From assembly GCA_937922705.1 (NCBI GenBank), contig CALAIW010000019.1, forward strand, positions 1-56,444: a stretch of DNA of 56,444 nt, in the 5' to 3' direction. A model generated the notes under the pieces. The model worked only from the letters and a program-made list of their open reading frames with translations. It was not told the origin of the DNA and searched no databases. Positions 1 through 56,444 of this stretch are shown piece by piece. This stretch comes from an uncultured bacterium. GTDB taxonomy: Bacteria; Atribacterota; Atribacteria; Atribacterales; Caldatribacteriaceae. The position numbers were made by a program, and so were the translations under genes. Each line of letters opens with the position of its first letter. Within the stretch, counting starts at the first letter, position 1.

Positions 1-130
1 CCTCTTCTCCCTCATCAAAGAAACGTTCAACCTCTGTAAATCCCAAAAGGTCACGGTAAAAAGAAACGCTCTTTTCCAAATCCCGAGTCACCAAGGCAAT
101 ATGGTGCACACCCTGCAACTTCCCCTTCAT
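1..130 (-). CDS. VOC/glyoxalase-family protein, N-terminal fragment
   Basis: The first 43 codons of a gene that runs off the left edge. The translation (MKGKLQGVHHIALVTRDLEK, then SVSFYRDLLGF) is the classic first beta-alpha-beta-beta unit of the vicinal-oxygen-chelate (VOC) superfamily: an early metal-ligand His in VHHIALVTRD followed by the FYRDLLGF helix. A GGGAGGTG ribosome-binding site sits 4 bases before the ATG. It lies 58 bases downstream of the exported molybdopterin-fold gene on the same strand. VOC proteins include glyoxalase I, methylmalonyl-CoA epimerase and dioxygenases; too little is visible to choose between them. Confidence 0.8.
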   Translation of the reverse strand, partial: MKGKLQGVHHIALVTRDLEKSVSFYRDLLGFTEVERFFDEGEE

Positions 131-188
131 GGTTCACCTCCCACCTCGTTTCGCGTACTACGCTACAAGATATCCGGCTGCAGAGGAC

Positions 189-806
189 TTAGTCAATCGC
201 AATGGTGGCAATCCATTTTATCCATTTACTGCCAAACATGTCTTCTGCGACCAAACGTACTGGAAAACCATGTTCCAAGGGAAGGGTCTCTCCATTCACC
301 CGCAAAGCCAAAAGGAGGAAATGGTTCTCCACTTCCTCTCGAGAGAAACGCACTGTGTATCCGTCAAGAGCTGTAAAGGAAATCGTCTTGTACTCCCCAG
401 CCACCCCTACTTTTTGGAGGAATTCCTGGAGAGGGATTCCCTCCCACTCAGCATAATCGGCAAAAAACCCTGGACAGATAAGGAGAACTCTCTTTCGCAC
501 CACAGGCATTTCCAGAAGTTCCTGGTAGGTGAAAGACCTTGGATTTTCTAACCCTTTCCCAGTAACGTTAAGTTCCCAATTCTCCACCTGAAAGTCTGAG
601 GGTGGTACTCCTGTTTTTCCTAACTCCTCTATAGCGTCAAGGGGAAGAAGGGAGGGGTCAACCTCTGCCGGATGCAAACGAATGAGCTCGTGTTCAGGAG
701 TATTAGGAGAAAGCTGCACCCTCTCTTTTGCTCCCCCCGAAGGAATTGCGGAAGCGAAAATCATACACATTATCCCAAGAACAATTTTTGCCCCCATTTT
801 GCCCAT
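189..806 (-). CDS. Exported sulfite-oxidase-fold (molybdopterin-binding domain) protein
   Basis: A 205-residue protein with a Sec-type signal peptide (about residues 1-26) followed by one oxidoreductase molybdopterin-binding domain (PF00174-like). The key Cys, the molybdenum ligand in the family, is seen as C111 in LLICPGFFADYAEWEGI, and the second signature HGFPVRLVAEDMFGSKWIKW is near the C-terminus. It is much shorter than sulfite oxidase or MsrP (YedY), with no heme or dimerisation domain. The signal lacks a twin-arginine motif, which is odd for a cofactor-containing exported molybdoenzyme, so the fold may be used without Moco or loaded outside. Start is supported by GGGGGAAAG upstream of the ATG. 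Function unknown beyond the fold. Confidence 0.75.
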   Translation of the reverse strand: MGKMGAKIVLGIMCMIFASAIPSGGAKERVQLSPNTPEHELIRLHPAEVDPSLLPLDAIEELGKTGVPPSDFQVENWELNVTGKGLENPRSFTYQELLEMPVVRKRVLLICPGFFADYAEWEGIPLQEFLQKVGVAGEYKTISFTALDGYTVRFSREEVENHFLLLALRVNGETLPLEHGFPVRLVAEDMFGSKWIKWIATIAID

Positions 807-989
807 CGTGCTTTCCCCCTCTATAGTGAGTGTTTCTCCCTAAAACCCAAGAGACAGATTTCTATTCCGTATCGCTAAGGAACAATGACTACTAGGCAAA
901 TGAGCAAAGGATAGTATGATGGGAACAGCGAGCCACGCCCTTAACGCTTTCCCAAACAATACAAAGTAGGGAATGGGTTTTCGCCCGAA

Positions 990-1121
990 TCAACTCAAGA
1001 AGGCAGGAGAAAGCTTCGGAAAATCAAAAAGAACCTCTTTCTCAGAAGGAACTGTTAGAGAAAAGGGTACGGCTTCTCCAGAGCAAGCTGAGAAAGCCAT
1101 GCCCAGCAAGAAAAACATCAT
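990..1121 (-). pseudogene. Lipoprotein remnant (signal peptide with lipobox, then early stop)
   Basis: A 43-codon reading frame starting ATG-ATG and encoding MMFFLLGMAFSACSGEA, then about 26 residues and a TGA. FSAC is a good lipobox for lipid attachment at Cys13. The open frame continues upstream of the ATG (SRSLLVSVS) and would complete a normal n- and h-region, but no good start codon or ribosome-binding site precedes it, and the mature part is too short for a functional lipoprotein. I read it as the 5' end of a decayed lipoprotein gene between the aldo/keto reductase and the molybdopterin-fold gene. It could also be a very short intact lipopeptide. Confidence 0.4.
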
Positions 1122-1198
1122 ACTTACAGAGACAAGTAAACTTCTAGATACTTCACAACTTCGCTAATGGCTCTTTAGCACCACCCATCACAGTTTCA

Positions 1199-2182
1199 CT
1201 ACCAGCGATGGTGCACATCAGAGCGAATGTACTTTTCGTAAATCTCCCGGATTCTTTCCATAACCTCCTCTTGCAGTGGGGGTAAATCTGAAGCCTTTGC
1301 GTTCTCCTCTGCCTGACGGGGATTTTTAGCTCCTGGAATAACCGTGCTCACCTCAGGAAACATGAGAATCCACTTTAGGGCAAACTGAGCCATGGTAAAG
1401 CCTTCAGGAACAAGCGCCCTGAGCTCTTCTACTGCTTGCAAACCTTTTTCAAAATCCACTCCAGCAAAGGTCTCTCCCCGGTCAAAGGCCTGTCCGTAAC
1501 GGTTGAAGTTTCGGTGGTCGTCAGGAGGAAAAACAGTGTCTTTGGTCATCTTTCCGGTAAGGAGACCGCTTGCAAGGGGTACTCTCGCAATGATAGCTAC
1601 TCTCTTCTCCCGGCAGCGAGAAAAAAGGAGTTCTGCTGGCCTCTGCCGAAAAATGTTATAGATAATCTGCACGCTGCGTACTCCAGGATACTCTATAGCT
1701 TTCAACCCCTCCTCTACTTTTTCGACACTGACGCCATAGTAGCGAATTTTTCCCTGAGCAACGAGTTTATCAAGTGCCTCGAAAACTTCGGGACGATAGT
1801 AGACTTCAGTTGGTGGGCAGTGGAGCTGCAAAAGGTCTACGGTGTCAACCTGGAGATTCCTGAGGCTCCGCTCCACAAACCGTGTGAGGTTTTCTTCGGT
1901 ATACCCATCAGCAGTATGAGGAGAGAGACGCCGTCCGGCCTTGGTGGCCACAAAGACCCGTTCTTTACGTTCTTTGAGGACCCGGGCAATGAGCTGTTCA
2001 CTCCTTCCATCTCCGTACACATCGGCAGTATCGATGAAATTCATGCCACAGTCGATGGCTCTATGTAGGGCTGCAATAGCGTCTTCTTCCTCGACTTTGC
2101 CCCAGCCTCCCCCTATGGCCCAGGCTCCGAAACCCACCTCGCTCACCGCCCAACCGCATTTCCCAAAAACCCGGTAGTTCAT
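1199..2182 (-). CDS. Aldo/keto reductase
   Basis: A 327-residue NAD(P)H-dependent oxidoreductase of the aldo/keto reductase superfamily with a complete TIM barrel. The catalytic tetrad is visible: D51 and Y56 in FIDTADVYGDGRSE, K81 in ATKAG and H121 in LLQLHCPP. The C-terminal nucleotide-binding segment STVIPGAKNPRQAEEN is intact. Length is normal for the YajO/Tas/IolS type. It is preceded by GGGGGTAGTACC and by an inverted repeat at 2209-2231, and follows the UroD/mannosidase genes on the same strand, so it may process a sugar-derived aldehyde or ketone; the substrate cannot be read from sequence. Confidence 0.93.
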   Translation of the reverse strand: MNYRVFGKCGWAVSEVGFGAWAIGGGWGKVEEEDAIAALHRAIDCGMNFIDTADVYGDGRSEQLIARVLKERKERVFVATKAGRRLSPHTADGYTEENLTRFVERSLRNLQVDTVDLLQLHCPPTEVYYRPEVFEALDKLVAQGKIRYYGVSVEKVEEGLKAIEYPGVRSVQIIYNIFRQRPAELLFSRCREKRVAIIARVPLASGLLTGKMTKDTVFPPDDHRNFNRYGQAFDRGETFAGVDFEKGLQAVEELRALVPEGFTMAQFALKWILMFPEVSTVIPGAKNPRQAEENAKASDLPPLQEEVMERIREIYEKYIRSDVHHRW

Positions 2183-2208
2183 GGTACTACCCCCTTAAGT
2201 GCAAAATC

Positions 2209-2231
2209 TTTAAAGGTAGTATACCTTTAAA
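2209..2231. repeat. Perfect 10-bp inverted repeat upstream of the aldo/keto reductase
   Basis: The arms TTTAAAGGTA and TACCTTTAAA are separated by 3 bases. The repeat sits 27 bases upstream of the aldo/keto reductase start and 54 bases past the stop of the preceding UroD-family gene, in a 103-base gap. On the minus strand a short ATTTT run follows, so it could be a weak terminator of the sugar operon, or an operator for the reductase gene. Confidence 0.45.
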
Positions 2232-2285
2232 AAACGCCTCTCCAAAAATGCTTAAAGCAGAAGCTTATGCAAAACTCTGTCTTCT

Positions 2286-3401
2286 CTAATACACGCACTC
2301 CCGGGCCGCTTCAACGTATACCCGCAAGTTTTCCAGAGGAGTATCGAAGAAATGATCAGCACAGGAGAGGATATACCCTCCTTCATACCCCACTTTTTCA
2401 AAAAGCGTTTGAACCATGGTGCGTATCTCCTCCTCGGTACCATGGGTCAGCACGTTAATCTGATCCATACCGCCAATAAGGGCCAAGCGACGTCCCACCT
2501 TTTCCTTAAACTCCCAGGGTTCCTGATTACCCCCAATGCTTGTAGGGGCTAAGGTTTCTGAGGCATCCGTTCCATTAGCTATGATATACTCCTCAATGCC
2601 TTTTGTCCCACCACAGGTATGGTAAGTAACTCTAAAACCTAGATCGTGTAGGGCTTGGTGGAGCTTGCAATCGTAAGGGAGGCAGAACTCCTCATGGATT
2701 TTAGGAGAAATCAAGGTAGAGGAAGCCGCTCCTCCTCCGGTTTCCACAAGGTCAAATGTTGCTCCTTTCATAGTTTCGATAAACTGGAGTTTCTTTTCAA
2801 GGAGTATGGAAAGCAACTCATGTACCCAATCTGGTTTATCAAAGGTTCGCAAAATGAGCTCCCCGATGTCCATAAGGCATGCTGCGTGTTGCCAGCATCC
2901 TGCCTGATCCCCCCAGATAAGCCCTCTTAGAATTCCTCGATCCCCAATACGGTCGTAAAGTCTATTGACCGCCTTCACATCAAGCTTTTGCACTGGCATG
3001 TACTTTTTAATAAGTGTGATATCCTCGTCGTGTTTAATAAGGTACTCTGTAACCCAAACCGTCTTGCGATTGCCTCCGGTTCTATAGGTCAGGACCCCCT
3101 CAGGCGTGGTAATGGTGTGCTTGTATTCCCAATCATCCGGATCATTTCTCAACACCTCTACCTCGTGCCGCCAAGTAGGTGTTGAGAATCTCGAGAAATC
3201 AGGATTTGCGAGCCAAAACTGTTCCATTTCCTGCACGTACTGAACCGCTGCATCCATACCGAAGTACTCAAAGGCTTCAAGCTCATCCATACCCCCAAGG
3301 TACGTCTCAAGATGGTACCTTTGCCACTGATGCACAGTTACTGGAAGACGATCGGGAATGCCCCGTTCAAGGGCAATAATCATTCGTTCTTTTGAGGTCA
3401 T
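2286..3401 (-). CDS. UroD-fold methyltransferase-like protein 1 (full H-x-C...C motif)
   Basis: A 371-residue protein of the uroporphyrinogen decarboxylase superfamily. It opens with the family start MTSKERMIIALERGIPDRLP and ends with DTPLENLRVYVEAARE. It carries H261-x-C263 (YHTCGG) and C347 (YILSCADH), the zinc-ligand pattern of the MtaA/MtbA/CmuA cobalamin-dependent methyltransferase branch, not of the heme enzyme HemE. It overlaps the mannosidase gene upstream by 4 bases, so the two are translationally coupled. No corrinoid-protein gene is in the window. A role in demethylation or another C1 step on a sugar or glycoside is possible but is inference; the family assignment is firm. Confidence 0.85.
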   Translation of the reverse strand: MTSKERMIIALERGIPDRLPVTVHQWQRYHLETYLGGMDELEAFEYFGMDAAVQYVQEMEQFWLANPDFSRFSTPTWRHEVEVLRNDPDDWEYKHTITTPEGVLTYRTGGNRKTVWVTEYLIKHDEDITLIKKYMPVQKLDVKAVNRLYDRIGDRGILRGLIWGDQAGCWQHAACLMDIGELILRTFDKPDWVHELLSILLEKKLQFIETMKGATFDLVETGGGAASSTLISPKIHEEFCLPYDCKLHQALHDLGFRVTYHTCGGTKGIEEYIIANGTDASETLAPTSIGGNQEPWEFKEKVGRRLALIGGMDQINVLTHGTEEEIRTMVQTLFEKVGYEGGYILSCADHFFDTPLENLRVYVEAARECVY

Positions 3402-6034
3402 GAAGTCTCTTGCCCCCTCTTCTGAAAGACAACGCCCCAGGTAGCAATTGCAAAAGGACCCATGGTTCCCTCTACAGCATTACCTTGCACCGGAACAAGT
3501 TCTTCTTCCTCTTCAACAAGAGAAAGTCGCTGCAGTGCGAGCACGGGAAGGGTAAACGAAAGGCGGAAAGGCTGAGAAGAAGCCGTGGGATTATACATCC
3601 GCAAAACAACGCCGTCACCATTTTCCTTCAGCTTCAAGGCGCTTAAAACGAGTACTGGATTATCGCACTCAAAAAATGACCAACCATCGAGAAAATAATC
3701 TTTGTCCCCTTTGACCTGCAAAAGAAGGGGTGGTCGACTGAAAAGACAAGCTTCCCGATTCAGGAAAAGGTGCAAGGCAGGGCCTTTGGAGAAAAGAAGT
3801 GCCAAACGAAAACGATGGTTCCCCAAACACTGGGCTCCCTCCGTAGGCAGGCTCCAGCCGGCATCCCCCCTTCGAGTTAAAAGGTCATCTCGCGAGAGCC
3901 ATCCCACCGCACGCAAAAGGGTAATAGCTATCCTTGTCCCCTTTCCTTTTGGAGACACTTCATATTCCCGAAGCCCCTGATTGAAGAGGGCAAAGACCTT
4001 TTCTCCATCTTCCAGGAAAACAAAATCGTTTTGAGGGTGGGCCTTGCCGTCATTTTCCCGTCGCAGAATGGCAAAGTGGGCATCGGCGAAGTGGTGCTCT
4101 GTTTCAAAAGGCACGTCAAAAAGGATTCGTAACCGGTGGTCTTTGGCAGTGTTTTCCAAACCGATATCAAGGTCAATCCTCCGCAACCCTTTATAGAGAC
4201 GAATATCAACAGTGACAGGAATCACAACCCTTTCCCTACTTCGCCCTTTACGGTCCGGGGTAAGGGAACGAGGAATCGCCATATCGTAACGGAGACGAAT
4301 ACTCCGGACGTATTCGTCCTTCCTCACCCATGAAATGGTAGGAGGAAAGTCACTACTTTGAATAATTTCATCATTTTCACAAGGAGAGTAGTCATACTCA
4401 TCGCCGGCATCAGCACCATCCTCAAAGACAAGACCTAAAACGTATTCCTGTGAGAGTTCGTGAACGAAAAGACGAAGGTACCCCGATGGTTCCACCACAA
4501 TCCGATAGAACTCGTTCTCTAAAACATTTCCTTCAGGAAAAACCGAATGGCTCTCTTTCGTAACGTTTCGAGGAACGATACGGTAGGCCCGAAAACCAAG
4601 GGGTGGGAGATTGTGCACTTGAAAGCCAAGAACACATCGCTGCGCTCTAAAAATTTGAGGAAGAGTATGGGACGGAGTAGCCATAAACGTAACCCAGTCA
4701 CTCTCAAGGATTTCAGGAATCACAGTCTCTTCTTGGCTTTGGAGTTCCAGGGCATGGTAAAGAGTGCTTTCTTGGGGCGTGTAAGAGAGAATCTTACTCG
4801 CCTCGAAGTCCACCTCCCGTATCTTCGCTTTCTGAAGGTACACTTCGCCCTCAAGATACACATCCACCGGATAGGGATAGGGGTTAAAAATGAGGAGGAT
4901 ATCTGCACCACCGTGAAAGCGCTCTTCCAGAATCCTCTCTGCCTCCTCTAGGAGCTTTTCCCCTATAGTCTCAATCTTGCGATACCGAAACATCATTTCC
5001 TCGTGTACTGCATCAATACTGCAACCACAGATAGAGTCGTGAGGAGAGTTCTGCAGAAGGAGTTTCCAAAGGTAAGTAAGGTACTCCTTAGGATACGGAC
5101 CACCTAAAAGAGAGATAACGGTATACAGAGGTTCAAGCCACTTCTCAAGAAGAGAGGAACACTGATGGTGTTTCTGTTTTAAGTACACTCTAGTTGAGAG
5201 TGTTCCTCCCAGAAGGTAGTTAAGGTCATCAGCCCTCCATTCACCCTCATAAATGAAAAGTTCTGGAGCTTCTTCCTCAATCTTCCGAAAGAGATATTGT
5301 AAATGGGAATGGAGCACAACATGTTCGGGAAGTCTCTTGCGAAGGATATCGAGTTTCTTCGAAAGCTTCGGGTCCGGTTCGACATGGTCGCTCCCGTTCA
5401 TGAGTAGCAGATGTGGAGTTGTGGCAAAGGGAGCGAGTTTCTCTATAAGCCCAAGAATTCTTCGAACGAGCTGTTCCTCATCCTCCGGTAGGTCAGTCGC
5501 CACACCATATCCAAAAGGCATGTAAAGGGTCAAAACTCTTGAGCCGTCGGGTGCTTGCCAAAAAAACTCGCTTTTGCACACCGTTCGTGGTGCTCCCCGC
5601 CAAAACGTGGCGTAGGGAATACCACTTTTTCTGAGAATTTGAGGCATCTGGGCGATGTGACCAAAAGAATCGGGGAGGTAACCAATTCTATTGTCCCCAC
5701 CAAATACCCGCATAATGTCCCTTCCCAAAAGGAGGTTCCGAATGTGGGTCTCACCACTCACCAAAAACTCATCAGTCAGGACATACCAAGGGCCAACGAA
5801 GAGTCTTCCTCCCTCGATGTATGTCCTAAGCTCGTCCCATCGAGATGGTTTCATATCCAGGTAATCTTCAAGAACTATTGTCTGGCCATCCAGTAAAAAG
5901 TACCTGTATGCTGGGTCTTCTCGAAAAATATTAAGGAGGTGGTCGATGAGCTTCACGAGACGAAAACGGAAGGCGTCAAAGGTTTCATACCACTCTCTAT
6001 CCCAGTGCGTATGGCTCACAAAGTGCAAATACAC
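3398..6034 (-). CDS. Glycoside hydrolase family 38 alpha-mannosidase
   Basis: An 878-residue cytoplasmic GH38 enzyme (no signal peptide) that cleaves alpha-mannosidic linkages with retention. The zinc site and nucleophile are visible: H10 and D12 in VSHTHWDREW, the nucleophile D122 in GYLPDSFGH and H332 in NSPHDSICG. Length matches bacterial GH38 enzymes such as MngB. I chose the GTG at 6034 because GGAGG lies 8 bases upstream of it; a GTG at 6043 overlaps that site. It is flanked on both sides by UroD-fold genes and sits downstream of a sugar importer, so it probably acts on an imported mannoside or mannosyl-glycerate-like substrate. There is no PTS, so a phosphorylated substrate as for MngB is less likely. 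Confidence 0.95.
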   Translation of the reverse strand: MYLHFVSHTHWDREWYETFDAFRFRLVKLIDHLLNIFREDPAYRYFLLDGQTIVLEDYLDMKPSRWDELRTYIEGGRLFVGPWYVLTDEFLVSGETHIRNLLLGRDIMRVFGGDNRIGYLPDSFGHIAQMPQILRKSGIPYATFWRGAPRTVCKSEFFWQAPDGSRVLTLYMPFGYGVATDLPEDEEQLVRRILGLIEKLAPFATTPHLLLMNGSDHVEPDPKLSKKLDILRKRLPEHVVLHSHLQYLFRKIEEEAPELFIYEGEWRADDLNYLLGGTLSTRVYLKQKHHQCSSLLEKWLEPLYTVISLLGGPYPKEYLTYLWKLLLQNSPHDSICGCSIDAVHEEMMFRYRKIETIGEKLLEEAERILEERFHGGADILLIFNPYPYPVDVYLEGEVYLQKAKIREVDFEASKILSYTPQESTLYHALELQSQEETVIPEILESDWVTFMATPSHTLPQIFRAQRCVLGFQVHNLPPLGFRAYRIVPRNVTKESHSVFPEGNVLENEFYRIVVEPSGYLRLFVHELSQEYVLGLVFEDGADAGDEYDYSPCENDEIIQSSDFPPTISWVRKDEYVRSIRLRYDMAIPRSLTPDRKGRSRERVVIPVTVDIRLYKGLRRIDLDIGLENTAKDHRLRILFDVPFETEHHFADAHFAILRRENDGKAHPQNDFVFLEDGEKVFALFNQGLREYEVSPKGKGTRIAITLLRAVGWLSRDDLLTRRGDAGWSLPTEGAQCLGNHRFRLALLFSKGPALHLFLNREACLFSRPPLLLQVKGDKDYFLDGWSFFECDNPVLVLSALKLKENGDGVVLRMYNPTASSQPFRLSFTLPVLALQRLSLVEEEEELVPVQGNAVEGTMGPFAIATWGVVFQKRGQETS

Positions 6035-6055
6035 CCAAAACACCTCCAGAAAGGT

Positions 6056-7174
6056 TTACCGTCTTCCTAATTCCTCACAGAGGGCAAAGTAGTAAAACAC
6101 ATTTTCTGGAGGAATAATGTGGGTGATGTGGTTTGAAACACAATAAAAATACCCAGGGCAATCTTTGCCAAAGCGCGTGCAACGTTCTACTTCCCTCCTA
6201 ATGTCCTCTTTCGTCCCCTCTGCCAATATCCTTCCATCGATGTTACCGACCATGACCTTCTCCTGCCCGTATTTTCGAACCAATGCCTCGAGGTCCGTGT
6301 AACTCTCGGCAAAAAACCCATCTGCGCCACAGGCAAGAACGTCATCAATGACACTGTCAAGCTTCCCATCAGAGATAAAAATCACCTTCTTTCCTCTCCG
6401 TTTCAAAGGCTCCCATATCATCTCGTAGTAAGGATAGAGATTCTTTCGGTACCATTCCGGATTGAAAATAGGACCTCTGGTGGTGCACAAATCGTCATGA
6501 CTTGTGAATACTTCAATATCGGTTAAGGAAAACGCCAAGGTCACCTTGAGGGAGATTTCGACGAACCCCTTCCAGATTCTCTGGAATTCCTGGGGATAGA
6601 GGTAGGCAAGTTCCGCAAAGAACTCCCATCCAAAGAGCATGAGTGGCCACATGAGAAGCGTTCGGTAATAATGACCAGGAACAAGCGCCCTTTCTCCAAC
6701 AAGATTCTGGAGATAATGGAAATCCTCGTTGAGCTTTCTGACCATTTCTTCTAGTGGGAGGTGTAAGAATCGCTGGAGAGGGTCTATGTCTTCAAATACC
6801 TCCTTCGACTCTTGCTCCAGGAATGTCGACACCGGGTCAAAGCGCAGAACATCCTCAATAGAGCGAAACCAAGAACCGTGGTCCCATTCCCAGGTTGTCC
6901 CGCCTCCCCATCGGCTCACCTTTTTACCACGCTCGTTGACAATGGTCCCGTTTTCAAGGACCTGAAACGCAGAAGGAACATCTGTACGAGGGGGAATTTC
7001 CACGTCGATGGGAAGAAGCTCTAAAGTACGCAATCGCGCTTTTTGGGGATGCAACACTGGGTCAATTCCCGTCAGCTGCAATTCAAACTCGGGATTTGCC
7101 AAGAACTCCCAGTGAGGAATACGGTCTGTAGGCTGCAGGAAAAAGGCAGCTTTAGCCCTGCTTCTACTTCCCAT
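6056..7174 (-). CDS. UroD-fold protein 2 (H-x-C motif lost)
   Basis: A 372-residue UroD-superfamily protein recognised by the PTDRIPHWEF start, the DDLCTTRGPIFNPEWYRKNLYPYYE segment and the closing PPENVFYYF helix. Where its relatives have H-x-C it reads VIFISDGKLD (S268, D269), so two expected metal ligands are missing; a Cys at 345 (YFYCVSNH) aligns with the third ligand. That suggests a different metal site or a non-enzymatic role. It overlaps the upstream gene by 11 bases with the ATG chosen (20 with a GTG 9 bases earlier; GGGGTGA fits the ATG better) and is 21 bases from the mannosidase start. Confidence 0.8.
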   Translation of the reverse strand: MGSRSRAKAAFFLQPTDRIPHWEFLANPEFELQLTGIDPVLHPQKARLRTLELLPIDVEIPPRTDVPSAFQVLENGTIVNERGKKVSRWGGGTTWEWDHGSWFRSIEDVLRFDPVSTFLEQESKEVFEDIDPLQRFLHLPLEEMVRKLNEDFHYLQNLVGERALVPGHYYRTLLMWPLMLFGWEFFAELAYLYPQEFQRIWKGFVEISLKVTLAFSLTDIEVFTSHDDLCTTRGPIFNPEWYRKNLYPYYEMIWEPLKRRGKKVIFISDGKLDSVIDDVLACGADGFFAESYTDLEALVRKYGQEKVMVGNIDGRILAEGTKEDIRREVERCTRFGKDCPGYFYCVSNHITHIIPPENVFYYFALCEELGRR

Positions 7175-8267
7175 CCTGTTCACCCCAGTGCGCGAAGATA
7201 CGGTAAATCTCCTCTAGCTCGTTCTCACCCCAAACCATATCGTGCCCAAGGAGAGAGTTCGTCGTATCAACAAGAATATAGAGACCAGTCACACCTTTGC
7301 CTCCCTCTTTGAGATGCATTAAATAGCTCAAAACACTGTCGAAAACGATGTCTTTGTTCAATCCCACATGAGGAGAGAGAATAACTCTGTTACCAAGCTT
7401 TTTTGTGACCTCCTCAAAGGGCGTTTCAGTGGCACCAAAATTTATCCCTTTGAGGTTCTCAACCTCAAGAAGCACCTCCAAGTTGTGAGAGAAATTCCCA
7501 CAAGAATGGATAAGGACTCCACCAAATTCCCTAGAAAGAATATCGATATAGGGAAGTGCAAACTCTCGATAGAGCTCCGGAGAAAGAAGCGAAAGAAGGT
7601 CTTCACTCACACAAATTCCTTCCCCCCATGGAAGGTAGTGCTGGAGATGACAGGGGATAAATTCTGTGCCTTGAGCCTCCTTCCTCTGAGCATGAACAAA
7701 CTCGATAATGAGTTCAGTGACCATCTCAAGGAGATGATGGACAGCTCGAGGGGCGTCAAAAAGCGCAAGGAAGAAACTGTTGCTTTCCCACAAAAGATAG
7801 GCAACATCAATCGGTCCTTGAAGATCGGTCATCTTTATCGGTACACTTCCTCGCGTTTCTTTTACTGCGAAGCGGGTAAAATCAAGAACAACCCCAAGAA
7901 GGCCATCCCGCACCGAGGGTTTCTTTATTTGAAAGACCTTACTAGGATCATCGAAAATAATCGGTTCACTCCAGGGGTGTCGACCCTCAGAGAAACAGAG
8001 CGGGCATCCAAAGGCTGAGGGGAAAATGCTGGTCCCAAAATCCGTACGAACAGCGGGAACATCAAAATCAAGAATGTGCTTCCGCGAAGCTATACGCTGT
8101 AGCTCTGCACAAAGGATGACCTCAAACGAAAAAGCTTTAGATCCCCACGACACAAGGTCCTGAGCCTTGGAACCGATATAGAAAACAGGACCAGGTTCCT
8201 TACGTTGCCAAAAACGTCTGACATAGTCCTTTTTTTCCTCTTCAGAGTAATGCAGTGGAAGCACCAA
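7164..8267 (-). CDS. UroD-fold protein 3 (H-x-C present, third ligand lost)
   Basis: A 367-residue protein of the UroD superfamily, most divergent at its N-terminus. It keeps H254-x-C256 in VLIHSCGNF but has no Cys in the region where the third zinc ligand is expected (YILVDTTNSLLGHD). The first gene after the two permeases, 19 bases downstream. Start is TTG at 8267 (or GTG at 8264), both served by GGAGGAG. With proteins 1 and 2 it forms a set of three paralogues within one operon, each with a different subset of the ligand motif. Exact reaction unknown. Confidence 0.78.
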   Translation of the reverse strand: MVLPLHYSEEEKKDYVRRFWQRKEPGPVFYIGSKAQDLVSWGSKAFSFEVILCAELQRIASRKHILDFDVPAVRTDFGTSIFPSAFGCPLCFSEGRHPWSEPIIFDDPSKVFQIKKPSVRDGLLGVVLDFTRFAVKETRGSVPIKMTDLQGPIDVAYLLWESNSFFLALFDAPRAVHHLLEMVTELIIEFVHAQRKEAQGTEFIPCHLQHYLPWGEGICVSEDLLSLLSPELYREFALPYIDILSREFGGVLIHSCGNFSHNLEVLLEVENLKGINFGATETPFEEVTKKLGNRVILSPHVGLNKDIVFDSVLSYLMHLKEGGKGVTGLYILVDTTNSLLGHDMVWGENELEEIYRIFAHWGEQDGK

Positions 8268-8286
8268 TATTTTCTCCTCCCTTTCT

Positions 8287-9129
8287 TTATTTGATAGCCC
8301 CTCGGGTTAAACCCTCAACAATGGTCCGTTGGAAAATAATCACAAGCACAATAACAGGGATAATCATCACTACACTTAGGGCGCTCATAAGGTCCCACGG
8401 TTTCCCATAGGCCGTTGATTCCAAGGCTACTTCAGTAAGGCCAACCGTAAGGGTTTTGCTCCGAGCATCAACGGCAAAGACCAGGGGATACAGGAGTTCG
8501 TTCCAGCCGGTGATAAAGTTAATGACGAACATAGTTCCAACAGCAGGTACAATAAGAGGAAAGGCAATCCGAAAAAGAATGTGCAGAAATCCCGCACCAT
8601 CTATAGCCGCAGCCTCTTCAATCTCTGCTGGAACCTGCTTGATAAAAGAAATAAGGATCCAGATGGTAAAAGGAGTGATAAGACTCGACATCGCAATAAC
8701 CATACCTTCAATTTTGTTCAAGAGACCGACTCTCCCGTAGAGCTCATAAAGAGGAATAACAGTCGTAATTGGTGGCAGAGCAATACTCAAGAGAAAGAGG
8801 AGCAAAAGAACGTTGCTTCCTCGAAAGCGGATCCGGGCAAAGGCATAAGCAGCAAGGAAGCTCAAAAAAACAGATACAGCACTTGAGGAAAGAGCAAAAA
8901 CAAGAGAATTCCGGAGATATGCCGAAAAGGGAATATTTCCAGCCATACGCACGAAATTTTCCGCCGTGAAGTACGAAGGGAAGTACAGTGGTGGAATCGA
9001 AAAAAGCTTGTGTTTTGGCGTCACAGAGGAGATGAAAATCCAGTAAAATGGAAAGATAGTGATGAAGACGTACACACAAAAAAGCACATAGGTTGTGACT
9101 AAGTTTGTCCTTGAACCCTCAAGGTTCAT
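8287..9129 (-). CDS. Sugar ABC transporter permease, MalG-type
   Basis: A 280-residue inner-membrane permease of the CUT1 carbohydrate family with six predicted membrane helices. The EAA loop that contacts the ATPase is clear: EIEEAAAIDGAGFLHILFRI followed by AFPLIVPAV. The C-terminus ends FQRTIVEGLTRGAIK, which is typical of MalG/LacG/UgpE proteins. It lies 14 bases after the MalF-type permease and 19 bases before UroD protein 3. It forms the translocation pore with its partner. The matching ATPase is not in the window, so a shared MsmX/UgpC-type ATPase elsewhere is likely. Confidence 0.95.
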   Translation of the reverse strand: MNLEGSRTNLVTTYVLFCVYVFITIFPFYWIFISSVTPKHKLFSIPPLYFPSYFTAENFVRMAGNIPFSAYLRNSLVFALSSSAVSVFLSFLAAYAFARIRFRGSNVLLLLFLLSIALPPITTVIPLYELYGRVGLLNKIEGMVIAMSSLITPFTIWILISFIKQVPAEIEEAAAIDGAGFLHILFRIAFPLIVPAVGTMFVINFITGWNELLYPLVFAVDARSKTLTVGLTEVALESTAYGKPWDLMSALSVVMIIPVIVLVIIFQRTIVEGLTRGAIK

Positions 9130-9143
9130 AGTAAATCCACCCC

Positions 9144-10031
9144 TCAGAGAAGGATTTCAAACTTTCGCGAAATAAAGAGGACAATCGTGCCCAAAATACC
9201 CACCAGGAAAAGCAAAGCCACACTGATAGCTGAAGCATACCCAAAGTTCATATGGGAGAAGGTTTCTTGGTAAATCTTGTACGACATGATAGCTGTGGAA
9301 AATCCAGGACCACCTCCAGTCATACCGTACACGATATCGAAAGTCGCCAAGTACCATACGGTAAAAAAGAGCACTGTGGTAATGACAATTGGGGAGAGAA
9401 AAGGAATCGTAATGTACCTAAAACAATGCCAGCCAGAGGCACCATCAACCCTCGCAGCCTCATAAAGCTCCAGAGGAACACTTTGCAAGCCGGCAAGAAG
9501 AAGCATAGCCACAAAGGGAGTATTTTTCCAGACATTAGCAAGAACGATGGCCCATCGTGCTCCCCAGGGGTCCACAAGCCAGGCAAATCGCAAACCCGTA
9601 AAACGAGCAATGAGGTCGGTAATGATACCGTACTCACCGTCAAACATCCAGCGAAACCCCAGCGCTACAACAATCATTGGAATTGCCCAGGGAATGAGAT
9701 TAATAGTACGTGCGAAATACCGAAGCGCAAAGCGTTTGTTGAGTAAAAGAGCCACCAAAAGCCCCAGAGCTGTTTGAAAAGCAATAGAAACAAAAGTGAA
9801 AAAGACAGTAAACATGATGCTTTCGCGTACCACGAGATCCGCGGACATTTTCTGAAAGTTGGCCAATCCCGCATAGGTATGAGCACCAATGATTGGATTA
9901 ACCCGAAAAAAGGAGAGATAAATGGTGTACACCACTGGATAGAGCGAAGTAAATAAACGTAGGACCAAAGCGGGAAGAATAAGAACTATGGCATAATAAA
10001 TCTTCCGTCGAGATGCTTTTTGAAGATTCAC
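9144..10031 (-). CDS. Sugar ABC transporter permease, MalF-type
   Basis: A CUT1-family permease with six membrane helices and the EAA motif LYEAARVDGASGWHCFRYIT. A longer frame starts with GTG at 10097, overlapping the binding-protein stop, but its first 16 codons would be encoded by a perfect 30-bp palindrome. I prefer the GTG at 10031 (295 residues, VNLQKASRRK), which has AAAGGAG 11 bases upstream, just beyond the palindrome. That leaves a hairpin between binding-protein and permease genes, as in malE-malF. Partner of the MalG-type permease downstream. Confidence 0.9.
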   Translation of the reverse strand: MNLQKASRRKIYYAIVLILPALVLRLFTSLYPVVYTIYLSFFRVNPIIGAHTYAGLANFQKMSADLVVRESIMFTVFFTFVSIAFQTALGLLVALLLNKRFALRYFARTINLIPWAIPMIVVALGFRWMFDGEYGIITDLIARFTGLRFAWLVDPWGARWAIVLANVWKNTPFVAMLLLAGLQSVPLELYEAARVDGASGWHCFRYITIPFLSPIVITTVLFFTVWYLATFDIVYGMTGGGPGFSTAIMSYKIYQETFSHMNFGYASAISVALLFLVGILGTIVLFISRKFEILL

Positions 10032-10051
10032 AAAATTTGCCACTCCTTTCA

Positions 10052-10081
10052 CCCTGCTTGGGCGTATACGCCCAAGCAGGG
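10052..10081 (-). promoter_or_regulatory. 30-bp perfect palindrome between binding-protein and permease genes
   Basis: Arms CCCTGCTTGGGCGTA and its exact complement meet without a spacer. As RNA this folds into a very stable GC-rich hairpin 12 bases after the binding-protein stop codon. No U-run follows on the minus strand; the permease ribosome-binding site follows instead. In other sugar transporter operons such hairpins protect the upstream mRNA and lower permease expression relative to the binding protein. A protein-binding operator is the alternative. Confidence 0.7.
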
Positions 10082-10093
10082 TATTGTCTTTAC

Positions 10094-11326
10094 TCACTCT
10101 CCAAGCTCAGCCATCATCTTCTTACCTTGCTCTATTGCCTCATCTAGGGTCATCTGACCGATGAGATACGCAGACACCACATCGTCTACAATATTCTGTG
10201 CCTCAGCAACTCTGGGATGGTATGGACGAGGTGCAGGAACGTTGTTGTCACTGTACCACTTCATGTACTTTGCTAAGCCTTCATCACCCAATTCGGCCAT
10301 GACTGAGTAACGAGGATTCATAAACCAGCTGTTGGCTCGTGCCAGTTTGGGAGCGATTTCTTTCGAGAGGATGAACTGGATGAACTTCTTGGCCCCCTCT
10401 TTGTTTGGGGCAAATTTAGGAATCTCCCAGCCCCATCCCCCTGCCCAAGAAGCGTTGCTCACTGGACCGCGAGGAGGTAGGGCAATTTCAGCCTTCCCCT
10501 CGCTGTACCACTCGGTATTTCCCCGAGTAACACTATAAAAGTACGGCCACTGCCGCATCATGGCTACACGGTCATTCATGTAGTCCTCGTTAATCTGATC
10601 GTAATTTTTGTTCAGGGCTTCTTTGGGGAAAATCTGGTGTTCGTAAATCATGTCATGGATAAACTTGACCGCGGTCTTGAATCCTTCGTCGAATGCGAAA
10701 GGATTTCCCCCCGCCTGGAGTGTTAGATAGGCGACGTACACATAGAGCAGGGCAGGCTTACTCAGGGCATCTTCAACCCCGATTTTTCCTTGGGCAGTGA
10801 ATTTCTTGCCAATGTCGACCATTTCTTCCCAAGTTGCTGGAGGTAAAAGGCCCATGGCGTCGAACCAGTCTTTTCGGTAGAAGAAATATCCAAATTCAAA
10901 GCTGTGGCGTACACGATACACTTTGTCATCTAGCCAGTTCCAGACTTTCTCAGACTCTAGCATGCTTGGTGGGAAGTCCTCAAAAAAGTCTGCAGGAAGA
11001 ACATCGTTCAGTGGTTCAAGCCATCCGGCACGAGCAAAAGCCGGAGAGGCTTCGTCTGAATCGCTGACCACGTCATAGGGGCTTTGACCAGCGCGATAGT
11101 AGGTAGTGAGTTTGGTCAAGGCATCCGTTCCCGAAGAGGGCATGGACTCAAGAGTCACTTTGATTCCCGTTTGGGTCTCAAACTGCTCGATGAAAGGCTT
11201 CAGCGCTTCATGGGCGAAACTCTGGATGGCTACAGAAATTTTCTCCTCTCCAAAGGCACCAAACCCCGGGAACAAAACAACCACTAAAGCTAGACTCAAG
11301 ACCACAAACCGTAAACCCCGTCTCAT
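10094..11326 (-). CDS. Sugar ABC transporter substrate-binding protein
   Basis: A 410-residue extracellular binding protein of the CUT1 type (family 1). Residues 1-26 form a Sec signal peptide (MRRGLRFVVLSLALVVVLFP, cleavage near AFG-EEK). The mature protein shows the family core: ISVAIQSFAHEALKPFIEQFE, GIKVTLESMPSSGTDALTKL, DVVSDSDEASPAFARAGWLEPL and the GGWGWEIPKFAPNKEGAKKFIQFI segment. GGAGG precedes the ATG at good distance. It is the first structural gene after the LacI regulator and is followed by the hairpin and two permeases. Ligand cannot be read; the neighbouring GH38 enzyme points to a mannoside. Confidence 0.95.
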   Translation of the reverse strand: MRRGLRFVVLSLALVVVLFPGFGAFGEEKISVAIQSFAHEALKPFIEQFETQTGIKVTLESMPSSGTDALTKLTTYYRAGQSPYDVVSDSDEASPAFARAGWLEPLNDVLPADFFEDFPPSMLESEKVWNWLDDKVYRVRHSFEFGYFFYRKDWFDAMGLLPPATWEEMVDIGKKFTAQGKIGVEDALSKPALLYVYVAYLTLQAGGNPFAFDEGFKTAVKFIHDMIYEHQIFPKEALNKNYDQINEDYMNDRVAMMRQWPYFYSVTRGNTEWYSEGKAEIALPPRGPVSNASWAGGWGWEIPKFAPNKEGAKKFIQFILSKEIAPKLARANSWFMNPRYSVMAELGDEGLAKYMKWYSDNNVPAPRPYHPRVAEAQNIVDDVVSAYLIGQMTLDEAIEQGKKMMAELGE

Positions 11327-11362
11327 GTCAATCCCTCCAAACTCCTCTTTGTTCTGCCCTTT

Positions 11363-11374
11363 GTGTACTTACAC
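11363..11374. promoter_or_regulatory. Small inverted repeat between LacI gene and binding-protein gene
   Basis: GTGTA and TACAC separated by two bases, in the 61-base gap between the regulator and the sugar-binding protein. Position fits an operator for autoregulation or operon control, but it lacks the central CG typical of LacI-family operators and is short enough to occur by chance. Confidence 0.2.
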
Positions 11375-11387
11375 GCTCCACGTATCT

Positions 11388-12359
11388 CTAACAGGACTCC
11401 CGAATCACCAGCTGGGGCTCCAGTATTTTTGAGCTCGGTCTCACCCCCTTGTTTATAAGATCAAAAAGCATCGTCACCGCTTCCTTACAGAGCTCATACA
11501 CTGGTTGTCGAACCGTAGTGAGTCGAGGATGGGAAAGGCGGGAGAGCCAAATGTCGTCAAATCCAATGACTGCAACATCTTGAGGAACACGTATGCCCTC
11601 CTCTTTGAGCCGCTCTATCGCTCCAAGGGCAACCAAATCATTGGCCGCAAAAATGGCGTCAAAGGGCTCTTTTTTCTCTAGAAGCACCTCAACGGCCTGG
11701 TACCCTCCCTGGAAGGAAAAGTCCCCCTCAATGACAAGGTTTGCATCCACCTCAAGACCATTCTCTTCAAGACCCTCTCGGTAACCCTGGAATCTCTCCT
11801 GGTATACGTTCACGCCCTTACGCCCTCCCAGGAAGGCAATTCTCCGTCTCCCTTTGCGGATAAGATAGGAAGTGGCTATCTTGCCTCCCTGGTAATGATT
11901 CGTAGACACAGTGGGCAACATTACTCCTTCAATATTTCTATCAAGGAGCAAGAGCGGGATAGGAAAATCAAGCATCCTTGGCTTCTTTTCACTGGTGGAA
12001 GGAACAAGGATGATACCTCTGGCCTTGTTTTGACTGAGGTAGCGAATGAAACTCTCCTCAAGGTCAGGATTATTCTCAGTATTGCACAAAAGTAGGAAAT
12101 ACCCATAGCGGAAGAGGAGGAATTCCAGAGATTTCACCAGACTCGAAAAGAAGGGGTTCTCGATGTCGGGGATAATAACCCCCACCACCTTCAACCCCTT
12201 ATTCTTCCTCCAAGTTTGCTGTTTCTCATAGCCTAAAGAGGCCATAGCCTGACGGATTCGTTCCTGTGTGGAGGGGGAAACAGAACACTTCCCACTGAGG
12301 AATTTTGAGACGGTGGAAATACTAACTCCGGCCTTCTCTGCTATGTCCTTAAGACGCAT
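11388..12359 (-). CDS. LacI-family transcriptional regulator
   Basis: A 323-residue regulator with an N-terminal LacI helix-turn-helix (MRLKDIAEKAGVSISTVSKF, then LSGKCSVSPSTQERI) and a periplasmic-binding-protein-like effector domain (VVGVIIPDIENPFFSSLVKSL; PFDAIFAANDLVALGAIERL; VAVIGFDDIWLSRLSHPRLTTV). It lies 61 bases upstream of the binding-protein gene on the same strand and is probably the local regulator of the mannoside operon. A small inverted repeat GTGTA-n2-TACAC (11363-11374) in the gap before the binding-protein gene is a possible but unproven operator half-site pair. Confidence 0.95.
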   Translation of the reverse strand: MRLKDIAEKAGVSISTVSKFLSGKCSVSPSTQERIRQAMASLGYEKQQTWRKNKGLKVVGVIIPDIENPFFSSLVKSLEFLLFRYGYFLLLCNTENNPDLEESFIRYLSQNKARGIILVPSTSEKKPRMLDFPIPLLLLDRNIEGVMLPTVSTNHYQGGKIATSYLIRKGRRRIAFLGGRKGVNVYQERFQGYREGLEENGLEVDANLVIEGDFSFQGGYQAVEVLLEKKEPFDAIFAANDLVALGAIERLKEEGIRVPQDVAVIGFDDIWLSRLSHPRLTTVRQPVYELCKEAVTMLFDLINKGVRPSSKILEPQLVIRESC

Positions 12360-12927
12360 ACGCTCTCTTCACCCTTACCAGAAGCATATCAAAAATTAAA
12401 TAATTTTTCTATATTTTTTCCAGAAATTTTTCTGCAATTCAACCTTAACAAAATGACGTAGAATACACCTTTGAGAGTCTTCCAGTCTTCTTGAGAGGGA
12501 ATTTGCTGGCTTCCCAGCGACCTACTTAAACCACTCCGGCAGCGAATCCCCAACCAATCGCTTTCACTGCTCCACCGGTAATTCTGCTTAACGCTGTCAA
12601 AATTCTTTCCAGCGTGCACCAAACAACGCTACACGTATATAACCTCCACCCAATTGTTGGAATCAAAGACAAGAGAAACCACAACAAAAGAAAGTCAATT
12701 CACTCACAAGTCCCCCAGGAGAGAAGGTACAGCATAGGCCAAAAAGCAGTCGAAGCAAGGGTTAGAAGGTGGTTCTAGGAACAGCGAACTCAAAAGCAGA
12801 AGCGTTCTGAAAAGAGATGCTCGAGTGTAGCGAATCGACAGAAGCTTTTGCGTTTTCCCTTTTAGAACTACCAAGTGTTACTTCCTAGATACGAAAATTA
12901 CCGTACCCAAAGGTTGATAAAACTCCT
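12360..12927. other. 568-base gene-poor gap between the sugar locus and the por operon
   Basis: I see no credible gene on either strand. The stretch next to the LacI gene is AT-rich and should hold its promoter; a possible minus-strand pair is TTGCAG and TATAGA with an 18-base spacer, within about 100 bases of the start. Near 12530-12630 (minus) a 34-codon open stretch ends GGAVKAIGWGFAAGVV but has no usable start, so it may be a decayed fragment. The right end is the por terminator. Confidence 0.5.
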
Positions 12928-12956
12928 GCTACAGGGGTAGTCTCTACCCCTGTAGC
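12928..12956 (-). terminator. Rho-independent-type hairpin after porB
   Basis: Stem GCTACAGGGGTA with its exact complement around a 5-base loop, starting 6 bases after the porB stop codon. On the minus strand it is followed by a short TTTT within GGAGTTTTATC. It closes the run of minus-strand genes that begins at tRNA-Ser. Confidence 0.8.
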
Positions 12957-12962
12957 GCAGTT

Positions 12963-13886
12963 TCATGCTTCACCGCACCTTTTGAGGAGCTTCTCCCACT
13001 CCTCATCCACGTAGCGCTGGAAGGCTTCGACAAGATGGCGATTTTCGGGGGCAAGGAGGTGACGGAAACGCCCCTGCACCCGAAGCCATTCTTCAACGGG
13101 CTTCTTCTCTTTAGGCTTGTACGTAAGACGGTAAACCCCGTTTTCCACTTCATACAACGGCCAAATGCAGCACTCTACAGCAAGCTGCATAACCTTTAAG
13201 GTCTCTGAGGGTTCGTGGCGCCATCCACGGTTACAGGAAGCAAGAACGTTGATAAAGGACGGCCCATCGGTATGGAAGGCTTTTTCTGCTTTATTGACAA
13301 GGTCCCTCCAGTTTGAAGCCACTGACTGAGCAACATAAGGAATGCCGTGTGCCGCGACAATTTCAGTGAGGTTCTTCCGCCACTGGGTCTTTCCGGGAAG
13401 GACTCTTCCAACTGGGCTTGTTGTTGTCCAGGCCCCAAGAGGCGTTGCGCTGGAGCGCTGGATACCAGTGTTCATGTAGGCTTCATTGTTGTAGCATACG
13501 TAGAGAAAGCGATGCCCTCGCTCCAGTGCTCCAGAAAGTGCTTGAAGCCCAATATCGTAGGTTCCACCATCGCCTCCAAAGGCCACAAAGTATATCTCCT
13601 CGTCGATTTCGCCTCTTCTGCGTTTTGCACGGTACATACTCTCCACACCAGCAATGGTCGCTGCGGCATTCTCAAAAGCACTGTGAATCCAAGGAATATT
13701 CCAGGCTGTGTATGGGAAAATGGTGGTCGAGACTTCAAGACACCCTGTAGCATTGGCTGCAACCACCGGTTTATCTGCCGCAGCAAGAATAAGGCGCACC
13801 GCAATAGGCGCCCCACACCCCGCACAGAGTCTATGCCCTGGGGTAAGCCGTTCCGGACGCTTAGCAAGTTCCTTCAAGGTTGGCAT
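12963..13886 (-). CDS. porB: Pyruvate/2-oxoacid:ferredoxin oxidoreductase, beta subunit
   Basis: A 307-residue thiamine-diphosphate-binding subunit. It shows the iron-sulfur Cys pattern CAGCGAP at residues 21-27, the ThDP/Mg motif GDGGTYDIG and NNEAYMNTGIQRSSATP, the hallmark of pyruvate-type PorB. Together with PorA, PorC and PorD it converts pyruvate, CoA and oxidised ferredoxin to acetyl-CoA, CO2 and reduced ferredoxin in the cytoplasm, which supplies electrons to the hydrogenase. Last gene of the operon, 15 bases after porA and followed at once by a terminator hairpin. Confidence 0.95.
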   Translation of the reverse strand: MPTLKELAKRPERLTPGHRLCAGCGAPIAVRLILAAADKPVVAANATGCLEVSTTIFPYTAWNIPWIHSAFENAAATIAGVESMYRAKRRRGEIDEEIYFVAFGGDGGTYDIGLQALSGALERGHRFLYVCYNNEAYMNTGIQRSSATPLGAWTTTSPVGRVLPGKTQWRKNLTEIVAAHGIPYVAQSVASNWRDLVNKAEKAFHTDGPSFINVLASCNRGWRHEPSETLKVMQLAVECCIWPLYEVENGVYRLTYKPKEKKPVEEWLRVQGRFRHLLAPENRHLVEAFQRYVDEEWEKLLKRCGEA

Positions 13887-13901
13887 CGTCGTGTCCCTCC
13901 C

Positions 13902-15098
13902 CTACTCTCTCAGGCCAAGGTAATCAATGTGCTTGTCCACCCATCCTACCCGAACAACATCCTCGATACGGGCAAAGGCTTTTTCGATATCCTCAACGTA
14001 GATATCCCGTCCACCGAGGCCATAGTAGAAATCAATAATGAGCGGTCGTGGGGAAACATCGTAAAGCGCTGAGCGAATCTCGGTGAACACTGGTCCTCCA
14101 AAACCCCCAAAGGTTACAGAGCGGTCAAGAACGGCAACGCCTTTAAGCGGCGCAAGGGCACGGATAATCTGCTCCTTAGGGAATGGGCGGAAACAACGAA
14201 TTTTCAGAAGCCCAACTTTCTTTCCACGGTCTCGAAGGCGATCTACAGCTTCTTTCGCCGTTCCACAAGTAGAGCCAAGAACAACCACCGCATACTCAGC
14301 ATCGGCAAGGCGATATTCCTCAAGGAGCCCATAGAATCTCCCAGAAAGCTTGCCAAACTCCTTACCCACTTCTTCAATGACCGGAAGACAATTGTCTATA
14401 GCCTCGATTTGAGAACGCTTGTGCTCAAAGTAGTAGTCAAAAAGGTCTAAAGGACCATAGGTCACAGGATGTTGCAAATCAAGGAGGGAATAGAGTGCTT
14501 TATATGGACCGACAAAGGTCTTAACCTCTTCGTCCCCCAAAAGCTCTACCCGTTCCACTGCATGGCTGATAATAAACCCATCTTGAGTCACCATAACCGG
14601 AAGTCTTACCCGCATGTCTTCAGCAATGCGCACTGCTTGAATCATGTTATCGTAAACTTCTTGAGCATTTTCGGAAAAGAGCTGAATCCATCCCGCATCG
14701 CGAGCTCCCATGGTATCGGAGTGATCGCAATGGATGTTAATGTTTCCAGAGAGTGCCCGGTTCACCACCATCATGACGATGGGTAAGCGCATACTCGCAG
14801 CAATGTAGAGCATCTCCCACATAAGGGCAAGGCCCTGAGAGGACGTTGCCGTCATAACCCGCCCACCACTGGCAGCAGCACCAATACAGGCACTCAAGGC
14901 GCTGTGCTCGCTTTCAACAGTCACAAACTCCGTATCCACGAGGCCTTCACTGACAAACTCGGCAAATCTCTCCACACAGTCTGTTTGGGGGGTAATAGGG
15001 TAAGCAGCAACAACATGGGGATTAATCTGCCGCATGGCGTGTGCTGCTGCAGCATTTCCATTAAGGCCCATGCTCACTCGTTCTTGCATAACCTTCAC
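13902..15098 (-). CDS. porA: Pyruvate/2-oxoacid:ferredoxin oxidoreductase, alpha subunit
   Basis: A 398-residue subunit with the pyrimidine-binding domain of ThDP enzymes. Features: AAYPITPQTDCVERFAEFV, the ESEHSALSACIGAAASGGRV helix with the catalytic-type Glu, TATSSQGLALMWEMLYIAAS and a C-terminal domain beginning YAVVVLGSTCGTAKEAVD that forms the CoA-side fold. A GTG start is supported by GGGAGGG. Order porC-porD-porA-porB matches four-subunit enzymes of thermophiles such as Thermotoga. 2-Oxoisovalerate-type enzymes share the fold, but the motifs and gene order favour pyruvate. Confidence 0.95.
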   Translation of the reverse strand: MKVMQERVSMGLNGNAAAAHAMRQINPHVVAAYPITPQTDCVERFAEFVSEGLVDTEFVTVESEHSALSACIGAAASGGRVMTATSSQGLALMWEMLYIAASMRLPIVMMVVNRALSGNINIHCDHSDTMGARDAGWIQLFSENAQEVYDNMIQAVRIAEDMRVRLPVMVTQDGFIISHAVERVELLGDEEVKTFVGPYKALYSLLDLQHPVTYGPLDLFDYYFEHKRSQIEAIDNCLPVIEEVGKEFGKLSGRFYGLLEEYRLADAEYAVVVLGSTCGTAKEAVDRLRDRGKKVGLLKIRCFRPFPKEQIIRALAPLKGVAVLDRSVTFGGFGGPVFTEIRSALYDVSPRPLIIDFYYGLGGRDIYVEDIEKAFARIEDVVRVGWVDKHIDYLGLRE

Positions 15099-15115
15099 AG
15101 AATTTCCCTCCCTTT

Positions 15116-15403
15116 CTACCGCTCCGGAACCATGGTTATGGCTTGTTTAGGGCAGACACTCGCACAAATACCACAACCCTTACAGTGGTCGTAATCAAAC
15201 CCTTCCATAGTTCCCTTATCTGCGTCAACTCTAACAGATCCGTCAGGACAGTATGCCCAGCAGAAAAAGCAGTTAATGCACTTTGCCTTGTCCACCTGGG
15301 GTCGTTCTGTTCTCCAATCTCCGGTCTTGTAGGTACGGGCATTACCTGCCTCGCAAATAATTCCACCGGGAGTAAGTTCTTTCCAAGTTTTCAGCCGACT
15401 CAT
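15116..15403 (-). CDS. porD: Pyruvate/2-oxoacid:ferredoxin oxidoreductase, delta (ferredoxin-like) subunit
   Basis: A 95-residue protein with two [4Fe-4S] ferredoxin motifs: CINCFFCWAYCPDG and CKGCGICASVCPKQ. It passes electrons from the ThDP centre to external ferredoxin. It overlaps porC by 4 bases and is 17 bases from porA, so expression is tightly coupled. Length and motif spacing are normal for PorD. Confidence 0.95.
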   Translation of the reverse strand: MSRLKTWKELTPGGIICEAGNARTYKTGDWRTERPQVDKAKCINCFFCWAYCPDGSVRVDADKGTMEGFDYDHCKGCGICASVCPKQAITMVPER

Positions 15404-15972
15404 CCTATTTGCGCCTCCTCATACGCCCTTCGCAAACACGCAAGATTCTTCTCTACCACCTCTGCCCGAAGCTTCTCCCCAAACTGTGCTCGTACCGCTT
15501 CAAGAACACTCTCAAGTCGTACCTGCGGCAGCACCCGACAAAGCGCTCCAAGAATTGGCGTGTTCACCACCACTCTTCCAAGGATTTCACGAGAAATCAA
15601 AGACGCATCAACTACAGCTACTCTCCCACCAGAAAAGTGAAGAAGGTCCCGGAGTTCCTTGGGAGTGCCAGGGAAGTTGGCTACAACCGTACCATTCTCA
15701 GCAAGACCCTCAAGCACATCTACCGCACCGATGAGAGTAGGATCCACCACAACGACTATTTCCGGATTTGTGACCCCAGAATGAATGCGAATGGGGGCGT
15801 CACTCACCCGGTTATACGCCTTCACTGGGGCACCCATACGCTCTGGACCATACTCGGGAAAGGCCTGGAAGTACTTTCCCTCTCGCAATAGAGCATCGGC
15901 GAGGATACGGGAAGCAGTCACGACTCCCTGTCCTCCCCGACCATGCCACCGGATTTCAAGGGGTTTTTCCAA
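15400..15972 (-). CDS. porC: Pyruvate/2-oxoacid:ferredoxin oxidoreductase, gamma subunit
   Basis: A 190-residue gamma subunit, recognised by the signature IRWHGRGGQGVVTASRILADA at its start, FPEYGPERMGAPVKAYNRVSD and the middle segment VVVVDPTLIGAVDV. It starts with TTG (GGAGG 10 bases upstream) only 2 bases after the recR stop, so por genes can be read through from the dnaX-ybaB-recR transcript. That links a core housekeeping block with central metabolism on one message. Confidence 0.94.
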   Translation of the reverse strand: MEKPLEIRWHGRGGQGVVTASRILADALLREGKYFQAFPEYGPERMGAPVKAYNRVSDAPIRIHSGVTNPEIVVVVDPTLIGAVDVLEGLAENGTVVANFPGTPKELRDLLHFSGGRVAVVDASLISREILGRVVVNTPILGALCRVLPQVRLESVLEAVRAQFGEKLRAEVVEKNLACLRRAYEEAQIG

Positions 15973-15974
15973 GG

Positions 15975-16601
15975 TTAAAGGGCCTCCTTTCCTAGACTAA
16001 CACGGATCTCTCTTCTTCCTTCAAGGGCCTGGGCTAAAGTAACCTCATCGGCAAACTCAAGGTCTCCTCCCGAGGGCAATCCCCGGGCAATGAGCGTGAC
16101 CTTTACCGGAAAAGCGCTAAGCTTCTGTGCAAGATACAGAGCCGTAGCTTCCCCATCAACTGATGGATTCAGAGCAAGAATCACCTCCCTCACTGATTCC
16201 TCCTGAATTCTTTTCAGAAGCTCCGGAATGCGGATATGCTCGGGACCAACTCCTGCAAGAGGCGAAAGCACCCCTTGAAGTACATGGTACCGACCTTTGA
16301 AACCTGCCCGTTCCAGAGCAAAAATATCTTGAGGTCGCTCCACAACACAGAGAACATGGGCATCACGGGATGTATCCTGGCAGATGCGGCAGAGTTCCTC
16401 TTCACTGAAGAAACCACATCTTGCACAAAAGCGTATCTTCCGCCGCATATCGGCGAGGGCTTGCAGAAGTTCCTCAAGTTCGCCAGAAGGCGACTTCACG
16501 AGGTAAAAAGCGAGCCGTTGAGCAGTTTTTGGGCCAATACCGGGTAATTTCGATAAGGCACGGATAACCCGATCCAGTGATTCAGGATACCCCTCTTGCA
16601 C
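15975..16601 (-). CDS. recR: Recombination mediator RecR
   Basis: A 208-residue DNA repair protein that, with RecO and RecF, loads RecA. It has the helix-hairpin-helix LSKLPGIGPKTAQRLAFYL, a four-Cys zinc finger (CARCGFFSEEELCRIC) and a Toprim domain (VLCVVERPQDIFALERAG; LALNPSVDGEATALYLA). I set the start at the GTG at 16601, preceded by AAGGTGGGAGA; a further upstream ATG would overlap ybaB by 41 bases and exceed normal RecR length. It is 10 bases downstream of ybaB, in the widespread dnaX-ybaB-recR order. Confidence 0.95.
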   Translation of the reverse strand: MQEGYPESLDRVIRALSKLPGIGPKTAQRLAFYLVKSPSGELEELLQALADMRRKIRFCARCGFFSEEELCRICQDTSRDAHVLCVVERPQDIFALERAGFKGRYHVLQGVLSPLAGVGPEHIRIPELLKRIQEESVREVILALNPSVDGEATALYLAQKLSAFPVKVTLIARGLPSGGDLEFADEVTLAQALEGRREIRVSLGKEAL

Positions 16602-16611
16602 TCTCCCACCT

Positions 16612-16920
16612 TCACAGACCTGGAATGTTGAGACCACCAGTGATTTTTGCAAGCTCTTCCTGAGCCATTTCTCGAGAACGCCTGAGTGCCTCGTTCACTG
16701 CCACAAGCACAAGGTCCTGAAGCATCTCAACGTCTTTTTCCTCAAGGAGCCCTGGGTCGATACTGATACTCACAATCTCCTGCTGGCCGTTACAGGAAAC
16801 TCGAACCATCCCACCGCCACTTGTGGCCTCAACAATTCTTTGCTTGAGCTCTTCCTGCATTTTGGCAAGCTTAGCCTGCATCTTCTGAGCTTCCTTCATC
16901 AGATTTTTCCAGTTCTGCAT
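16612..16920 (-). CDS. ybaB: YbaB/EbfC nucleoid-associated protein
   Basis: A 102-residue DNA-binding protein of the YbaB/EbfC family. It starts MQNWKNLMKEAQKMQAKLAK and contains the family core EATSGGGMVRVSCNGQQEIV. The ATG at 16920 has AGGTGGGAAG upstream; an upstream start would add residues foreign to the family. The first 50 bases lie inside the dnaX 3' end in another frame. Found between dnaX and recR in most bacteria; it acts as a homodimer that coats DNA and affects expression. Confidence 0.93.
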   Translation of the reverse strand: MQNWKNLMKEAQKMQAKLAKMQEELKQRIVEATSGGGMVRVSCNGQQEIVSISIDPGLLEEKDVEMLQDLVLVAVNEALRRSREMAQEELAKITGGLNIPGL

Positions 16921-18460
16921 CTTCCCACCTGCCTTTCGGCTGTTCACTTGGGGTATAGTGCACAACCGTTCCCCCAAAAAGATTGACAATTTCTGGAAGG
17001 AGGGCGTTTTCCCCCTCTGGCCGCACCTGCACCTGATTCTCGCTTTCCTTTAATGTCCCAAAAGCAGTCGCAACCTGAGGAGTCTCTCCCTTTAAAACAC
17101 ATTCAATTCGGCACCGTTCTCCCCGTACTCGAAGTATAGCTTTCTCAAGAATTTCAAGGTTCTCTCTTCGTTCCACACTTTCTTTGTGAAACTGGCAATC
17201 TGGCCCAAAGGCGATAATAAGGCGTGAAGGCTCCTCGAATCGAACTTCGGCAAGCTGCAAAAAGGCGTAAAGCGATATTTTCGAGCGTTTAACCTCCTTA
17301 AGAATTTCCTGCCAGGAATCCGGCTGGGGCTGAGGTACGCTCCTTTTTTCAGGAAGAACTTTTTCTTTCTGCTCCAAGCGCTCTATTATATCAAGAAGAG
17401 CAACCTCAAGCAAAACACGAGCGTAAGGAAGACGACGAAGGTCCCCCTCAAGCACCCTTAAGCGATCAAGAACCTGTCGCAAGGCCTGGGGAGTGAAACC
17501 TTGGGCAAGAGCTTGTAATTCAATCCACCGGGACCTTGGAATACCAAAAAGGGGGCTATAATCAGCTACAAGGGCAACGACAAGGAGATCCCGAAAGTAT
17601 GCGATCAAACTCCCCACAATATCTTCTGGGCCAAGACCACGGACAAGCCACTCCTCAAGGGTAAGCAGGGCCTTCTCAAGGCTTCCCTCCTGGAGAAGCC
17701 TCAAGAAAGCATCGAGTTCCTTAGGCTCTATATCTCGGAGAATTTTTACCGCCAAAGGAAGAGAAATTTCCTTCTCCCCAAGAGCAAAAAGCTGCTCCAA
17801 AAGGCTCTCTGCATCCCGCAAAGAACCCAAGGCCTTACGGGCAACAAGGTGCAATGCTTCCTCGGCAACTGAAAATCCTTCAAAGGCGGCAATTTTTGCA
17901 AGCTGGGCGACAATGACATCATGCGGGATAGGGTTGAAAATAAGCTTAACACAGCGAGAAAGAACGGTTTCGGGTAGACGCTTCGGATCAGTTGTAGCCA
18001 AAACAAAGACCACGTGTTCTGGAGGTTCCTCTAGGGTTTTGAGAAGGGCATTAAAAGCTTCCTGGGTGAGCATGTGAACCTCATCGATAATGTATACCTT
18101 AAAGCGGGATTCAAGGGGAGCATACTTAACGTTTTCCCGGAGTTCCCGTACCTCATCAATGCCTCGGTGCGACGCTGCGTCGATTTCGATGACATCAAGA
18201 GATCTTCCTTGCCGAATCGCAGTACACGAGGAACACGCCCCACAGGGCTCAGGAGTGACACCTTTCTCGCAGTTTAGAGCCATAGCAAGTACCCGGGCTG
18301 TGGTGGTTTTTCCAACCCCCCGGGGACCGCAAAAGAGGTAGGCATGAGAGATACGCTGTGCCTGAAGCCCATGAACCAGGACTTTGACAACGACGTCCTG
18401 ACCAACGATATCTTCAAAACGGTATGGTCTCCACTTTCGATAGAGCGCAAGGTACGGCAA
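16871..18460 (-). CDS. dnaX: DNA polymerase III gamma/tau subunit
   Basis: A 529-residue clamp-loader ATPase. N-terminal AAA+ module: YLALYRKWRPYRFEDIVGQ, Walker A GPRGVGKTT, a zinc-binding Cys set (CEKGVTPEPCGACSSC), Walker B with DEVHML and sensor 1 LATTDPKRLPETVLSRC. The C-terminal part is the tau-type polymerase- and helicase-binding region. The start is TTG at 18460, preceded by AGAGGTG; the frame stays open upstream but that sequence is the SRP RNA, so the apparent 65-residue extension is not protein. I did not find a clear slippery site for making the short gamma form. Confidence 0.95.
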   Translation of the reverse strand: MPYLALYRKWRPYRFEDIVGQDVVVKVLVHGLQAQRISHAYLFCGPRGVGKTTTARVLAMALNCEKGVTPEPCGACSSCTAIRQGRSLDVIEIDAASHRGIDEVRELRENVKYAPLESRFKVYIIDEVHMLTQEAFNALLKTLEEPPEHVVFVLATTDPKRLPETVLSRCVKLIFNPIPHDVIVAQLAKIAAFEGFSVAEEALHLVARKALGSLRDAESLLEQLFALGEKEISLPLAVKILRDIEPKELDAFLRLLQEGSLEKALLTLEEWLVRGLGPEDIVGSLIAYFRDLLVVALVADYSPLFGIPRSRWIELQALAQGFTPQALRQVLDRLRVLEGDLRRLPYARVLLEVALLDIIERLEQKEKVLPEKRSVPQPQPDSWQEILKEVKRSKISLYAFLQLAEVRFEEPSRLIIAFGPDCQFHKESVERRENLEILEKAILRVRGERCRIECVLKGETPQVATAFGTLKESENQVQVRPEGENALLPEIVNLFGGTVVHYTPSEQPKGRWEDAELEKSDEGSSEDAG

Positions 18461-18486
18461 GGAAACACCTCTAAAAAACCATAAAA

Positions 18487-18770
18487 TTGCCTCTAATCGT
18501 GCACCGTCACTCGATCGCTTTCTTCCAGCCGTACCAGGACTGGTAGCTCCGGTCAGGCACCCCTGCGGCACCCGAAGAGCCTCGCGTACCGTTGCTCCCT
18601 TCCGGGCCTGGCGGGGTTGGCGAGGATTCGTCGCGCAGGACCCAACCCTCAACACCCCTTTTTCCCGGCCAACACTGCAAGAAAGGACCTCATGCCGGAA
18701 TTCGACCCTGCTATAGCGGATTGCAGGTACAGGGCACCGCTAACTCCCCGTCTAGCACGATTAGAGGCAA
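18487..18770 (-). ncRNA. ffs: Signal recognition particle RNA, large bacterial form
   Basis: A 284-base RNA gene. The ends are marked by a perfect 16-bp terminal helix: TTGCCTCTAATCGTGC (18755-18770) pairs with its complement at 18487-18502. The Ffh-binding domain IV is seen as CCAGGCCCGGAAGGGAGCAA with the GGAA loop, and the 5' part holds the Alu-domain segment CCTGCAATCCGCTATAGCAGG. This is the long, Alu-containing SRP RNA of the Bacillus/Thermotoga type, not the short 4.5S form. A TTTTATGGTTTTTT stretch after the terminal helix can end transcription. It starts 3 bases after the CCA of tRNA-Ser. Confidence 0.95.
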
Positions 18771-18773
18771 ACC

Positions 18774-18868
18774 TGGCGGAGAGGGTGGGATTCGAACCCA
18801 CGAGGCAGGTCTTATCCCTGCCTACCCGCTCTCCAGGCGGGCGCCTTCGTCCACTCAGCCACCTCTCC
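18774..18868 (-). tRNA. tRNA-Ser (anticodon GGA)
   Basis: A 95-base tRNA including an encoded CCA. The acceptor GGAGAGG pairs with CCTCTCC, the D-loop begins GGCTGAGTGGAC, the anticodon loop CTGGAGA reads GGA, there is a long class II variable arm, and the T-loop is GGTTCGAATCC. It directly precedes the SRP RNA, as in Bacillus subtilis. Confidence 0.97.
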
Positions 18869-18887
18869 CCTTTCTCTTCCACGTTAC

Positions 18888-18916
18888 ATTATAGAAGGGC
18901 CAGGAATTTTTTACAA
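18888..18916 (-). promoter_or_regulatory. Promoter of tRNA-Ser/SRP RNA
   Basis: Minus-strand -35 TTGTAA (18911-18916), 17-base spacer and a perfect -10 TATAAT (18888-18893). Expected transcription start is about 12 bases before the tRNA. This is one of the two best sigma-70/SigA promoters in the window and may drive the whole block down to porB. Confidence 0.85.
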
Positions 18917-18934
18917 GTTGACCTTTTCTTTATG

Positions 18935-18966
18935 AGGCCTTGGGCTTTTGCAAAAGCCCAAGGCCT
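18935..18966. terminator. 32-bp perfect palindrome between hydA and tRNA-Ser
   Basis: Arms AGGCCTTGGGCTTTTG and complement, no spacer. It sits about 40 bases after the hydA stop and just upstream of the tRNA-Ser promoter, so it most likely ends the hydrogenase transcript. Neither strand has a proper U-run after the stem, which is unusual for an intrinsic terminator. Confidence 0.65.
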
Positions 18967-19006
18967 GGTGCACTTCTTGCTTTGACTTCCTTTTGGCTAG
19001 ATACCT

Positions 19007-21046
19007 TCAAGCCTCGTACACTTCCTCAAGTTTCGGAAGGATTATGTTCTCAAAAATCTCCTTAAGGTTTTCCTCGCCCACACCAGAAACGATCTCCTCA
19101 TTTACCCGAATGTTAGGCCCCTTGGCACAGCGTTCCAAGCAAAATGTTGCCCCAACGCTTATGCGGTCCTCAACACCGTATTCTTTGGCCATTTTGAGGA
19201 GTTTCTGCAGGATATTGTACGAACCCCTAAGGTAACAGCTTGTGCCTACACAAACAGCCACGTCTACTTTGCGAGCACTTTTCGCCTCTTGAATTCGAAT
19301 GACCTCATCGGAAATGCGACGTCTCGAATAGTAGTGAGTGTGCAGGTATCGCTCAGCAAGTTCACTTCCTGGATGCTTGAGCCAGCGCTCGTAAATGAGT
19401 TTAACCGCTGGGTTATCCTGAGCTTTACGCACAGGGCTCAGGCGGTCAGCATTGTAGAGTCCCTCGGCACGTTTTTTGAGTACCATCTGGTAGTCAGGAT
19501 ACCCAAGGGGCATACCTCCACCACCAATACAGCCACCGGGACAATTCATAACCTCTATGAAGTCATACGAGCGCTTTCCTTCTCGCACTTCCTGGATAAG
19601 CCGTTGTGCATGAGCAAGACCATGTACTATGGCGACTCGCACGGGTCTTCCATCAAAGTCAACCTCAGCCTCTCTGACGCTCTCGAAACCCCGAACCGCT
19701 TTGAACTCTACTTCTTTGAGTTCCTTGCCCGTAAGACGCTCATAGGCATAGCGGAGCACCGCCTCGGTCACGCCACCAGTAACCCCAAAAAGTACCCCAG
19801 CTCCGCTTCCAGCACTCAAGGGAACATCAAAGGGTATGGGGTCAAGCTCGCGAAAATCAATGTTGGCCATTTTGATCATCTTGATGGTTTCTTGGGCAGA
19901 AAGAACAAGGTCAACGTCAGGAATGCCGTCGTGGACATACTCGGCCCGTCTCGCCTCGAATTTCTTTGCCACACAGGGCATTATGGAAACAGAAACGAGG
20001 CGTTCATTGGGGACATTCTCCATCTTTGACACAAAGTTCCGAATGACTGAGCCAAAGACTTGCTGGGGCGAGCGAACCGAAGAGAGATGCTCAAGGTAAA
20101 AGGGGTAATTGCGTTCGGCAAAAACAACCCAGGACGGACAACAGGAGGTGAATTGAGGAAGGCGGGAATTGCTCTGCAACCTTCGGAAGAACTCCTCTGC
20201 TTCTTCCACTACAACAAGATCAGCGCTGAAAGAAGTATCATACACCCGGTCAAAACCAATTTTCTTCAGGGCTGCAACAATTTTTCCGGTTGTGATTTCT
20301 CCAGGCGGGAGGCCAAAGGCTTCACCAATGGCTACCCGGACTGCCGGGGCAATTTGGGCAACAACAAATTTTTCTGGGTCAAGCACTGCTTTCCAGGCAG
20401 CATCAAGCTCAGACTTCACAACCAAAGCTGCAGTAGGACAGCGAATGGCACATTGTCCACAGTACACGCACTCAACTTCTGCAAGCTTTTTCCCAAAAGC
20501 TGGCTCAACCTGGGCTTTTGCCCCCCGGTGGGTAAAGTCGTAGATACCAATGCCCTCAATTTCTCGGCAGGCCCGGACACAATCACCACAGAGGATACAC
20601 CGGTTCGGATCCCGCACCAGAGAAAAGGTAGATTCGTCTTTGGGAAGTTTTTCCGTTCGCTCTCCAAAACGCACTTTTGTGATTCCCATACGAGAGGCCA
20701 TTTCTTGAAGCCTACAATTCAAGTTTCGTTCACATACGGTGCAGTCCCGATCGTGGTTTGCAAGGTACAGTTCAACTATCATCTTGCGAGCCTCAAGAAC
20801 TCTTGCAGTGTTTGTTCGGATGACCATACCGGGTTCAGGAGGCGTGGAACACGAAGGCATAAGCCCCCTTCCCTCAACCTCTACAAGACACATCCGGCAA
20901 GCCCCATAAACGCTGAGATCCGAATGGTAACAGAAAGTTGGGATGTCGATATTTGCTTTTCGTGCTACTTCAAGGATGTTCTTTTCCCCCTCGAGAGGAA
21001 TCTCCTGACCGTCAACAATGATCACTTTCTTCTCGGTATCACTCAT
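19007..21046 (-). CDS. hydA: [FeFe]-hydrogenase catalytic subunit HydA
   Basis: A 679-residue cytoplasmic enzyme that forms H2. Domains in order: plant-type [2Fe-2S] (Cys39-66), His-ligated [4Fe-4S] (H98 with C102, C105, C111), two [4Fe-4S] ferredoxin motifs (C150-C160 and C193-C203), the H-cluster domain with TSCCPSW (C302 proton relay, C303 ligand), MPCVAKK (C358) and NCPGGC (C502, C506), then a C-terminal thioredoxin-like [2Fe-2S] domain (C599, C604, C636, C640). The ATG at 21046 has GGAGGAGGAAGG upstream and overlaps hydB by 8 bases. With HydB and HydC it forms the trimeric, probably electron-bifurcating, NADH/ferredoxin enzyme known from Thermotoga maritima. Confidence 0.97.
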   Translation of the reverse strand: MSDTEKKVIIVDGQEIPLEGEKNILEVARKANIDIPTFCYHSDLSVYGACRMCLVEVEGRGLMPSCSTPPEPGMVIRTNTARVLEARKMIVELYLANHDRDCTVCERNLNCRLQEMASRMGITKVRFGERTEKLPKDESTFSLVRDPNRCILCGDCVRACREIEGIGIYDFTHRGAKAQVEPAFGKKLAEVECVYCGQCAIRCPTAALVVKSELDAAWKAVLDPEKFVVAQIAPAVRVAIGEAFGLPPGEITTGKIVAALKKIGFDRVYDTSFSADLVVVEEAEEFFRRLQSNSRLPQFTSCCPSWVVFAERNYPFYLEHLSSVRSPQQVFGSVIRNFVSKMENVPNERLVSVSIMPCVAKKFEARRAEYVHDGIPDVDLVLSAQETIKMIKMANIDFRELDPIPFDVPLSAGSGAGVLFGVTGGVTEAVLRYAYERLTGKELKEVEFKAVRGFESVREAEVDFDGRPVRVAIVHGLAHAQRLIQEVREGKRSYDFIEVMNCPGGCIGGGGMPLGYPDYQMVLKKRAEGLYNADRLSPVRKAQDNPAVKLIYERWLKHPGSELAERYLHTHYYSRRRISDEVIRIQEAKSARKVDVAVCVGTSCYLRGSYNILQKLLKMAKEYGVEDRISVGATFCLERCAKGPNIRVNEEIVSGVGEENLKEIFENIILPKLEEVYEA

Positions 21047-22940
21047 TGTCCTTCCTCCTCCAACGTACAACAATAGCATCAAAGGGACAAGCCTCAAAGC
21101 AGGAACCACACTTTATGCACTTTGTTTGGTCAATGACGTATGGGACTTTAGGACGACCAGAGATACAGGCAACTGGACAGACCCGGGCACACTTGCCACA
21201 GGTTCGGCATTTATCCGGGTCAATCCAAAACTCCCGCATTGCCTGACACACACGGGCTGGACAAACCTTATGAACCACGTGATCAATGTACTCATCGCGG
21301 AAGTACCGTAGCGTCGTAAGAACTGGATTCGGTGCTGTTTTTCCAAGACCGCACAAAGAGGCGTCTTTCACTACCAGAGCAGTTTCCTCAAGAAGCTCAA
21401 GGTCTTCAAGGGTTGCCCTGCCATCCACAATTTTCTGAAGAATGCTGAGCATGTGCTTGGTTCCCTCACGACAGGGAACGCACTTTCCACAAGATTCACT
21501 CTGCGTGAAACTCATGAAAAAGCGAGCAACCTCAACGATGCAGGTGTCCTCATCAAGAACCACAAGACCCCCAGAGCCCATAATCGCTCCAGCCCCACAG
21601 AGGGAGTCGTAATCCACTGGAAGGTCAAGATACGCCTCAGGAAGGCACCCCCCAGATGGTCCACCAATTTGCACCGCCTTGAACCGTTTATCGCCTTGAA
21701 TACCCCCACCAACCTCAAAGATGAGTTCCCGCAAGGTAATGCCCATGGGAACCTCGACAAGACCGGTGTTTTTCACTTTTCCAGTAAGGGCGAAGGTTTT
21801 TGTCCCAGGGCTTGTTGTCGTTCCAAAAGAACGGAACCACTCTGCACCCTTAAGGATGATTATCGGAACATTTGCCAGAGTCTCTACATTATTGATAACC
21901 GTGGGCTTTCCCCAAAGCCCTTTCTGTGCCGGGTACGGTGGCCGAGGATTCGGCATGCCCCGCTTCCCCTCAATGGAAGCAATAAGCGCTGTTTCTTCCC
22001 CACACACAAAGGCCCCTGCACCTTCTTTAATATGAACGTTGAAGGAAAACCCACTGCCAAAAATATTCTCACCAAGTAAACCGGCTGCATACGCATCCTG
22101 AATAGCCTTACGAAGCCGCTTCACTGCAAGGGGGTATTCCGCTCGAACGTAAATGTACCCTTCACTTGCTCCTATGGCATACCCAGCAATAGCCAGACCC
22201 TCAATAACCGAGTGTGGATCTCCTTCCATAAGACAACGATTCATGAAAGCTCCCGGGTCGCCTTCGTCACCATTACACACCACGTATTTCTGATTTGCCC
22301 GTACCATACGAGCAAGCTGCCATTTTCGACCCGTGGGGAACCCACCACCCCCACGGCCTCGTAAACCAGATTTCATAATCTCTCCAATGACGTCATCAGG
22401 GGTCATTTCTGTGAGAACTTTTGCAAGAGCAAGGTAACCATCACGTGCTAAGTACTCGTCAAGATTCTCCGGGTTAATGCTTCCACAATTGCGAAGAACG
22501 AGCCGAATTTGCTTACGGTAAAATGGATCGTCTCTCATGAGAGGCCAGTACCTTACTTGGCCATTGGTTGCCTCTTGCTGGACGAGCCGGTACACGACCT
22601 CTCCTTTCTCTACAGTCCTCTCCACGATTTCCTCTACATCATCAGGGCGCACTCGGAGATATTGAATACCCTGGGGCTCAATGCGAACTCGTGGACCAGT
22701 TTCGCAGATACCCATACACCCCGTGGGGCAAAGGGGAAAGCTACTTTTTTCCTCTTTCTCAAAAACAACAGAAGCACTGAGACTCTTTGCCCCGAGTACT
22801 TCAACGAACTTTTCATACACTGCCTCAGCACCCTTTGCCAGGCATCCTGTACCCATACATACCAGGATACGCTTCGGGTTTTCCCGCTCGCGCAAAAGAG
22901 CAGTATACTCTTCGAGTTCTTTCCGAGTCGTAAACTTCAT
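21039..22940 (-). CDS. hydB: NADH-linked hydrogenase subunit HydB (NuoF-like)
   Basis: A 633-residue flavoprotein. It has an N-terminal thioredoxin-like [2Fe-2S] domain (C28, C33 in CMGTGCLAKG), the NuoF core with the NADH/FMN glycine-rich segment GLRGRGGGGFPTGRKW and GAGAFVCGEETALIASIEG, the [4Fe-4S] motif SCGKCVPCREGT, and a C-terminal pair of [4Fe-4S] motifs (CRTCGKCARVCP; CIKCGSCFEACP). It carries the NADH site and the proposed flavin bifurcation centre. It overlaps hydC by 4 bases and hydA by 8. Confidence 0.97.
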   Translation of the reverse strand: MKFTTRKELEEYTALLRERENPKRILVCMGTGCLAKGAEAVYEKFVEVLGAKSLSASVVFEKEEKSSFPLCPTGCMGICETGPRVRIEPQGIQYLRVRPDDVEEIVERTVEKGEVVYRLVQQEATNGQVRYWPLMRDDPFYRKQIRLVLRNCGSINPENLDEYLARDGYLALAKVLTEMTPDDVIGEIMKSGLRGRGGGGFPTGRKWQLARMVRANQKYVVCNGDEGDPGAFMNRCLMEGDPHSVIEGLAIAGYAIGASEGYIYVRAEYPLAVKRLRKAIQDAYAAGLLGENIFGSGFSFNVHIKEGAGAFVCGEETALIASIEGKRGMPNPRPPYPAQKGLWGKPTVINNVETLANVPIIILKGAEWFRSFGTTTSPGTKTFALTGKVKNTGLVEVPMGITLRELIFEVGGGIQGDKRFKAVQIGGPSGGCLPEAYLDLPVDYDSLCGAGAIMGSGGLVVLDEDTCIVEVARFFMSFTQSESCGKCVPCREGTKHMLSILQKIVDGRATLEDLELLEETALVVKDASLCGLGKTAPNPVLTTLRYFRDEYIDHVVHKVCPARVCQAMREFWIDPDKCRTCGKCARVCPVACISGRPKVPYVIDQTKCIKCGSCFEACPFDAIVVRWRRKDNE

Positions 22941-23443
22941 GATACTTCATCCCCCCGCTCAAGAGCCTCAAGAACGTGCCGCACTTTCTCCTCATCCATG
23001 GGACCATAAACACGATTATCCACTGCTATAACCGGAGCAAGGGCACAGGCTCCGATGCAGGCCACCGTTTCCACCGTAAAGAGAAGGTCTCCGGTGGTCT
23101 GTTCACCGTCCCGAAGGCCAAGGTATTCCCGTATGGCTTTTAAAACCTTTTCCGAGCCCTTGACGTGACAAGCGGTTCCATCACAAACCCGGATGATATG
23201 TTTCCCCTTTGGCTTAAGAGAAAACTGGGCATAAAAGGTAGCCACTCCATAGACATACGCTGGCGAAACCCGCAAGGCTGTGGCTACATAGGTGAGAATT
23301 TCTTCTGGGAGATAACGGTATTCCTCCTGGATTTCCTGGAGAATGCCAATAAGGTTAGAGGGATTGTATCCGTGCTTCTCAAGAATAGCGTTGACCTTTT
23401 CAAAGCTTCGGCTCAGCGCAACACCTTGTTCCGGTTTTTCCAC
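22937..23443 (-). CDS. hydC: NADH-linked hydrogenase subunit HydC (NuoE-like)
   Basis: A 168-residue NuoE-type protein: helical N-terminal domain (LIGILQEIQEEYRYLPEEIL) and a thioredoxin-like [2Fe-2S] domain with ligands in RVCDGTACHVKG and ACIGACALAP. I use the GTG at 23443, which has GGAGG 8 bases upstream; a TTG 21 bases earlier lacks a ribosome-binding site. Starting there leaves a 14-base gap after the phosphatase gene. Confidence 0.95.
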   Translation of the reverse strand: MEKPEQGVALSRSFEKVNAILEKHGYNPSNLIGILQEIQEEYRYLPEEILTYVATALRVSPAYVYGVATFYAQFSLKPKGKHIIRVCDGTACHVKGSEKVLKAIREYLGLRDGEQTTGDLLFTVETVACIGACALAPVIAVDNRVYGPMDEEKVRHVLEALERGDEVS

Positions 23444-23457
23444 AGTCTTCACCTCCA

Positions 23458-24612
23458 CTAGCAATACTCAAGGTACACAATCTTTTCTCTTTTCCGAAGC
23501 TCCTCTGCAATCTCCTCAAGAATTCGTGCCTTAAGCGAAAGCTCTCCCGAGAGCTTGGGATTCTGATGGGCAGGGTTTATAGCCCGTCCTCCGATAATCG
23601 TCACCTCATCAGCCTCAAGAAGGAGCGCAAGGAGCCTGCTTGCCCCATCCTTCTCGTACTGTACATCACGCTCGGTAACCCCCTGACGGAGGCGGCGAAG
23701 AACCAGAGATAAAGTCAGTACTCCTTCGGTCAAAAGATCAACTCCCTCAAGAACACCCACTGGAGGAACATCCTCCCGGAGGGATTCAAGATCCACACGG
23801 ATTTCTTTCCCTAAAAATCGGGCAAGAATGTTTCCCGTTGTCCCACCACAAATAGCCTTCTTGCCAGGGAAAGTAAGAACTCGTTGTACAATCTCTCTGT
23901 CCCTCTCGGGATTTTCTGGTGGTCCCGCCCAGAGAATAAGGCGCCGGGGCAGACGGATCTTGGCCACGACGCAGGTAGCATCGTCCCCGGGTCTTCCCTG
24001 GTAAAGCTTTTTTGTCGTCTCAATGATGCGAAGTGCCAGAGTTTGTGCATCCATATGTTCGTTCACCGTGCTTTCCAAAAACGAAGCAATTTTTTCCCAT
24101 CTCCACCCAAGATTCCAGAGCCCTCCAATGCCAGCATGGACTACTCCATCGGTAACACCAACAATCCAGTCATTTCGTTGGAGACGAATGTTAGCCTCAA
24201 GTACTGTGCGCTTTCCTATCTCACGCTTCCTCCGCTCAAGGTACATGACTCTTCCATTCCGAACCCAAAAAAGAGGCGGGTTGTCAAACTCGGCGATATA
24301 CGTTTCTCCATCAGACAGTATCTGCACTACCGAAAAGGTACTGTAGGCAATTTTCCGGACCCGGCAGACCGGCAGAGTTTCCGCAAGGGTTTCCACCACA
24401 TCATCAAGGGACGAGCTTCTCCGGAGCATGGAAACGATAATCCGGGAGGTCAAAGTTGAGAGAATATTGGCCTTCACCCCACTCCCAAGGCCATCAGACC
24501 AGGCAAAAACAGCAGTATCTTCCCCTTTTTCATAACTCACACTATCCCCACAGAGTTCCTCACCCCATTTGGCAAGCTGCGCATAAGCAATTTCTACAAA
24601 GAGGTCCCTCAT
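23458..24612 (-). CDS. SpoIIE-type PP2C protein phosphatase
   Basis: A 384-residue protein with an N-terminal PP2C/SpoIIE phosphatase domain: metal-binding Asp in AWSDGLGSGVKAN, NDWIVGVTDGVVHAGIGG and GRPGDDATCVVAKI. The C-terminal part (from about residue 240, ENPERDREIVQRVLTFPGKK then AICGGTTGNI) is a separate conserved region of unknown role. In Clostridia and relatives this gene sits with hydS and hydABC (for example the hfs locus of Thermoanaerobacterium), where a role in H2-linked signalling has been proposed. It overlaps hydS by 4 bases. A matching anti-sigma or kinase partner is not in the window. Confidence 0.92.
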   Translation of the reverse strand: MRDLFVEIAYAQLAKWGEELCGDSVSYEKGEDTAVFAWSDGLGSGVKANILSTLTSRIIVSMLRRSSSLDDVVETLAETLPVCRVRKIAYSTFSVVQILSDGETYIAEFDNPPLFWVRNGRVMYLERRKREIGKRTVLEANIRLQRNDWIVGVTDGVVHAGIGGLWNLGWRWEKIASFLESTVNEHMDAQTLALRIIETTKKLYQGRPGDDATCVVAKIRLPRRLILWAGPPENPERDREIVQRVLTFPGKKAICGGTTGNILARFLGKEIRVDLESLREDVPPVGVLEGVDLLTEGVLTLSLVLRRLRQGVTERDVQYEKDGASRLLALLLEADEVTIIGGRAINPAHQNPKLSGELSLKARILEEIAEELRKREKIVYLEYC

Positions 24613-26321
24613 TCCTCAACAATTTCCCCCCGGAGAATACGCATGAGTTTGTTAAGCAGTACCTTGGTTTCAGCGGTCGTTTCTCCAAGGAGGCTTGCGA
24701 TTTCTTGGGCAACACGCATCTGATTGGCGATGACCTGCTGAGCCTTTTCAATCGTCTTTTCTCGAATAGCCTCCATCATTGCCTCCTGTTCCCGTTCTTT
24801 AGTGAGATCCACGAAAATCCCCATGAGAAGACGCGACTTTTCAAGGAAAAAAACCGATAACCGAACGTAAAGATTGTGGTACTGGGGATAGGCAACCTCC
24901 CGTGTTACAGCTTGTCTTGTCCGAAGTACCTCCACAAAGGGTGAAGGATCGAGAAACTCATCAATGCGCTTCCCTAAAACGAGTTTTCCCACAAGTCCAA
25001 GCATGCGCCGCAAAGCGGGATTCATCTCCACAATCCGAAGGTCCTCATCAACAAGGACGATGCCATTCGGCGTGACGGTAAGAAGGAAACTTGAAAAGGA
25101 CTCTGCTTTTGTTCGCATGAAAGGGATGCACATCTCCGCTTCCGCCATGCCCTGGTATACGGCTTCTGCTTTTTCTCGACAGGTGTTGTATCCACAGGCC
25201 CCGCAGTTGAGTTCATCTTGAGGCATAAATTTCCCCGTCAGAGCAAGAATGCGGCGGATTTCTTCTTCTGGAACCTCAGGTCTTGGTACCGGCGAGGGTG
25301 TAAAGTTTCGGCGAAAACTCGGTGGATCAAGGCACACAAGAGGTTCCTCACACCTTTCCAGAGACCTCTCCGTATACTCAAGGACACGTTCACGTCGCTC
25401 ATAAGGAGAGAGGGTTGAGGAGAGTACTGGGCCGTCGATGCACCCTCCCTCACAGGACATCATCTCAATAATGCGGAAGCGAGCGCGTTCTAGGGAGAAA
25501 CTTTCCAAGAATTCCTTGCAACGGTTAATTCCCGTGATAGTAACAACGTCGCGGGAGAGAAACTCTACCTGTAGAGAAGCGCTCTTTATAAGCCCCCCTT
25601 CAACTGGAAAAGCTCGGGCAAAGCGTGCTCTCCCTAGGGAGAAGGCATCTTCAGGAAGGGTAGAAAGGTCAAGATGCGCTTCCTTGAACCACTCCCGGAG
25701 CTCCAAAAAAGTGAGAACCACATCTACATCCCCCTGAACCTCGCTTTCTTCAGCCTCGGCCTTCTTCGCAATACAAGGCCCAATAAAGACCACAGAAGCC
25801 CCAGGAGATTCTCTTTTCAAAAGTCGCCCATGAGCCACCATAGGAGAAACAACCGGGGCGATATGTTCTGTAAGCCCCGGGAAATACCGAGTAATGAGGA
25901 AATTCACCGCTGGGCAAGAACTCGTGATAAGGTTGGTGCGGCCTTCCTGAAGAAGCAGGGCATGTTCTTGAGCTACCCACTCGGCTCCCTCCGCCACCTC
26001 TCGAACCTCAGAAAAACCAAGCATTTTCAGTCCCCGAATAACCTGTCCCGGAGTAGCCTCAGGAAAGGCAGCTACAAAGGAGGGGGCAAGGCTTGCGATG
26101 ACCTTTTGGCCACTTGCGATAAGCTCTTTCGCTTTTTCAAGGTCAGAACGAACTCTTTTTGCTCCCTGAGGGCACACCAGAACGCATCGCCCATCTTTCA
26201 CACATCGTGCATCCACAACCTCTGCGTGACCAAAACTTATGCGGATGGCTTTCACCGGGCAGTGGCGAATGCACTTGTAACAGTCCCGGCAGCTTGTCTG
26301 AACGGTACTAATGACCCCCAC
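24609..26321 (-). CDS. hydS: Sensory [FeFe]-hydrogenase HydS with PAS domain
   Basis: A 570-residue protein: two N-terminal [4Fe-4S] motifs (C11-C21; C40-C50), an H-cluster domain (TSSCPAV at 133-139; GPCIAKK with C183; MMSCEGGCIDG with C290 and C294), an extra [4Fe-4S] motif (C373, C376, C381, C398) and a PAS domain (about 405-510) followed by a helical output segment. The catalytic TSCCP motif is altered: the proton-relay Cys is Ser135, consistent with a slow H2 sensor, not a production enzyme. It follows group C (HydS) architecture. GTG start with AGGAGGAGTCCA upstream; overlaps the small ferredoxin gene by 14 bases. Signal presumably passes through the PAS region to the adjacent phosphatase. 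Confidence 0.93.
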   Translation of the reverse strand: MGVISTVQTSCRDCYKCIRHCPVKAIRISFGHAEVVDARCVKDGRCVLVCPQGAKRVRSDLEKAKELIASGQKVIASLAPSFVAAFPEATPGQVIRGLKMLGFSEVREVAEGAEWVAQEHALLLQEGRTNLITSSCPAVNFLITRYFPGLTEHIAPVVSPMVAHGRLLKRESPGASVVFIGPCIAKKAEAEESEVQGDVDVVLTFLELREWFKEAHLDLSTLPEDAFSLGRARFARAFPVEGGLIKSASLQVEFLSRDVVTITGINRCKEFLESFSLERARFRIIEMMSCEGGCIDGPVLSSTLSPYERRERVLEYTERSLERCEEPLVCLDPPSFRRNFTPSPVPRPEVPEEEIRRILALTGKFMPQDELNCGACGYNTCREKAEAVYQGMAEAEMCIPFMRTKAESFSSFLLTVTPNGIVLVDEDLRIVEMNPALRRMLGLVGKLVLGKRIDEFLDPSPFVEVLRTRQAVTREVAYPQYHNLYVRLSVFFLEKSRLLMGIFVDLTKEREQEAMMEAIREKTIEKAQQVIANQMRVAQEIASLLGETTAETKVLLNKLMRILRGEIVEE

Positions 26322-26580
26322 TGGACTCCTCCTTGAGCCGCGAAAGCACTTTCTCTACAAAGATTTCCCGAAAGTTCTTTGGAGACACACCGCTTAAGAC
26401 TTCCCCATCCACAACTACGGTAACTCCCTCTTCGGTGCATCTCCCAAGACAAAAGGTTCCCCGAAGCTCCACCTGGGACTTAAGACCAAACTCCTCGATG
26501 AGGCTTTCACACTGGTGGATAATATCGTACGCCCCTTTAAGGTGACACGAACTCCCTACACAGATAGATATCGTGACCAT
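26308..26580 (-). CDS. Small thioredoxin-like [2Fe-2S] ferredoxin
   Basis: A 90-residue protein related to the NuoE/HydA C-terminal [2Fe-2S] domain. Ligands are visible as C7 and C12 (ICVGSSCHLKG) and two Cys in GTFCLGRCTEEG. The ATG at 26580 has AAGGAG 8 bases upstream; longer upstream reading would run into the promoter region. It is the first gene of the six-gene hydrogenase operon and overlaps hydS. It may be an electron carrier between HydABC and HydS; that is inference. Confidence 0.9.
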   Translation of the reverse strand: MVTISICVGSSCHLKGAYDIIHQCESLIEEFGLKSQVELRGTFCLGRCTEEGVTVVVDGEVLSGVSPKNFREIFVEKVLSRLKEESSGGH

Positions 26581-26608
26581 TTTCACGCTCCTTGCCAAAC
26601 AAAGAGAA

Positions 26609-26629
26609 AGGGGGAGAAAACCTCCCCCT
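26609..26629 (-). terminator. Hairpin in the leader of the hydrogenase operon
   Basis: Stem AGGGGGAG with complement around a 5-base loop, followed on the minus strand by TTCTCTTTGTTTGG. It sits between the end of the hydrolase gene and the first hydrogenase gene, downstream of the likely promoter. It may terminate the upstream gene or act as an attenuator in the 5' leader. Confidence 0.55.
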
Positions 26630-26644
26630 CCTTTAGGAAATCGT

Positions 26645-26653
26645 ATTATATCA
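26645..26653 (-). promoter_or_regulatory. Extended -10 promoter of the hydrogenase operon
   Basis: Minus-strand TGATATAAT, an extended -10 (TGnTATAAT) with no good -35. It lies 65 bases before the first start codon and just after the hydrolase stop codon. The predicted leader would begin right before the 26609-26629 hairpin. Confidence 0.6.
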
Positions 26654-26659
26654 CACTCT

Positions 26660-27295
26660 TCAAATTTCAAGAACCCAAATCTCAAGAGCAGAGGGGAGAT
26701 TTTTCGCCGTTATGGTAAAACGATTGCCTTTGAGGTGTTTTACCCGCTCAAAGTTTTTGAGAAAGTGTTCCACAGGATTGAGGCTAAAAGAAAGGAATCG
26801 TGTTTTGTAATGCATGGGAACGGCAACAGAAGGAGCGAGTTTTTGCACGAGTTCCTGTGCACCTTTAGCATCAATAGTGTACACACCACCTACAGGAACA
26901 AAAAGGAGATGCACTGGCTTCCAAGAACTGATTTCCTGGTCTTCCGGAACCATTCCAAGGTCTCCAAGGTGCATAAAGACAAGGTCATCAGCCTCAACCC
27001 GGAAGACGATATTCCGTCCCCGTTTCTTTCCCTCCTCCTCATCATGGAACGTGGAGAAAGCTCGGATTTTTATTCCATCTTTTGTGTATTCCCCAGGCTG
27101 ACGGACAATCTCCCGGTACCCCCGAACTAGGGCAACGTTATTATGGTCAAAATGTTCATGGCTTACAAGAACAAAATCGGCCTCAACCTCAGGAAGCGGA
27201 TATCCAACGCTCTGGTCAAAGGGGTCAAAGGCCAGGCGTACCCCACGCTCCGTGGTTACCAGGAAGAACGAGTGCCCAAACCACCTTACTTCCAT
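26660..27295 (-). CDS. Metallo-beta-lactamase-fold hydrolase
   Basis: A 211-residue cytoplasmic metal-dependent hydrolase of the UPF0173/lactonase-like branch. It opens MEVRWFGHSFFLV, has the metal motif SHEHFDH (HxHxDH), MHLGDLG and AVPMHYKT, all normal for the family. Length matches. Upstream of the hydrogenase operon on the same strand; no functional link is visible. Confidence 0.92.
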   Translation of the reverse strand: MEVRWFGHSFFLVTTERGVRLAFDPFDQSVGYPLPEVEADFVLVSHEHFDHNNVALVRGYREIVRQPGEYTKDGIKIRAFSTFHDEEEGKKRGRNIVFRVEADDLVFMHLGDLGMVPEDQEISSWKPVHLLFVPVGGVYTIDAKGAQELVQKLAPSVAVPMHYKTRFLSFSLNPVEHFLKNFERVKHLKGNRFTITAKNLPSALEIWVLEI

Positions 27296-27320
27296 ATTTT
27301 CACACCTCCGCTACCATTAT

Positions 27321-28634
27321 CTACCACTTCCCCGTTCCCTGCAACCTGGCATAAAGTTCACCCAGCCCTTGTCGATAGAGAAAGGCGATTTTATTATGCC
27401 AGAGGGGCTCATTTTCCTGGGCGAAGAAAAGATCGTAATCTTGCGTTCTTGGTGTTGGAGCGTACAGAGCAAGACGAGGAGTAAAACCAAGGCTTCGTAC
27501 ATAGTTCACTGAGGCAATGATCTCTTCTTTTTCTGCCCTTGGCCAACCAAAGAGGAGATACACCTCAATATCGCAAGGAGCAAAACCGGCTTCTTGCAAT
27601 GCCCGCACCGCCTCCTCGAAGAGCTCATTAGTGACCTTCCCACCACTTTGCCTTTGCCTCTCAGGGGAAGCGGTCTCAAGGCTCAGCCTGATAGTAACGA
27701 AACGTGCTTTTTTGAGGAAAAGAGCAACGTCTCGCGTGACGTACCGGGCATGGAGACCATTAGGAAGATGAAAAGAAATGGGGAGTTCAAGCTGCACAAT
27801 GTTCTCTGCAAGGGGAAGGAAATGGTGCTCTGCACGGAAAAGGAGGGCATCGTCATAAAAGGCAATATGACGCACACCAAAGCGCTCATGGAGATAGCGA
27901 ATCTCTTCGGCCACCTCTTCTGGAGGACGCTGGAAAAACGATGGAGCAAGAACCCGGGAAGCACAGTACGTACAGGAAAAAGGACATCCAAAAGAGGAGA
28001 GAACAACACCGTAAGAGAGCCTCGGATAAAGCTCAAAGGCTGGTGGTACGGCAAAGAAATCCCCAAGGTTTCGAACCCCAAAACGTACTCCCAAAAGCTT
28101 TTCAAGGTGCTCTAAAACCCGCAAAGGGTGGGCTTCGGAAACCACTGCATCAAATCCAAGACTCCTGGCGTGTTCTTGACATAGCGTCGGATATACACCT
28201 CCAAGAACAAGAAACGCCTTAGGAAAGAGAGAGCGAAGAATATCTGCAAAAACCGCAGCTCCTGGGTACCAGTAGGTAAAACCGCAGGTGACACAAACGA
28301 TATCTGGGGGCTCGAGATGCTTGAGACGCAAAAGAACTCTCTCTTTTGGCATTCCGAAACGTTTGAAATACCTGGGAATGGAAGCAAAAAAGGACGGTTT
28401 AGGGAGAACTTCTTTGCAGTATCCCCCGCATCCTGCTTCTTTGAGTTTTCGGGGTCCCTCGTTTTCTGGAGCACAGGAGTCTGGATCCTCCCGACTCAGG
28501 CAATCAAGAAGGGTGACTCGAAAACCTTGCCTTTTGAGGTGCGCCCCAAGGTACAAAAGTCCAAGGGGCTTAGACCAAAGGTCGTACGCCGTAAAATCGT
28601 AGGCCCAGGGATTAACAAGAAGAACATGGGTCAT
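27321..28634 (-). CDS. B12-binding-domain radical SAM protein
   Basis: A 437-residue protein with an N-terminal cobalamin-binding-like Rossmann domain (HVLLVNPWAYDF; PLGLLYLGAHLKRQGFRVTL; FLVLGGVYPTL) and a radical SAM domain with the cluster motif C217-x3-C221-x2-C224 (GCPFSCTYC), then HIAFYDDALLF and RLSLETASPERQRQSGGK. An insert around residues 50-75 holds several extra Cys. Such proteins often do methyl transfer or sulfur insertion, but the substrate is not evident. A 25-base gap separates it from the hydrolase. Confidence 0.9.
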   Translation of the reverse strand: MTHVLLVNPWAYDFTAYDLWSKPLGLLYLGAHLKRQGFRVTLLDCLSREDPDSCAPENEGPRKLKEAGCGGYCKEVLPKPSFFASIPRYFKRFGMPKERVLLRLKHLEPPDIVCVTCGFTYWYPGAAVFADILRSLFPKAFLVLGGVYPTLCQEHARSLGFDAVVSEAHPLRVLEHLEKLLGVRFGVRNLGDFFAVPPAFELYPRLSYGVVLSSFGCPFSCTYCASRVLAPSFFQRPPEEVAEEIRYLHERFGVRHIAFYDDALLFRAEHHFLPLAENIVQLELPISFHLPNGLHARYVTRDVALFLKKARFVTIRLSLETASPERQRQSGGKVTNELFEEAVRALQEAGFAPCDIEVYLLFGWPRAEKEEIIASVNYVRSLGFTPRLALYAPTPRTQDYDLFFAQENEPLWHNKIAFLYRQGLGELYARLQGTGKW

Positions 28635-28706
28635 CTCCGCTCAAACCGTTGCCAAACCTCCTTACGGATTATGTACCAATTCCTGTACCTCCTAATGGCC
28701 TCTTCT

Positions 28707-29645
28707 TTACAGATACTCTGCAAGTCTTCGAGCCGAGCCTTGGATTTCATAATACGTAACAATAAGCTCTTCAACCTTTTCGGCAACTGCTCTTTGTGCA
28801 GCCGAGGTATCTCTTTCTTTTCTCAAAGCAGCCTCATATACCTGGCGAATTTCTGTGCCAACGTTGATCTTAGTAATCCCGTGGCGAATAGCCTCAAGAA
28901 CGTACTCTTTCTTGATTCCCGAACCACCATGGAGAACAAGAGGAACACCGGTTTGCGCTACGATTTTCTTAAGATGCTCGATATTCAAGCGAGCCTCGAC
29001 TTTTTTTGCGTCTTTCGCCGCGCCGGTTATTGCCCCATGGATATTCCCAATCGCCACCGAGAGCCAATCAACCCCAGTTTCCCGAACAAATCGCCCCGCA
29101 TCTTCAGGGTTGGTAAACCCCTTGCCGCTTGCAAAGATTTCCTCATAAGGGGGAAGAGGTCCTGATTCGTGCCCAAGAACCGCCCCAAGTTCAGCTTCAA
29201 CACAAACCCCTCGAGCATGAGCCCGAGAAACCACTTCTTTGGTAACTTTTATGTTCTCCTCAAGGGGAAGCCTTGACCCATCAATCATGACCGAGTGATA
29301 CCCAAGCTCTAAGGCTTCATCGATAAGGGAACTCCAGTCAACAAATTGCCCCTCTTCGTCAATCACCGGTACATGGTCCTGGTGGAGACGAGAAAGGGAG
29401 AAATCTCCAAACTCGTCGAAAGCTTCTTTAACCGCCCTAAAGCTCTGTGCTCCAAAGCGAGTAATGTCTGGACGGGAAACTTCAAGAAGCGCAAAGGTTT
29501 CAGTACGGCGTAGGGCTTCAACAATTGCTGGCACCATAGGAAGATAGGCAACGTTGAAGGCTGGGACAAGAATCCGATGCGCGAATGCGGTGCGCATGAT
29601 ATCGCAAAGTGAGGCCTTGGCAAGTTTTTCCTTCCAGTCTTCCAC
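28707..29645 (-). CDS. Class II fructose-bisphosphate aldolase family protein
   Basis: A 312-residue zinc-dependent aldolase. Family motifs: LHQDHV (catalytic Asp and zinc His; usually LHLDHG), SVMIDGSRLPLEEN, EAELGAVLGHESG, AIGNIHG and LHGGSGIKK, with TKINVGTEI near the end. All metal and phosphate-site segments are present, so it should be active on fructose-, tagatose- or a related ketose-bisphosphate. GTG start with AGGGGTAGGG upstream. Divergent to the epimerase gene. Confidence 0.92.
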   Translation of the reverse strand: MEDWKEKLAKASLCDIMRTAFAHRILVPAFNVAYLPMVPAIVEALRRTETFALLEVSRPDITRFGAQSFRAVKEAFDEFGDFSLSRLHQDHVPVIDEEGQFVDWSSLIDEALELGYHSVMIDGSRLPLEENIKVTKEVVSRAHARGVCVEAELGAVLGHESGPLPPYEEIFASGKGFTNPEDAGRFVRETGVDWLSVAIGNIHGAITGAAKDAKKVEARLNIEHLKKIVAQTGVPLVLHGGSGIKKEYVLEAIRHGITKINVGTEIRQVYEAALRKERDTSAAQRAVAEKVEELIVTYYEIQGSARRLAEYL

Positions 29646-29734
29646 AGAACCCTACCCCTTTCTCTGCAAAACTTTATTTCCACTTTACTCCAAAGACCTT
29701 TTCGAAGCAACCAAAAACGCGTACAATTGGAAGC

Positions 29735-30697
29735 ATGAAAAGGAGTGTTCTTGTTATCGGCGGAACAGGTCACATTGGGAGCTACCTCGTTCCAAGGCTT
29801 GTGGGTTCTGGATACGAGGTCTTGGTGTACGCTCGAGGAGAGACGAAACCGTATCCGTACTCTCCCCTTTGGAGCCGGGTCACTCAAATTTCAGGAAACC
29901 GGGAAGAAGACGAAAAGAAAGGAGTTCTTGGAGAGCACCTCCGCCGAATCAAACCCGACATTATTGTTGACCTCATCGCCTTTGAACCGGAAAGCGCCAC
30001 ATACCTGGTTGAAGCCATCTCCGGCAAAGACATACATCTTCTGATGTGCACTACTGCCTGGGTTTATGGAAAAACACGTACTGTCCCAACACCAGAAAAC
30101 GCTCCTCGTTTTCCCGAAAACGACTATGCCCGAAAAAAGGTAGCGATTGAGGACATCCTTTTTGCTGCTTCTCGTGAGGGGAAAATTCAATGCACTATCA
30201 TCCGTCCAACACACATCACTGGTCCTGGAAAGACCTTCGTCACCCCTTTTGGTGACCATAATCCAGAAACGGTGCAGCGCATTTTGAATGGAGAAGAAAT
30301 TATCCTTCTTGATGGAGGCTTCAGCACGCTCCACCATGTCCATCCCCAGGACGTAGCAGACCTCTTTTTTACCGCTCTCTCAAATCCCGAGAAAGCCCAG
30401 GGAGAGGCTTTCAACTGTGGAGCTTGTTATGCTATGACCTTTTTCGGCCTTGGAGAGTTCTTAGCCCAATCCTTTGGGCAGCCCTTTCGTTTCCAGTCTA
30501 TGGCCCTTGAGGAATATACTGAAAAGTTCGGGTATCCTGAGGAGGCTGCCATGCATGTCCGCCAGGGATGCTGCGTATCCATGGAAAAGGCGAAAGAGCT
30601 TCTTGGATTTGTTCCTCGCTACACCCCAGAGGCAGCTATCTTAGAGGCCACGCATGATCTCATTTTCCGAGGCGTTCTTGAGGTGAAAAAAGGGTGA
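29735..30697 (+). CDS. NAD-dependent epimerase/dehydratase family protein
   Basis: A 320-residue extended short-chain dehydrogenase. It starts MKRSVLVIGGTGHIGSYLVP (NAD-binding GGTGHIG) and has IRPTHITGPG and HHVHPQDVADLF. The usual YxxxK appears as the segment ENDYARKKVA. The ATG at 29735 is preceded by TACAAT only 8 bases upstream, so this transcript may have almost no leader. It overlaps the phosphohexomutase gene by 4 bases, suggesting joint work in nucleotide-sugar or sugar isomer metabolism. Confidence 0.88.
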   Translation: MKRSVLVIGGTGHIGSYLVPRLVGSGYEVLVYARGETKPYPYSPLWSRVTQISGNREEDEKKGVLGEHLRRIKPDIIVDLIAFEPESATYLVEAISGKDIHLLMCTTAWVYGKTRTVPTPENAPRFPENDYARKKVAIEDILFAASREGKIQCTIIRPTHITGPGKTFVTPFGDHNPETVQRILNGEEIILLDGGFSTLHHVHPQDVADLFFTALSNPEKAQGEAFNCGACYAMTFFGLGEFLAQSFGQPFRFQSMALEEYTEKFGYPEEAAMHVRQGCCVSMEKAKELLGFVPRYTPEAAILEATHDLIFRGVLEVKKG

Positions 30698-32094
30698 GTA
30701 TCTTCAAAGATTGTGACATCCGTGGTACAGTTCCTGAGGAAATCACCGAAGAGGTAGCGTACGCCATCGGTCAAGCCTTTGCTTCTTCCTTTCCAGAAAG
30801 GACAACTTTTGTGGTCGGCGGAGACGTTCGTGTTCATACGCCTGCCTTAAAGGAAGCACTCATTCGAGGAATTACCCAAGCTGGGGGTAATGTTTTTGAC
30901 CTTGGTACTGTTCCCACCCCGCTCTTTTACTTTGCCATTGATTACCTTAAAGCCCAGGCAGGTATCATGGTTACCGCAAGCCACAATCCCCCACAGTACA
31001 ATGGTTTCAAAATCGGTTTCCGTAACCGTCCACCTCTTCCTGAAGATTTTGCTATGCTTGAAGAACGTATCAAGCAACACGATTTCCGGGAAAGCCTCAA
31101 AGGAGACGTATCCCAGGTGTACCTTGAGAATGCGTACCTTGACTTCCTCACCCACCTTGTCCCAAAACCCGTACAGCCTCTCCGGATTGTTGTCGACTGT
31201 GGGAATGGGTGCTACTCGCACCTTGCTCCCCAATTCCTGAAGAGTCTAGGCTATGAGGTCCATGAACTCTTTTGTTCCTTTGACGGTACCTTTCCGAATC
31301 GTTCTCCCAACCCCGCCCAGGCACAAAACCTACGCGCCCTCAGTCAAAAGGTTCAAGAAGTCAGAGCCCACGCAGGAGTAGCCTTTGATGGGGATGGAGA
31401 CCGGGTGGTTTTTGTTGCTGATGATGGAAAGGTTCTCTCTGGGGAAGAGGGCATGATTTTCTTTATTCGATACTATTTTGCCTCTTTCTCTGGAAAGAAA
31501 AAATTCGTATACGACTTCAAATGCTCTTCTACCGTCCCCGAAGAAGTCCGCAAAGCCCATGGCATACCCATTCCTGAGCGTTCAGGTCACGCTTACATCA
31601 AGCGGAGACTCCTTGAGGAAGGGGCCATAATGGCCGGAGAAATCAGCGGGCACTACTTCTTCCGAGAACTTGGACGAGATGACGGACTCTACGCTGCCTC
31701 GCTCTTTCTTGCGCTTTTGAGCAATAAACAAGAACCCCTCTCCTCAATCCGTGTTACCTTTCCCCAAAGCTACGTTACTCCAGACATTCGCATTCCAAGA
31801 AAAAACAGAGAAAACCTTCTTCCCCTCCTTGAGGAGAGGATAACCACTGGAACCATCTCGCGCCTTGACGGTCTTCGGGTAGATTGGGAAGATGGCTGGG
31901 CTCTAGTGCGGAAATCGGTGACTGAGCCGGTGTACACTCTTCGTTTTGAGGGGAAAACCCCAGAGGCTATTCCTGCACTTGTACACCGGCTCCTTGGGTC
32001 CTTCCCTGAAATCGAAAAAGAAGTCCTCGAGAAGCTCTCTTTAGACCTTGCGGAAGATAACTCGTTCAAGGCGCTGGAGAGCAAAGGCCACTAA
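30694..32094 (+). CDS. Phosphomannomutase/phosphoglucomutase
   Basis: A 466-residue alpha-D-phosphohexomutase. Four domains with the usual signatures: CDIRGTVPEEI, the phosphoserine loop GIMVTASHNPPQYNG, the metal loop VAFDGDGDRVVFV, the sugar-specificity loop GEISGHYFF, and a C-terminal phosphate-binding domain. It interconverts hexose-1- and 6-phosphates, supplying mannose- or glucose-1-phosphate, and would fit use of mannose released by the GH38 enzyme. GTG start. Its last 54 bases overlap the convergent ECF gene. Confidence 0.94.
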   Translation: MSIFKDCDIRGTVPEEITEEVAYAIGQAFASSFPERTTFVVGGDVRVHTPALKEALIRGITQAGGNVFDLGTVPTPLFYFAIDYLKAQAGIMVTASHNPPQYNGFKIGFRNRPPLPEDFAMLEERIKQHDFRESLKGDVSQVYLENAYLDFLTHLVPKPVQPLRIVVDCGNGCYSHLAPQFLKSLGYEVHELFCSFDGTFPNRSPNPAQAQNLRALSQKVQEVRAHAGVAFDGDGDRVVFVADDGKVLSGEEGMIFFIRYYFASFSGKKKFVYDFKCSSTVPEEVRKAHGIPIPERSGHAYIKRRLLEEGAIMAGEISGHYFFRELGRDDGLYAASLFLALLSNKQEPLSSIRVTFPQSYVTPDIRIPRKNRENLLPLLEERITTGTISRLDGLRVDWEDGWALVRKSVTEPVYTLRFEGKTPEAIPALVHRLLGSFPEIEKEVLEKLSLDLAEDNSFKALESKGH

Positions 32095-32550
32095 GGGGCC
32101 AATAACTACAGCACTTCCTGCTTGAATGAAGTTCCCTGGAAGCTCGGCTAAGGCTCCGCCAAGTCCGTAAAGGAAAACTTCAACAAGGAAATACCCTGCT
32201 ACCATCTCAAGACTACCAAGGACGACACCAAAGAGCTTCCAGGAGTAGCTTTTCTCCCCAGAGGCAAAAAGCCCAATAATGAGGCCCTCTATTCCCTTAA
32301 TGACCAGGGTAAAGGGAGCCCAATGAGCGTATCCGGAAAGAAGATCAGCAAGTGCCGAACCAAAACCTCCAGCGAGGGCTCCAATTCGTGCCCCAAAGAG
32401 AAGCGCAAAAACCACAATAAGCGTATCCCCAAGGTTAATGTATCCCCGGGTCTGGGGCACCGGAATCTGTACACTCATCGTGGCTAGGGCAACAAGAGCA
32501 ATACCCAAAGCAGCAAAAACAAGAGTTCGTGTTCGCTCTTCCATCACCAT
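32041..32550 (-). CDS. ECF transporter S component
   Basis: A 169-residue integral membrane protein with about five or six helices, of the energy-coupling-factor substrate-binding type. It begins with a helix (FAALGIALVALATM), the INLGDTLIVVFALLFGARIG segment and a C-terminal helix pair. The ATG at 32550 is preceded by AAGGAGG. The vitamin or other ligand cannot be deduced; no A or T components are nearby, so it is likely to use a shared ECF module. A TATAAT at 32574-32579 (minus) may be its -10. It overlaps the phosphohexomutase gene tail-to-tail by 54 bases. Confidence 0.85.
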   Translation of the reverse strand: MVMEERTRTLVFAALGIALVALATMSVQIPVPQTRGYINLGDTLIVVFALLFGARIGALAGGFGSALADLLSGYAHWAPFTLVIKGIEGLIIGLFASGEKSYSWKLFGVVLGSLEMVAGYFLVEVFLYGLGGALAELPGNFIQAGSAVVIGPLVAFALQRLERVIFRKV

Positions 32551-32584
32551 CACCCCGCCTCCTTTTTTCCTGCATTATACTCCT

Positions 32585-33433
32585 TCACTCTCCAAACGTA
32601 TCCTCATCGACAAGAATTTCAGCAAGGTTTGCAACGAGGCGGTCGACAAGAGATTCACTAAGCCCAAGAATCTCTATGGCCCTTGGCGAGATAGCATAAA
32701 GAAACCCATCAATCCCCACTCCCATGCCCAGCGCTACGCTGATGCAATCAGCAACATGGGTAATAGCAGTAAGCTTTGGATTTTCTTTTGCTCGCTCTGG
32801 TTCGTGATGCAATCCAATAGCTTCGACAAGCTCTCCAGGGAGGTTCCACTTTTCTGCTACCTTTGCCCCTACAGTAGCATGGTGAAATCCCAGGATTTCC
32901 TCTTCCGCCTGGAGAAAGGTCACTTTTTCGTTTTCCACCTTCTCAAGAACCGTTTCGTATTCCTCCCGCAAGTACACATCAAGGATAACTTTCCCAATAT
33001 CATGGAGCAGCGCTGCAGTATACGCCACTTCAAGGCGAGGAAACTTTACTTCTCGAGCCAGCATCCGGGCACTTACCGCTGCTGCCTGGGAATGCCGCCA
33101 GAGCTCCCCTCGCTCAAGAGCGTATCCTCTAAGGTCTTTTTTCATCATTTCACTCACCGAAGCAGCCAGGACAATACTCCGGATAGTTTGAAAACCTAAA
33201 AGAACTGTGGCCTCAGTAACCGTAGAGATACGCCTTGGGAAACCATAAAACGCAGAATTTGCCAGCCGAAGCACCTTTACCGTAAGACTTTGATCCTGGG
33301 TGATAACATTGTTGATGTCCTTCGCCGTTGACCGCGGATCTTCAGTAAGCTCAATTACTTTTTGAACAACTGCCGGCAAGGCTGGAAGGTCCTCGACTGC
33401 CCGAACTAGCGCCGGAAGGGTAAGTTTGGTCAT
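32585..33433 (-). CDS. HDOD-domain signalling protein
   Basis: A 282-residue protein of the HDOD family. The N-terminal region LPALPAVVQKVIELTEDPRS and FYGFPRRISTVTEATVLLGF is typical, followed by an HD-like motif AYTAALLHDIGKVILDVYL and LVEAIGLHHEPE. HDOD proteins act in signal transduction and regulation without a fixed partner. The ATG at 33433 follows GGAGGG. A TATAAT at 33463-33468 (minus) in the gap to the serpin gene may be its own -10. Confidence 0.93.
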   Translation of the reverse strand: MTKLTLPALVRAVEDLPALPAVVQKVIELTEDPRSTAKDINNVITQDQSLTVKVLRLANSAFYGFPRRISTVTEATVLLGFQTIRSIVLAASVSEMMKKDLRGYALERGELWRHSQAAAVSARMLAREVKFPRLEVAYTAALLHDIGKVILDVYLREEYETVLEKVENEKVTFLQAEEEILGFHHATVGAKVAEKWNLPGELVEAIGLHHEPERAKENPKLTAITHVADCISVALGMGVGIDGFLYAISPRAIEILGLSESLVDRLVANLAEILVDEDTFGE

Positions 33434-33474
33434 GGCTCCCTCCACAAAATGTTCTCAAACACATTATACCTCTT

Positions 33475-35652
33475 TCATTTAAGAGAAAAATATGTGCCAG
33501 ATATTCCCCTTGGGTCGACTAAAACACCGATAAAGAGAAGAGTTTCTTTTGAAGCATCCTCAAGAATGAAGCAGAAAGGTCTGTCAGCCACAAAGTGAAA
33601 AAGATCCTGAAGCCCTTTAGATATGACCACTGCTGTCCCTCCAGAAGCTTCGGTCCCCTCCTCATCCACTTTGATAAACGTCCCATGCCGGAAGCTACTC
33701 ACGAATGCCAAGCCATCAAGGAGGCGACAGAAAGAAGCCGAGGGAGAGAACATAATTCCTGCACCGAGAATTTCTAAAGCCTCCTTGAGTTCCCTCTGGG
33801 AACTCAGAGTGAAGCGGGGAATCCTCACAACCCCCCTCCGATTCTCCAAAGCAGAACGCCACGCTCTCCAGTTCCAAGCACTGAGCGCACGAAGAAGGTC
33901 TTCGAGAGGGATACCCTCTTTGGGAAGGAGGATGTACATCCTGAGTCTTTGTGTCCTTCCATACGGAAGGGCAACAAGCTGAAGAAGGTCGTTCTCAAAA
34001 TAGGGGAAATTTCCGACTCTCTCCATCATGGGCCAGCTTATGCGCTGACCATCGGGAAGAAGGAAAAACGCATTGCGAGTCTTCCCAAGGTCAAAGGCCC
34101 ACGTCCACCGAGCCCTTAAAAAGGTAGCATTCGTAATAACCAGGATGTCTTCAGGACGAAGCCTTTCAAGAAGCTGTTCTATGTATCCTTCTGTATGTTC
34201 TTGTACCCAACCGTTGATGCGGGTTACAGCCTGAGGGTCGCGAAAATCAAGGGTTTCAAAGTGTGCGTCCAAGAGACTCTCGCTCTCTCTGAGGAACTCC
34301 TGGCGAAAGGTGACACCTCTTCGTCCCCATAAAGCATTGGCCACAGAGAAGGTTACATCGGGGTCTTCTTCTATCGCCTTGAGGTCTTTCCGAAGATTCG
34401 CCCACTCGTTCCGTACTTCCCCAGCCGAGCGTCCCTGAAACCCAAGGAGGGTCAAAAGGGCTTTTTCTGTTTCCCCACAAGCACCGCCAAGAAGCACCAA
34501 GAGCGATTCAGTAAGGCTTACAGGGGAAAGGAGAACATTTGTCCCCTCGTGAAGAGCAACTGCCCGCAAAAGAGCAAAAGAAAAGTCCTGGATCTGAAAT
34601 GACGTCCCTTTCCCCACAGGGAGAATCCCCACAATACCATCATTCTCGTTATAGAAGAAAAGACCCACCCGGTCATAGCGGCTCAAAAGAAGGAACCCTG
34701 GAGTATAGTGGTTCAGAGGGAGGACTTGGGGATTCTCCTGGAATTCCGGCCGGGCCCAGCCCCCCACTTCCCACTGGTAACAGGCATTATCAAAACTAAA
34801 GTGGGTCACCTCTACTGGTTCTCCAAGGGATGCAATAACCACTTGTGGTCCCGAAAGACCCCAAATCCTGCAGAGCTCGGGAACGCCTTCCTCTCCAAGG
34901 GTTTGGGTCCCAGAAAGCGCAAAAGCCACAAAACCTTGGCTCCTCTTCTCTCCAAGAATAACTCCAATCTTTCCGTAGCGGGCAACAACAAGCATGAAGA
35001 ATCCCAAAGGAAGGTCGTAGAGCTTCGGATTCTGGGCAAATTCAGGGCGAGCATACCCGGAAACCTCATCATGAAGGTATACCCCATTTGTCCAAAGGCC
35101 AACTTCTATTGGCGTCCCAAAGGATCTCACCCTAAGACGATTGTCGAAGACTTGTACCTCTCCAAGCCCCGGAATCGTAAGACCTTCAAAGGGTCCACCT
35201 TGAAGGACAAGAGAAGTAATTCTTCTGTCGTTTTCTCGAAGAAACACCGCGTACATTTTTCTCTCTCCAGCAAGAACAAAGAGCGCTGTTCGGTAATGGG
35301 GAAACGGAAAGTACGATGAACCCTTCCCAACTTCTGCACGGAAAAAGTACTGTTTCCCCGAATCCCATCCGGCAACGAAATTCGAACCCCGTACCTCCAT
35401 ATCCTGGGTTGGTTTTTTAGGAGTACCTAGAGAATCAAGAAGCAGATAGGAGATCTTTAAGGGTTCTCCAGAATCTGTCACTTGAACCTCAAGAAGGTAA
35501 TCGGTTGCCCACATAAGGCGATGGTCGAAATTTTCTCGCACCACAAGGCGGCAGAAAGAGGGATCGTCGATAATAACCCTGTCTTGAGACAGAACAAAAC
35601 TGCCACATAAAAAGAAAAACCCAAGAAACGCAAGAACAAAAAGAATTCTCAT
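33475..35652 (-). CDS. Secreted serpin with large N-terminal beta-rich duplicated domain
   Basis: A 725-residue protein. Residues 1-22 are a signal peptide. About residues 25-350 are of unknown type and contain a tandem duplication of about 100 residues (units marked by GYARPEFAQNP near 199 and GWARPEFQENP near 298). From about 355 a full serpin domain follows: NVLLSPVSLTESLLVLLGGA, TFSVANALWGRRG, VITNATFLRARWTWAFDLGK and the hinge VDEEGTEASGGTAVVI (about 662-677) and PFCFILEDASKETLLFIG. The hinge has the small-residue pattern of inhibitory serpins. P1 lies near S-K-G-L but cannot be fixed. ATG at 35652 with AAGGAGG 8 bases upstream. Downstream of the polyol dehydrogenase pair. Confidence 0.92.
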   Translation of the reverse strand: MRILFVLAFLGFFFLCGSFVLSQDRVIIDDPSFCRLVVRENFDHRLMWATDYLLEVQVTDSGEPLKISYLLLDSLGTPKKPTQDMEVRGSNFVAGWDSGKQYFFRAEVGKGSSYFPFPHYRTALFVLAGERKMYAVFLRENDRRITSLVLQGGPFEGLTIPGLGEVQVFDNRLRVRSFGTPIEVGLWTNGVYLHDEVSGYARPEFAQNPKLYDLPLGFFMLVVARYGKIGVILGEKRSQGFVAFALSGTQTLGEEGVPELCRIWGLSGPQVVIASLGEPVEVTHFSFDNACYQWEVGGWARPEFQENPQVLPLNHYTPGFLLLSRYDRVGLFFYNENDGIVGILPVGKGTSFQIQDFSFALLRAVALHEGTNVLLSPVSLTESLLVLLGGACGETEKALLTLLGFQGRSAGEVRNEWANLRKDLKAIEEDPDVTFSVANALWGRRGVTFRQEFLRESESLLDAHFETLDFRDPQAVTRINGWVQEHTEGYIEQLLERLRPEDILVITNATFLRARWTWAFDLGKTRNAFFLLPDGQRISWPMMERVGNFPYFENDLLQLVALPYGRTQRLRMYILLPKEGIPLEDLLRALSAWNWRAWRSALENRRGVVRIPRFTLSSQRELKEALEILGAGIMFSPSASFCRLLDGLAFVSSFRHGTFIKVDEEGTEASGGTAVVISKGLQDLFHFVADRPFCFILEDASKETLLFIGVLVDPRGISGTYFSLK

Positions 35653-35691
35653 TTCCATCCCCTCCTTGAAGCAGCTCAATGCTAAAATATC

Positions 35692-36741
35692 TTATGGTTT
35701 CACAACGACCTTAAGGTATGGCCCCTTTTGAATCTCCTGAAGCATTCCAGGAAGTTCGGAAAGACCGATAACCTTTGAGATATACGCTTTCCCCTCAATG
35801 CGTCCTGCACTCATGAGGTCAAGGCACATACGGATATGGGATGCAGTGGCACCTGAGGTACCGTGGATGCAGAGTTCCTTGTAATGGACCGTGTTACCAT
35901 CAACGGTGACAAGGCGGTCGTCCTTGGGGAGACCACCAAAGAAGTTCACCCTTCCCCGAGGAGCAACAAGCTCTATAGCCTCTTCCTGCGCCTTACGGGA
36001 AGAAGCGGCAACGATGACGACATCTGGACCGATACCCTGAGTTTCAGAAAAGATAACCTCTCGAAGGTTTTCTTTTGCAGGATTGATGAGTCGATCAGCG
36101 CCGAAACGTTTTGCCTCCTCAAGGCGCGCCTCTTGAATCTCGGCAACAAAGACTTTTGTTGCCCCAAGAACCTTAGCCAAAGCGATGTGCATGCACCCCA
36201 CCGGACCAGCACCAATGACCAAAACCCGGTCACCTAAACTAACGCGGGAAAGGAGTTGCCCATTCAGAGCACAGGCCATGGGCTCAGCAATGGCCGCCTC
36301 TTCGAAGGAGAGGTTTTCTGGAAACTTGATGAGGTTCCCTCGTCGAACAGCTTTCTCCGGCACCAGGATATACTCGGCAAAGCCCCCAGGATAGTAGTAC
36401 CCAAAAGCTTCAGTTCTCTCCTTGAACACAAGACAGAGATTGGTCAGTCCTCGCCGGCAGAAAAAGCACTGTCCACAAGAGACAATAGGGTCCACGACAA
36501 CCCGGTCTCCAACTTCATATCCCTCGACGTCTTTGCCCTTTTCGGCAATGACTCCAGCGATTTCGTGGCCAAGAATTTGTGGTCCAGTGATGGCTCGATG
36601 CCCAAAGTGGAAAATGCGAATATCTGTCCCACAAATGGCACAGGCCTCAACTTTCACCAGAACATCCCCTTTTCCCACCTGAGGAACCGGTCGCTCCTCA
36701 ACCTGAAGGTCCAAAGGTCCATAGAAAACCGCTGCTTGCAC
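35692..36741 (-). CDS. Zinc-dependent medium-chain alcohol/polyol dehydrogenase
   Basis: A 349-residue MDR-family enzyme. Catalytic zinc ligands CAICGTDIR and GHEIAGVI, structural-zinc Cys set in CGQCFFCRRGLTNLC, the NAD site VLVIGAGPVGCMHIALAKVLGA and FGADRLINP are all present. It resembles sorbitol/L-threonine dehydrogenases. It is 6 bases downstream of the mannitol-1-phosphate dehydrogenase-like gene, so both likely work on sugar alcohols or related acids. Confidence 0.93.
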   Translation of the reverse strand: MQAAVFYGPLDLQVEERPVPQVGKGDVLVKVEACAICGTDIRIFHFGHRAITGPQILGHEIAGVIAEKGKDVEGYEVGDRVVVDPIVSCGQCFFCRRGLTNLCLVFKERTEAFGYYYPGGFAEYILVPEKAVRRGNLIKFPENLSFEEAAIAEPMACALNGQLLSRVSLGDRVLVIGAGPVGCMHIALAKVLGATKVFVAEIQEARLEEAKRFGADRLINPAKENLREVIFSETQGIGPDVVIVAASSRKAQEEAIELVAPRGRVNFFGGLPKDDRLVTVDGNTVHYKELCIHGTSGATASHIRMCLDLMSAGRIEGKAYISKVIGLSELPGMLQEIQKGPYLKVVVKP

Positions 36742-36747
36742 TTCATC

Positions 36748-37932
36748 TCACCCCTTTCGTAAACATTGAAGAAGCTCATACCAGGAAATTATCTGTTCTC
36801 CCAGAGGACTTTGGGGAGAAACAGAGCACACCTTTTCAAGAAGAAAGCTAATACCCTCTTCCCGCAGCATCCTCTGAAGCTCTATTGCCTCAGGATCCCC
36901 ATTCCAATCGTAACACAACGCAGCAGCACAAACGCAAGAGACGTACCTAGGGGAAACGCCCTCCTCGAGACAGAGCAAAGCACTCCCTATAAGGCGGTCC
37001 GAAGGAGTGAGTTTGCGGAGAGGGTCCCGGGCAACCCGATACACTGTATCTCGAAGGAGAGGGTTTCCAAAACGCACCCGAATGTCCTTCCGAATCTCCC
37101 GCTGTTCCTCTGGATTAAGGCTTGAAAACCGGCGAAGGAGCGCTTCGGTTGTTTCGTCCAGAGCTCTCTCAAAGACCTCACTGATAAAGGGGTCGAGAAA
37201 CCCTTCGTGAACATAGGTATAGCCCTTGAGGTATCCCAGGTATGCCAAGGCAGAATGACCCAGGTTGTGCGTGTGGAGTTTTCGGAAAAACTCTGCCTGG
37301 AAGTTTACTACTGGCTTCATACTCAAGATACGAGGAGGAATTGCTCGAACAGCCCCTGCATCGTAGGGGAACTCGCGATACGCATCAGCAACAACGCATA
37401 AAGGGTCCTCAAGCTCTGGAAACGACTCTCTCGGCGGAACCATACGAGCCACACTCGTAGCGACAAAACCAATGTTGCGCTCAGCCCATTCTCTTTCACT
37501 CTCAGAGAGGTACCGAAAAACCTCTTTTTTGAGAAAACTCGAAGCATCCTTAGCGTTCTCGCAGAGGTAGATATCCAAAGGAGGTGCGTTTTTCTCTTTA
37601 CGCCTTGCAATACCCAAGGCAATAAGGGGAGCAAGGGTTTCAAGATTTTTAACCCCAACAGCAGTGCCACACACCTCGGCGTAAGAGAAAATCTCGGCAA
37701 CGGCTTCTCTGTCACCGAAAGGGATAGCACGTACCGGACCAATGGAGTACTCTAAAGTTTTCCTGGTATACGCATCCAGGATATACAGGGGGTAAAACCT
37801 TCGAGCATTGAGAAGGTTGACGAGGTCTTCTTTTGCATCCACAAAGACAACTTCATACCCTGCTTCGAAAAAGAGCTGTCCCATAAATCCCCGTCCAATA
37901 TTACCCGCTCCAAACTGGAGGAATATTCCCAA
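36748..37932 (-). CDS. Mannitol-1-phosphate 5-dehydrogenase-like protein
   Basis: A 394-residue polyol-specific long-chain dehydrogenase. N-terminal NAD site QFGAGNIGRGFMGQLFFEAG, VFVDAKEDLVNLLN, the segment FVATSVARMVPP and a catalytic helix RKLHTHNLGHSALAYLGY followed by KGYTYVHEG. Length is close to MtlD (382). TTG start at 37932 with GGGAGG upstream. No mannitol PTS is present, so the substrate may be made internally or be a different polyol phosphate. Confidence 0.88.
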   Translation of the reverse strand: MGIFLQFGAGNIGRGFMGQLFFEAGYEVVFVDAKEDLVNLLNARRFYPLYILDAYTRKTLEYSIGPVRAIPFGDREAVAEIFSYAEVCGTAVGVKNLETLAPLIALGIARRKEKNAPPLDIYLCENAKDASSFLKKEVFRYLSESEREWAERNIGFVATSVARMVPPRESFPELEDPLCVVADAYREFPYDAGAVRAIPPRILSMKPVVNFQAEFFRKLHTHNLGHSALAYLGYLKGYTYVHEGFLDPFISEVFERALDETTEALLRRFSSLNPEEQREIRKDIRVRFGNPLLRDTVYRVARDPLRKLTPSDRLIGSALLCLEEGVSPRYVSCVCAAALCYDWNGDPEAIELQRMLREEGISFLLEKVCSVSPQSPLGEQIISWYELLQCLRKG

Positions 37933-37957
37933 AGTCCACCTCCCAACCTTTTTCCTT

Positions 37958-37987
37958 ATTGTACGCCCTCTTTTGTTCCCACTACAA
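37958..37987 (-). promoter_or_regulatory. Promoter of the polyol dehydrogenase operon
   Basis: Minus-strand -35 TTGTAG (37982-37987), 18-base spacer, -10 TACAAT (37958-37963). Predicted start of transcription is about 20 bases before the TTG start codon. Confidence 0.65.
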
Positions 37988-38064
37988 GCCATTCCTTCGC
38001 TTCCGTCCGGTTTTATGGTTTTATAAAAATGGCACGAGAGGGCAGGGTTCCTTCAGAGTACAGT

Positions 38065-38073
38065 TGGTATAAT
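38065..38073 (+). promoter_or_regulatory. Extended -10 promoter of the CDF transporter operon
   Basis: TGGTATAAT, an extended -10 (TGnTATAAT) with no strong -35. It predicts a leader of about 120 bases before the CDF start codon. Confidence 0.55.
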
Positions 38074-38129
38074 AGAGGTGGTACTTGAAAGACGTTCTTG
38101 TAGGTTGCAACTATGCAAAGATGCCAAGG

Positions 38130-38181
38130 TGGTCGTTTCCTTGTGGACATGTCTAAGTTTCAAAAGTGCTCTAAGCGACCA
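38130..38181 (+). promoter_or_regulatory. Stem-loop in the leader of the CDF transporter gene
   Basis: TGGTCGTTT (38130-38138) pairs with AAGCGACCA (38173-38181) through 9 pairs including one G-U, enclosing about 34 bases with a smaller internal hairpin around GACATGTC. It lies 20 bases before the start codon in a long leader without a clear ribosome-binding site. This could be a metal-responsive leader, but it does not match a riboswitch class I can recognise. Confidence 0.4.
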
Positions 38182-38201
38182 GCCTCTCTGTGTGAGTCCC
38201 C

Positions 38202-39086
38202 ATGGATGAGCAAACTCGTTACCGTGTGCTTCGAAAAACTCTGCTCCTTGTCTTTGTCTGCAACCTGGGAGTAGCCCTGGCCAAGATTCTCTATGGGAAA
38301 ATAGTGGGTATTGCCAGTGTTACCGCCGATGGGTTTCATTCCCTTTCTGATGGGGCTTCCAACATTATTGGGCTTTTAGGACTTTCTTTTGCTTTCCGAC
38401 CTGCCGACGAAAGCCACCCCTATGGGCACAAGAAGTTCGAGACCCTTGCTTCCTTAGGAATCGCCATGCTCCTTTTTTGGGCTGCCTTTTTGATCTTTCA
38501 GGAAATCTGGAATCGCTGGAATGCCCCACACCTCCTAGAAATCCACACAGAAAGCTTCTTCATCATGATTGTAACCCTCACTGTAAACATCCTTGTAGTT
38601 CTCTGGGAGAAATCGGTAGGCCACAAATGGCACAGTGACTTCCTCCTTGCCGATGCCCTCCACACCCAAAGCGACATCTTTGTCTCCTTGGGCGTTCTGG
38701 GGACACTTGTGGCTGTGCGCTTTGGCCTTCCCTGGGTGGATATTCTCACCGCCCTGGTCATTGTCGGTCTCATCGTGCGGGCAGGAATTTCCATTATTCG
38801 GGAGAGCTCTCGCATTCTCTGTGATGAGAATGTCCTCCACCCTGAAGCCATCGCGCATATCGTTCGGGAAATTCCTAAGGTCCAGGGATGCCACAAAATC
38901 CGCACTCGGGGCAGAGCCGACGACATTCACCTTGACCTTCACGTCCTGGTAGACGAAACAATGTCTGTAGAGGAAGCCCATCGGGTTTCGGAAAAGGTAG
39001 AACAGGTCATCAAAGAGAGATTCAACGGTGTGACCGACGTTACCGTACACATTGAGCCGAAAACCGAAAAGGAGGAGCACTCATGA
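38202..39086 (+). CDS. Cation diffusion facilitator (CDF) metal efflux protein
   Basis: A 294-residue inner-membrane exporter of divalent metals. Six membrane helices; the paired metal-site motifs are TADGFHSLSDGASN and LADALHTQSDIFVSLG (H and D at fixed spacing), with the conserved HPYGHKKFE loop. The C-terminal cytoplasmic domain (VQGCHKIRTRGRADDIHLDLHVLVD) carries the regulatory His/Asp set. Related to FieF/MamM; Zn, Fe, Mn, Co or Ni are all possible. It overlaps the B3/4 gene by 4 bases. Confidence 0.95.
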   Translation: MDEQTRYRVLRKTLLLVFVCNLGVALAKILYGKIVGIASVTADGFHSLSDGASNIIGLLGLSFAFRPADESHPYGHKKFETLASLGIAMLLFWAAFLIFQEIWNRWNAPHLLEIHTESFFIMIVTLTVNILVVLWEKSVGHKWHSDFLLADALHTQSDIFVSLGVLGTLVAVRFGLPWVDILTALVIVGLIVRAGISIIRESSRILCDENVLHPEAIAHIVREIPKVQGCHKIRTRGRADDIHLDLHVLVDETMSVEEAHRVSEKVEQVIKERFNGVTDVTVHIEPKTEKEEHS

Positions 39087-39796
39087 TGTACCGCGTTGAT
39101 CCAGCAATTTTTGCCTCGTATCCAGGGTATTTACGGGGTGTTCTTGTGCTCTCTGGCATCACAAATTACGGCGAGCAGGAAGAGGTTTTGCATCTCCTTC
39201 GGGAGGAAGAAAGAAGAGCAAGAGAAAGGTATACCCTCGAAACCCTTCGGGATAATCCAAAAATCCAAAGCTGGCGTGAGGCTTTCACAAGATTTGGAAC
39301 AAATCCCAATCGGTACCCTCCCTCTATTGAGAATCTCCTTCGGAGAGTCCTCAAAGGCAATACCCTTCCCTATATCAACACTCTCGTGGCACTCATGAAT
39401 GTAGTGTCCTTGCGATATGGTTTGCCCTGTGGGGGTGACGACCTCAGAAAGGTTGAGGGAGACATTGTGCTCACCTACGCTCAAGGGAATGAGTGGTACG
39501 TTCCCCTTAATGGCACCGAACCAGAACCCCCAGAGAAAGGCGAGGTTATCCTTCGGGATGCCTGTAAAGTCCTCTGTCGAAAATGGACCTGGCGACAGGG
39601 CGAACATACCAAAATCACTGAAGAGACACGCGCTGCAGTGGTTAATGTTGATTGTCTTCCACCTTTTACCCTCGAGGACTTGAAACACATTCTTTCTGAG
39701 GTTGCTTCCCTTTTTGCCAAGTACTGCTGGAGCGAGGTTCAAACAGGTATCCTCAAAGAGGGAGCCCCAGAGCTTGCAATACCTGTGGTACAATAA
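39083..39796 (+). CDS. B3/4-domain protein
   Basis: A 237-residue stand-alone B3/4 domain, the fold of the editing domain of phenylalanyl-tRNA synthetase beta. Typical segments: WREAFTRFGTNPNRYPPSIE, LPYINTLVALMNVVSLRYGLP and PLNGTEPEPPEKGEVILRDA. Stand-alone forms may deacylate mischarged tRNA or bind other ligands; the role here is unknown. Coupled to the CDF gene by a 4-base overlap. Confidence 0.9.
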   Translation: MMYRVDPAIFASYPGYLRGVLVLSGITNYGEQEEVLHLLREEERRARERYTLETLRDNPKIQSWREAFTRFGTNPNRYPPSIENLLRRVLKGNTLPYINTLVALMNVVSLRYGLPCGGDDLRKVEGDIVLTYAQGNEWYVPLNGTEPEPPEKGEVILRDACKVLCRKWTWRQGEHTKITEETRAAVVNVDCLPPFTLEDLKHILSEVASLFAKYCWSEVQTGILKEGAPELAIPVVQ

Positions 39797-39815
39797 GGAG
39801 AAAGGAGGATGGTCT

Positions 39816-40454
39816 ATGCGATACCTTTGGTGCATACTTCTTTTTGTATTTTTGTGGTCTTCTCTTGCCTGGGCTGATGGAGAGGTTCCCTTTATTGCCC
39901 CGTACAGCGTTGATGTTCCTGCAGAAGGATATGCCCAGGTTATGTTTGACCAGGGATATAACCTCTACCAAGCAGGGAGAAAAACTGAGGCTATTCAGTT
40001 TTTCATTGAAGCGGTAACCACAAAGCCGGATTTTACCAAAGCCTGGTTCTGGCTTGCTCGAACCTACCAGGAAGAGGACATGTACGATGAGGCCATTTGG
40101 GCTTGGGAAAAAGTGGTGCAACTTGAGCCCAACAATGAACAGGCTCGCTACTTCTTGAGAAAGGTCAAGAACTGGAAACAGTACGGCAAAGAAGCCTGGG
40201 AAAACTATGAGCGAGGTATTGTGGCTTTAGAAAGAAGAGAACTCTACGATGCTATTGAGTACTTTAAAAGGTCCATCGAGGCAAACCCAAAATTCGATAG
40301 GGCCTATTATTGGCTTGGAATCGCCAATTTCCGCACTGGAGATTACTACAATGCCGTGTGGGCTCTCGAAAAGTACCTTGCCCTTCGTCCAGACGACGCA
40401 AACGGACAATACTGGTTGAAAGAGGCGCGCAGTCGCCTTCCTAAGACACGATAA
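39816..40454 (+). CDS. Exported tetratricopeptide-repeat protein
   Basis: A 212-residue protein with a signal peptide (MRYLWCILLFVFLWSSLAWA) and about four TPR units (for example GYNLYQAGRKTEAIQFFIEA, TYQEEDMYDEAIWAWEKVV, IVALERRELYDAIEYFKRS, ANFRTGDYYNAVWALEKYL). GGAGG precedes the ATG. It is likely a scaffold outside the membrane; partner unknown. It ends 14 bases inside the convergent cyclase gene. Confidence 0.9.
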   Translation: MRYLWCILLFVFLWSSLAWADGEVPFIAPYSVDVPAEGYAQVMFDQGYNLYQAGRKTEAIQFFIEAVTTKPDFTKAWFWLARTYQEEDMYDEAIWAWEKVVQLEPNNEQARYFLRKVKNWKQYGKEAWENYERGIVALERRELYDAIEYFKRSIEANPKFDRAYYWLGIANFRTGDYYNAVWALEKYLALRPDDANGQYWLKEARSRLPKTR

Positions 40455-41073
40455 GGGCCACTGCTCGCACTGGGGATGCAGTTCCCTGGGGAATCTTTAA
40501 GGGAAATCCGAAAAAGAGGGCTTCCTTTCCTAGAAGCTTCTTGACATTTACAAGATTTTCGTAAATGAGAACCCCTTTCTCAAGAAAGAGGCGGTGCAAA
40601 GGAAAAGGAGGCCCATCTATACTCCCTGCCTCAACTCCTATCCCTTTGATGCCACAGGCAAGAAGGGCCTCAGCTTCGACTTCCTGAAGATGAGGATTCC
40701 CAGGAAAGAGAACAATATCCCCCTCTTCTATACCCCATGTTCTCAGCTCCTCCCGGGTAAAAGGCCGAGAAAGACAGGATGCGTCAAGCACCCGCGCCCT
40801 CCCAAAGAACCGCTCAGGAGAAATACTTTCAACACTTGCCCCAGAGGCGAAAAAGTGAGCCGGAACATCCACGTGGGTCCCGGAGTGCTCCGAAAGAAAG
40901 AGAACCCGGGTAGCAAACCCGTGCATCTCAAGGGTATGCCAGGGAAGGACAAGAAACGGCGGATCCCCGGGGAAGGCTGCCTCACCCAAAGAAAGTCCCC
41001 GGGAAAGGTCAACAAGGGTATAGGCTTCACCCTTTCTGGTACGCAGCAATAAATCTTCGAATGGAGCGGTCAT
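40441..41073 (-). CDS. Cyclase family protein (kynurenine-formamidase-like)
   Basis: A 210-residue metal-dependent amidohydrolase of the cyclase/arylformamidase family. The signature HSGTHVDVPAHFF is seen, with YTLVDLSRGLSLGEAAFPGDPP before it and GIKGIGVEAGSIDGPP after. The ATG at 41073 gives a normal length and overlaps the DUF6485 gene by 47 bases; its ribosome-binding site is weak, and an ATG 15 bases earlier is possible. Substrate unknown. Confidence 0.87.
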   Translation of the reverse strand: MTAPFEDLLLRTRKGEAYTLVDLSRGLSLGEAAFPGDPPFLVLPWHTLEMHGFATRVLFLSEHSGTHVDVPAHFFASGASVESISPERFFGRARVLDASCLSRPFTREELRTWGIEEGDIVLFPGNPHLQEVEAEALLACGIKGIGVEAGSIDGPPFPLHRLFLEKGVLIYENLVNVKKLLGKEALFFGFPLKIPQGTASPVRAVALIVS

Positions 41074-41227
41074 AAGTGCGCTCAACATCAGGTGGGAAAA
41101 AACACCCTGGAATTTCACCGTGAGAACGATGGTAGGCCACACACTCACAGCACTTTCCACGCTTCGTGCAAGAAAGGTAAGTACAGGTGCACTGGGCAAG
41201 ATTCTCCTTTAAGTGACACTCGGGCAT
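41027..41227 (-). CDS. DUF6485-type small Cys-rich protein
   Basis: A 66-residue protein with eight Cys (C4, C13, C15, C20, C26, C27, C29, C42) and the conserved end GCFFPPDVERTYDRSI. This matches small uncharacterised anaerobe proteins now grouped as DUF6485. GGAGGAA precedes the ATG. It overlaps the glycosyltransferase stop by 19 bases and the cyclase start by 47. Likely a metal- or cluster-binding protein; function unknown. The frame is not a shadow: conservation of the Cys and FFPP segments supports it. Confidence 0.85.
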   Translation of the reverse strand: MPECHLKENLAQCTCTYLSCTKRGKCCECVAYHRSHGEIPGCFFPPDVERTYDRSIRRFIAAYQKG

Positions 41228-41925
41228 ACGGATTCCTCCTCCTCTGCAACAACTTTCGAATTTCTCCGAAGAGACCCCTCGTACAAAAGATAGGTTCGGA
41301 AAATTTCAAGGTACATCTTTACCCTGTGGTACACTCCCAGGAAGGGGCCATACTTTTCCTCCTTGTGGTAGTGTGACACTCCCCACAAAGGGACCATCTC
41401 AACGTTAGCGGCAGTATCATAGGCGAACCTGGTGAGAAAAACCTCTACCCCGAAACGGGTCCAAGAAAAATCAGGAAGGTCGCGTATCCACTTTCCCCGG
41501 ATTCCTCGCTGTCCATTGAGGATGGGGAAAAACCGCTGGGCAAGGTCACTTGACCCTCTTCCCCCTTTGAACACTCCAATGGTCATGTGCAGGAAAGGAT
41601 ACCGCACAAGTGGCTCTGCCAGGGCAAAAAGGTGTTCTCCCTGGAGATGCAGAAGATCCGCATCGATGAAAAGGTAAATATCACTATCTTTCGCCTTACG
41701 AATGCCAGAAACCAGAGCTCTCCCTTTACCAAAGTTTTTCGGATGGCGAATAAGGGTTACCGGAAAACGTTCCGCCACCGAAGAGGTGGCATCACGGGAA
41801 CCATCGTCAATAACCACCACCTGGTCCACAAAATCGGTGGCACAAACAACCTCAAGGACCCTCGCAATCCGCGGAGCCTCGTTATATGCTGGAACGAGAA
41901 CAGCTACACTTTGACCGTCAAGCAT
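41209..41925 (-). CDS. Family 2 glycosyltransferase
   Basis: A 238-residue cytoplasmic GT2 enzyme with a single GT-A domain: VAVLVPAYNEAPRIARVL, VVVIDDGSRDAT, NFGKGRALVSGI and the metal-binding LFIDADLLHL. It is soluble; the C-terminal part is short. The ATG at 41925 has AAGAG 9 bases upstream; a TTG at 41943 lacks one. The DUF6485 and cyclase genes follow with overlaps. Dolichol-phosphate-mannose-synthase-like enzymes are the nearest class in pattern, but the acceptor is unknown. Confidence 0.88.
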   Translation of the reverse strand: MLDGQSVAVLVPAYNEAPRIARVLEVVCATDFVDQVVVIDDGSRDATSSVAERFPVTLIRHPKNFGKGRALVSGIRKAKDSDIYLFIDADLLHLQGEHLFALAEPLVRYPFLHMTIGVFKGGRGSSDLAQRFFPILNGQRGIRGKWIRDLPDFSWTRFGVEVFLTRFAYDTAANVEMVPLWGVSHYHKEEKYGPFLGVYHRVKMYLEIFRTYLLYEGSLRRNSKVVAEEEESVCPSVT

Positions 41926-41965
41926 GGGCATCAGCTCTTGCAAAGTGGCGTGAAAGCCTTAGAAT

Positions 41966-41971
41966 ATTATA
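41966..41971 (-). promoter_or_regulatory. -10 element of the glycosyltransferase promoter
   Basis: Minus-strand TATAAT in the 73-base divergent gap between the glycosyltransferase and the AI-2E-type permease. No convincing -35. Confidence 0.35.
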
Positions 41972-41998
41972 CATAAAACGCAGGAAAGGGAAAGGCAG

Positions 41999-43069
41999 TT
42001 GTCACGAAACCAGGAAGAAAAACATTTTGAATTCACCAAAGCTCTGTACCTGCTCCTTGTCCTTGTTCTTGCCTTGTACCTGGTGTATCTTCTTCGGGAC
42101 GTCCTCGTTCCCTTTGTCCTTGGAGGACTCCTCGCTTATGCCCTTACCCCTCTGGCACGACGCTTAAACCGCTTGGGACTCTCATGGAAACTCTCAGTCA
42201 TCCTTGTCTTTCTCGGTATCCTCCTCTTCTTTGCCCTCCTTTTCTTTCTCATCGTTCCTGAAGCACTCTCGCAGCTCAAGGCTTTCTCTCTCTCTGCGCC
42301 AGAACGCATTGAAGAGTTCGTGGGGAAAATCCTTGAAATCGCTAAAACCCTTGATGCAAAGTACCCTGACCTCCGCCTTACTGAAGCTGTTGAGGATTTC
42401 CTCCGAAACGTTTTGGGAAACTTTGAAGACTACCTCCAGAGCATCACAAAAAACATCCTCAATCTCGTGTCCCTTTTCATGACCGTGCTCTTTCTTGGGT
42501 TCATTGTTACCCCTTTTGTCCTCTACTATTTCATGATTGACGCTACAAAAATCCGCCGAGCCCTTGTGCGCCTTTTCCCCCAGGATCGGAAAAAAGAGTA
42601 TATAGAGATTCTGCGAAGCATCGACAAGGTCGTTGGTGACTTTATTCGGGGACGCCTTATTCTCTCCCTCTTTGTCGGGGTAACAGTAACTTCTGGGCTT
42701 CTCATTATGAGGATTGAGTTTCCCCTCGTTATCGGTATTATCGCTGGAATTGCTGACGTTGTCCCCTACCTTGGTCCCATTGTCGGAGCAGTTCCAGCTT
42801 TGCTCTTCGCTAGTACGAAATCAATTTGGCACGTAATTGGTGTTGTAGCCCTCTTCGGGGGAGTGAACTTTATAGAGGGAATCGTCGTTACTCCCCGGGT
42901 GATGGGGAAAGAGACAGGTCTCCATCCAGTAACGGTTCTTTTTGCCCTCCTCGTGGGTGGAAAACTCTTTGGAGCTCTGGGGGTTATTGCTGCTATTCCT
43001 GTTGCTGGGGTCATTAAAGGAATACTCCTGCACCGAAGGAAGGGAGAAAGCTCTGGGAACACTATGTAA
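41999..43069 (+). CDS. AI-2E-type transporter family (UPF0118) membrane protein
   Basis: A 356-residue polytopic membrane protein with about seven or eight helices and the family segments VLGGLLAYALTPLARRLN, VVGDFIRGRLILSLFVGV, DVVPYLGPIVGAVPALL and EGIVVTPRVMGKETGLHPVTV. Members export AI-2, act as Na+/H+ antiporters or are uncharacterised; this one cannot be assigned. TTG start preceded by AGGGAAAGG. Confidence 0.9.
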   Translation: MSRNQEEKHFEFTKALYLLLVLVLALYLVYLLRDVLVPFVLGGLLAYALTPLARRLNRLGLSWKLSVILVFLGILLFFALLFFLIVPEALSQLKAFSLSAPERIEEFVGKILEIAKTLDAKYPDLRLTEAVEDFLRNVLGNFEDYLQSITKNILNLVSLFMTVLFLGFIVTPFVLYYFMIDATKIRRALVRLFPQDRKKEYIEILRSIDKVVGDFIRGRLILSLFVGVTVTSGLLIMRIEFPLVIGIIAGIADVVPYLGPIVGAVPALLFASTKSIWHVIGVVALFGGVNFIEGIVVTPRVMGKETGLHPVTVLFALLVGGKLFGALGVIAAIPVAGVIKGILLHRRKGESSGNTM

Positions 43070-43724
43070 TGCTCTGGCAGTGATTCTGGGAGGTATTCTT
43101 GGCCTTCTCTTTCGAAAACGGTTCTCGCTTAAAGTTCAGGAGAGCCTCATGCATGCTTTGGGGCTTGTCTGCATACCTTTGGGGCTTTCGATGACCATGA
43201 GGGGTGAGAAGTTCCTCGCTCTTCTTTTGAGCATTGTCGCTGGAGGGGCTCTTGGAGAACTTCTACAACTTGAGGAACGACTTGAGCATTTCTCCCAAAA
43301 GCTTGAGAACCGCCTGCGAGCAGAACGCAATACTTTCGCTCCCGGTTTTCTTGCAGCCACTCTCCTTTTCTGCATTGGTCCCATGACCATTATGGGGTCT
43401 TTGGAAGATGGTCTTGGCAAGGTCCCCCAGATTCTCTATACCAAATCGCTCCTCGATGGCACTGCTTCCTTAGCCCTGGCTGCAAGTCTTGGCGTTGGGG
43501 TTCCTTTCTCAGCACTTTCTATCCTCCTCGTCCAGGGGAGTATTACCCTTCTTGCCCGGTTTCTTGCTCCCCTCCTTTCTGAGGGTTTCATCCGGGAGAT
43601 GACGGCAACAGGGGGCATCCTTATTCTGGGCATTGCTTTGAACCTCCTCAACCTTAAGAAGATTCGAGTAGCAAACCTTCTCCCTTCCCTTGGCTTTGTT
43701 GCCCTGTTTATGCGTCTTTTATAA
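43053..43724 (+). CDS. DUF554 family membrane protein, apparent CTG start
   Basis: A 223-residue polytopic membrane protein of the DUF554 (YdfK/YqgA-like) family. Family proteins start M-LGT-x-NALAVILGG; here the same sequence LGTLCNALAVILGGILGLLF begins at a CTG codon (43053), with AAGGGAG 6 bases upstream and no in-frame ATG, GTG or TTG in the right place. The next option, GTG at 43080, cuts off nine conserved residues and lacks a ribosome-binding site. The CTG start overlaps the preceding gene by 17 bases. Function unknown. Confidence 0.82.
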   Translation: MGTLCNALAVILGGILGLLFRKRFSLKVQESLMHALGLVCIPLGLSMTMRGEKFLALLLSIVAGGALGELLQLEERLEHFSQKLENRLRAERNTFAPGFLAATLLFCIGPMTIMGSLEDGLGKVPQILYTKSLLDGTASLALAASLGVGVPFSALSILLVQGSITLLARFLAPLLSEGFIREMTATGGILILGIALNLLNLKKIRVANLLPSLGFVALFMRLL

Positions 43725-43736
43725 GGGGTGATTTCG

Positions 43737-44450
43737 ATGCGCATTGCGGTATTCTCGGATATCCATGCTAACTTACCGGCTCTCTTGAGTGTCCTTCGAG
43801 ATATTGCCAAAGTCGGTGTGGATATGAAGGTGTGCTTGGGGGACCTTGTGGGGTATGCCCCCTTCCCCAACGAGGTTACTGAAAAGATAAAAGAGCTTGC
43901 AATCCCAACCATTATGGGGAACTACGACCAGGGTGTGGGTTTTGACCTTGAGGATTGTGGGTGTGCGTATCGGACCGAGGAAGAAAGGACTCTGGGGCAT
44001 GTCTCACTTCTTTGGACAAGAGAAACCGTAACTCCAGAGAATAAAGCGTTTCTCAGAAACCTCTTGCCCCGCTTTGAACTTGAAATAGCACCGTTTCGTC
44101 TTCTCTTTGTCCATGGGAGTCCCCGACGTATCAACGAATACCTCTTTCCTGACCGTCCAGATGCGAGTTTCCTCAACATGATGGCCCAGGAATCAGCCAA
44201 TGTCCTGGTCTGTGGCCATACCCATATTCCCTTTTTCCGGAAAATTGAGAGGCTTTTCGTAATCAATGATGGAAGTGTAGGTCGTCCAAAAGACGGGGAC
44301 TGGCGGGCTACCTGGGCACTCGTTGAGGTGAACGATACTGTGGTGGTTTCCTTCAGAAGATGCGAGTATGACCTTGAACCACTCTACAAGGCGTACGCCC
44401 AAAGCGGGCTTCCCAAGAAGTTCCTTGAGGATATTTTGCCCCATCGTTGA
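43737..44450 (+). CDS. Metallophosphoesterase
   Basis: A 237-residue calcineurin-like phosphoesterase. All motifs are present: FSDIHANL, CLGDLVGYAP, GNYDQG, FVHGSP and CGHTHIPF. Resembles YfcE/MJ0936-type phosphodiesterases. The ATG at 43737 has AAGGGG 8 bases before it. Its last bases overlap the -35 of the next gene's promoter. Confidence 0.93.
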   Translation: MRIAVFSDIHANLPALLSVLRDIAKVGVDMKVCLGDLVGYAPFPNEVTEKIKELAIPTIMGNYDQGVGFDLEDCGCAYRTEEERTLGHVSLLWTRETVTPENKAFLRNLLPRFELEIAPFRLLFVHGSPRRINEYLFPDRPDASFLNMMAQESANVLVCGHTHIPFFRKIERLFVINDGSVGRPKDGDWRATWALVEVNDTVVVSFRRCEYDLEPLYKAYAQSGLPKKFLEDILPHR

Positions 44451-44475
44451 CCCTAAAAGAAATTGTGAGTATAAT
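44447..44475 (+). promoter_or_regulatory. Promoter of the S1-domain gene
   Basis: -35 TTGACC (44447-44452), 17-base spacer, -10 TATAAT (44470-44475). A near-consensus SigA promoter overlapping the stop codon of the phosphoesterase gene. Confidence 0.85.
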
Positions 44476-44512
44476 ATGCTCAATTTTAGAAAGGGAGGAT
44501 AGTCTCTGGTTC

Positions 44513-44875
44513 ATGGTGGAAATCGACAGCATTGTGGAAGGTAAGGTCGTTGGTATCACTCGTTTTGGCGCCTTTGTTGAGCTTGAAGATGGAAAACGTG
44601 GTTTGGTGCACATTTCAGAAATTGCTCACCATTTTGTGAAGGATGTAAACGACTATCTCAAAATCAACGACCGGGTGAAGGTAAAGGTTATTGGCATTTC
44701 CCCTGATGGGAAGATTGACCTCTCCATCAAGCGGGTGAACGAAGACCAGGAGTACCTTGAAAAGCTTGAGCGGAGCCGGGCAAGTTTTGAGCAGAAAATG
44801 AACCGGTTCCTAAAGCAGAGTCAAGAGAAACTCTCAGACCTTAAAAAACACCAGGACGGGAAAAAGAAGCGTTGA
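44513..44875 (+). CDS. S1 RNA-binding domain protein
   Basis: A 120-residue protein with one S1 domain: IVEGKVVGITRFGAFVELED, GLVHISEIAHHFVKDVNDYL and VKVKVIGISPDGKIDLSIKRV, then a charged C-terminal tail rich in Lys. This resembles YugI/general stress protein 13 of Firmicutes, which bind ribosomes or RNA. GGGAGG is 14 bases before the ATG, a long spacing. The sirtuin gene follows after 1 base. Confidence 0.92.
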   Translation: MVEIDSIVEGKVVGITRFGAFVELEDGKRGLVHISEIAHHFVKDVNDYLKINDRVKVKVIGISPDGKIDLSIKRVNEDQEYLEKLERSRASFEQKMNRFLKQSQEKLSDLKKHQDGKKKR

Positions 44876-44876
44876 A

Positions 44877-45617
44877 ATGTCCTGGAATCCTAGGGAGATT
44901 GCTGGGCTCATTGGAGACCACAAACCTTGGCTTATCCTCACCGGAGCAGGGATTTCCACTGAAAGTGGAATCCCTGACTTCCGAACCCCACAAACTGGCC
45001 TTTGGGAACAGTATGACCCCATGGAAGTCCTTTCGGTAGAAGCTCTCTTTGAGCGCCCTCAGGTCTTCTTTGGGGTCGGCTTCCAAGTCCTTATGCGCTT
45101 TAAAGAGGCCCGTCCAAATAGAGCCCACGAAATCCTCGCCGAATGGGAAAAACTTGGTATTGTGGAAGCTATTATCACTCAAAACATTGATGGTCTCCAC
45201 CATAAAGCAGGATCCCAAAGGGTCCTGGAAATTCATGGGCACTTGCGTTCAGGTCACTGTACTCTTTGCCATACTTCCTTTCCCATAGAAACTCTGGAAC
45301 ACAAGGTTGCCCAAGGGGAGATCCCTCCTCGGTGCCTCTGCGGGGGAATGATCCGGCCAGATGTGGTGCTCTTTGGGGATATGCTCCCACCTTGCTTTGA
45401 AGAAGCTACTGAACTTGCTCACCGCTTGCCACTTATAGTCATTGGTTCAAGCCTCCAGGTATCACCGGCAAATTTCCTCCCCTCTTATACCCCCCTTCTT
45501 GGCATCATCAACCTCACCCCGACACCCTTTGATTGGAAAGCTCGGTTTGTCATTCATGAAAAAGCCTCAGTAGCACTTGAAGCACTCCACAGAGAACTAC
45601 TCTCCAAACTCTCGTAA
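44877..45617 (+). CDS. Sir2-family NAD-dependent protein deacylase
   Basis: A 246-residue sirtuin. Motifs: LTGAGISTESGIPDFR, TQNIDGLHHKAG, catalytic His in VLEIHGHL, a four-Cys zinc site (CTLC and CLCGG) and IRPDVVLFGD, IGSSLQVSPA. Removes acyl groups from lysine using NAD+. Cotranscribed with the S1 gene. Its last 21 bases overlap the convergent PHP-like gene. Confidence 0.93.
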   Translation: MSWNPREIAGLIGDHKPWLILTGAGISTESGIPDFRTPQTGLWEQYDPMEVLSVEALFERPQVFFGVGFQVLMRFKEARPNRAHEILAEWEKLGIVEAIITQNIDGLHHKAGSQRVLEIHGHLRSGHCTLCHTSFPIETLEHKVAQGEIPPRCLCGGMIRPDVVLFGDMLPPCFEEATELAHRLPLIVIGSSLQVSPANFLPSYTPLLGIINLTPTPFDWKARFVIHEKASVALEALHRELLSKLS

Positions 45618-46934
45618 GAGGTCCTCAGTTTTGCGTTTGCCAAGCTTGTGCACCGCTTCCCAATCCGCAGGAGTCGCCAACCCAACACGAGCAAAAAAGC
45701 GGTTTTTCTTTTCACGGCTTGCAAAGGTTGCCCTTGCCCATGCACTTCCATAGCCCCGCCGGGAAGACATCTCAAGCACAGCATGACCCCAGAGAATCCA
45801 GGCACTCTCAAGGAAAAAAGAAGCAAGAGGTGCAAGGTAGGGAGAATCAAAATCGTCCACAAACTTTTGACCGTAACGATTAAGTTCTGTACCAACAAAA
45901 ACTGGAAAGTGGTGCTTCCGTGCGGTTTCTATGAATTCATAGAGTTTGCGAACCTTTAGTTTGCGCTCCTCATCATCAGGGAGATTCCAGTTTCGATCAG
46001 GAATGAGGAAGAACGTCTCAACACCATTTGCCTCACAGAAGTCAACAAGTCTTTTGGGGTTTGCTTCTCCGCTCCGGGTCCCATCAAGCCAGGAAAAGGA
46101 AGGAATGGCCCCAGCTGACGCAATCATCCTGTTCACCTCGTGAACTCTTGGGAAGTCCCCAACATCCGGCTTTACATATCCCACGCCTCCAAACTTCATG
46201 AGGCGAGACCGGATGGTATCGTAAAAGGACGCTGGATCCCTCTCCAGGGCTAAAACACTTGCTTTGCTCATTCCAAGTCTCTCTGCCCAGAAACAGGCTC
46301 TCGCTGTAGGGTCGGGGAAAACCTCTCTACTTTTCCGCGCATAGGCCACCACAATGTGACGCTCGGTGGGGTTCCCAGAGGGTGTGAGAGGAAGGACATC
46401 GCTCTCGTAATCTACCGTAACCTCCCCAAGGTAGGCATTGACTCGAGCGATAATCTTTTTGTTCCGTTCTTGAGCAATGGTCTTGAGCTTCCTTAAGGTC
46501 TCTAAACCCTCTGCACTTTCTGGGAAACGCACAAAGCCGCTTCCCATGTAGTAGGCGATTCCAGGTTCATTCGGAGAACTAAGCTCTTCCTCGTGAAACT
46601 CGGGGAGGTAAACGCGGGTCTCAAGGCCTGAAACTACGGGAAGTCCCACTGCAAACCCCCCAAACCGAAACTCCTCCATAGCGTCAAGAACGTCAAAATC
46701 TACACTCCCTGCAACACTAAGACCCTGCAATCTCGAAAGCCACACAATGTGAAGGGGTGAGTACCCACAAGCGTTGAAAGAAAAGAAGGTATGGAAGTGG
46801 AGATTCACCACTTGGCGAGGTGGAGGAAAGGCAATATTCCCCTTTTTGTGTTCCTCAAGAAGTTTCAAAAAAGCTTCCTTTCTCTTTTCAAAGGAAAAAT
46901 CGTCAAGTCGTGCTTCAAGCTCTTCCCTGCGCAC
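45597..46934 (-). CDS. PHP-like metal-dependent hydrolase family protein
   Basis: A 445-residue protein with PHP-type features: NLHFHTFFSFNACGYSPLHI (H46 and H48) and VFVGTELNRYGQ towards the end; SVDFDVLDAMEEF follows the first motif. Metal-binding His/Asp/Glu residues elsewhere are not easily matched. I recognise the fold but not the reaction; phosphoesterase-like or amidohydrolase activity is possible. It overlaps the MFS gene by 20 bases. Confidence 0.65.
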   Translation of the reverse strand: MRREELEARLDDFSFEKRKEAFLKLLEEHKKGNIAFPPPRQVVNLHFHTFFSFNACGYSPLHIVWLSRLQGLSVAGSVDFDVLDAMEEFRFGGFAVGLPVVSGLETRVYLPEFHEEELSSPNEPGIAYYMGSGFVRFPESAEGLETLRKLKTIAQERNKKIIARVNAYLGEVTVDYESDVLPLTPSGNPTERHIVVAYARKSREVFPDPTARACFWAERLGMSKASVLALERDPASFYDTIRSRLMKFGGVGYVKPDVGDFPRVHEVNRMIASAGAIPSFSWLDGTRSGEANPKRLVDFCEANGVETFFLIPDRNWNLPDDEERKLKVRKLYEFIETARKHHFPVFVGTELNRYGQKFVDDFDSPYLAPLASFFLESAWILWGHAVLEMSSRRGYGSAWARATFASREKKNRFFARVGLATPADWEAVHKLGKRKTEDLLREFGE

Positions 46935-48102
46935 CGGTAACCGCTCCCTTCTTCTCCGTGCTTTGTTTTCCTAAGGCGACAAGAAGATACTGAAAAAGGA
47001 AAACCCCAAAGAGGGCAAAGGGTACAAAGGCAAGAACTACACGAAACCCAAACCTTGCACCAACAAGGCCAAAAAGCCAGGGGAAAAGGAATGTCCCAAG
47101 TCCATTATTGAAAAGAACCCATCCGGAGGCGGTGGAGGAAATATCGGGAAATGTTACAAGAGCGTAAGTAATAGTAAGGGGCACAAGGGTCGAAAGGAAA
47201 AATCCCGAAACAAAAAGGAGAAAAGGCATCCAAAACATATGGACTCCAAGGACCACTCCAAGGCCTGTTCCTAAAACCCCAAAAAGAGCGTTGCCCCGCA
47301 TAAGCGTAAGGTATCCAAGACGCTCGGAGAGTAATGCCAAAGCCAATCGCCCACACAAAAGCCCAAGCCAAAAGTAAGAGAGAAACACCGCCCCCCTTGC
47401 TTCTGAAAGACCATATTCCTTGCAGTACGTCACAAGCCATCCATTGAGAGTACTCACTCCCGCAGCGTAAAGGAGCATGGTGCATCCAAGAAACCAAAAC
47501 GATTTCTTCGTGAATGTTCGAGCAATAACCCGCCCTGAAACTTCTCTAGCATTCCGAGGGATAAAAGGGAAGAAAAAGAAAAACGCAGTAAGAATGGTAA
47601 AAGCGGCAATGACGCTATAAAGTTCCCGAAAAGAGTATCCCTGAACCCGAAATACGGCATAGAGTCGTGGAGCAAGGAGCGACCCAAGACCGAAAAAGGC
47701 ATGGATAACGTTCAAAACCGTTCCAGGACGCTCAGGAAAGAGACTTTGAGCCACGGGATTTATCATACAATCCACGAAGCCAACTCCAATGCCGACAAGG
47801 AGAAAGGCAAAGAGGAGAAACGAGAAGGATTGCCCAAGAACAATTCCCAAAAACCCCAGCACAACAATGGTAAACCCTAAACGCAAAAGGGTCCCCCGGA
47901 AGACAAAGTCCCCCAACATCCCTCCAAAGATCAGGGTAACAAAGTACCCAAGGCCGTGAAAGAGGAAAACTCTCCCTGCTGAGGCATAAGAGATGGAAAA
48001 GTGCTCAGCCATCTCAGGAATAACTGACCCCGCCCCCGAAAGTCCAAGACCAATAACCACAAGAGCTAAAGAGAAGAGCATAAGAAAAGCGAGTTTTTTC
48101 AC
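46915..48102 (-). CDS. Major facilitator superfamily transporter
   Basis: A 395-residue protein with 12 predicted membrane helices and MFS features: helix 1 GLGLSGAGSVIPEMAEHFSI, loop GGMLGDFVFRGTLLRLGF, and the second half YFWLGLLCGRLALALLSERLG. The FGLGSLLAPRL segment resembles the FucP/sugar branch. The substrate is unknown; proximity to the PHP-like gene (20-base overlap) suggests one pathway. It overlaps the marC gene by 4 bases. Confidence 0.9.
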   Translation of the reverse strand: MKKLAFLMLFSLALVVIGLGLSGAGSVIPEMAEHFSISYASAGRVFLFHGLGYFVTLIFGGMLGDFVFRGTLLRLGFTIVVLGFLGIVLGQSFSFLLFAFLLVGIGVGFVDCMINPVAQSLFPERPGTVLNVIHAFFGLGSLLAPRLYAVFRVQGYSFRELYSVIAAFTILTAFFFFFPFIPRNAREVSGRVIARTFTKKSFWFLGCTMLLYAAGVSTLNGWLVTYCKEYGLSEARGAVFLSYFWLGLLCGRLALALLSERLGYLTLMRGNALFGVLGTGLGVVLGVHMFWMPFLLFVSGFFLSTLVPLTITYALVTFPDISSTASGWVLFNNGLGTFLFPWLFGLVGARFGFRVVLAFVPFALFGVFLFQYLLVALGKQSTEKKGAVTGAQGRA

Positions 48103-48698
48103 CGTTTTGCAACCTCCGCGATCATGGCAAGAATTCCTTCCTTAACAAATTCCACAGCAATAGCCGAAAGCAAAAGTCCGAGGACTCGGGAAAGTACTTC
48201 CACAATCCGCTCTCCCAAAAGAGCAGCAACTTTCTGGGCAAAGAGCAAAAGAATCCAAGTAACCACAAGGGCACTCACCAGGGCCATAAAGGGTACAAAA
48301 TACCCATACCTTTGAGCAAGAACGATGATGGAGGTGATGGCTCCAGGACCACAAAGAAGTGGTGTTCCAATGATTACAGCAATGGCCTTCGTATTCGCTT
48401 CCCTTTTAGAAAACTGGAGACCCAAGATATCTTCAATTCCAAGAAGAAGGAGAATAACTCCCCCCGCTACCATAAAGCTTGAAAAGGAAATGCCCAAAAG
48501 CGAAAAGAGTACTTGCCCTCCAAAGAGGAAAACCACAAGAAGCGCAAAAGCAACAAAAACAGCAAGAAAAGCCTGTTCTGCCCGTTCCCGCTCAGACATC
48601 CTTCGCGTAAGGGCAAGAAAGGTTATCATCCCCAAAAAAGGGTCAAGAATGATAATGAGAATAGCAAAAGACTTCAAAAATGCTAAAAAAGTGCCCAT
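48099..48698 (-). CDS. MarC family integral membrane protein
   Basis: A 199-residue protein with six helices of the MarC (UPF0056) family: [58 protein letters not shown] and [20 protein letters not shown]. MarC was once linked to antibiotic resistance but its function is unknown. First gene of the MarC-MFS-PHP run. Confidence 0.92.
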
Positions 48699-48715
48699 TC
48701 TACCACCTTGCTTCC

Positions 48716-48743
48716 ATTATAAGAGAAGCTAGGGAATTGGAAA
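48716..48743 (-). promoter_or_regulatory. Promoter of marC-family gene
   Basis: Minus-strand TTTCCA (48738-48743), 16-base spacer, TATAAT (48716-48721). Reasonable SigA match 18 bases before the start codon. Confidence 0.5.
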
Positions 48744-48787
48744 GGCTCAAAAATGGTTTTCTATCAAAAAATACGGAGGTGATTCCT

Positions 48788-48958
48788 GTGCCGAGGGTTG
48801 AGAAGGTCGGAGAGGTCTTTCGCTGTGAGATCTGTGGAAATGTGGTGGAGGTAAAAGAGGTTGGAGGCGGGGAACTTGTGTGCTGCGGGCAACCGATGGT
48901 AAAGCTTGAAGAAGCACCAAAAAGGAGACGCCAATGTCGAAGAAAAACTTCCGCGTAA
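48788..48958 (+). CDS. Desulforedoxin-type rubredoxin-like iron protein
   Basis: A 56-residue protein beginning [17 protein letters not shown] and with [12 protein letters not shown]: four Cys as C-x-x-C and CC, the FeS4 site of desulforedoxin and of the N-terminal domain of desulfoferrodoxin. GTG start with a strong GGAGGTG. The C-terminal SOR domain normally fused to this part is absent, but the next gene encodes a SOR-fold-like exported protein and overlaps by 25 bases. Likely electron transfer in oxidative stress defence. Confidence 0.9.
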
Positions 48959-49290
48959 TCGTAGGAGCGTTCTTTGTGGTCCTTTTAGGTAGCGTTGCCC
49001 TTGCTCATCCTCCTTCAGGGATTATCGCCTCTTTTGACCCTGAAACATACCTTCTTGAAATTCGCATTCCCCACAGCGTTGCTAATGCCAAAGGCGACCA
49101 CTATGTCTCTGAGATTCGAGTCTACCGAAACGGTACAGAAATCATCACCCAGTACGTACAATCTCAGTTTTCGCCCCAGGAACAGAGAGTACAGTACCTT
49201 ATCATCGATGCTGCAAAGGGAGATACCCTCACTGTCTACGCCCGTTGCAGTAAATTCGGGGAGAAAAAGGTAGACCTAACTATTGAGTAA
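48934..49290 (+). CDS. Exported superoxide-reductase-like protein, one iron ligand missing
   Basis: A 118-residue protein with a signal peptide (1-24, ending ALA). The mature part matches the superoxide reductase (neelaredoxin) fold: H25 at its start, [20 protein letters not shown] with H47 and H56, and YARCSKFGE with C105. In SOR the last motif is C-N-x-H-G; here the His is Phe108, so one equatorial ligand is lost. AAGGAGA precedes the ATG. Translationally coupled to the desulforedoxin gene. Either a diverged SOR with altered chemistry or an iron-binding protein. Confidence 0.65.
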
Positions 49291-49293
49291 TCC

Positions 49294-50364
49294 TCAGCGG
49301 AAGCTCCTCCGGAGCTTCCGCTCTTTTTCCTTTCGTTCAAAAGCAAGAGCAATGAGGCGGTCAAGAAGAAGGGAATAGGGAATACCACTTACCTCCCAGA
49401 GTTTTGGATACATGCTGATTTTAGTAAAGCCGGGAATAGTATTGACCTCATTAATGTAAATCTCATTCCCTCGGAGAAAAAAGTCCACCCTAGCCATTCC
49501 CTCACAGCGACACACCTGAAAGGCAAGAAGCGCAAGCTCTTGGATTCTCCGCGTCGTTTCCTCGTCAAGCGGAGCAGGAGCAAGAAGCTCTGCCCCATTG
49601 GGATCAAGGTATTTAGCTTCATAGGAGTAGAACGAGTGACGTGGAATAATCTCTCCAGGAAGCGATACACAGGGGTTCTCATTCCCCAAAACAGAGCACT
49701 CGATTTCTCGTCCAGCGATATACTCTTCAATGAGAACCCGCCTATCGTATTGGAAGGCTTCCGCAAGAGCCGCACAAAATTCCTCCTCTTTCCCGACTTT
49801 GGCTGCTCCAACCGAGGACCCCAGGGTCGCAGGTTTTACAAAAAGCGGAAGTCCAAGAACCCGCGCAGCATCAGAAAACGAAGGAACAGCGTTCTCAGTG
49901 GCCACAAGGAAACGAGCAACGGGAAGTCCTGCTTCCCGAAGAAGTCTCTTTGTCACCTCTTTGTCCATACAGATAGCTGACCCCGTAACTCCTGACCCCA
50001 CATAAGGGAGGTTAACCATTTCAAGAAGTCCCTGGAGTGTCCCGTCTTCTCCAAAGGTTCCATGGAGCACTGGGAATACCACATGAGGAAGGGCGACAAT
50101 TTCTCCTCTTCTCAGATTGTAGACCCTCCCTCCCTGAGGATGGGGCACAAGGACGACTTCATCCCGATTGCGGGGACACTCTGGTCTGGTGAGATCCTCA
50201 GGGCTACAAAGACGAAAGACCCCTTCTTTGTCTATGCCCACAAGGATAACCTCATACTTTGCCGGATTAAGAGCAGCTACAATGTTCCGTGCTGACTCAC
50301 AGGAGACTTCGTGTTCCACCGACTTTCCCCCAAAGAGCACAAGAACGACACACCGATTGGGCAT
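49294..50364 (-). CDS. ddl: D-alanine--D-alanine ligase
   Basis: A 356-residue ATP-grasp enzyme for peptidoglycan synthesis. Motifs: LFGGKSVEHEVSCESARN, VFPVLHGTFGEDGTLQGLLE, LPYVGSGVTGSAICMDKEV, LFVKPATLGSSVGAAKV and INEVNTIPGFTKISMYPKLW. It shows that the organism has a normal wall. The end of the coding region contains the terminator hairpin of the convergent gene. Confidence 0.96.
   Translation of the reverse strand: MPNRCVVLVLFGGKSVEHEVSCESARNIVAALNPAKYEVILVGIDKEGVFRLCSPEDLTRPECPRNRDEVVLVPHPQGGRVYNLRRGEIVALPHVVFPVLHGTFGEDGTLQGLLEMVNLPYVGSGVTGSAICMDKEVTKRLLREAGLPVARFLVATENAVPSFSDAARVLGLPLFVKPATLGSSVGAAKVGKEEEFCAALAEAFQYDRRVLIEEYIAGREIECSVLGNENPCVSLPGEIIPRHSFYSYEAKYLDPNGAELLAPAPLDEETTRRIQELALLAFQVCRCEGMARVDFFLRGNEIYINEVNTIPGFTKISMYPKLWEVSGIPYSLLLDRLIALAFERKEKERKLRRSFR
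49297..49328 (+). terminator. Terminator of the desulforedoxin/SOR-like genes, inside the ddl 3' end
   Basis: Stem GCGGAAGCTCC with its complement around a 3-base loop, followed on the plus strand by a T-run in TCTTTTTCC. It starts 6 bases after the stop of the SOR-like gene, and encodes the last codons of ddl on the other strand. Confidence 0.88.
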
Positions 50365-50375
50365 CCTCTTCCCCC

Positions 50376-51782
50376 TCAGAAGGTTAGTACTTTCCAGATG
50401 GTTTCCGCAAAGACTCTTCCTCGAACAAGGACCTCCATTTTAAAAAGGATGGTCGGAGCGTGATGGAGGAACTGGAGTGGTACAACTACCTCAAGGCCGT
50501 CTTGGCCCAGGGCATAGGTAACAATCGCCTCTTCACCCTCCTGAAGCGGAACCGTTACAGTCTTTCGACCTCCCACCTCGGAAGGTACATCGACGTACAC
50601 CTCGTGACCCAGAAAAGGAACGATAGGAAAGAAGTGCAAACGGTATGTGGCGTGTTCGCGAAAAGCATGAACCGCCAGATAAAAGTTTTGAGCATCTTTT
50701 GCTATGGTAAGAAGAGGTGCACCAAGCCTTCGCAATCCATTCCGGTGAACCCTAACTTCCGGTAGGGAAAAGGCAATACTTGGCCCTTTCCAGTCATCCC
50801 ACCGTCCATCGACAGTAATACCCTCCTCAAGGGTGGGAATTCTCACCCGTTGAGCCTCGACAAAAAGCTCATTTGCTCGAACAAAGCTCAAAGGGTATCC
50901 TCCTGCAGACTGCGACCGGTATTTTCGTACAGCCCGCATTTTGGCAAAAATTGCATCCTTCGGGAGGAAGTAGTACTGCCAGCGAATGGTAGGCACAAGG
51001 AGCTCACGAGGAGGAGTCAGCTTCACCCCCGCTCCAGTCATACTCCCATGAGGCCAGAAGTTCCAGTGAACGAGATACCAGAAAACTCGGGTATTTTCAA
51101 AAAAGGGGTCTTCATACCGAAGGCGCTCCAAGGCATACATGGTAAAATTGTACACCGCCCGATGATCAGGATGCGTATCAAAGGGAGACGAAGTAAGGAT
51201 AATGGTAGGACGTATAGAACGAAAAATTTCCTCAAGGTCTCCCGCCACATTGGCTCCACAGTAAGGACTTCCAGGCCTAAAACTTACCGAAGGGGTAAAG
51301 TCTATTCTTGTAAAGCGAGAGAAATAGGGGACATCAGGTGACCAGTGCTCATAGAAGAGCAACTCAAGCCCCCGGTCTGGGTATCCAAGGAAAAACACGC
51401 GATTTTGGGGTACCCCAAGAACCTCGAGTGCTTCAAGGGTTTCTCTCTGCCTTTGATTTCCAAGGATCAGTGCTCTACTTGGCCGGTGGATAAGCAAACG
51501 AAAAGCCTCACCATTGGTCACTACAACAACATAAACTTCTGCCCCTTTTTTCACTGCTTCGTATATGAAGCCACCTGCTCCGAAGACCTCATCATCACAG
51601 TGTGGGGCAATAACCAAAAGGACATCATTTTCCGTACACTCAAGAGGTACGGAAACACTATCTCCAGAAGGGGCAAAAAAGGAAACGGAAAAACGAATCT
51701 GTGCCTGAACGAGATACCCGGAAAGCAGAGCGACAACGGCAACAAGAATAGCAAAGCGTATGTTTTTCCGGTGCATTCTCAC
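50376..51782 (-). CDS. Exported PIG-L/LmbE deacetylase with C-terminal CBM9-like domain
   Basis: A 468-residue protein with an N-terminal signal or membrane anchor (residues 1-28), a PIG-L-type zinc deacetylase domain (IAPHCDDEVFGAGG with H61, D63, D64; SPFDTHPDHRAVYNF) and a C-terminal beta-rich domain from about 305 (GITVDGRWDDWKGPSIAFSL; DAQNFYLAVHAFREHATY) resembling a family 9 carbohydrate-binding or DOMON-like fold. It most likely removes acetyl groups from an N-acetylglucosaminyl glycan outside the cell. GTG start overlaps the upstream gene by 4 bases. Confidence 0.88.
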   Translation of the reverse strand: MRMHRKNIRFAILVAVVALLSGYLVQAQIRFSVSFFAPSGDSVSVPLECTENDVLLVIAPHCDDEVFGAGGFIYEAVKKGAEVYVVVVTNGEAFRLLIHRPSRALILGNQRQRETLEALEVLGVPQNRVFFLGYPDRGLELLFYEHWSPDVPYFSRFTRIDFTPSVSFRPGSPYCGANVAGDLEEIFRSIRPTIILTSSPFDTHPDHRAVYNFTMYALERLRYEDPFFENTRVFWYLVHWNFWPHGSMTGAGVKLTPPRELLVPTIRWQYYFLPKDAIFAKMRAVRKYRSQSAGGYPLSFVRANELFVEAQRVRIPTLEEGITVDGRWDDWKGPSIAFSLPEVRVHRNGLRRLGAPLLTIAKDAQNFYLAVHAFREHATYRLHFFPIVPFLGHEVYVDVPSEVGGRKTVTVPLQEGEEAIVTYALGQDGLEVVVPLQFLHHAPTILFKMEVLVRGRVFAETIWKVLTF

Positions 51783-52300
51783 CTATACGATGTATCCTCC
51801 CCTCTCATGGTGAAACTCCCAACAATCTTTCGAAAGGTCGGAAAGGTAATATCAAAGGAAGTTTTCGACGTCCAGCAAATAATGCGGTAAAATCCCTCGT
51901 TCCTAAAGAAAAGGTAGAGAATTCCCTGCATTTCCTTCTCACCCTCTGGAAAAGAAAACATGTACCAGTATGCAGGAACGTAGTCGACTTCAGCAGGACC
52001 CTCGCTAAGCATTTGTACTCCGGGATAGAGGAGGATATCACTTCGCACCTGTTCCCGAAAGGCATCAAAAGATGGATAGTAGCGGTGTTCAAGAGTCACC
52101 CAAACATGAGCCTCTCCAGAGCGAGCTGAAAGCATAAGCGTTGGATCAAAGGTATCTGGGGGATTCTCTACCTCCCACCCTTCTGGAAATCCAATCCGAA
52201 ATCCAGCAAGAGGAGAAACGTAGAGAACCAAATCATTGGCCCAAGCCTGCAGCCCAAAAAGGAAAACGCATACAAAAAGGAGAACAAGAAATCGCAACAT
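51779..52300 (-). CDS. Secreted PsbP/DcrB-like protein
   Basis: A 173-residue protein: signal peptide (MLRFLVLLFVCVFLFGLQAWA), then a compact alpha/beta domain with PLAGFRIGFPEGWEVENPPD and a closing ITFPTFRKIVGSF, the pattern of PsbP/DcrB-like extracytoplasmic proteins. GGAGG lies 8 bases before the ATG. Coupled to the deacetylase gene by a 4-base overlap. Function unknown. Confidence 0.8.
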   Translation of the reverse strand: MLRFLVLLFVCVFLFGLQAWANDLVLYVSPLAGFRIGFPEGWEVENPPDTFDPTLMLSARSGEAHVWVTLEHRYYPSFDAFREQVRSDILLYPGVQMLSEGPAEVDYVPAYWYMFSFPEGEKEMQGILYLFFRNEGFYRIICWTSKTSFDITFPTFRKIVGSFTMRGEDTSYR

Positions 52301-52322
52301 GCACCAAACCTCCTTTTCTTTC

Positions 52323-52352
52323 ATTATATCCCGAACTTTGCTTTTTCGTCGA
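52323..52352 (-). promoter_or_regulatory. Promoter of the PsbP-like/deacetylase operon
   Basis: Minus-strand -10 TATAAT (52323-52328) with a weak -35-like TCGACG (52347-52352, 18-base spacer). Confidence 0.45.
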
Positions 52353-52359
52353 TACCCCC

Positions 52360-52389
52360 TTGATTCAGGCTGTTGCACTGTTGTATAAT
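52360..52389 (+). promoter_or_regulatory. Promoter of the ArsP-type permease operon
   Basis: -35 TTGATT (52360-52365), 18-base spacer, -10 TATAAT (52384-52389), followed by GGGAGG before the GTG start at 52423. Divergent from the promoter at 52323-52352. Confidence 0.7.
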
Positions 52390-52422
52390 CCTTCAACCCC
52401 TTAAGGAAGGGAGGACAAAACA

Positions 52423-53475
52423 GTGCTTGATATACTCCTTGGAGGAGTTGTCGCACTCAAGGACTACGTAGCTACCCATGTCCTTACCTGTCTTGTTCCT
52501 GCTTTCCTCCTTGCTGGAGGTATCGTAAGCTTCATTAATCGGGAAGTTATCCTCGAATACCTTGGAGAAAAACGCTCAAAAGCAGTTTCTTTCCCTCTTG
52601 CCAGTGTTGCGAGTTTCTTTGTCGCTGCCTGCTCGTGTACGGTTATTCCAGTGGCCAGTGGCCTCTACTTTGGAGGTGCAAGCATAGGGGTAGCTTTCAT
52701 AGTCCTCTGGGTTGCTCCAGCAACGAATATTCTCGCCCTTACTTATACCGGAAGTCTCCTTGGAGCCTCCCTGGCCCTCGCCCGAGTAATTGCCGCACTC
52801 CTTATGGCCTTTGTTGTGGGAGGAGTCATGAGTTTCGTTTTTCGGAAAGAGGGGTTGACTTCTGTTTCCCCCGAAGAAAGTAGCCGATCAAAAGAATCCA
52901 TCCTCGAAAAAAAGAGCGCAGTGCTCCTTTTTCTTGTGCTCCTCTCGCTCCTTCTTCCCAACTACCTCGTTCGCAGTGGCCCATACTTCCATAAGGTCAT
53001 TCTGTGGGCTGTACTCACTGCTATTTTCACCGTGTATGCGAAATGGGCCCTTCCTTCCAAAGCTACAAAGGAGTGGATTCGGGAAACCCTGTGGTTTGTG
53101 CGGCTCATCTTCCCGCTTCTTCTTATCGGAGTTTTCATTGTCGGTGTTGTGGGAAAGCTTCTTCCTGAAGCCTGGATTCGTACCTGGCTTGGCGGGGAGA
53201 GTGTTCGGTCCTCCTTCCTTGCTACACTTATCGGCGCTATAAGCTACTTTGCCACACTTACTGAAGCCCCTTTTGTGAGCACTTTAATGAAACTTGGCAT
53301 GGGTAAAGGTCCAGCATTGGCCCTCCTTCTCACCGGACCAGGCTTAAGCCTTCCCAATTGGCTTGCCATTGCTCGGGTTTTCGGTGGAAAGAAAGCCTTT
53401 GTATATGTTGCAACCATAATCCTCCTTGGCACTATAGTTGGATGGTTTTTCGGAAACTTTATTTTTACTCCTTGA
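52423..53475 (+). CDS. Predicted permease of the ArsP/DUF318 type
   Basis: A 350-residue membrane protein with about ten helices in two halves. The family motif AACSCTVIPVASGLYFGGAS with its Cys pair and the second-half SYFATLTEAPFVSTLMKLGM are visible. Relatives export organoarsenicals or other thiol-reactive compounds. It is followed 12 bases later by a small CPKC thioredoxin-like protein, a common pairing. No ArsR-type regulator is present. Confidence 0.92.
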   Translation: MLDILLGGVVALKDYVATHVLTCLVPAFLLAGGIVSFINREVILEYLGEKRSKAVSFPLASVASFFVAACSCTVIPVASGLYFGGASIGVAFIVLWVAPATNILALTYTGSLLGASLALARVIAALLMAFVVGGVMSFVFRKEGLTSVSPEESSRSKESILEKKSAVLLFLVLLSLLLPNYLVRSGPYFHKVILWAVLTAIFTVYAKWALPSKATKEWIRETLWFVRLIFPLLLIGVFIVGVVGKLLPEAWIRTWLGGESVRSSFLATLIGAISYFATLTEAPFVSTLMKLGMGKGPALALLLTGPGLSLPNWLAIARVFGGKKAFVYVATIILLGTIVGWFFGNFIFTP

Positions 53476-53487
53476 GGAGGTGGAACA

Positions 53488-53730
53488 GTGAAAATTGCCA
53501 TCCTTGGTATAGGCTGCCCAAAATGCAAAACGACTGAGCACAACGTTCGTGAGGCCTGTAAAGCCCTGGGTATCAATGCTGAGATTACGCATGTTTACGA
53601 CCCCAGAGAATTTGCCAAAATGGGGGTTCGCATCACCCCAGCAGTAGTAGTCGATGGAACTGTCCTTTTCTCGGGGAAAGTTCCAACAGTTGAGGAAATT
53701 ACAGAAGCCCTAGAAAAATTGCATTCTTAG
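53488..53730 (+). CDS. Small thioredoxin-like redox protein (MTH895 type)
   Basis: An 80-residue thioredoxin-fold protein with the active site GCPKCKTTEHNV and the cis-Pro loop GVRITPAVVVDG. Belongs to the small redox-active disulfide protein 2 group. GTG start with GAGGAGG. Probably works with the permease, for example in reducing a metalloid or a Cys in the transporter. Confidence 0.93.
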   Translation: MKIAILGIGCPKCKTTEHNVREACKALGINAEITHVYDPREFAKMGVRITPAVVVDGTVLFSGKVPTVEEITEALEKLHS

Positions 53731-53835
53731 TCAGAACTGTACACTGTGCCAGTTGAGTTTCAGGAAAATCTCCCAAAAGGAAAATGGTAGTAAACCCATT
53801 AATATAGTGGATATTACCTGGTTCTTCAAGAGTCC

Positions 53836-53863
53836 TTGCATCTTTGGAGGGATTTGGTAAAAT
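53836..53863 (+). promoter_or_regulatory. Promoter of tRNA-His/tRNA-Arg
   Basis: -35 TTGCAT (53836-53841), 16-base spacer, -10 TAAAAT (53858-53863), 12 bases before tRNA-His. Confidence 0.65.
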
Positions 53864-53874
53864 ATAAAACGCCT

Positions 53875-53952
53875 GGTGAGCGTAGCTCAACTGGTCAGAG
53901 CACTGGACTGTGGATCCAGGAGTTGGGGGTTCAAGTCCCCTCGCTCACCCCA
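53875..53952 (+). tRNA. tRNA-His (anticodon GTG)
   Basis: 78 bases with the His-specific extra 5' G (G-1) opposite C73, a 7-bp acceptor (GTGAGCG/CGCTCAC), D-arm AGCTCAACTGGTCAGAGC, anticodon loop CTGTGGA, T-loop GGTTCAAGTCC and an encoded CCA. Confidence 0.97.
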
Positions 53953-53960
53953 GGATCTGC

Positions 53961-54037
53961 GCGCCCGTAGCTCAACTGGATAGAGCAACGGACTACGGAT
54001 CCGTAGGTTGGGGGTTCAAATCCCTCCGGGCGCGCCA
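53961..54037 (+). tRNA. tRNA-Arg (anticodon ACG)
   Basis: 77 bases, acceptor GCGCCCG/CGGGCGC, anticodon loop CTACGGA (ACG; the A is normally edited to inosine), T-loop GGTTCAAATCC, encoded CCA. 8 bases after tRNA-His, surely cotranscribed. Confidence 0.97.
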
Positions 54038-54058
54038 AGGGTAAGTTCTTCGGTAGTA

Positions 54059-54721
54059 TCAACTGCTTCTTTTCTCTTTCCGCCCCTTATGAGCAAAAGG
54101 GTCGTCGATTGGTGTTCTTGCTTTCTTGCTCACGGAAGCCAAAGGTTCTGGAATAGAGGTTCTTACTCTTTCTTTATCGATGGAAATTCTTTCCCTGTGA
54201 GGTCTTTGGCGGTTAACCTGAGATATTTTTGTGGTTCTCCTTTCGATTTCGCAACGTACTTGTAGGCCATCCCCTAGGTTTTTCAGAATCTTGTACTCTT
54301 CAAACACAGAACCTTTACCCCCAAGAATTAGGTAAACCAATCCCAAATCGTAATAGGCTCCAGCGTAATCAGGCTTGATACGAACAGCTCGTTCAAAAGC
54401 TCGTATAGCCTCTTCGTATTTTCCCTTTTTGACTTGAAGCATGTTCACCACCGGGCTACCACTTGAGCCAGGAGAAAACGGGGCAGTCATCTGCATGATT
54501 GTTCCAAACTCTGGCATCTCCCACACAGCCAAAACAATCTCTTCTGAAACCGTTTGCAGCGATAATGTGTCCATCTTTACTCACAAAAAGCCACTTTCCT
54601 AACTAGTCAAAGCGCCTTTTTTCGTCGTAAGTGAAGACGATAAAGCCGATGGGGCAATCTAAAAGAGGGAAAAAGAGCAGATGAAAAGGGCGACAAGCAA
54701 CACATACACCGCTTTCCCCAC
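54059..54721 (-). pseudogene. Decayed exported serine protease-TPR gene
   Basis: Remnant of a trypsin-like (S1C) protease fused to a TPR region. From the GTG at 54721 (GGAGG 8 bases before) a signal peptide is read (VGKAVYVLLVALFICSFSLF) and hits TAG. Further on, one frame encodes FIVFTYDEKRRFD, a TAG, then WLFVSKDGHIIAANG, the typical N-terminal protease segment. After a frame change, the last piece (open 54059-54574) reads EFGTIMQMTAPFSPGSSGSP with the active-site Ser loop, but jumps straight into TPR units (KYEEAIRAFERAVRIKPDYA), so the intervening domain is deleted. The C-terminal basic tail looks out of frame. At least two stops, one frameshift and two deletions. Confidence 0.85.
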
Positions 54722-54793
54722 ATTCTCCCCTCCTGTCCACTATAGCGCCTTCTCAGGACTCAATTGCTCTCACAGCTGTCCCTAAGACACTAA

Positions 54794-56071
54794 CTAAGAA
54801 CATCTGCGATTCCCTAAGAGTTCTCTTATGGAGACGCTAAAAGCATGCTCTGTTTTCACCCACCGCCTTTGATTACAGGCAAGCAAAAGCCCTTGGAATA
54901 CGGCGGGTATCCAGCTTAAACCATAGACTGTGTAAAGGGCAAGGTAAGGGAGGTAACGGAAAGTTAGCCGCCCTTCCCGAAGGGAAGGACCAAGAACCAC
55001 CTGATACGCGCTTTGGACAAGAGCGAGAGGAATCCAAAGATAGAGGCAAAAGAGAGAGGATGCATCGCCGTAGAGCCCTTTCTTGAAAACTTCAAATGCA
55101 AAAAGTGCTGCAGTAAAAATAATCCTTGCTGGCATTGTCAGGTAGAGGAAGTAATCAAGGTAAGTGAGATGCCCCGTACACAAGAACTTCCAAAGAAGTT
55201 TTCCCCCATAACGCCAAAGAACGAAAAAGTGTCCTTGCATCCAACGCGTTCTCTGGCGGTGGCTTGCTTTATAGCAACGGGGTTTCTCGTCGTATGTGAT
55301 TGCCCACTCATTCCAGTGAACTTTTCCTCCCAAGAGAACAAGCTGGGTACTAAACTCAAGGTCCTCGGTGAGGCTTTTACAATTCCACCCTAAGCGCTTT
55401 ATACAAGATGTACGAATCACAAGTCCTGTTCCCCCGAGAGTTGCTGACATCCCCCAGTTGATACGGGCTAGCTGCCAGAAACGATTGGCATACCAGTACG
55501 CTAAGGCATACATTCTCGTGACCCAAGATTGATGGGGATTTTTGGTCTCAAGATACCCCTGAATAACTTCAGCTTCAGGGTGAGCCTCAAGATAATCATT
55601 CATCTTCGACAAAAAAAGAGGATGGGCTAAGTTATCAGCATCAAACATCGCAATGGCATCATACGCATCAAGAGGAATTTTGGAAAGCGCCCATCGTACA
55701 TTTTGGGTTTTCCCAGGGTGCTTCGGATCATTGCGCTCGAGAACAAAAGCCCCATAACGCAAAGCAATGTCCTTCGTTCCGTCCGTACAGGCATCACAAG
55801 CAACGTATATGTCGATGCAGTGCTCTGGGTATTCCTGGTTTTTCAGGCTCTCCAGGAGCGGACCTATTACTTTTTCCTCGTTATGAGCAGGAATGAGAAT
55901 GGCAAATTTCCGAAAAGTCCGAGCCTTAGGCAAGGGGCGGGGTCGTTCAAAACCTCGGAGAGCTATGAAAGTTTCATAAAGCCAAAAAATATAGAGGAGT
56001 AGAACGATGATTTTCAAAGAATCAAGAGGGTTATCAAACCACTGCTCGTAGAAAACAAAAGGGAGATACAC
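54794..56071 (-). CDS. Membrane-bound family 2 glycosyltransferase
   Basis: A 425-residue processive-type GT2 enzyme: N-terminal helix, GT-A domain (FAILIPAHNEEKVIGPLLES; CDACTDGTKDIA; IAMFDADNLAHP; TEDLEFSTQLVL) and the QRTRWMQGH (QxxRW-like) motif, then three or four C-terminal helices. It resembles polysaccharide synthases and N-acetylglucosaminyltransferases (IcaA/BcsA type). GTG start with AAGGAGGTC upstream. Likely makes or extends an extracellular glycan. It lies 72 bases upstream of the pseudogene on the same strand. Confidence 0.92.
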   Translation of the reverse strand: MYLPFVFYEQWFDNPLDSLKIIVLLLYIFWLYETFIALRGFERPRPLPKARTFRKFAILIPAHNEEKVIGPLLESLKNQEYPEHCIDIYVACDACTDGTKDIALRYGAFVLERNDPKHPGKTQNVRWALSKIPLDAYDAIAMFDADNLAHPLFLSKMNDYLEAHPEAEVIQGYLETKNPHQSWVTRMYALAYWYANRFWQLARINWGMSATLGGTGLVIRTSCIKRLGWNCKSLTEDLEFSTQLVLLGGKVHWNEWAITYDEKPRCYKASHRQRTRWMQGHFFVLWRYGGKLLWKFLCTGHLTYLDYFLYLTMPARIIFTAALFAFEVFKKGLYGDASSLFCLYLWIPLALVQSAYQVVLGPSLREGRLTFRYLPYLALYTVYGLSWIPAVFQGLLLACNQRRWVKTEHAFSVSIRELLGNRRCS

Positions 56072-56372
56072 AAGCTACGACCTCCTTGACATGTCCTCAA
56101 GAGCTCCAAAAAACGTAACACGCCTTGCAAGACAAGTCAAGGATTCCAGAGGAATTTGCGTAGAAAGGCTAAGACTTTGTTCACAGTACCTCAAATTGAA
56201 GGATATTGCAAAAACAATTTGGTAGCCTCGTTTCCTCGTATCTTAAGTTCACAGCAAAGGGATCGGGAAAACGAGGCTATCGAAGAGGTGGTATCACCTC
56301 AAGATATCACGAGGATAGGTGACAGGTAACTCTCTCCCAAAATCTTCAAGTCATGCTTTTCCTATTCAAGGC
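56072..56372. other. Non-coding gap with a long-armed hairpin
   Basis: No credible gene. It holds a hairpin whose arms (56223-56235, TAGCCTCGTTTCC; 56266-56279, GGAAAACGAGGCTA) differ by one bulged base around a 30-base loop, with a TTTTT run shortly after on the minus strand. This could terminate the gene entering from the right. A smaller GAGGTG-n4-CACCTC inverted repeat is at 56285-56300. Confidence 0.5.
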
Positions 56373-56444
56373 CTACTCATCATCCGAGGCATCATCGACA
56401 TCATCCAATACATTGGAAAATCCATTTCCTTCATCATCCCCATA
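56373..56444 (-). CDS. Acidic C-terminal end of a gene beyond the right edge
   Basis: Reading from the right edge on the minus strand gives 23 residues ending in a TAG: a Gly/Asn/Asp-rich start, then SNVLDDVDDASDDE. Nine of the 23 are Asp or Glu, as in acidic tails of nucleic-acid- or chaperone-related proteins. The plus strand of the same stretch reads as a hydrophobic segment (GLLIIRGIIDIIQYIG), a possible alternative; too short to decide, and no family can be named. Confidence 0.35.
   Translation of the reverse strand, partial: YGDDEGNGFSNVLDDVDDASDDE

Follow-up and report, generated by a model that had tools for sequence, protein, structure and literature searches.

Three UroD-fold genes from importer-linked branches lie in an alpha-mannoside operon (LacI-CUT1-GH38) of Candidatus Caldatribacterium

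Here we describe an alpha-mannoside operon of the LacI-CUT1-GH38 type in Candidatus Caldatribacterium. It contains three UroD-fold genes, U3, U2 and U1, whose products very probably use the imported sugar, or parts of it, as substrate. The three proteins are uncharacterised and belong to large importer-linked UroD branches whose chemistry is not established. The window, that is the whole stretch of 56,444 nucleotides analysed, is contig C19 of a heat-loving uncultured bacterium with a genome of 1.85 Mb (99% complete), and its closest named relative is Candidatus Caldatribacterium saccharofermentans (Atribacterota). All genes of the operon lie on the minus strand, in the order LacI, CUT1 solute-binding protein (SBP), permease 1, permease 2, U3, U2, GH38, U1:

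11388..12359, minus strand: LacI-family regulator, first gene of the cluster (PF00356 and Peripla_BP_3; same position in G002 and G006)
10094..11326, minus strand: CUT1 solute-binding protein, glycoside/oligosaccharide type (PF01547)
10051..10082, minus strand: perfect 32-nt palindrome (hairpin) 3' of the SBP gene (counterparts in G002 and G006)
9144..10097, minus strand: CUT1 permease 1 (PF00528)
8287..9129, minus strand: CUT1 permease 2 (PF00528)
7164..8267, minus strand: U3, UroD-fold, clade A (PF01208, 3.8e-19; tree; motifs)
6056..7183, minus strand: U2, UroD-fold, clade B2 (PF01208, 4.3e-18)
3398..6043, minus strand: GH38 alpha-mannosidase (PF01074, PF07748, PF09261, PF17677)
2286..3401, minus strand: U1, UroD-fold, clade B2 (PF01208, 3e-22)
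1199..2182, minus strand: aldo/keto reductase, 103 nt downstream of U1 (PF00248)

From LacI to U1, all intergenic gaps and overlaps are at most about 60 nt; U3 and U2 overlap, U2 and GH38 are 12 nt apart, and GH38 overlaps U1 by 4 nt. An earlier reading of the sequence alone had described three UroD-superfamily genes tightly packed around a mannosidase gene, and the PF01208 matches and this spacing confirm it. The likelier start of U2 is the ATG at 7174. Permease 1 probably starts slightly downstream of 10097, and the hairpin at 10051..10082 probably lies 5' of this true start. Hairpins are found at the matching site in G006 and G002, and because their stems differ through paired changes, the element is probably one that stabilises or processes the mRNA. 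A search for a conserved LacI operator palindrome found none. Membership of the aldo/keto reductase in the operon is doubtful, and this gene is absent beside U1 in G002. In G055 (L147:15932-19501), roughly 2 kb separate a U1 homologue from an aldo/keto reductase gene, a situation comparable to that of U1 in the window.

The mannosidase is assigned to GH38 by its domain set, which comprises all four GH38 domains (Pfam), and by its catalytic motifs, which are intact (HTHWD, YLPDSFGH and NSPHDSICG at residues 11, 122 and 332). Its best matches among solved structures are the bacterial GH38 enzymes 3lvt (E 4e-113) and 2wyh. Identification as the mannosylglycerate hydrolase MngB was rejected, with a score of 543 bits for NF007331 against a cut-off of 1138. 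The nearest solved relatives of the SBP bind maltose, trehalose and sulfoquinovosyl glycerol. Import of an alpha-mannoside via the CUT1 transporter under LacI control, followed by cytosolic cleavage by GH38, is well supported.

The whole unit from LacI to U1 is present in G002, where the U1 orthologue is 88% identical, and in C. saccharofermentans it is present up to the contig end. G006, which belongs to another genus, keeps U3 and U2 and has neither U1 nor any other UroD gene after GH38. At least four genomes from two genera retain the UroD-GH38 arrangement, and U2 is better conserved between species than U3 (84-92% vs 68-78%). Farther away, G014, a closed single-contig genome belonging to another family in the order, has LacI, SBP, two permeases and GH38, then two other UroD genes and GH4, while a genome outside the phylum (G095) has CUT1 permeases, GH2, ROK, GH38 and a U3 relative in succession. 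The sequence-only reading had tied its proposal to a conserved linkage of UroD, GH38 and CUT1 genes; such linkage holds in Caldatribacteriaceae, apart from U1 after GH38 in G006, and GH38-UroD recurs in G014 and G095. A complex of the three proteins had also been suggested; as an obligate unit it is not supported, given that G006 has no UroD gene after GH38. When the genome collection was scanned with U2, matches came only from Caldatribacterium, one further fragment and distant Planctomycetes/Brocadiaceae. Of 20 additional GH38 loci from genomes rich in UroD genes, just 2 have a UroD gene nearby; therefore GH38 activity does not require the UroD proteins, and a general GH38-UroD functional pair was rejected. 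The GH38-UroD link is a trait of particular operons and is otherwise rare.

U1, U2 and U3 score 79.5, 65.9 and 69.3 bits with PF01208 (curated cut-off 23.9), and by this profile they are placed in the UroD superfamily. Since they are mutually only about 23-24% identical, they are old paralogues and not products of a recent duplication. MtaA/CmuA- and MtbA-type models match them weakly; with TIGR01463 (MtaA/CmuA) they reach 86, 27 and 40 bits against a cut-off of 235.4, and by this model they fall outside that family. The hemE model TIGR01464 does not match any of the three, and their PF01208 scores of 66-80 bits compare with 282-464 for HemE-level proteins of other genomes, scores by which U1-U3 are judged to be neither HemE nor porphyrinogen decarboxylases. 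Structure prediction gave poor models (pLDDT 51 and 61), and active-site geometry is therefore not claimed; the low-confidence model of U2 has its best fold matches in MtbA (4ay8/4ay7), and the fold searches go no further than confirming the superfamily. The host encodes about 14 UroD-fold genes in its 1.85 Mb, and no HemE-like PF01208 score was found in this genome. In the host and all genomes of the Atribacterota order searched, 4 to 19 PF01208 matches were scored per genome, with up to 43 first-look candidates, and none attained true HemE scores, the best (264 bits) being an MtaA-like protein. HemE-based haem synthesis appears absent from these genomes, and their UroD-fold proteins are greatly expanded.

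We compared the ligand motifs across those orthologues that G002, G003/C. saccharofermentans and G006 carry. His-Thr-Cys of U1 and His-Ser-Cys of U3 are each conserved in all orthologues seen, and U3 has a Glu-Asp motif upstream; U2 has Ile-Ser-Asp in place of His-x-Cys in all orthologues seen and retains Asp-Asp and Ile-Ser-Asp-Gly. At the column of the third zinc Cys of MtaA, three alignment strategies with MtaA-like and HemE proteins placed Asp in U1 and Asn in U2, U3 has no Cys at this ligand, and HemE and most importer-linked paralogues have His. In U1 and U2 the later Cys misses the position of the MtaA zinc Cys by 2-3 residues. An HMMER alignment of U1 with 4ay7 pairs both Cys through a two-residue gap, which makes the later Cys arguable for U1 alone; a 39%-identical U1 homologue from another phylum (G055) reads LAPSDHFF where U1 reads LSCADHFF, so that Asp-His is kept, Cys is lost, and the later Cys of U1 is not conserved. 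From the ligands assigned by the sequence-only reading, the H-x-C of U1 and U3, its loss in U2 and the missing later Cys of U3 stand, whereas the later Cys credited to U1 and U2 does not. On these alignments U1-U3 do not appear to be MtaA-type zinc methyltransferases with the His-x-Cys...Cys set, and complementary ligand loss, with zinc ligands shared across three subunits, was rejected on the column register and the Cys-less G055 homologue.

No corrinoid protein gene was found in the operon or elsewhere in the window, and the reductive activase RACE is likewise absent from the operon. The host genome encodes exactly one B12-binding_2 protein, which is MtgC-like and located on contig C26, where it clusters with FTHFS, MetV, MetF, Hdr-like genes and an MtgA-type methyl-folate:corrinoid methyltransferase (MeTr) (G000:C26; L028, L065). 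The MeTr is PRK07535-type (325 bits vs cut-off 259), the core of the cluster also occurs in G005, G006, G014 and G017, and a RACE/AcsV-like activase is encoded elsewhere in the host genome. Corrinoid protein, folate methyltransferase and activase are thereby all encoded here. The earlier remark that no corrinoid protein is nearby is thus true of the window and misleading genome-wide; because the three components are available in trans, an operon without a corrinoid gene is no evidence against methyl transfer, and the argument built on it falls. Homologues of MtaB and MTTB (MttB) are present in the host, and as there is no second B12-binding_2 protein, they must use the MtgC-like protein in trans. 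RACE was found in 35 of 39 UroD-rich genomes vs 19 of 62 others (101 genomes, kinship uncorrected), and outside Atribacterota in 9/9 vs 11/42 (p 5.5e-5; kinship uncorrected, genomes from different families).

Other duties of this machinery were considered. Acetyl-CoA synthase, which is absent in the host, was rejected as an explanation, and clusters of the MtgC-like/FTHFS/Hdr-like/MetV/MetF/MeTr kind occur in genomes mostly without it. Service to MttB or MtaB alone was also rejected, since both are absent in G006, G007, G009, G012, G014, G016 and G019, which keep the corrinoid protein and RACE. Homocysteine methyltransferase genes are present in the host; the MtgC-like cluster may serve a split methionine synthase alone, and a role as a methyl shuttle is possible.

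In a tree of 56 UroD-fold proteins, of which the grouping alone was used in view of midpoint rooting and some long branches, clade A contains U3 and its relatives, clade B1 contains HemE, MtaA-like proteins, all six corrinoid-linked UroD proteins sampled and two host paralogues, and clade B2 contains U1, U2, most host paralogues and both GH38-linked G014 proteins. Corrinoid linkage is confined to B1 (0 of six sampled in A or B2), and it was therefore rejected as proof of methyl transfer. His is kept in 21 of 21 clade A proteins, mostly followed two residues on by Cys or Asp, and B2 proteins mostly have His at the MtaA zinc Cys column, as in HemE, plus an acidic pair. Among the host's intact A/B2 loci, 5 of 9 lie no more than 5 kb from an importer permease gene of the same strand, compared with 28 of 164 background genes (p 0.013), a rough control drawn from a few regions of the host and related genomes; when one degraded copy is included, the count is 6 of 10 (p 0.004). 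These importers are of several kinds (CUT1, CUT2, TRAP, SSS), and importer operons that contain both clade A and clade B2 genes occur in the window and in G020/G015/G017/G023, G031, G033, G040 and G032.

Several genomes with clade A or B2 genes offer a counter-test to methyl transfer. In G032 (94% complete) and G034 (87%) the searches detected no B12-binding_2 protein and no RACE, and one of corrinoid protein and RACE was not found in G035, G043, G046 and G055. This is suggestive only, because the assemblies are incomplete (81-95%) and a B1 gene of G058 lacks its partner too; the B12-binding_2 search would also miss corrinoid proteins without that domain. The G058 gene (L140:8889-10028) is the sole B1-type UroD gene of a 99% complete genome and has His-Cys-Cys, with neither a B12-binding_2 protein nor RACE found there. 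G040, of the same phylum, and G076, from another, do have a corrinoid gene beside UroD genes within an importer cluster. The cluster of G040 (L100:2827-18254) is co-directional and reads corrinoid protein, B1 UroD, TRAP, clade A UroD, Opp, B2 UroD, clade A UroD.

To our knowledge, all characterised members of the UroD superfamily apart from HemE are methyl or alkyl transferases, and because of this family knowledge we favour, tentatively and at somewhat less than even probability, demethylation of the imported mannoside through a shared corrinoid protein. U3, U2 and U1 would be TIM-barrel enzymes specific for a substituent of the imported sugar, and at least one of them would strip the mannoside or its aglycone of a methyl group bound through oxygen (or of a comparable small alkyl group). 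In trans, the group would pass to the cell's one corrinoid protein of MtgC type; the MtgA/MeTr-type protein would then transfer it to tetrahydrofolate, with the RACE/AcsV-type protein maintaining the corrinoid in its reduced state. A metal would be bound in U1 and U3 by His-x-Cys plus a carboxylate, and U2, without the His, would work zinc-free like CdmB or serve as a partner subunit in a putative complex. This reading is supported by the weak MtaA/CmuA- and MtbA-type matches, the closeness of the U2 model to MtbA, the tracking of UroD number by RACE and the corrinoid-UroD importer clusters of G040 and G076. Further support comes from the sole B12-binding_2 protein, which necessarily serves in trans, as MtgC sharing is proven in Ruegeria pomeroyi (PMC12478193), and from the exchange of one Cys ligand for a carboxylate, as reported for O-methyltransferases within the superfamily (PMC10418091). 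It is weakened by the confinement of corrinoid-linked UroD proteins to B1, by the A/B2 genes of G032 and G034 and of G035, G043, G046 and G055, by a corrinoid cluster that may exist for methionine synthase only, and by other GH38 operons without UroD genes. Action on a modified mannoside, as the sequence-only reading had suggested, is possible.

Judged by gene distribution and residues, a different chemistry is almost as probable, in which clades A and B2 would be corrinoid-independent, metal-dependent enzymes of carbohydrate catabolism acting jointly or sequentially, for example as lyase, isomerase, decarboxylase or hydrolase on the imported sugar. It is supported by importer permeases instead of corrinoid genes near A/B2 genes, by the operons that the two clades share, by the third-column His of HemE with an acidic pair in most B2 proteins, and by genomes that have such genes but yielded no corrinoid protein or RACE; however, RACE presence tracks UroD number across phyla, the MAGs concerned are incomplete, corrinoid proteins lacking the B12-binding_2 domain would escape the search, and we know of no UroD-superfamily member with such non-methyl chemistry on sugars. 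The broader version, an enzyme class of anaerobes for carbohydrate breakdown that works as A-B2 pairs, has grown to copy numbers in the tens in some Atribacterota and has every member adapted to a single imported sugar, is less likely.

That U2, or more than one of the three, is a non-catalytic partner or regulator born of duplication around a single UroD-fold enzyme seems still less probable: homodimers are the rule in this superfamily, U2 has no His in all orthologues and G006 does without U1 after GH38, but U2 is better conserved than U3 and retains its acidic motifs, and the zinc-free CdmB indicates that ligand loss need not mean loss of activity (PMC13222342). Chance neighbourhood could be invoked given the host's many UroD genes and their rarity at other GH38 loci; we consider it very unlikely, as the genes are co-directional, overlapping and kept across two genera, and as similar arrangements recur in G014 and, in another phylum, in G095. 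Decarboxylation of porphyrinogens in a haem or sirohaem side path has only the fold in its favour and is highly improbable in view of the unmatched hemE model, the missing third-column residue of HemE, the lack of a HemE-level score in the genome and the sugar operon context.

With the soluble methyltransferases MtaA/MtbA/CmuA (TIGR01463; 4ay7), among the closest known systems, U1-U3 share the fold, weak matches and, in U1 and U3, His-x-Cys, but they fall far below the cut-off, have no third zinc Cys, group in separate clades and lie in an operon without a corrinoid gene. Type 1 mlp clusters (Kountz and Balskus, PMC10418091) likewise hold two or three UroD paralogues, and they carry Mlp2 and Mlp3, a corrinoid protein, RACE and His-Cys-Cys; the mannoside operon has a sugar setting and lacks corrinoid protein, RACE and this ligand set, and is not such a cluster. 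CdmB, OdmB, VdmB and MtoB are UroD-superfamily proteins for small or aromatic methyl donors, and CdmB is zinc-independent (PMC13222342; PDB 9rui), as U2 may be; unlike U1-U3 they have their own corrinoid protein, and the similarity of U2 to them is marginal (phmmer E 0.019). Bacterial GH38 and CUT1 systems (3lvt, 2wyh) share the intact catalytic motifs, importer and LacI regulator, but not the three interleaved UroD-fold genes. In Ruegeria, one small corrinoid protein, MtgC, serves several methyltransferases in trans, as proposed here, although for glycine betaine demethylation instead of sugar and with no UroD-fold enzyme (PMC12478193).

A few literature searches on UroD proteins in sugar operons or anaerobic methyl-sugar demethylation returned nothing on point. 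If the shared-corrinoid reading is true, the operon would represent an oxygen-free, anaerobic route for removing methyl groups from glycans, none of which we found described; if the corrinoid-independent one is true, a new activity would be added to a very widespread fold whose members routinely receive the annotation uroporphyrinogen decarboxylase. Under either reading, this annotation is wrong for many genes of Atribacterota and other anaerobes that adjoin sugar importers, and the subdivision into A, B1 and B2 with residue signatures makes the question of function testable.

Two further loci were noted. A UroD-fold gene beside another LacI-CUT1 operon of the host (L026:12300-13300, G000:C21) is broken by frameshifts or stops in the assembly, with only about 120 profile positions matched in one frame. 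At L020:6673-7965, a 430-aa protein with no Pfam family matches the clade A profile weakly (37 bit) and is possibly a further UroD-like branch.
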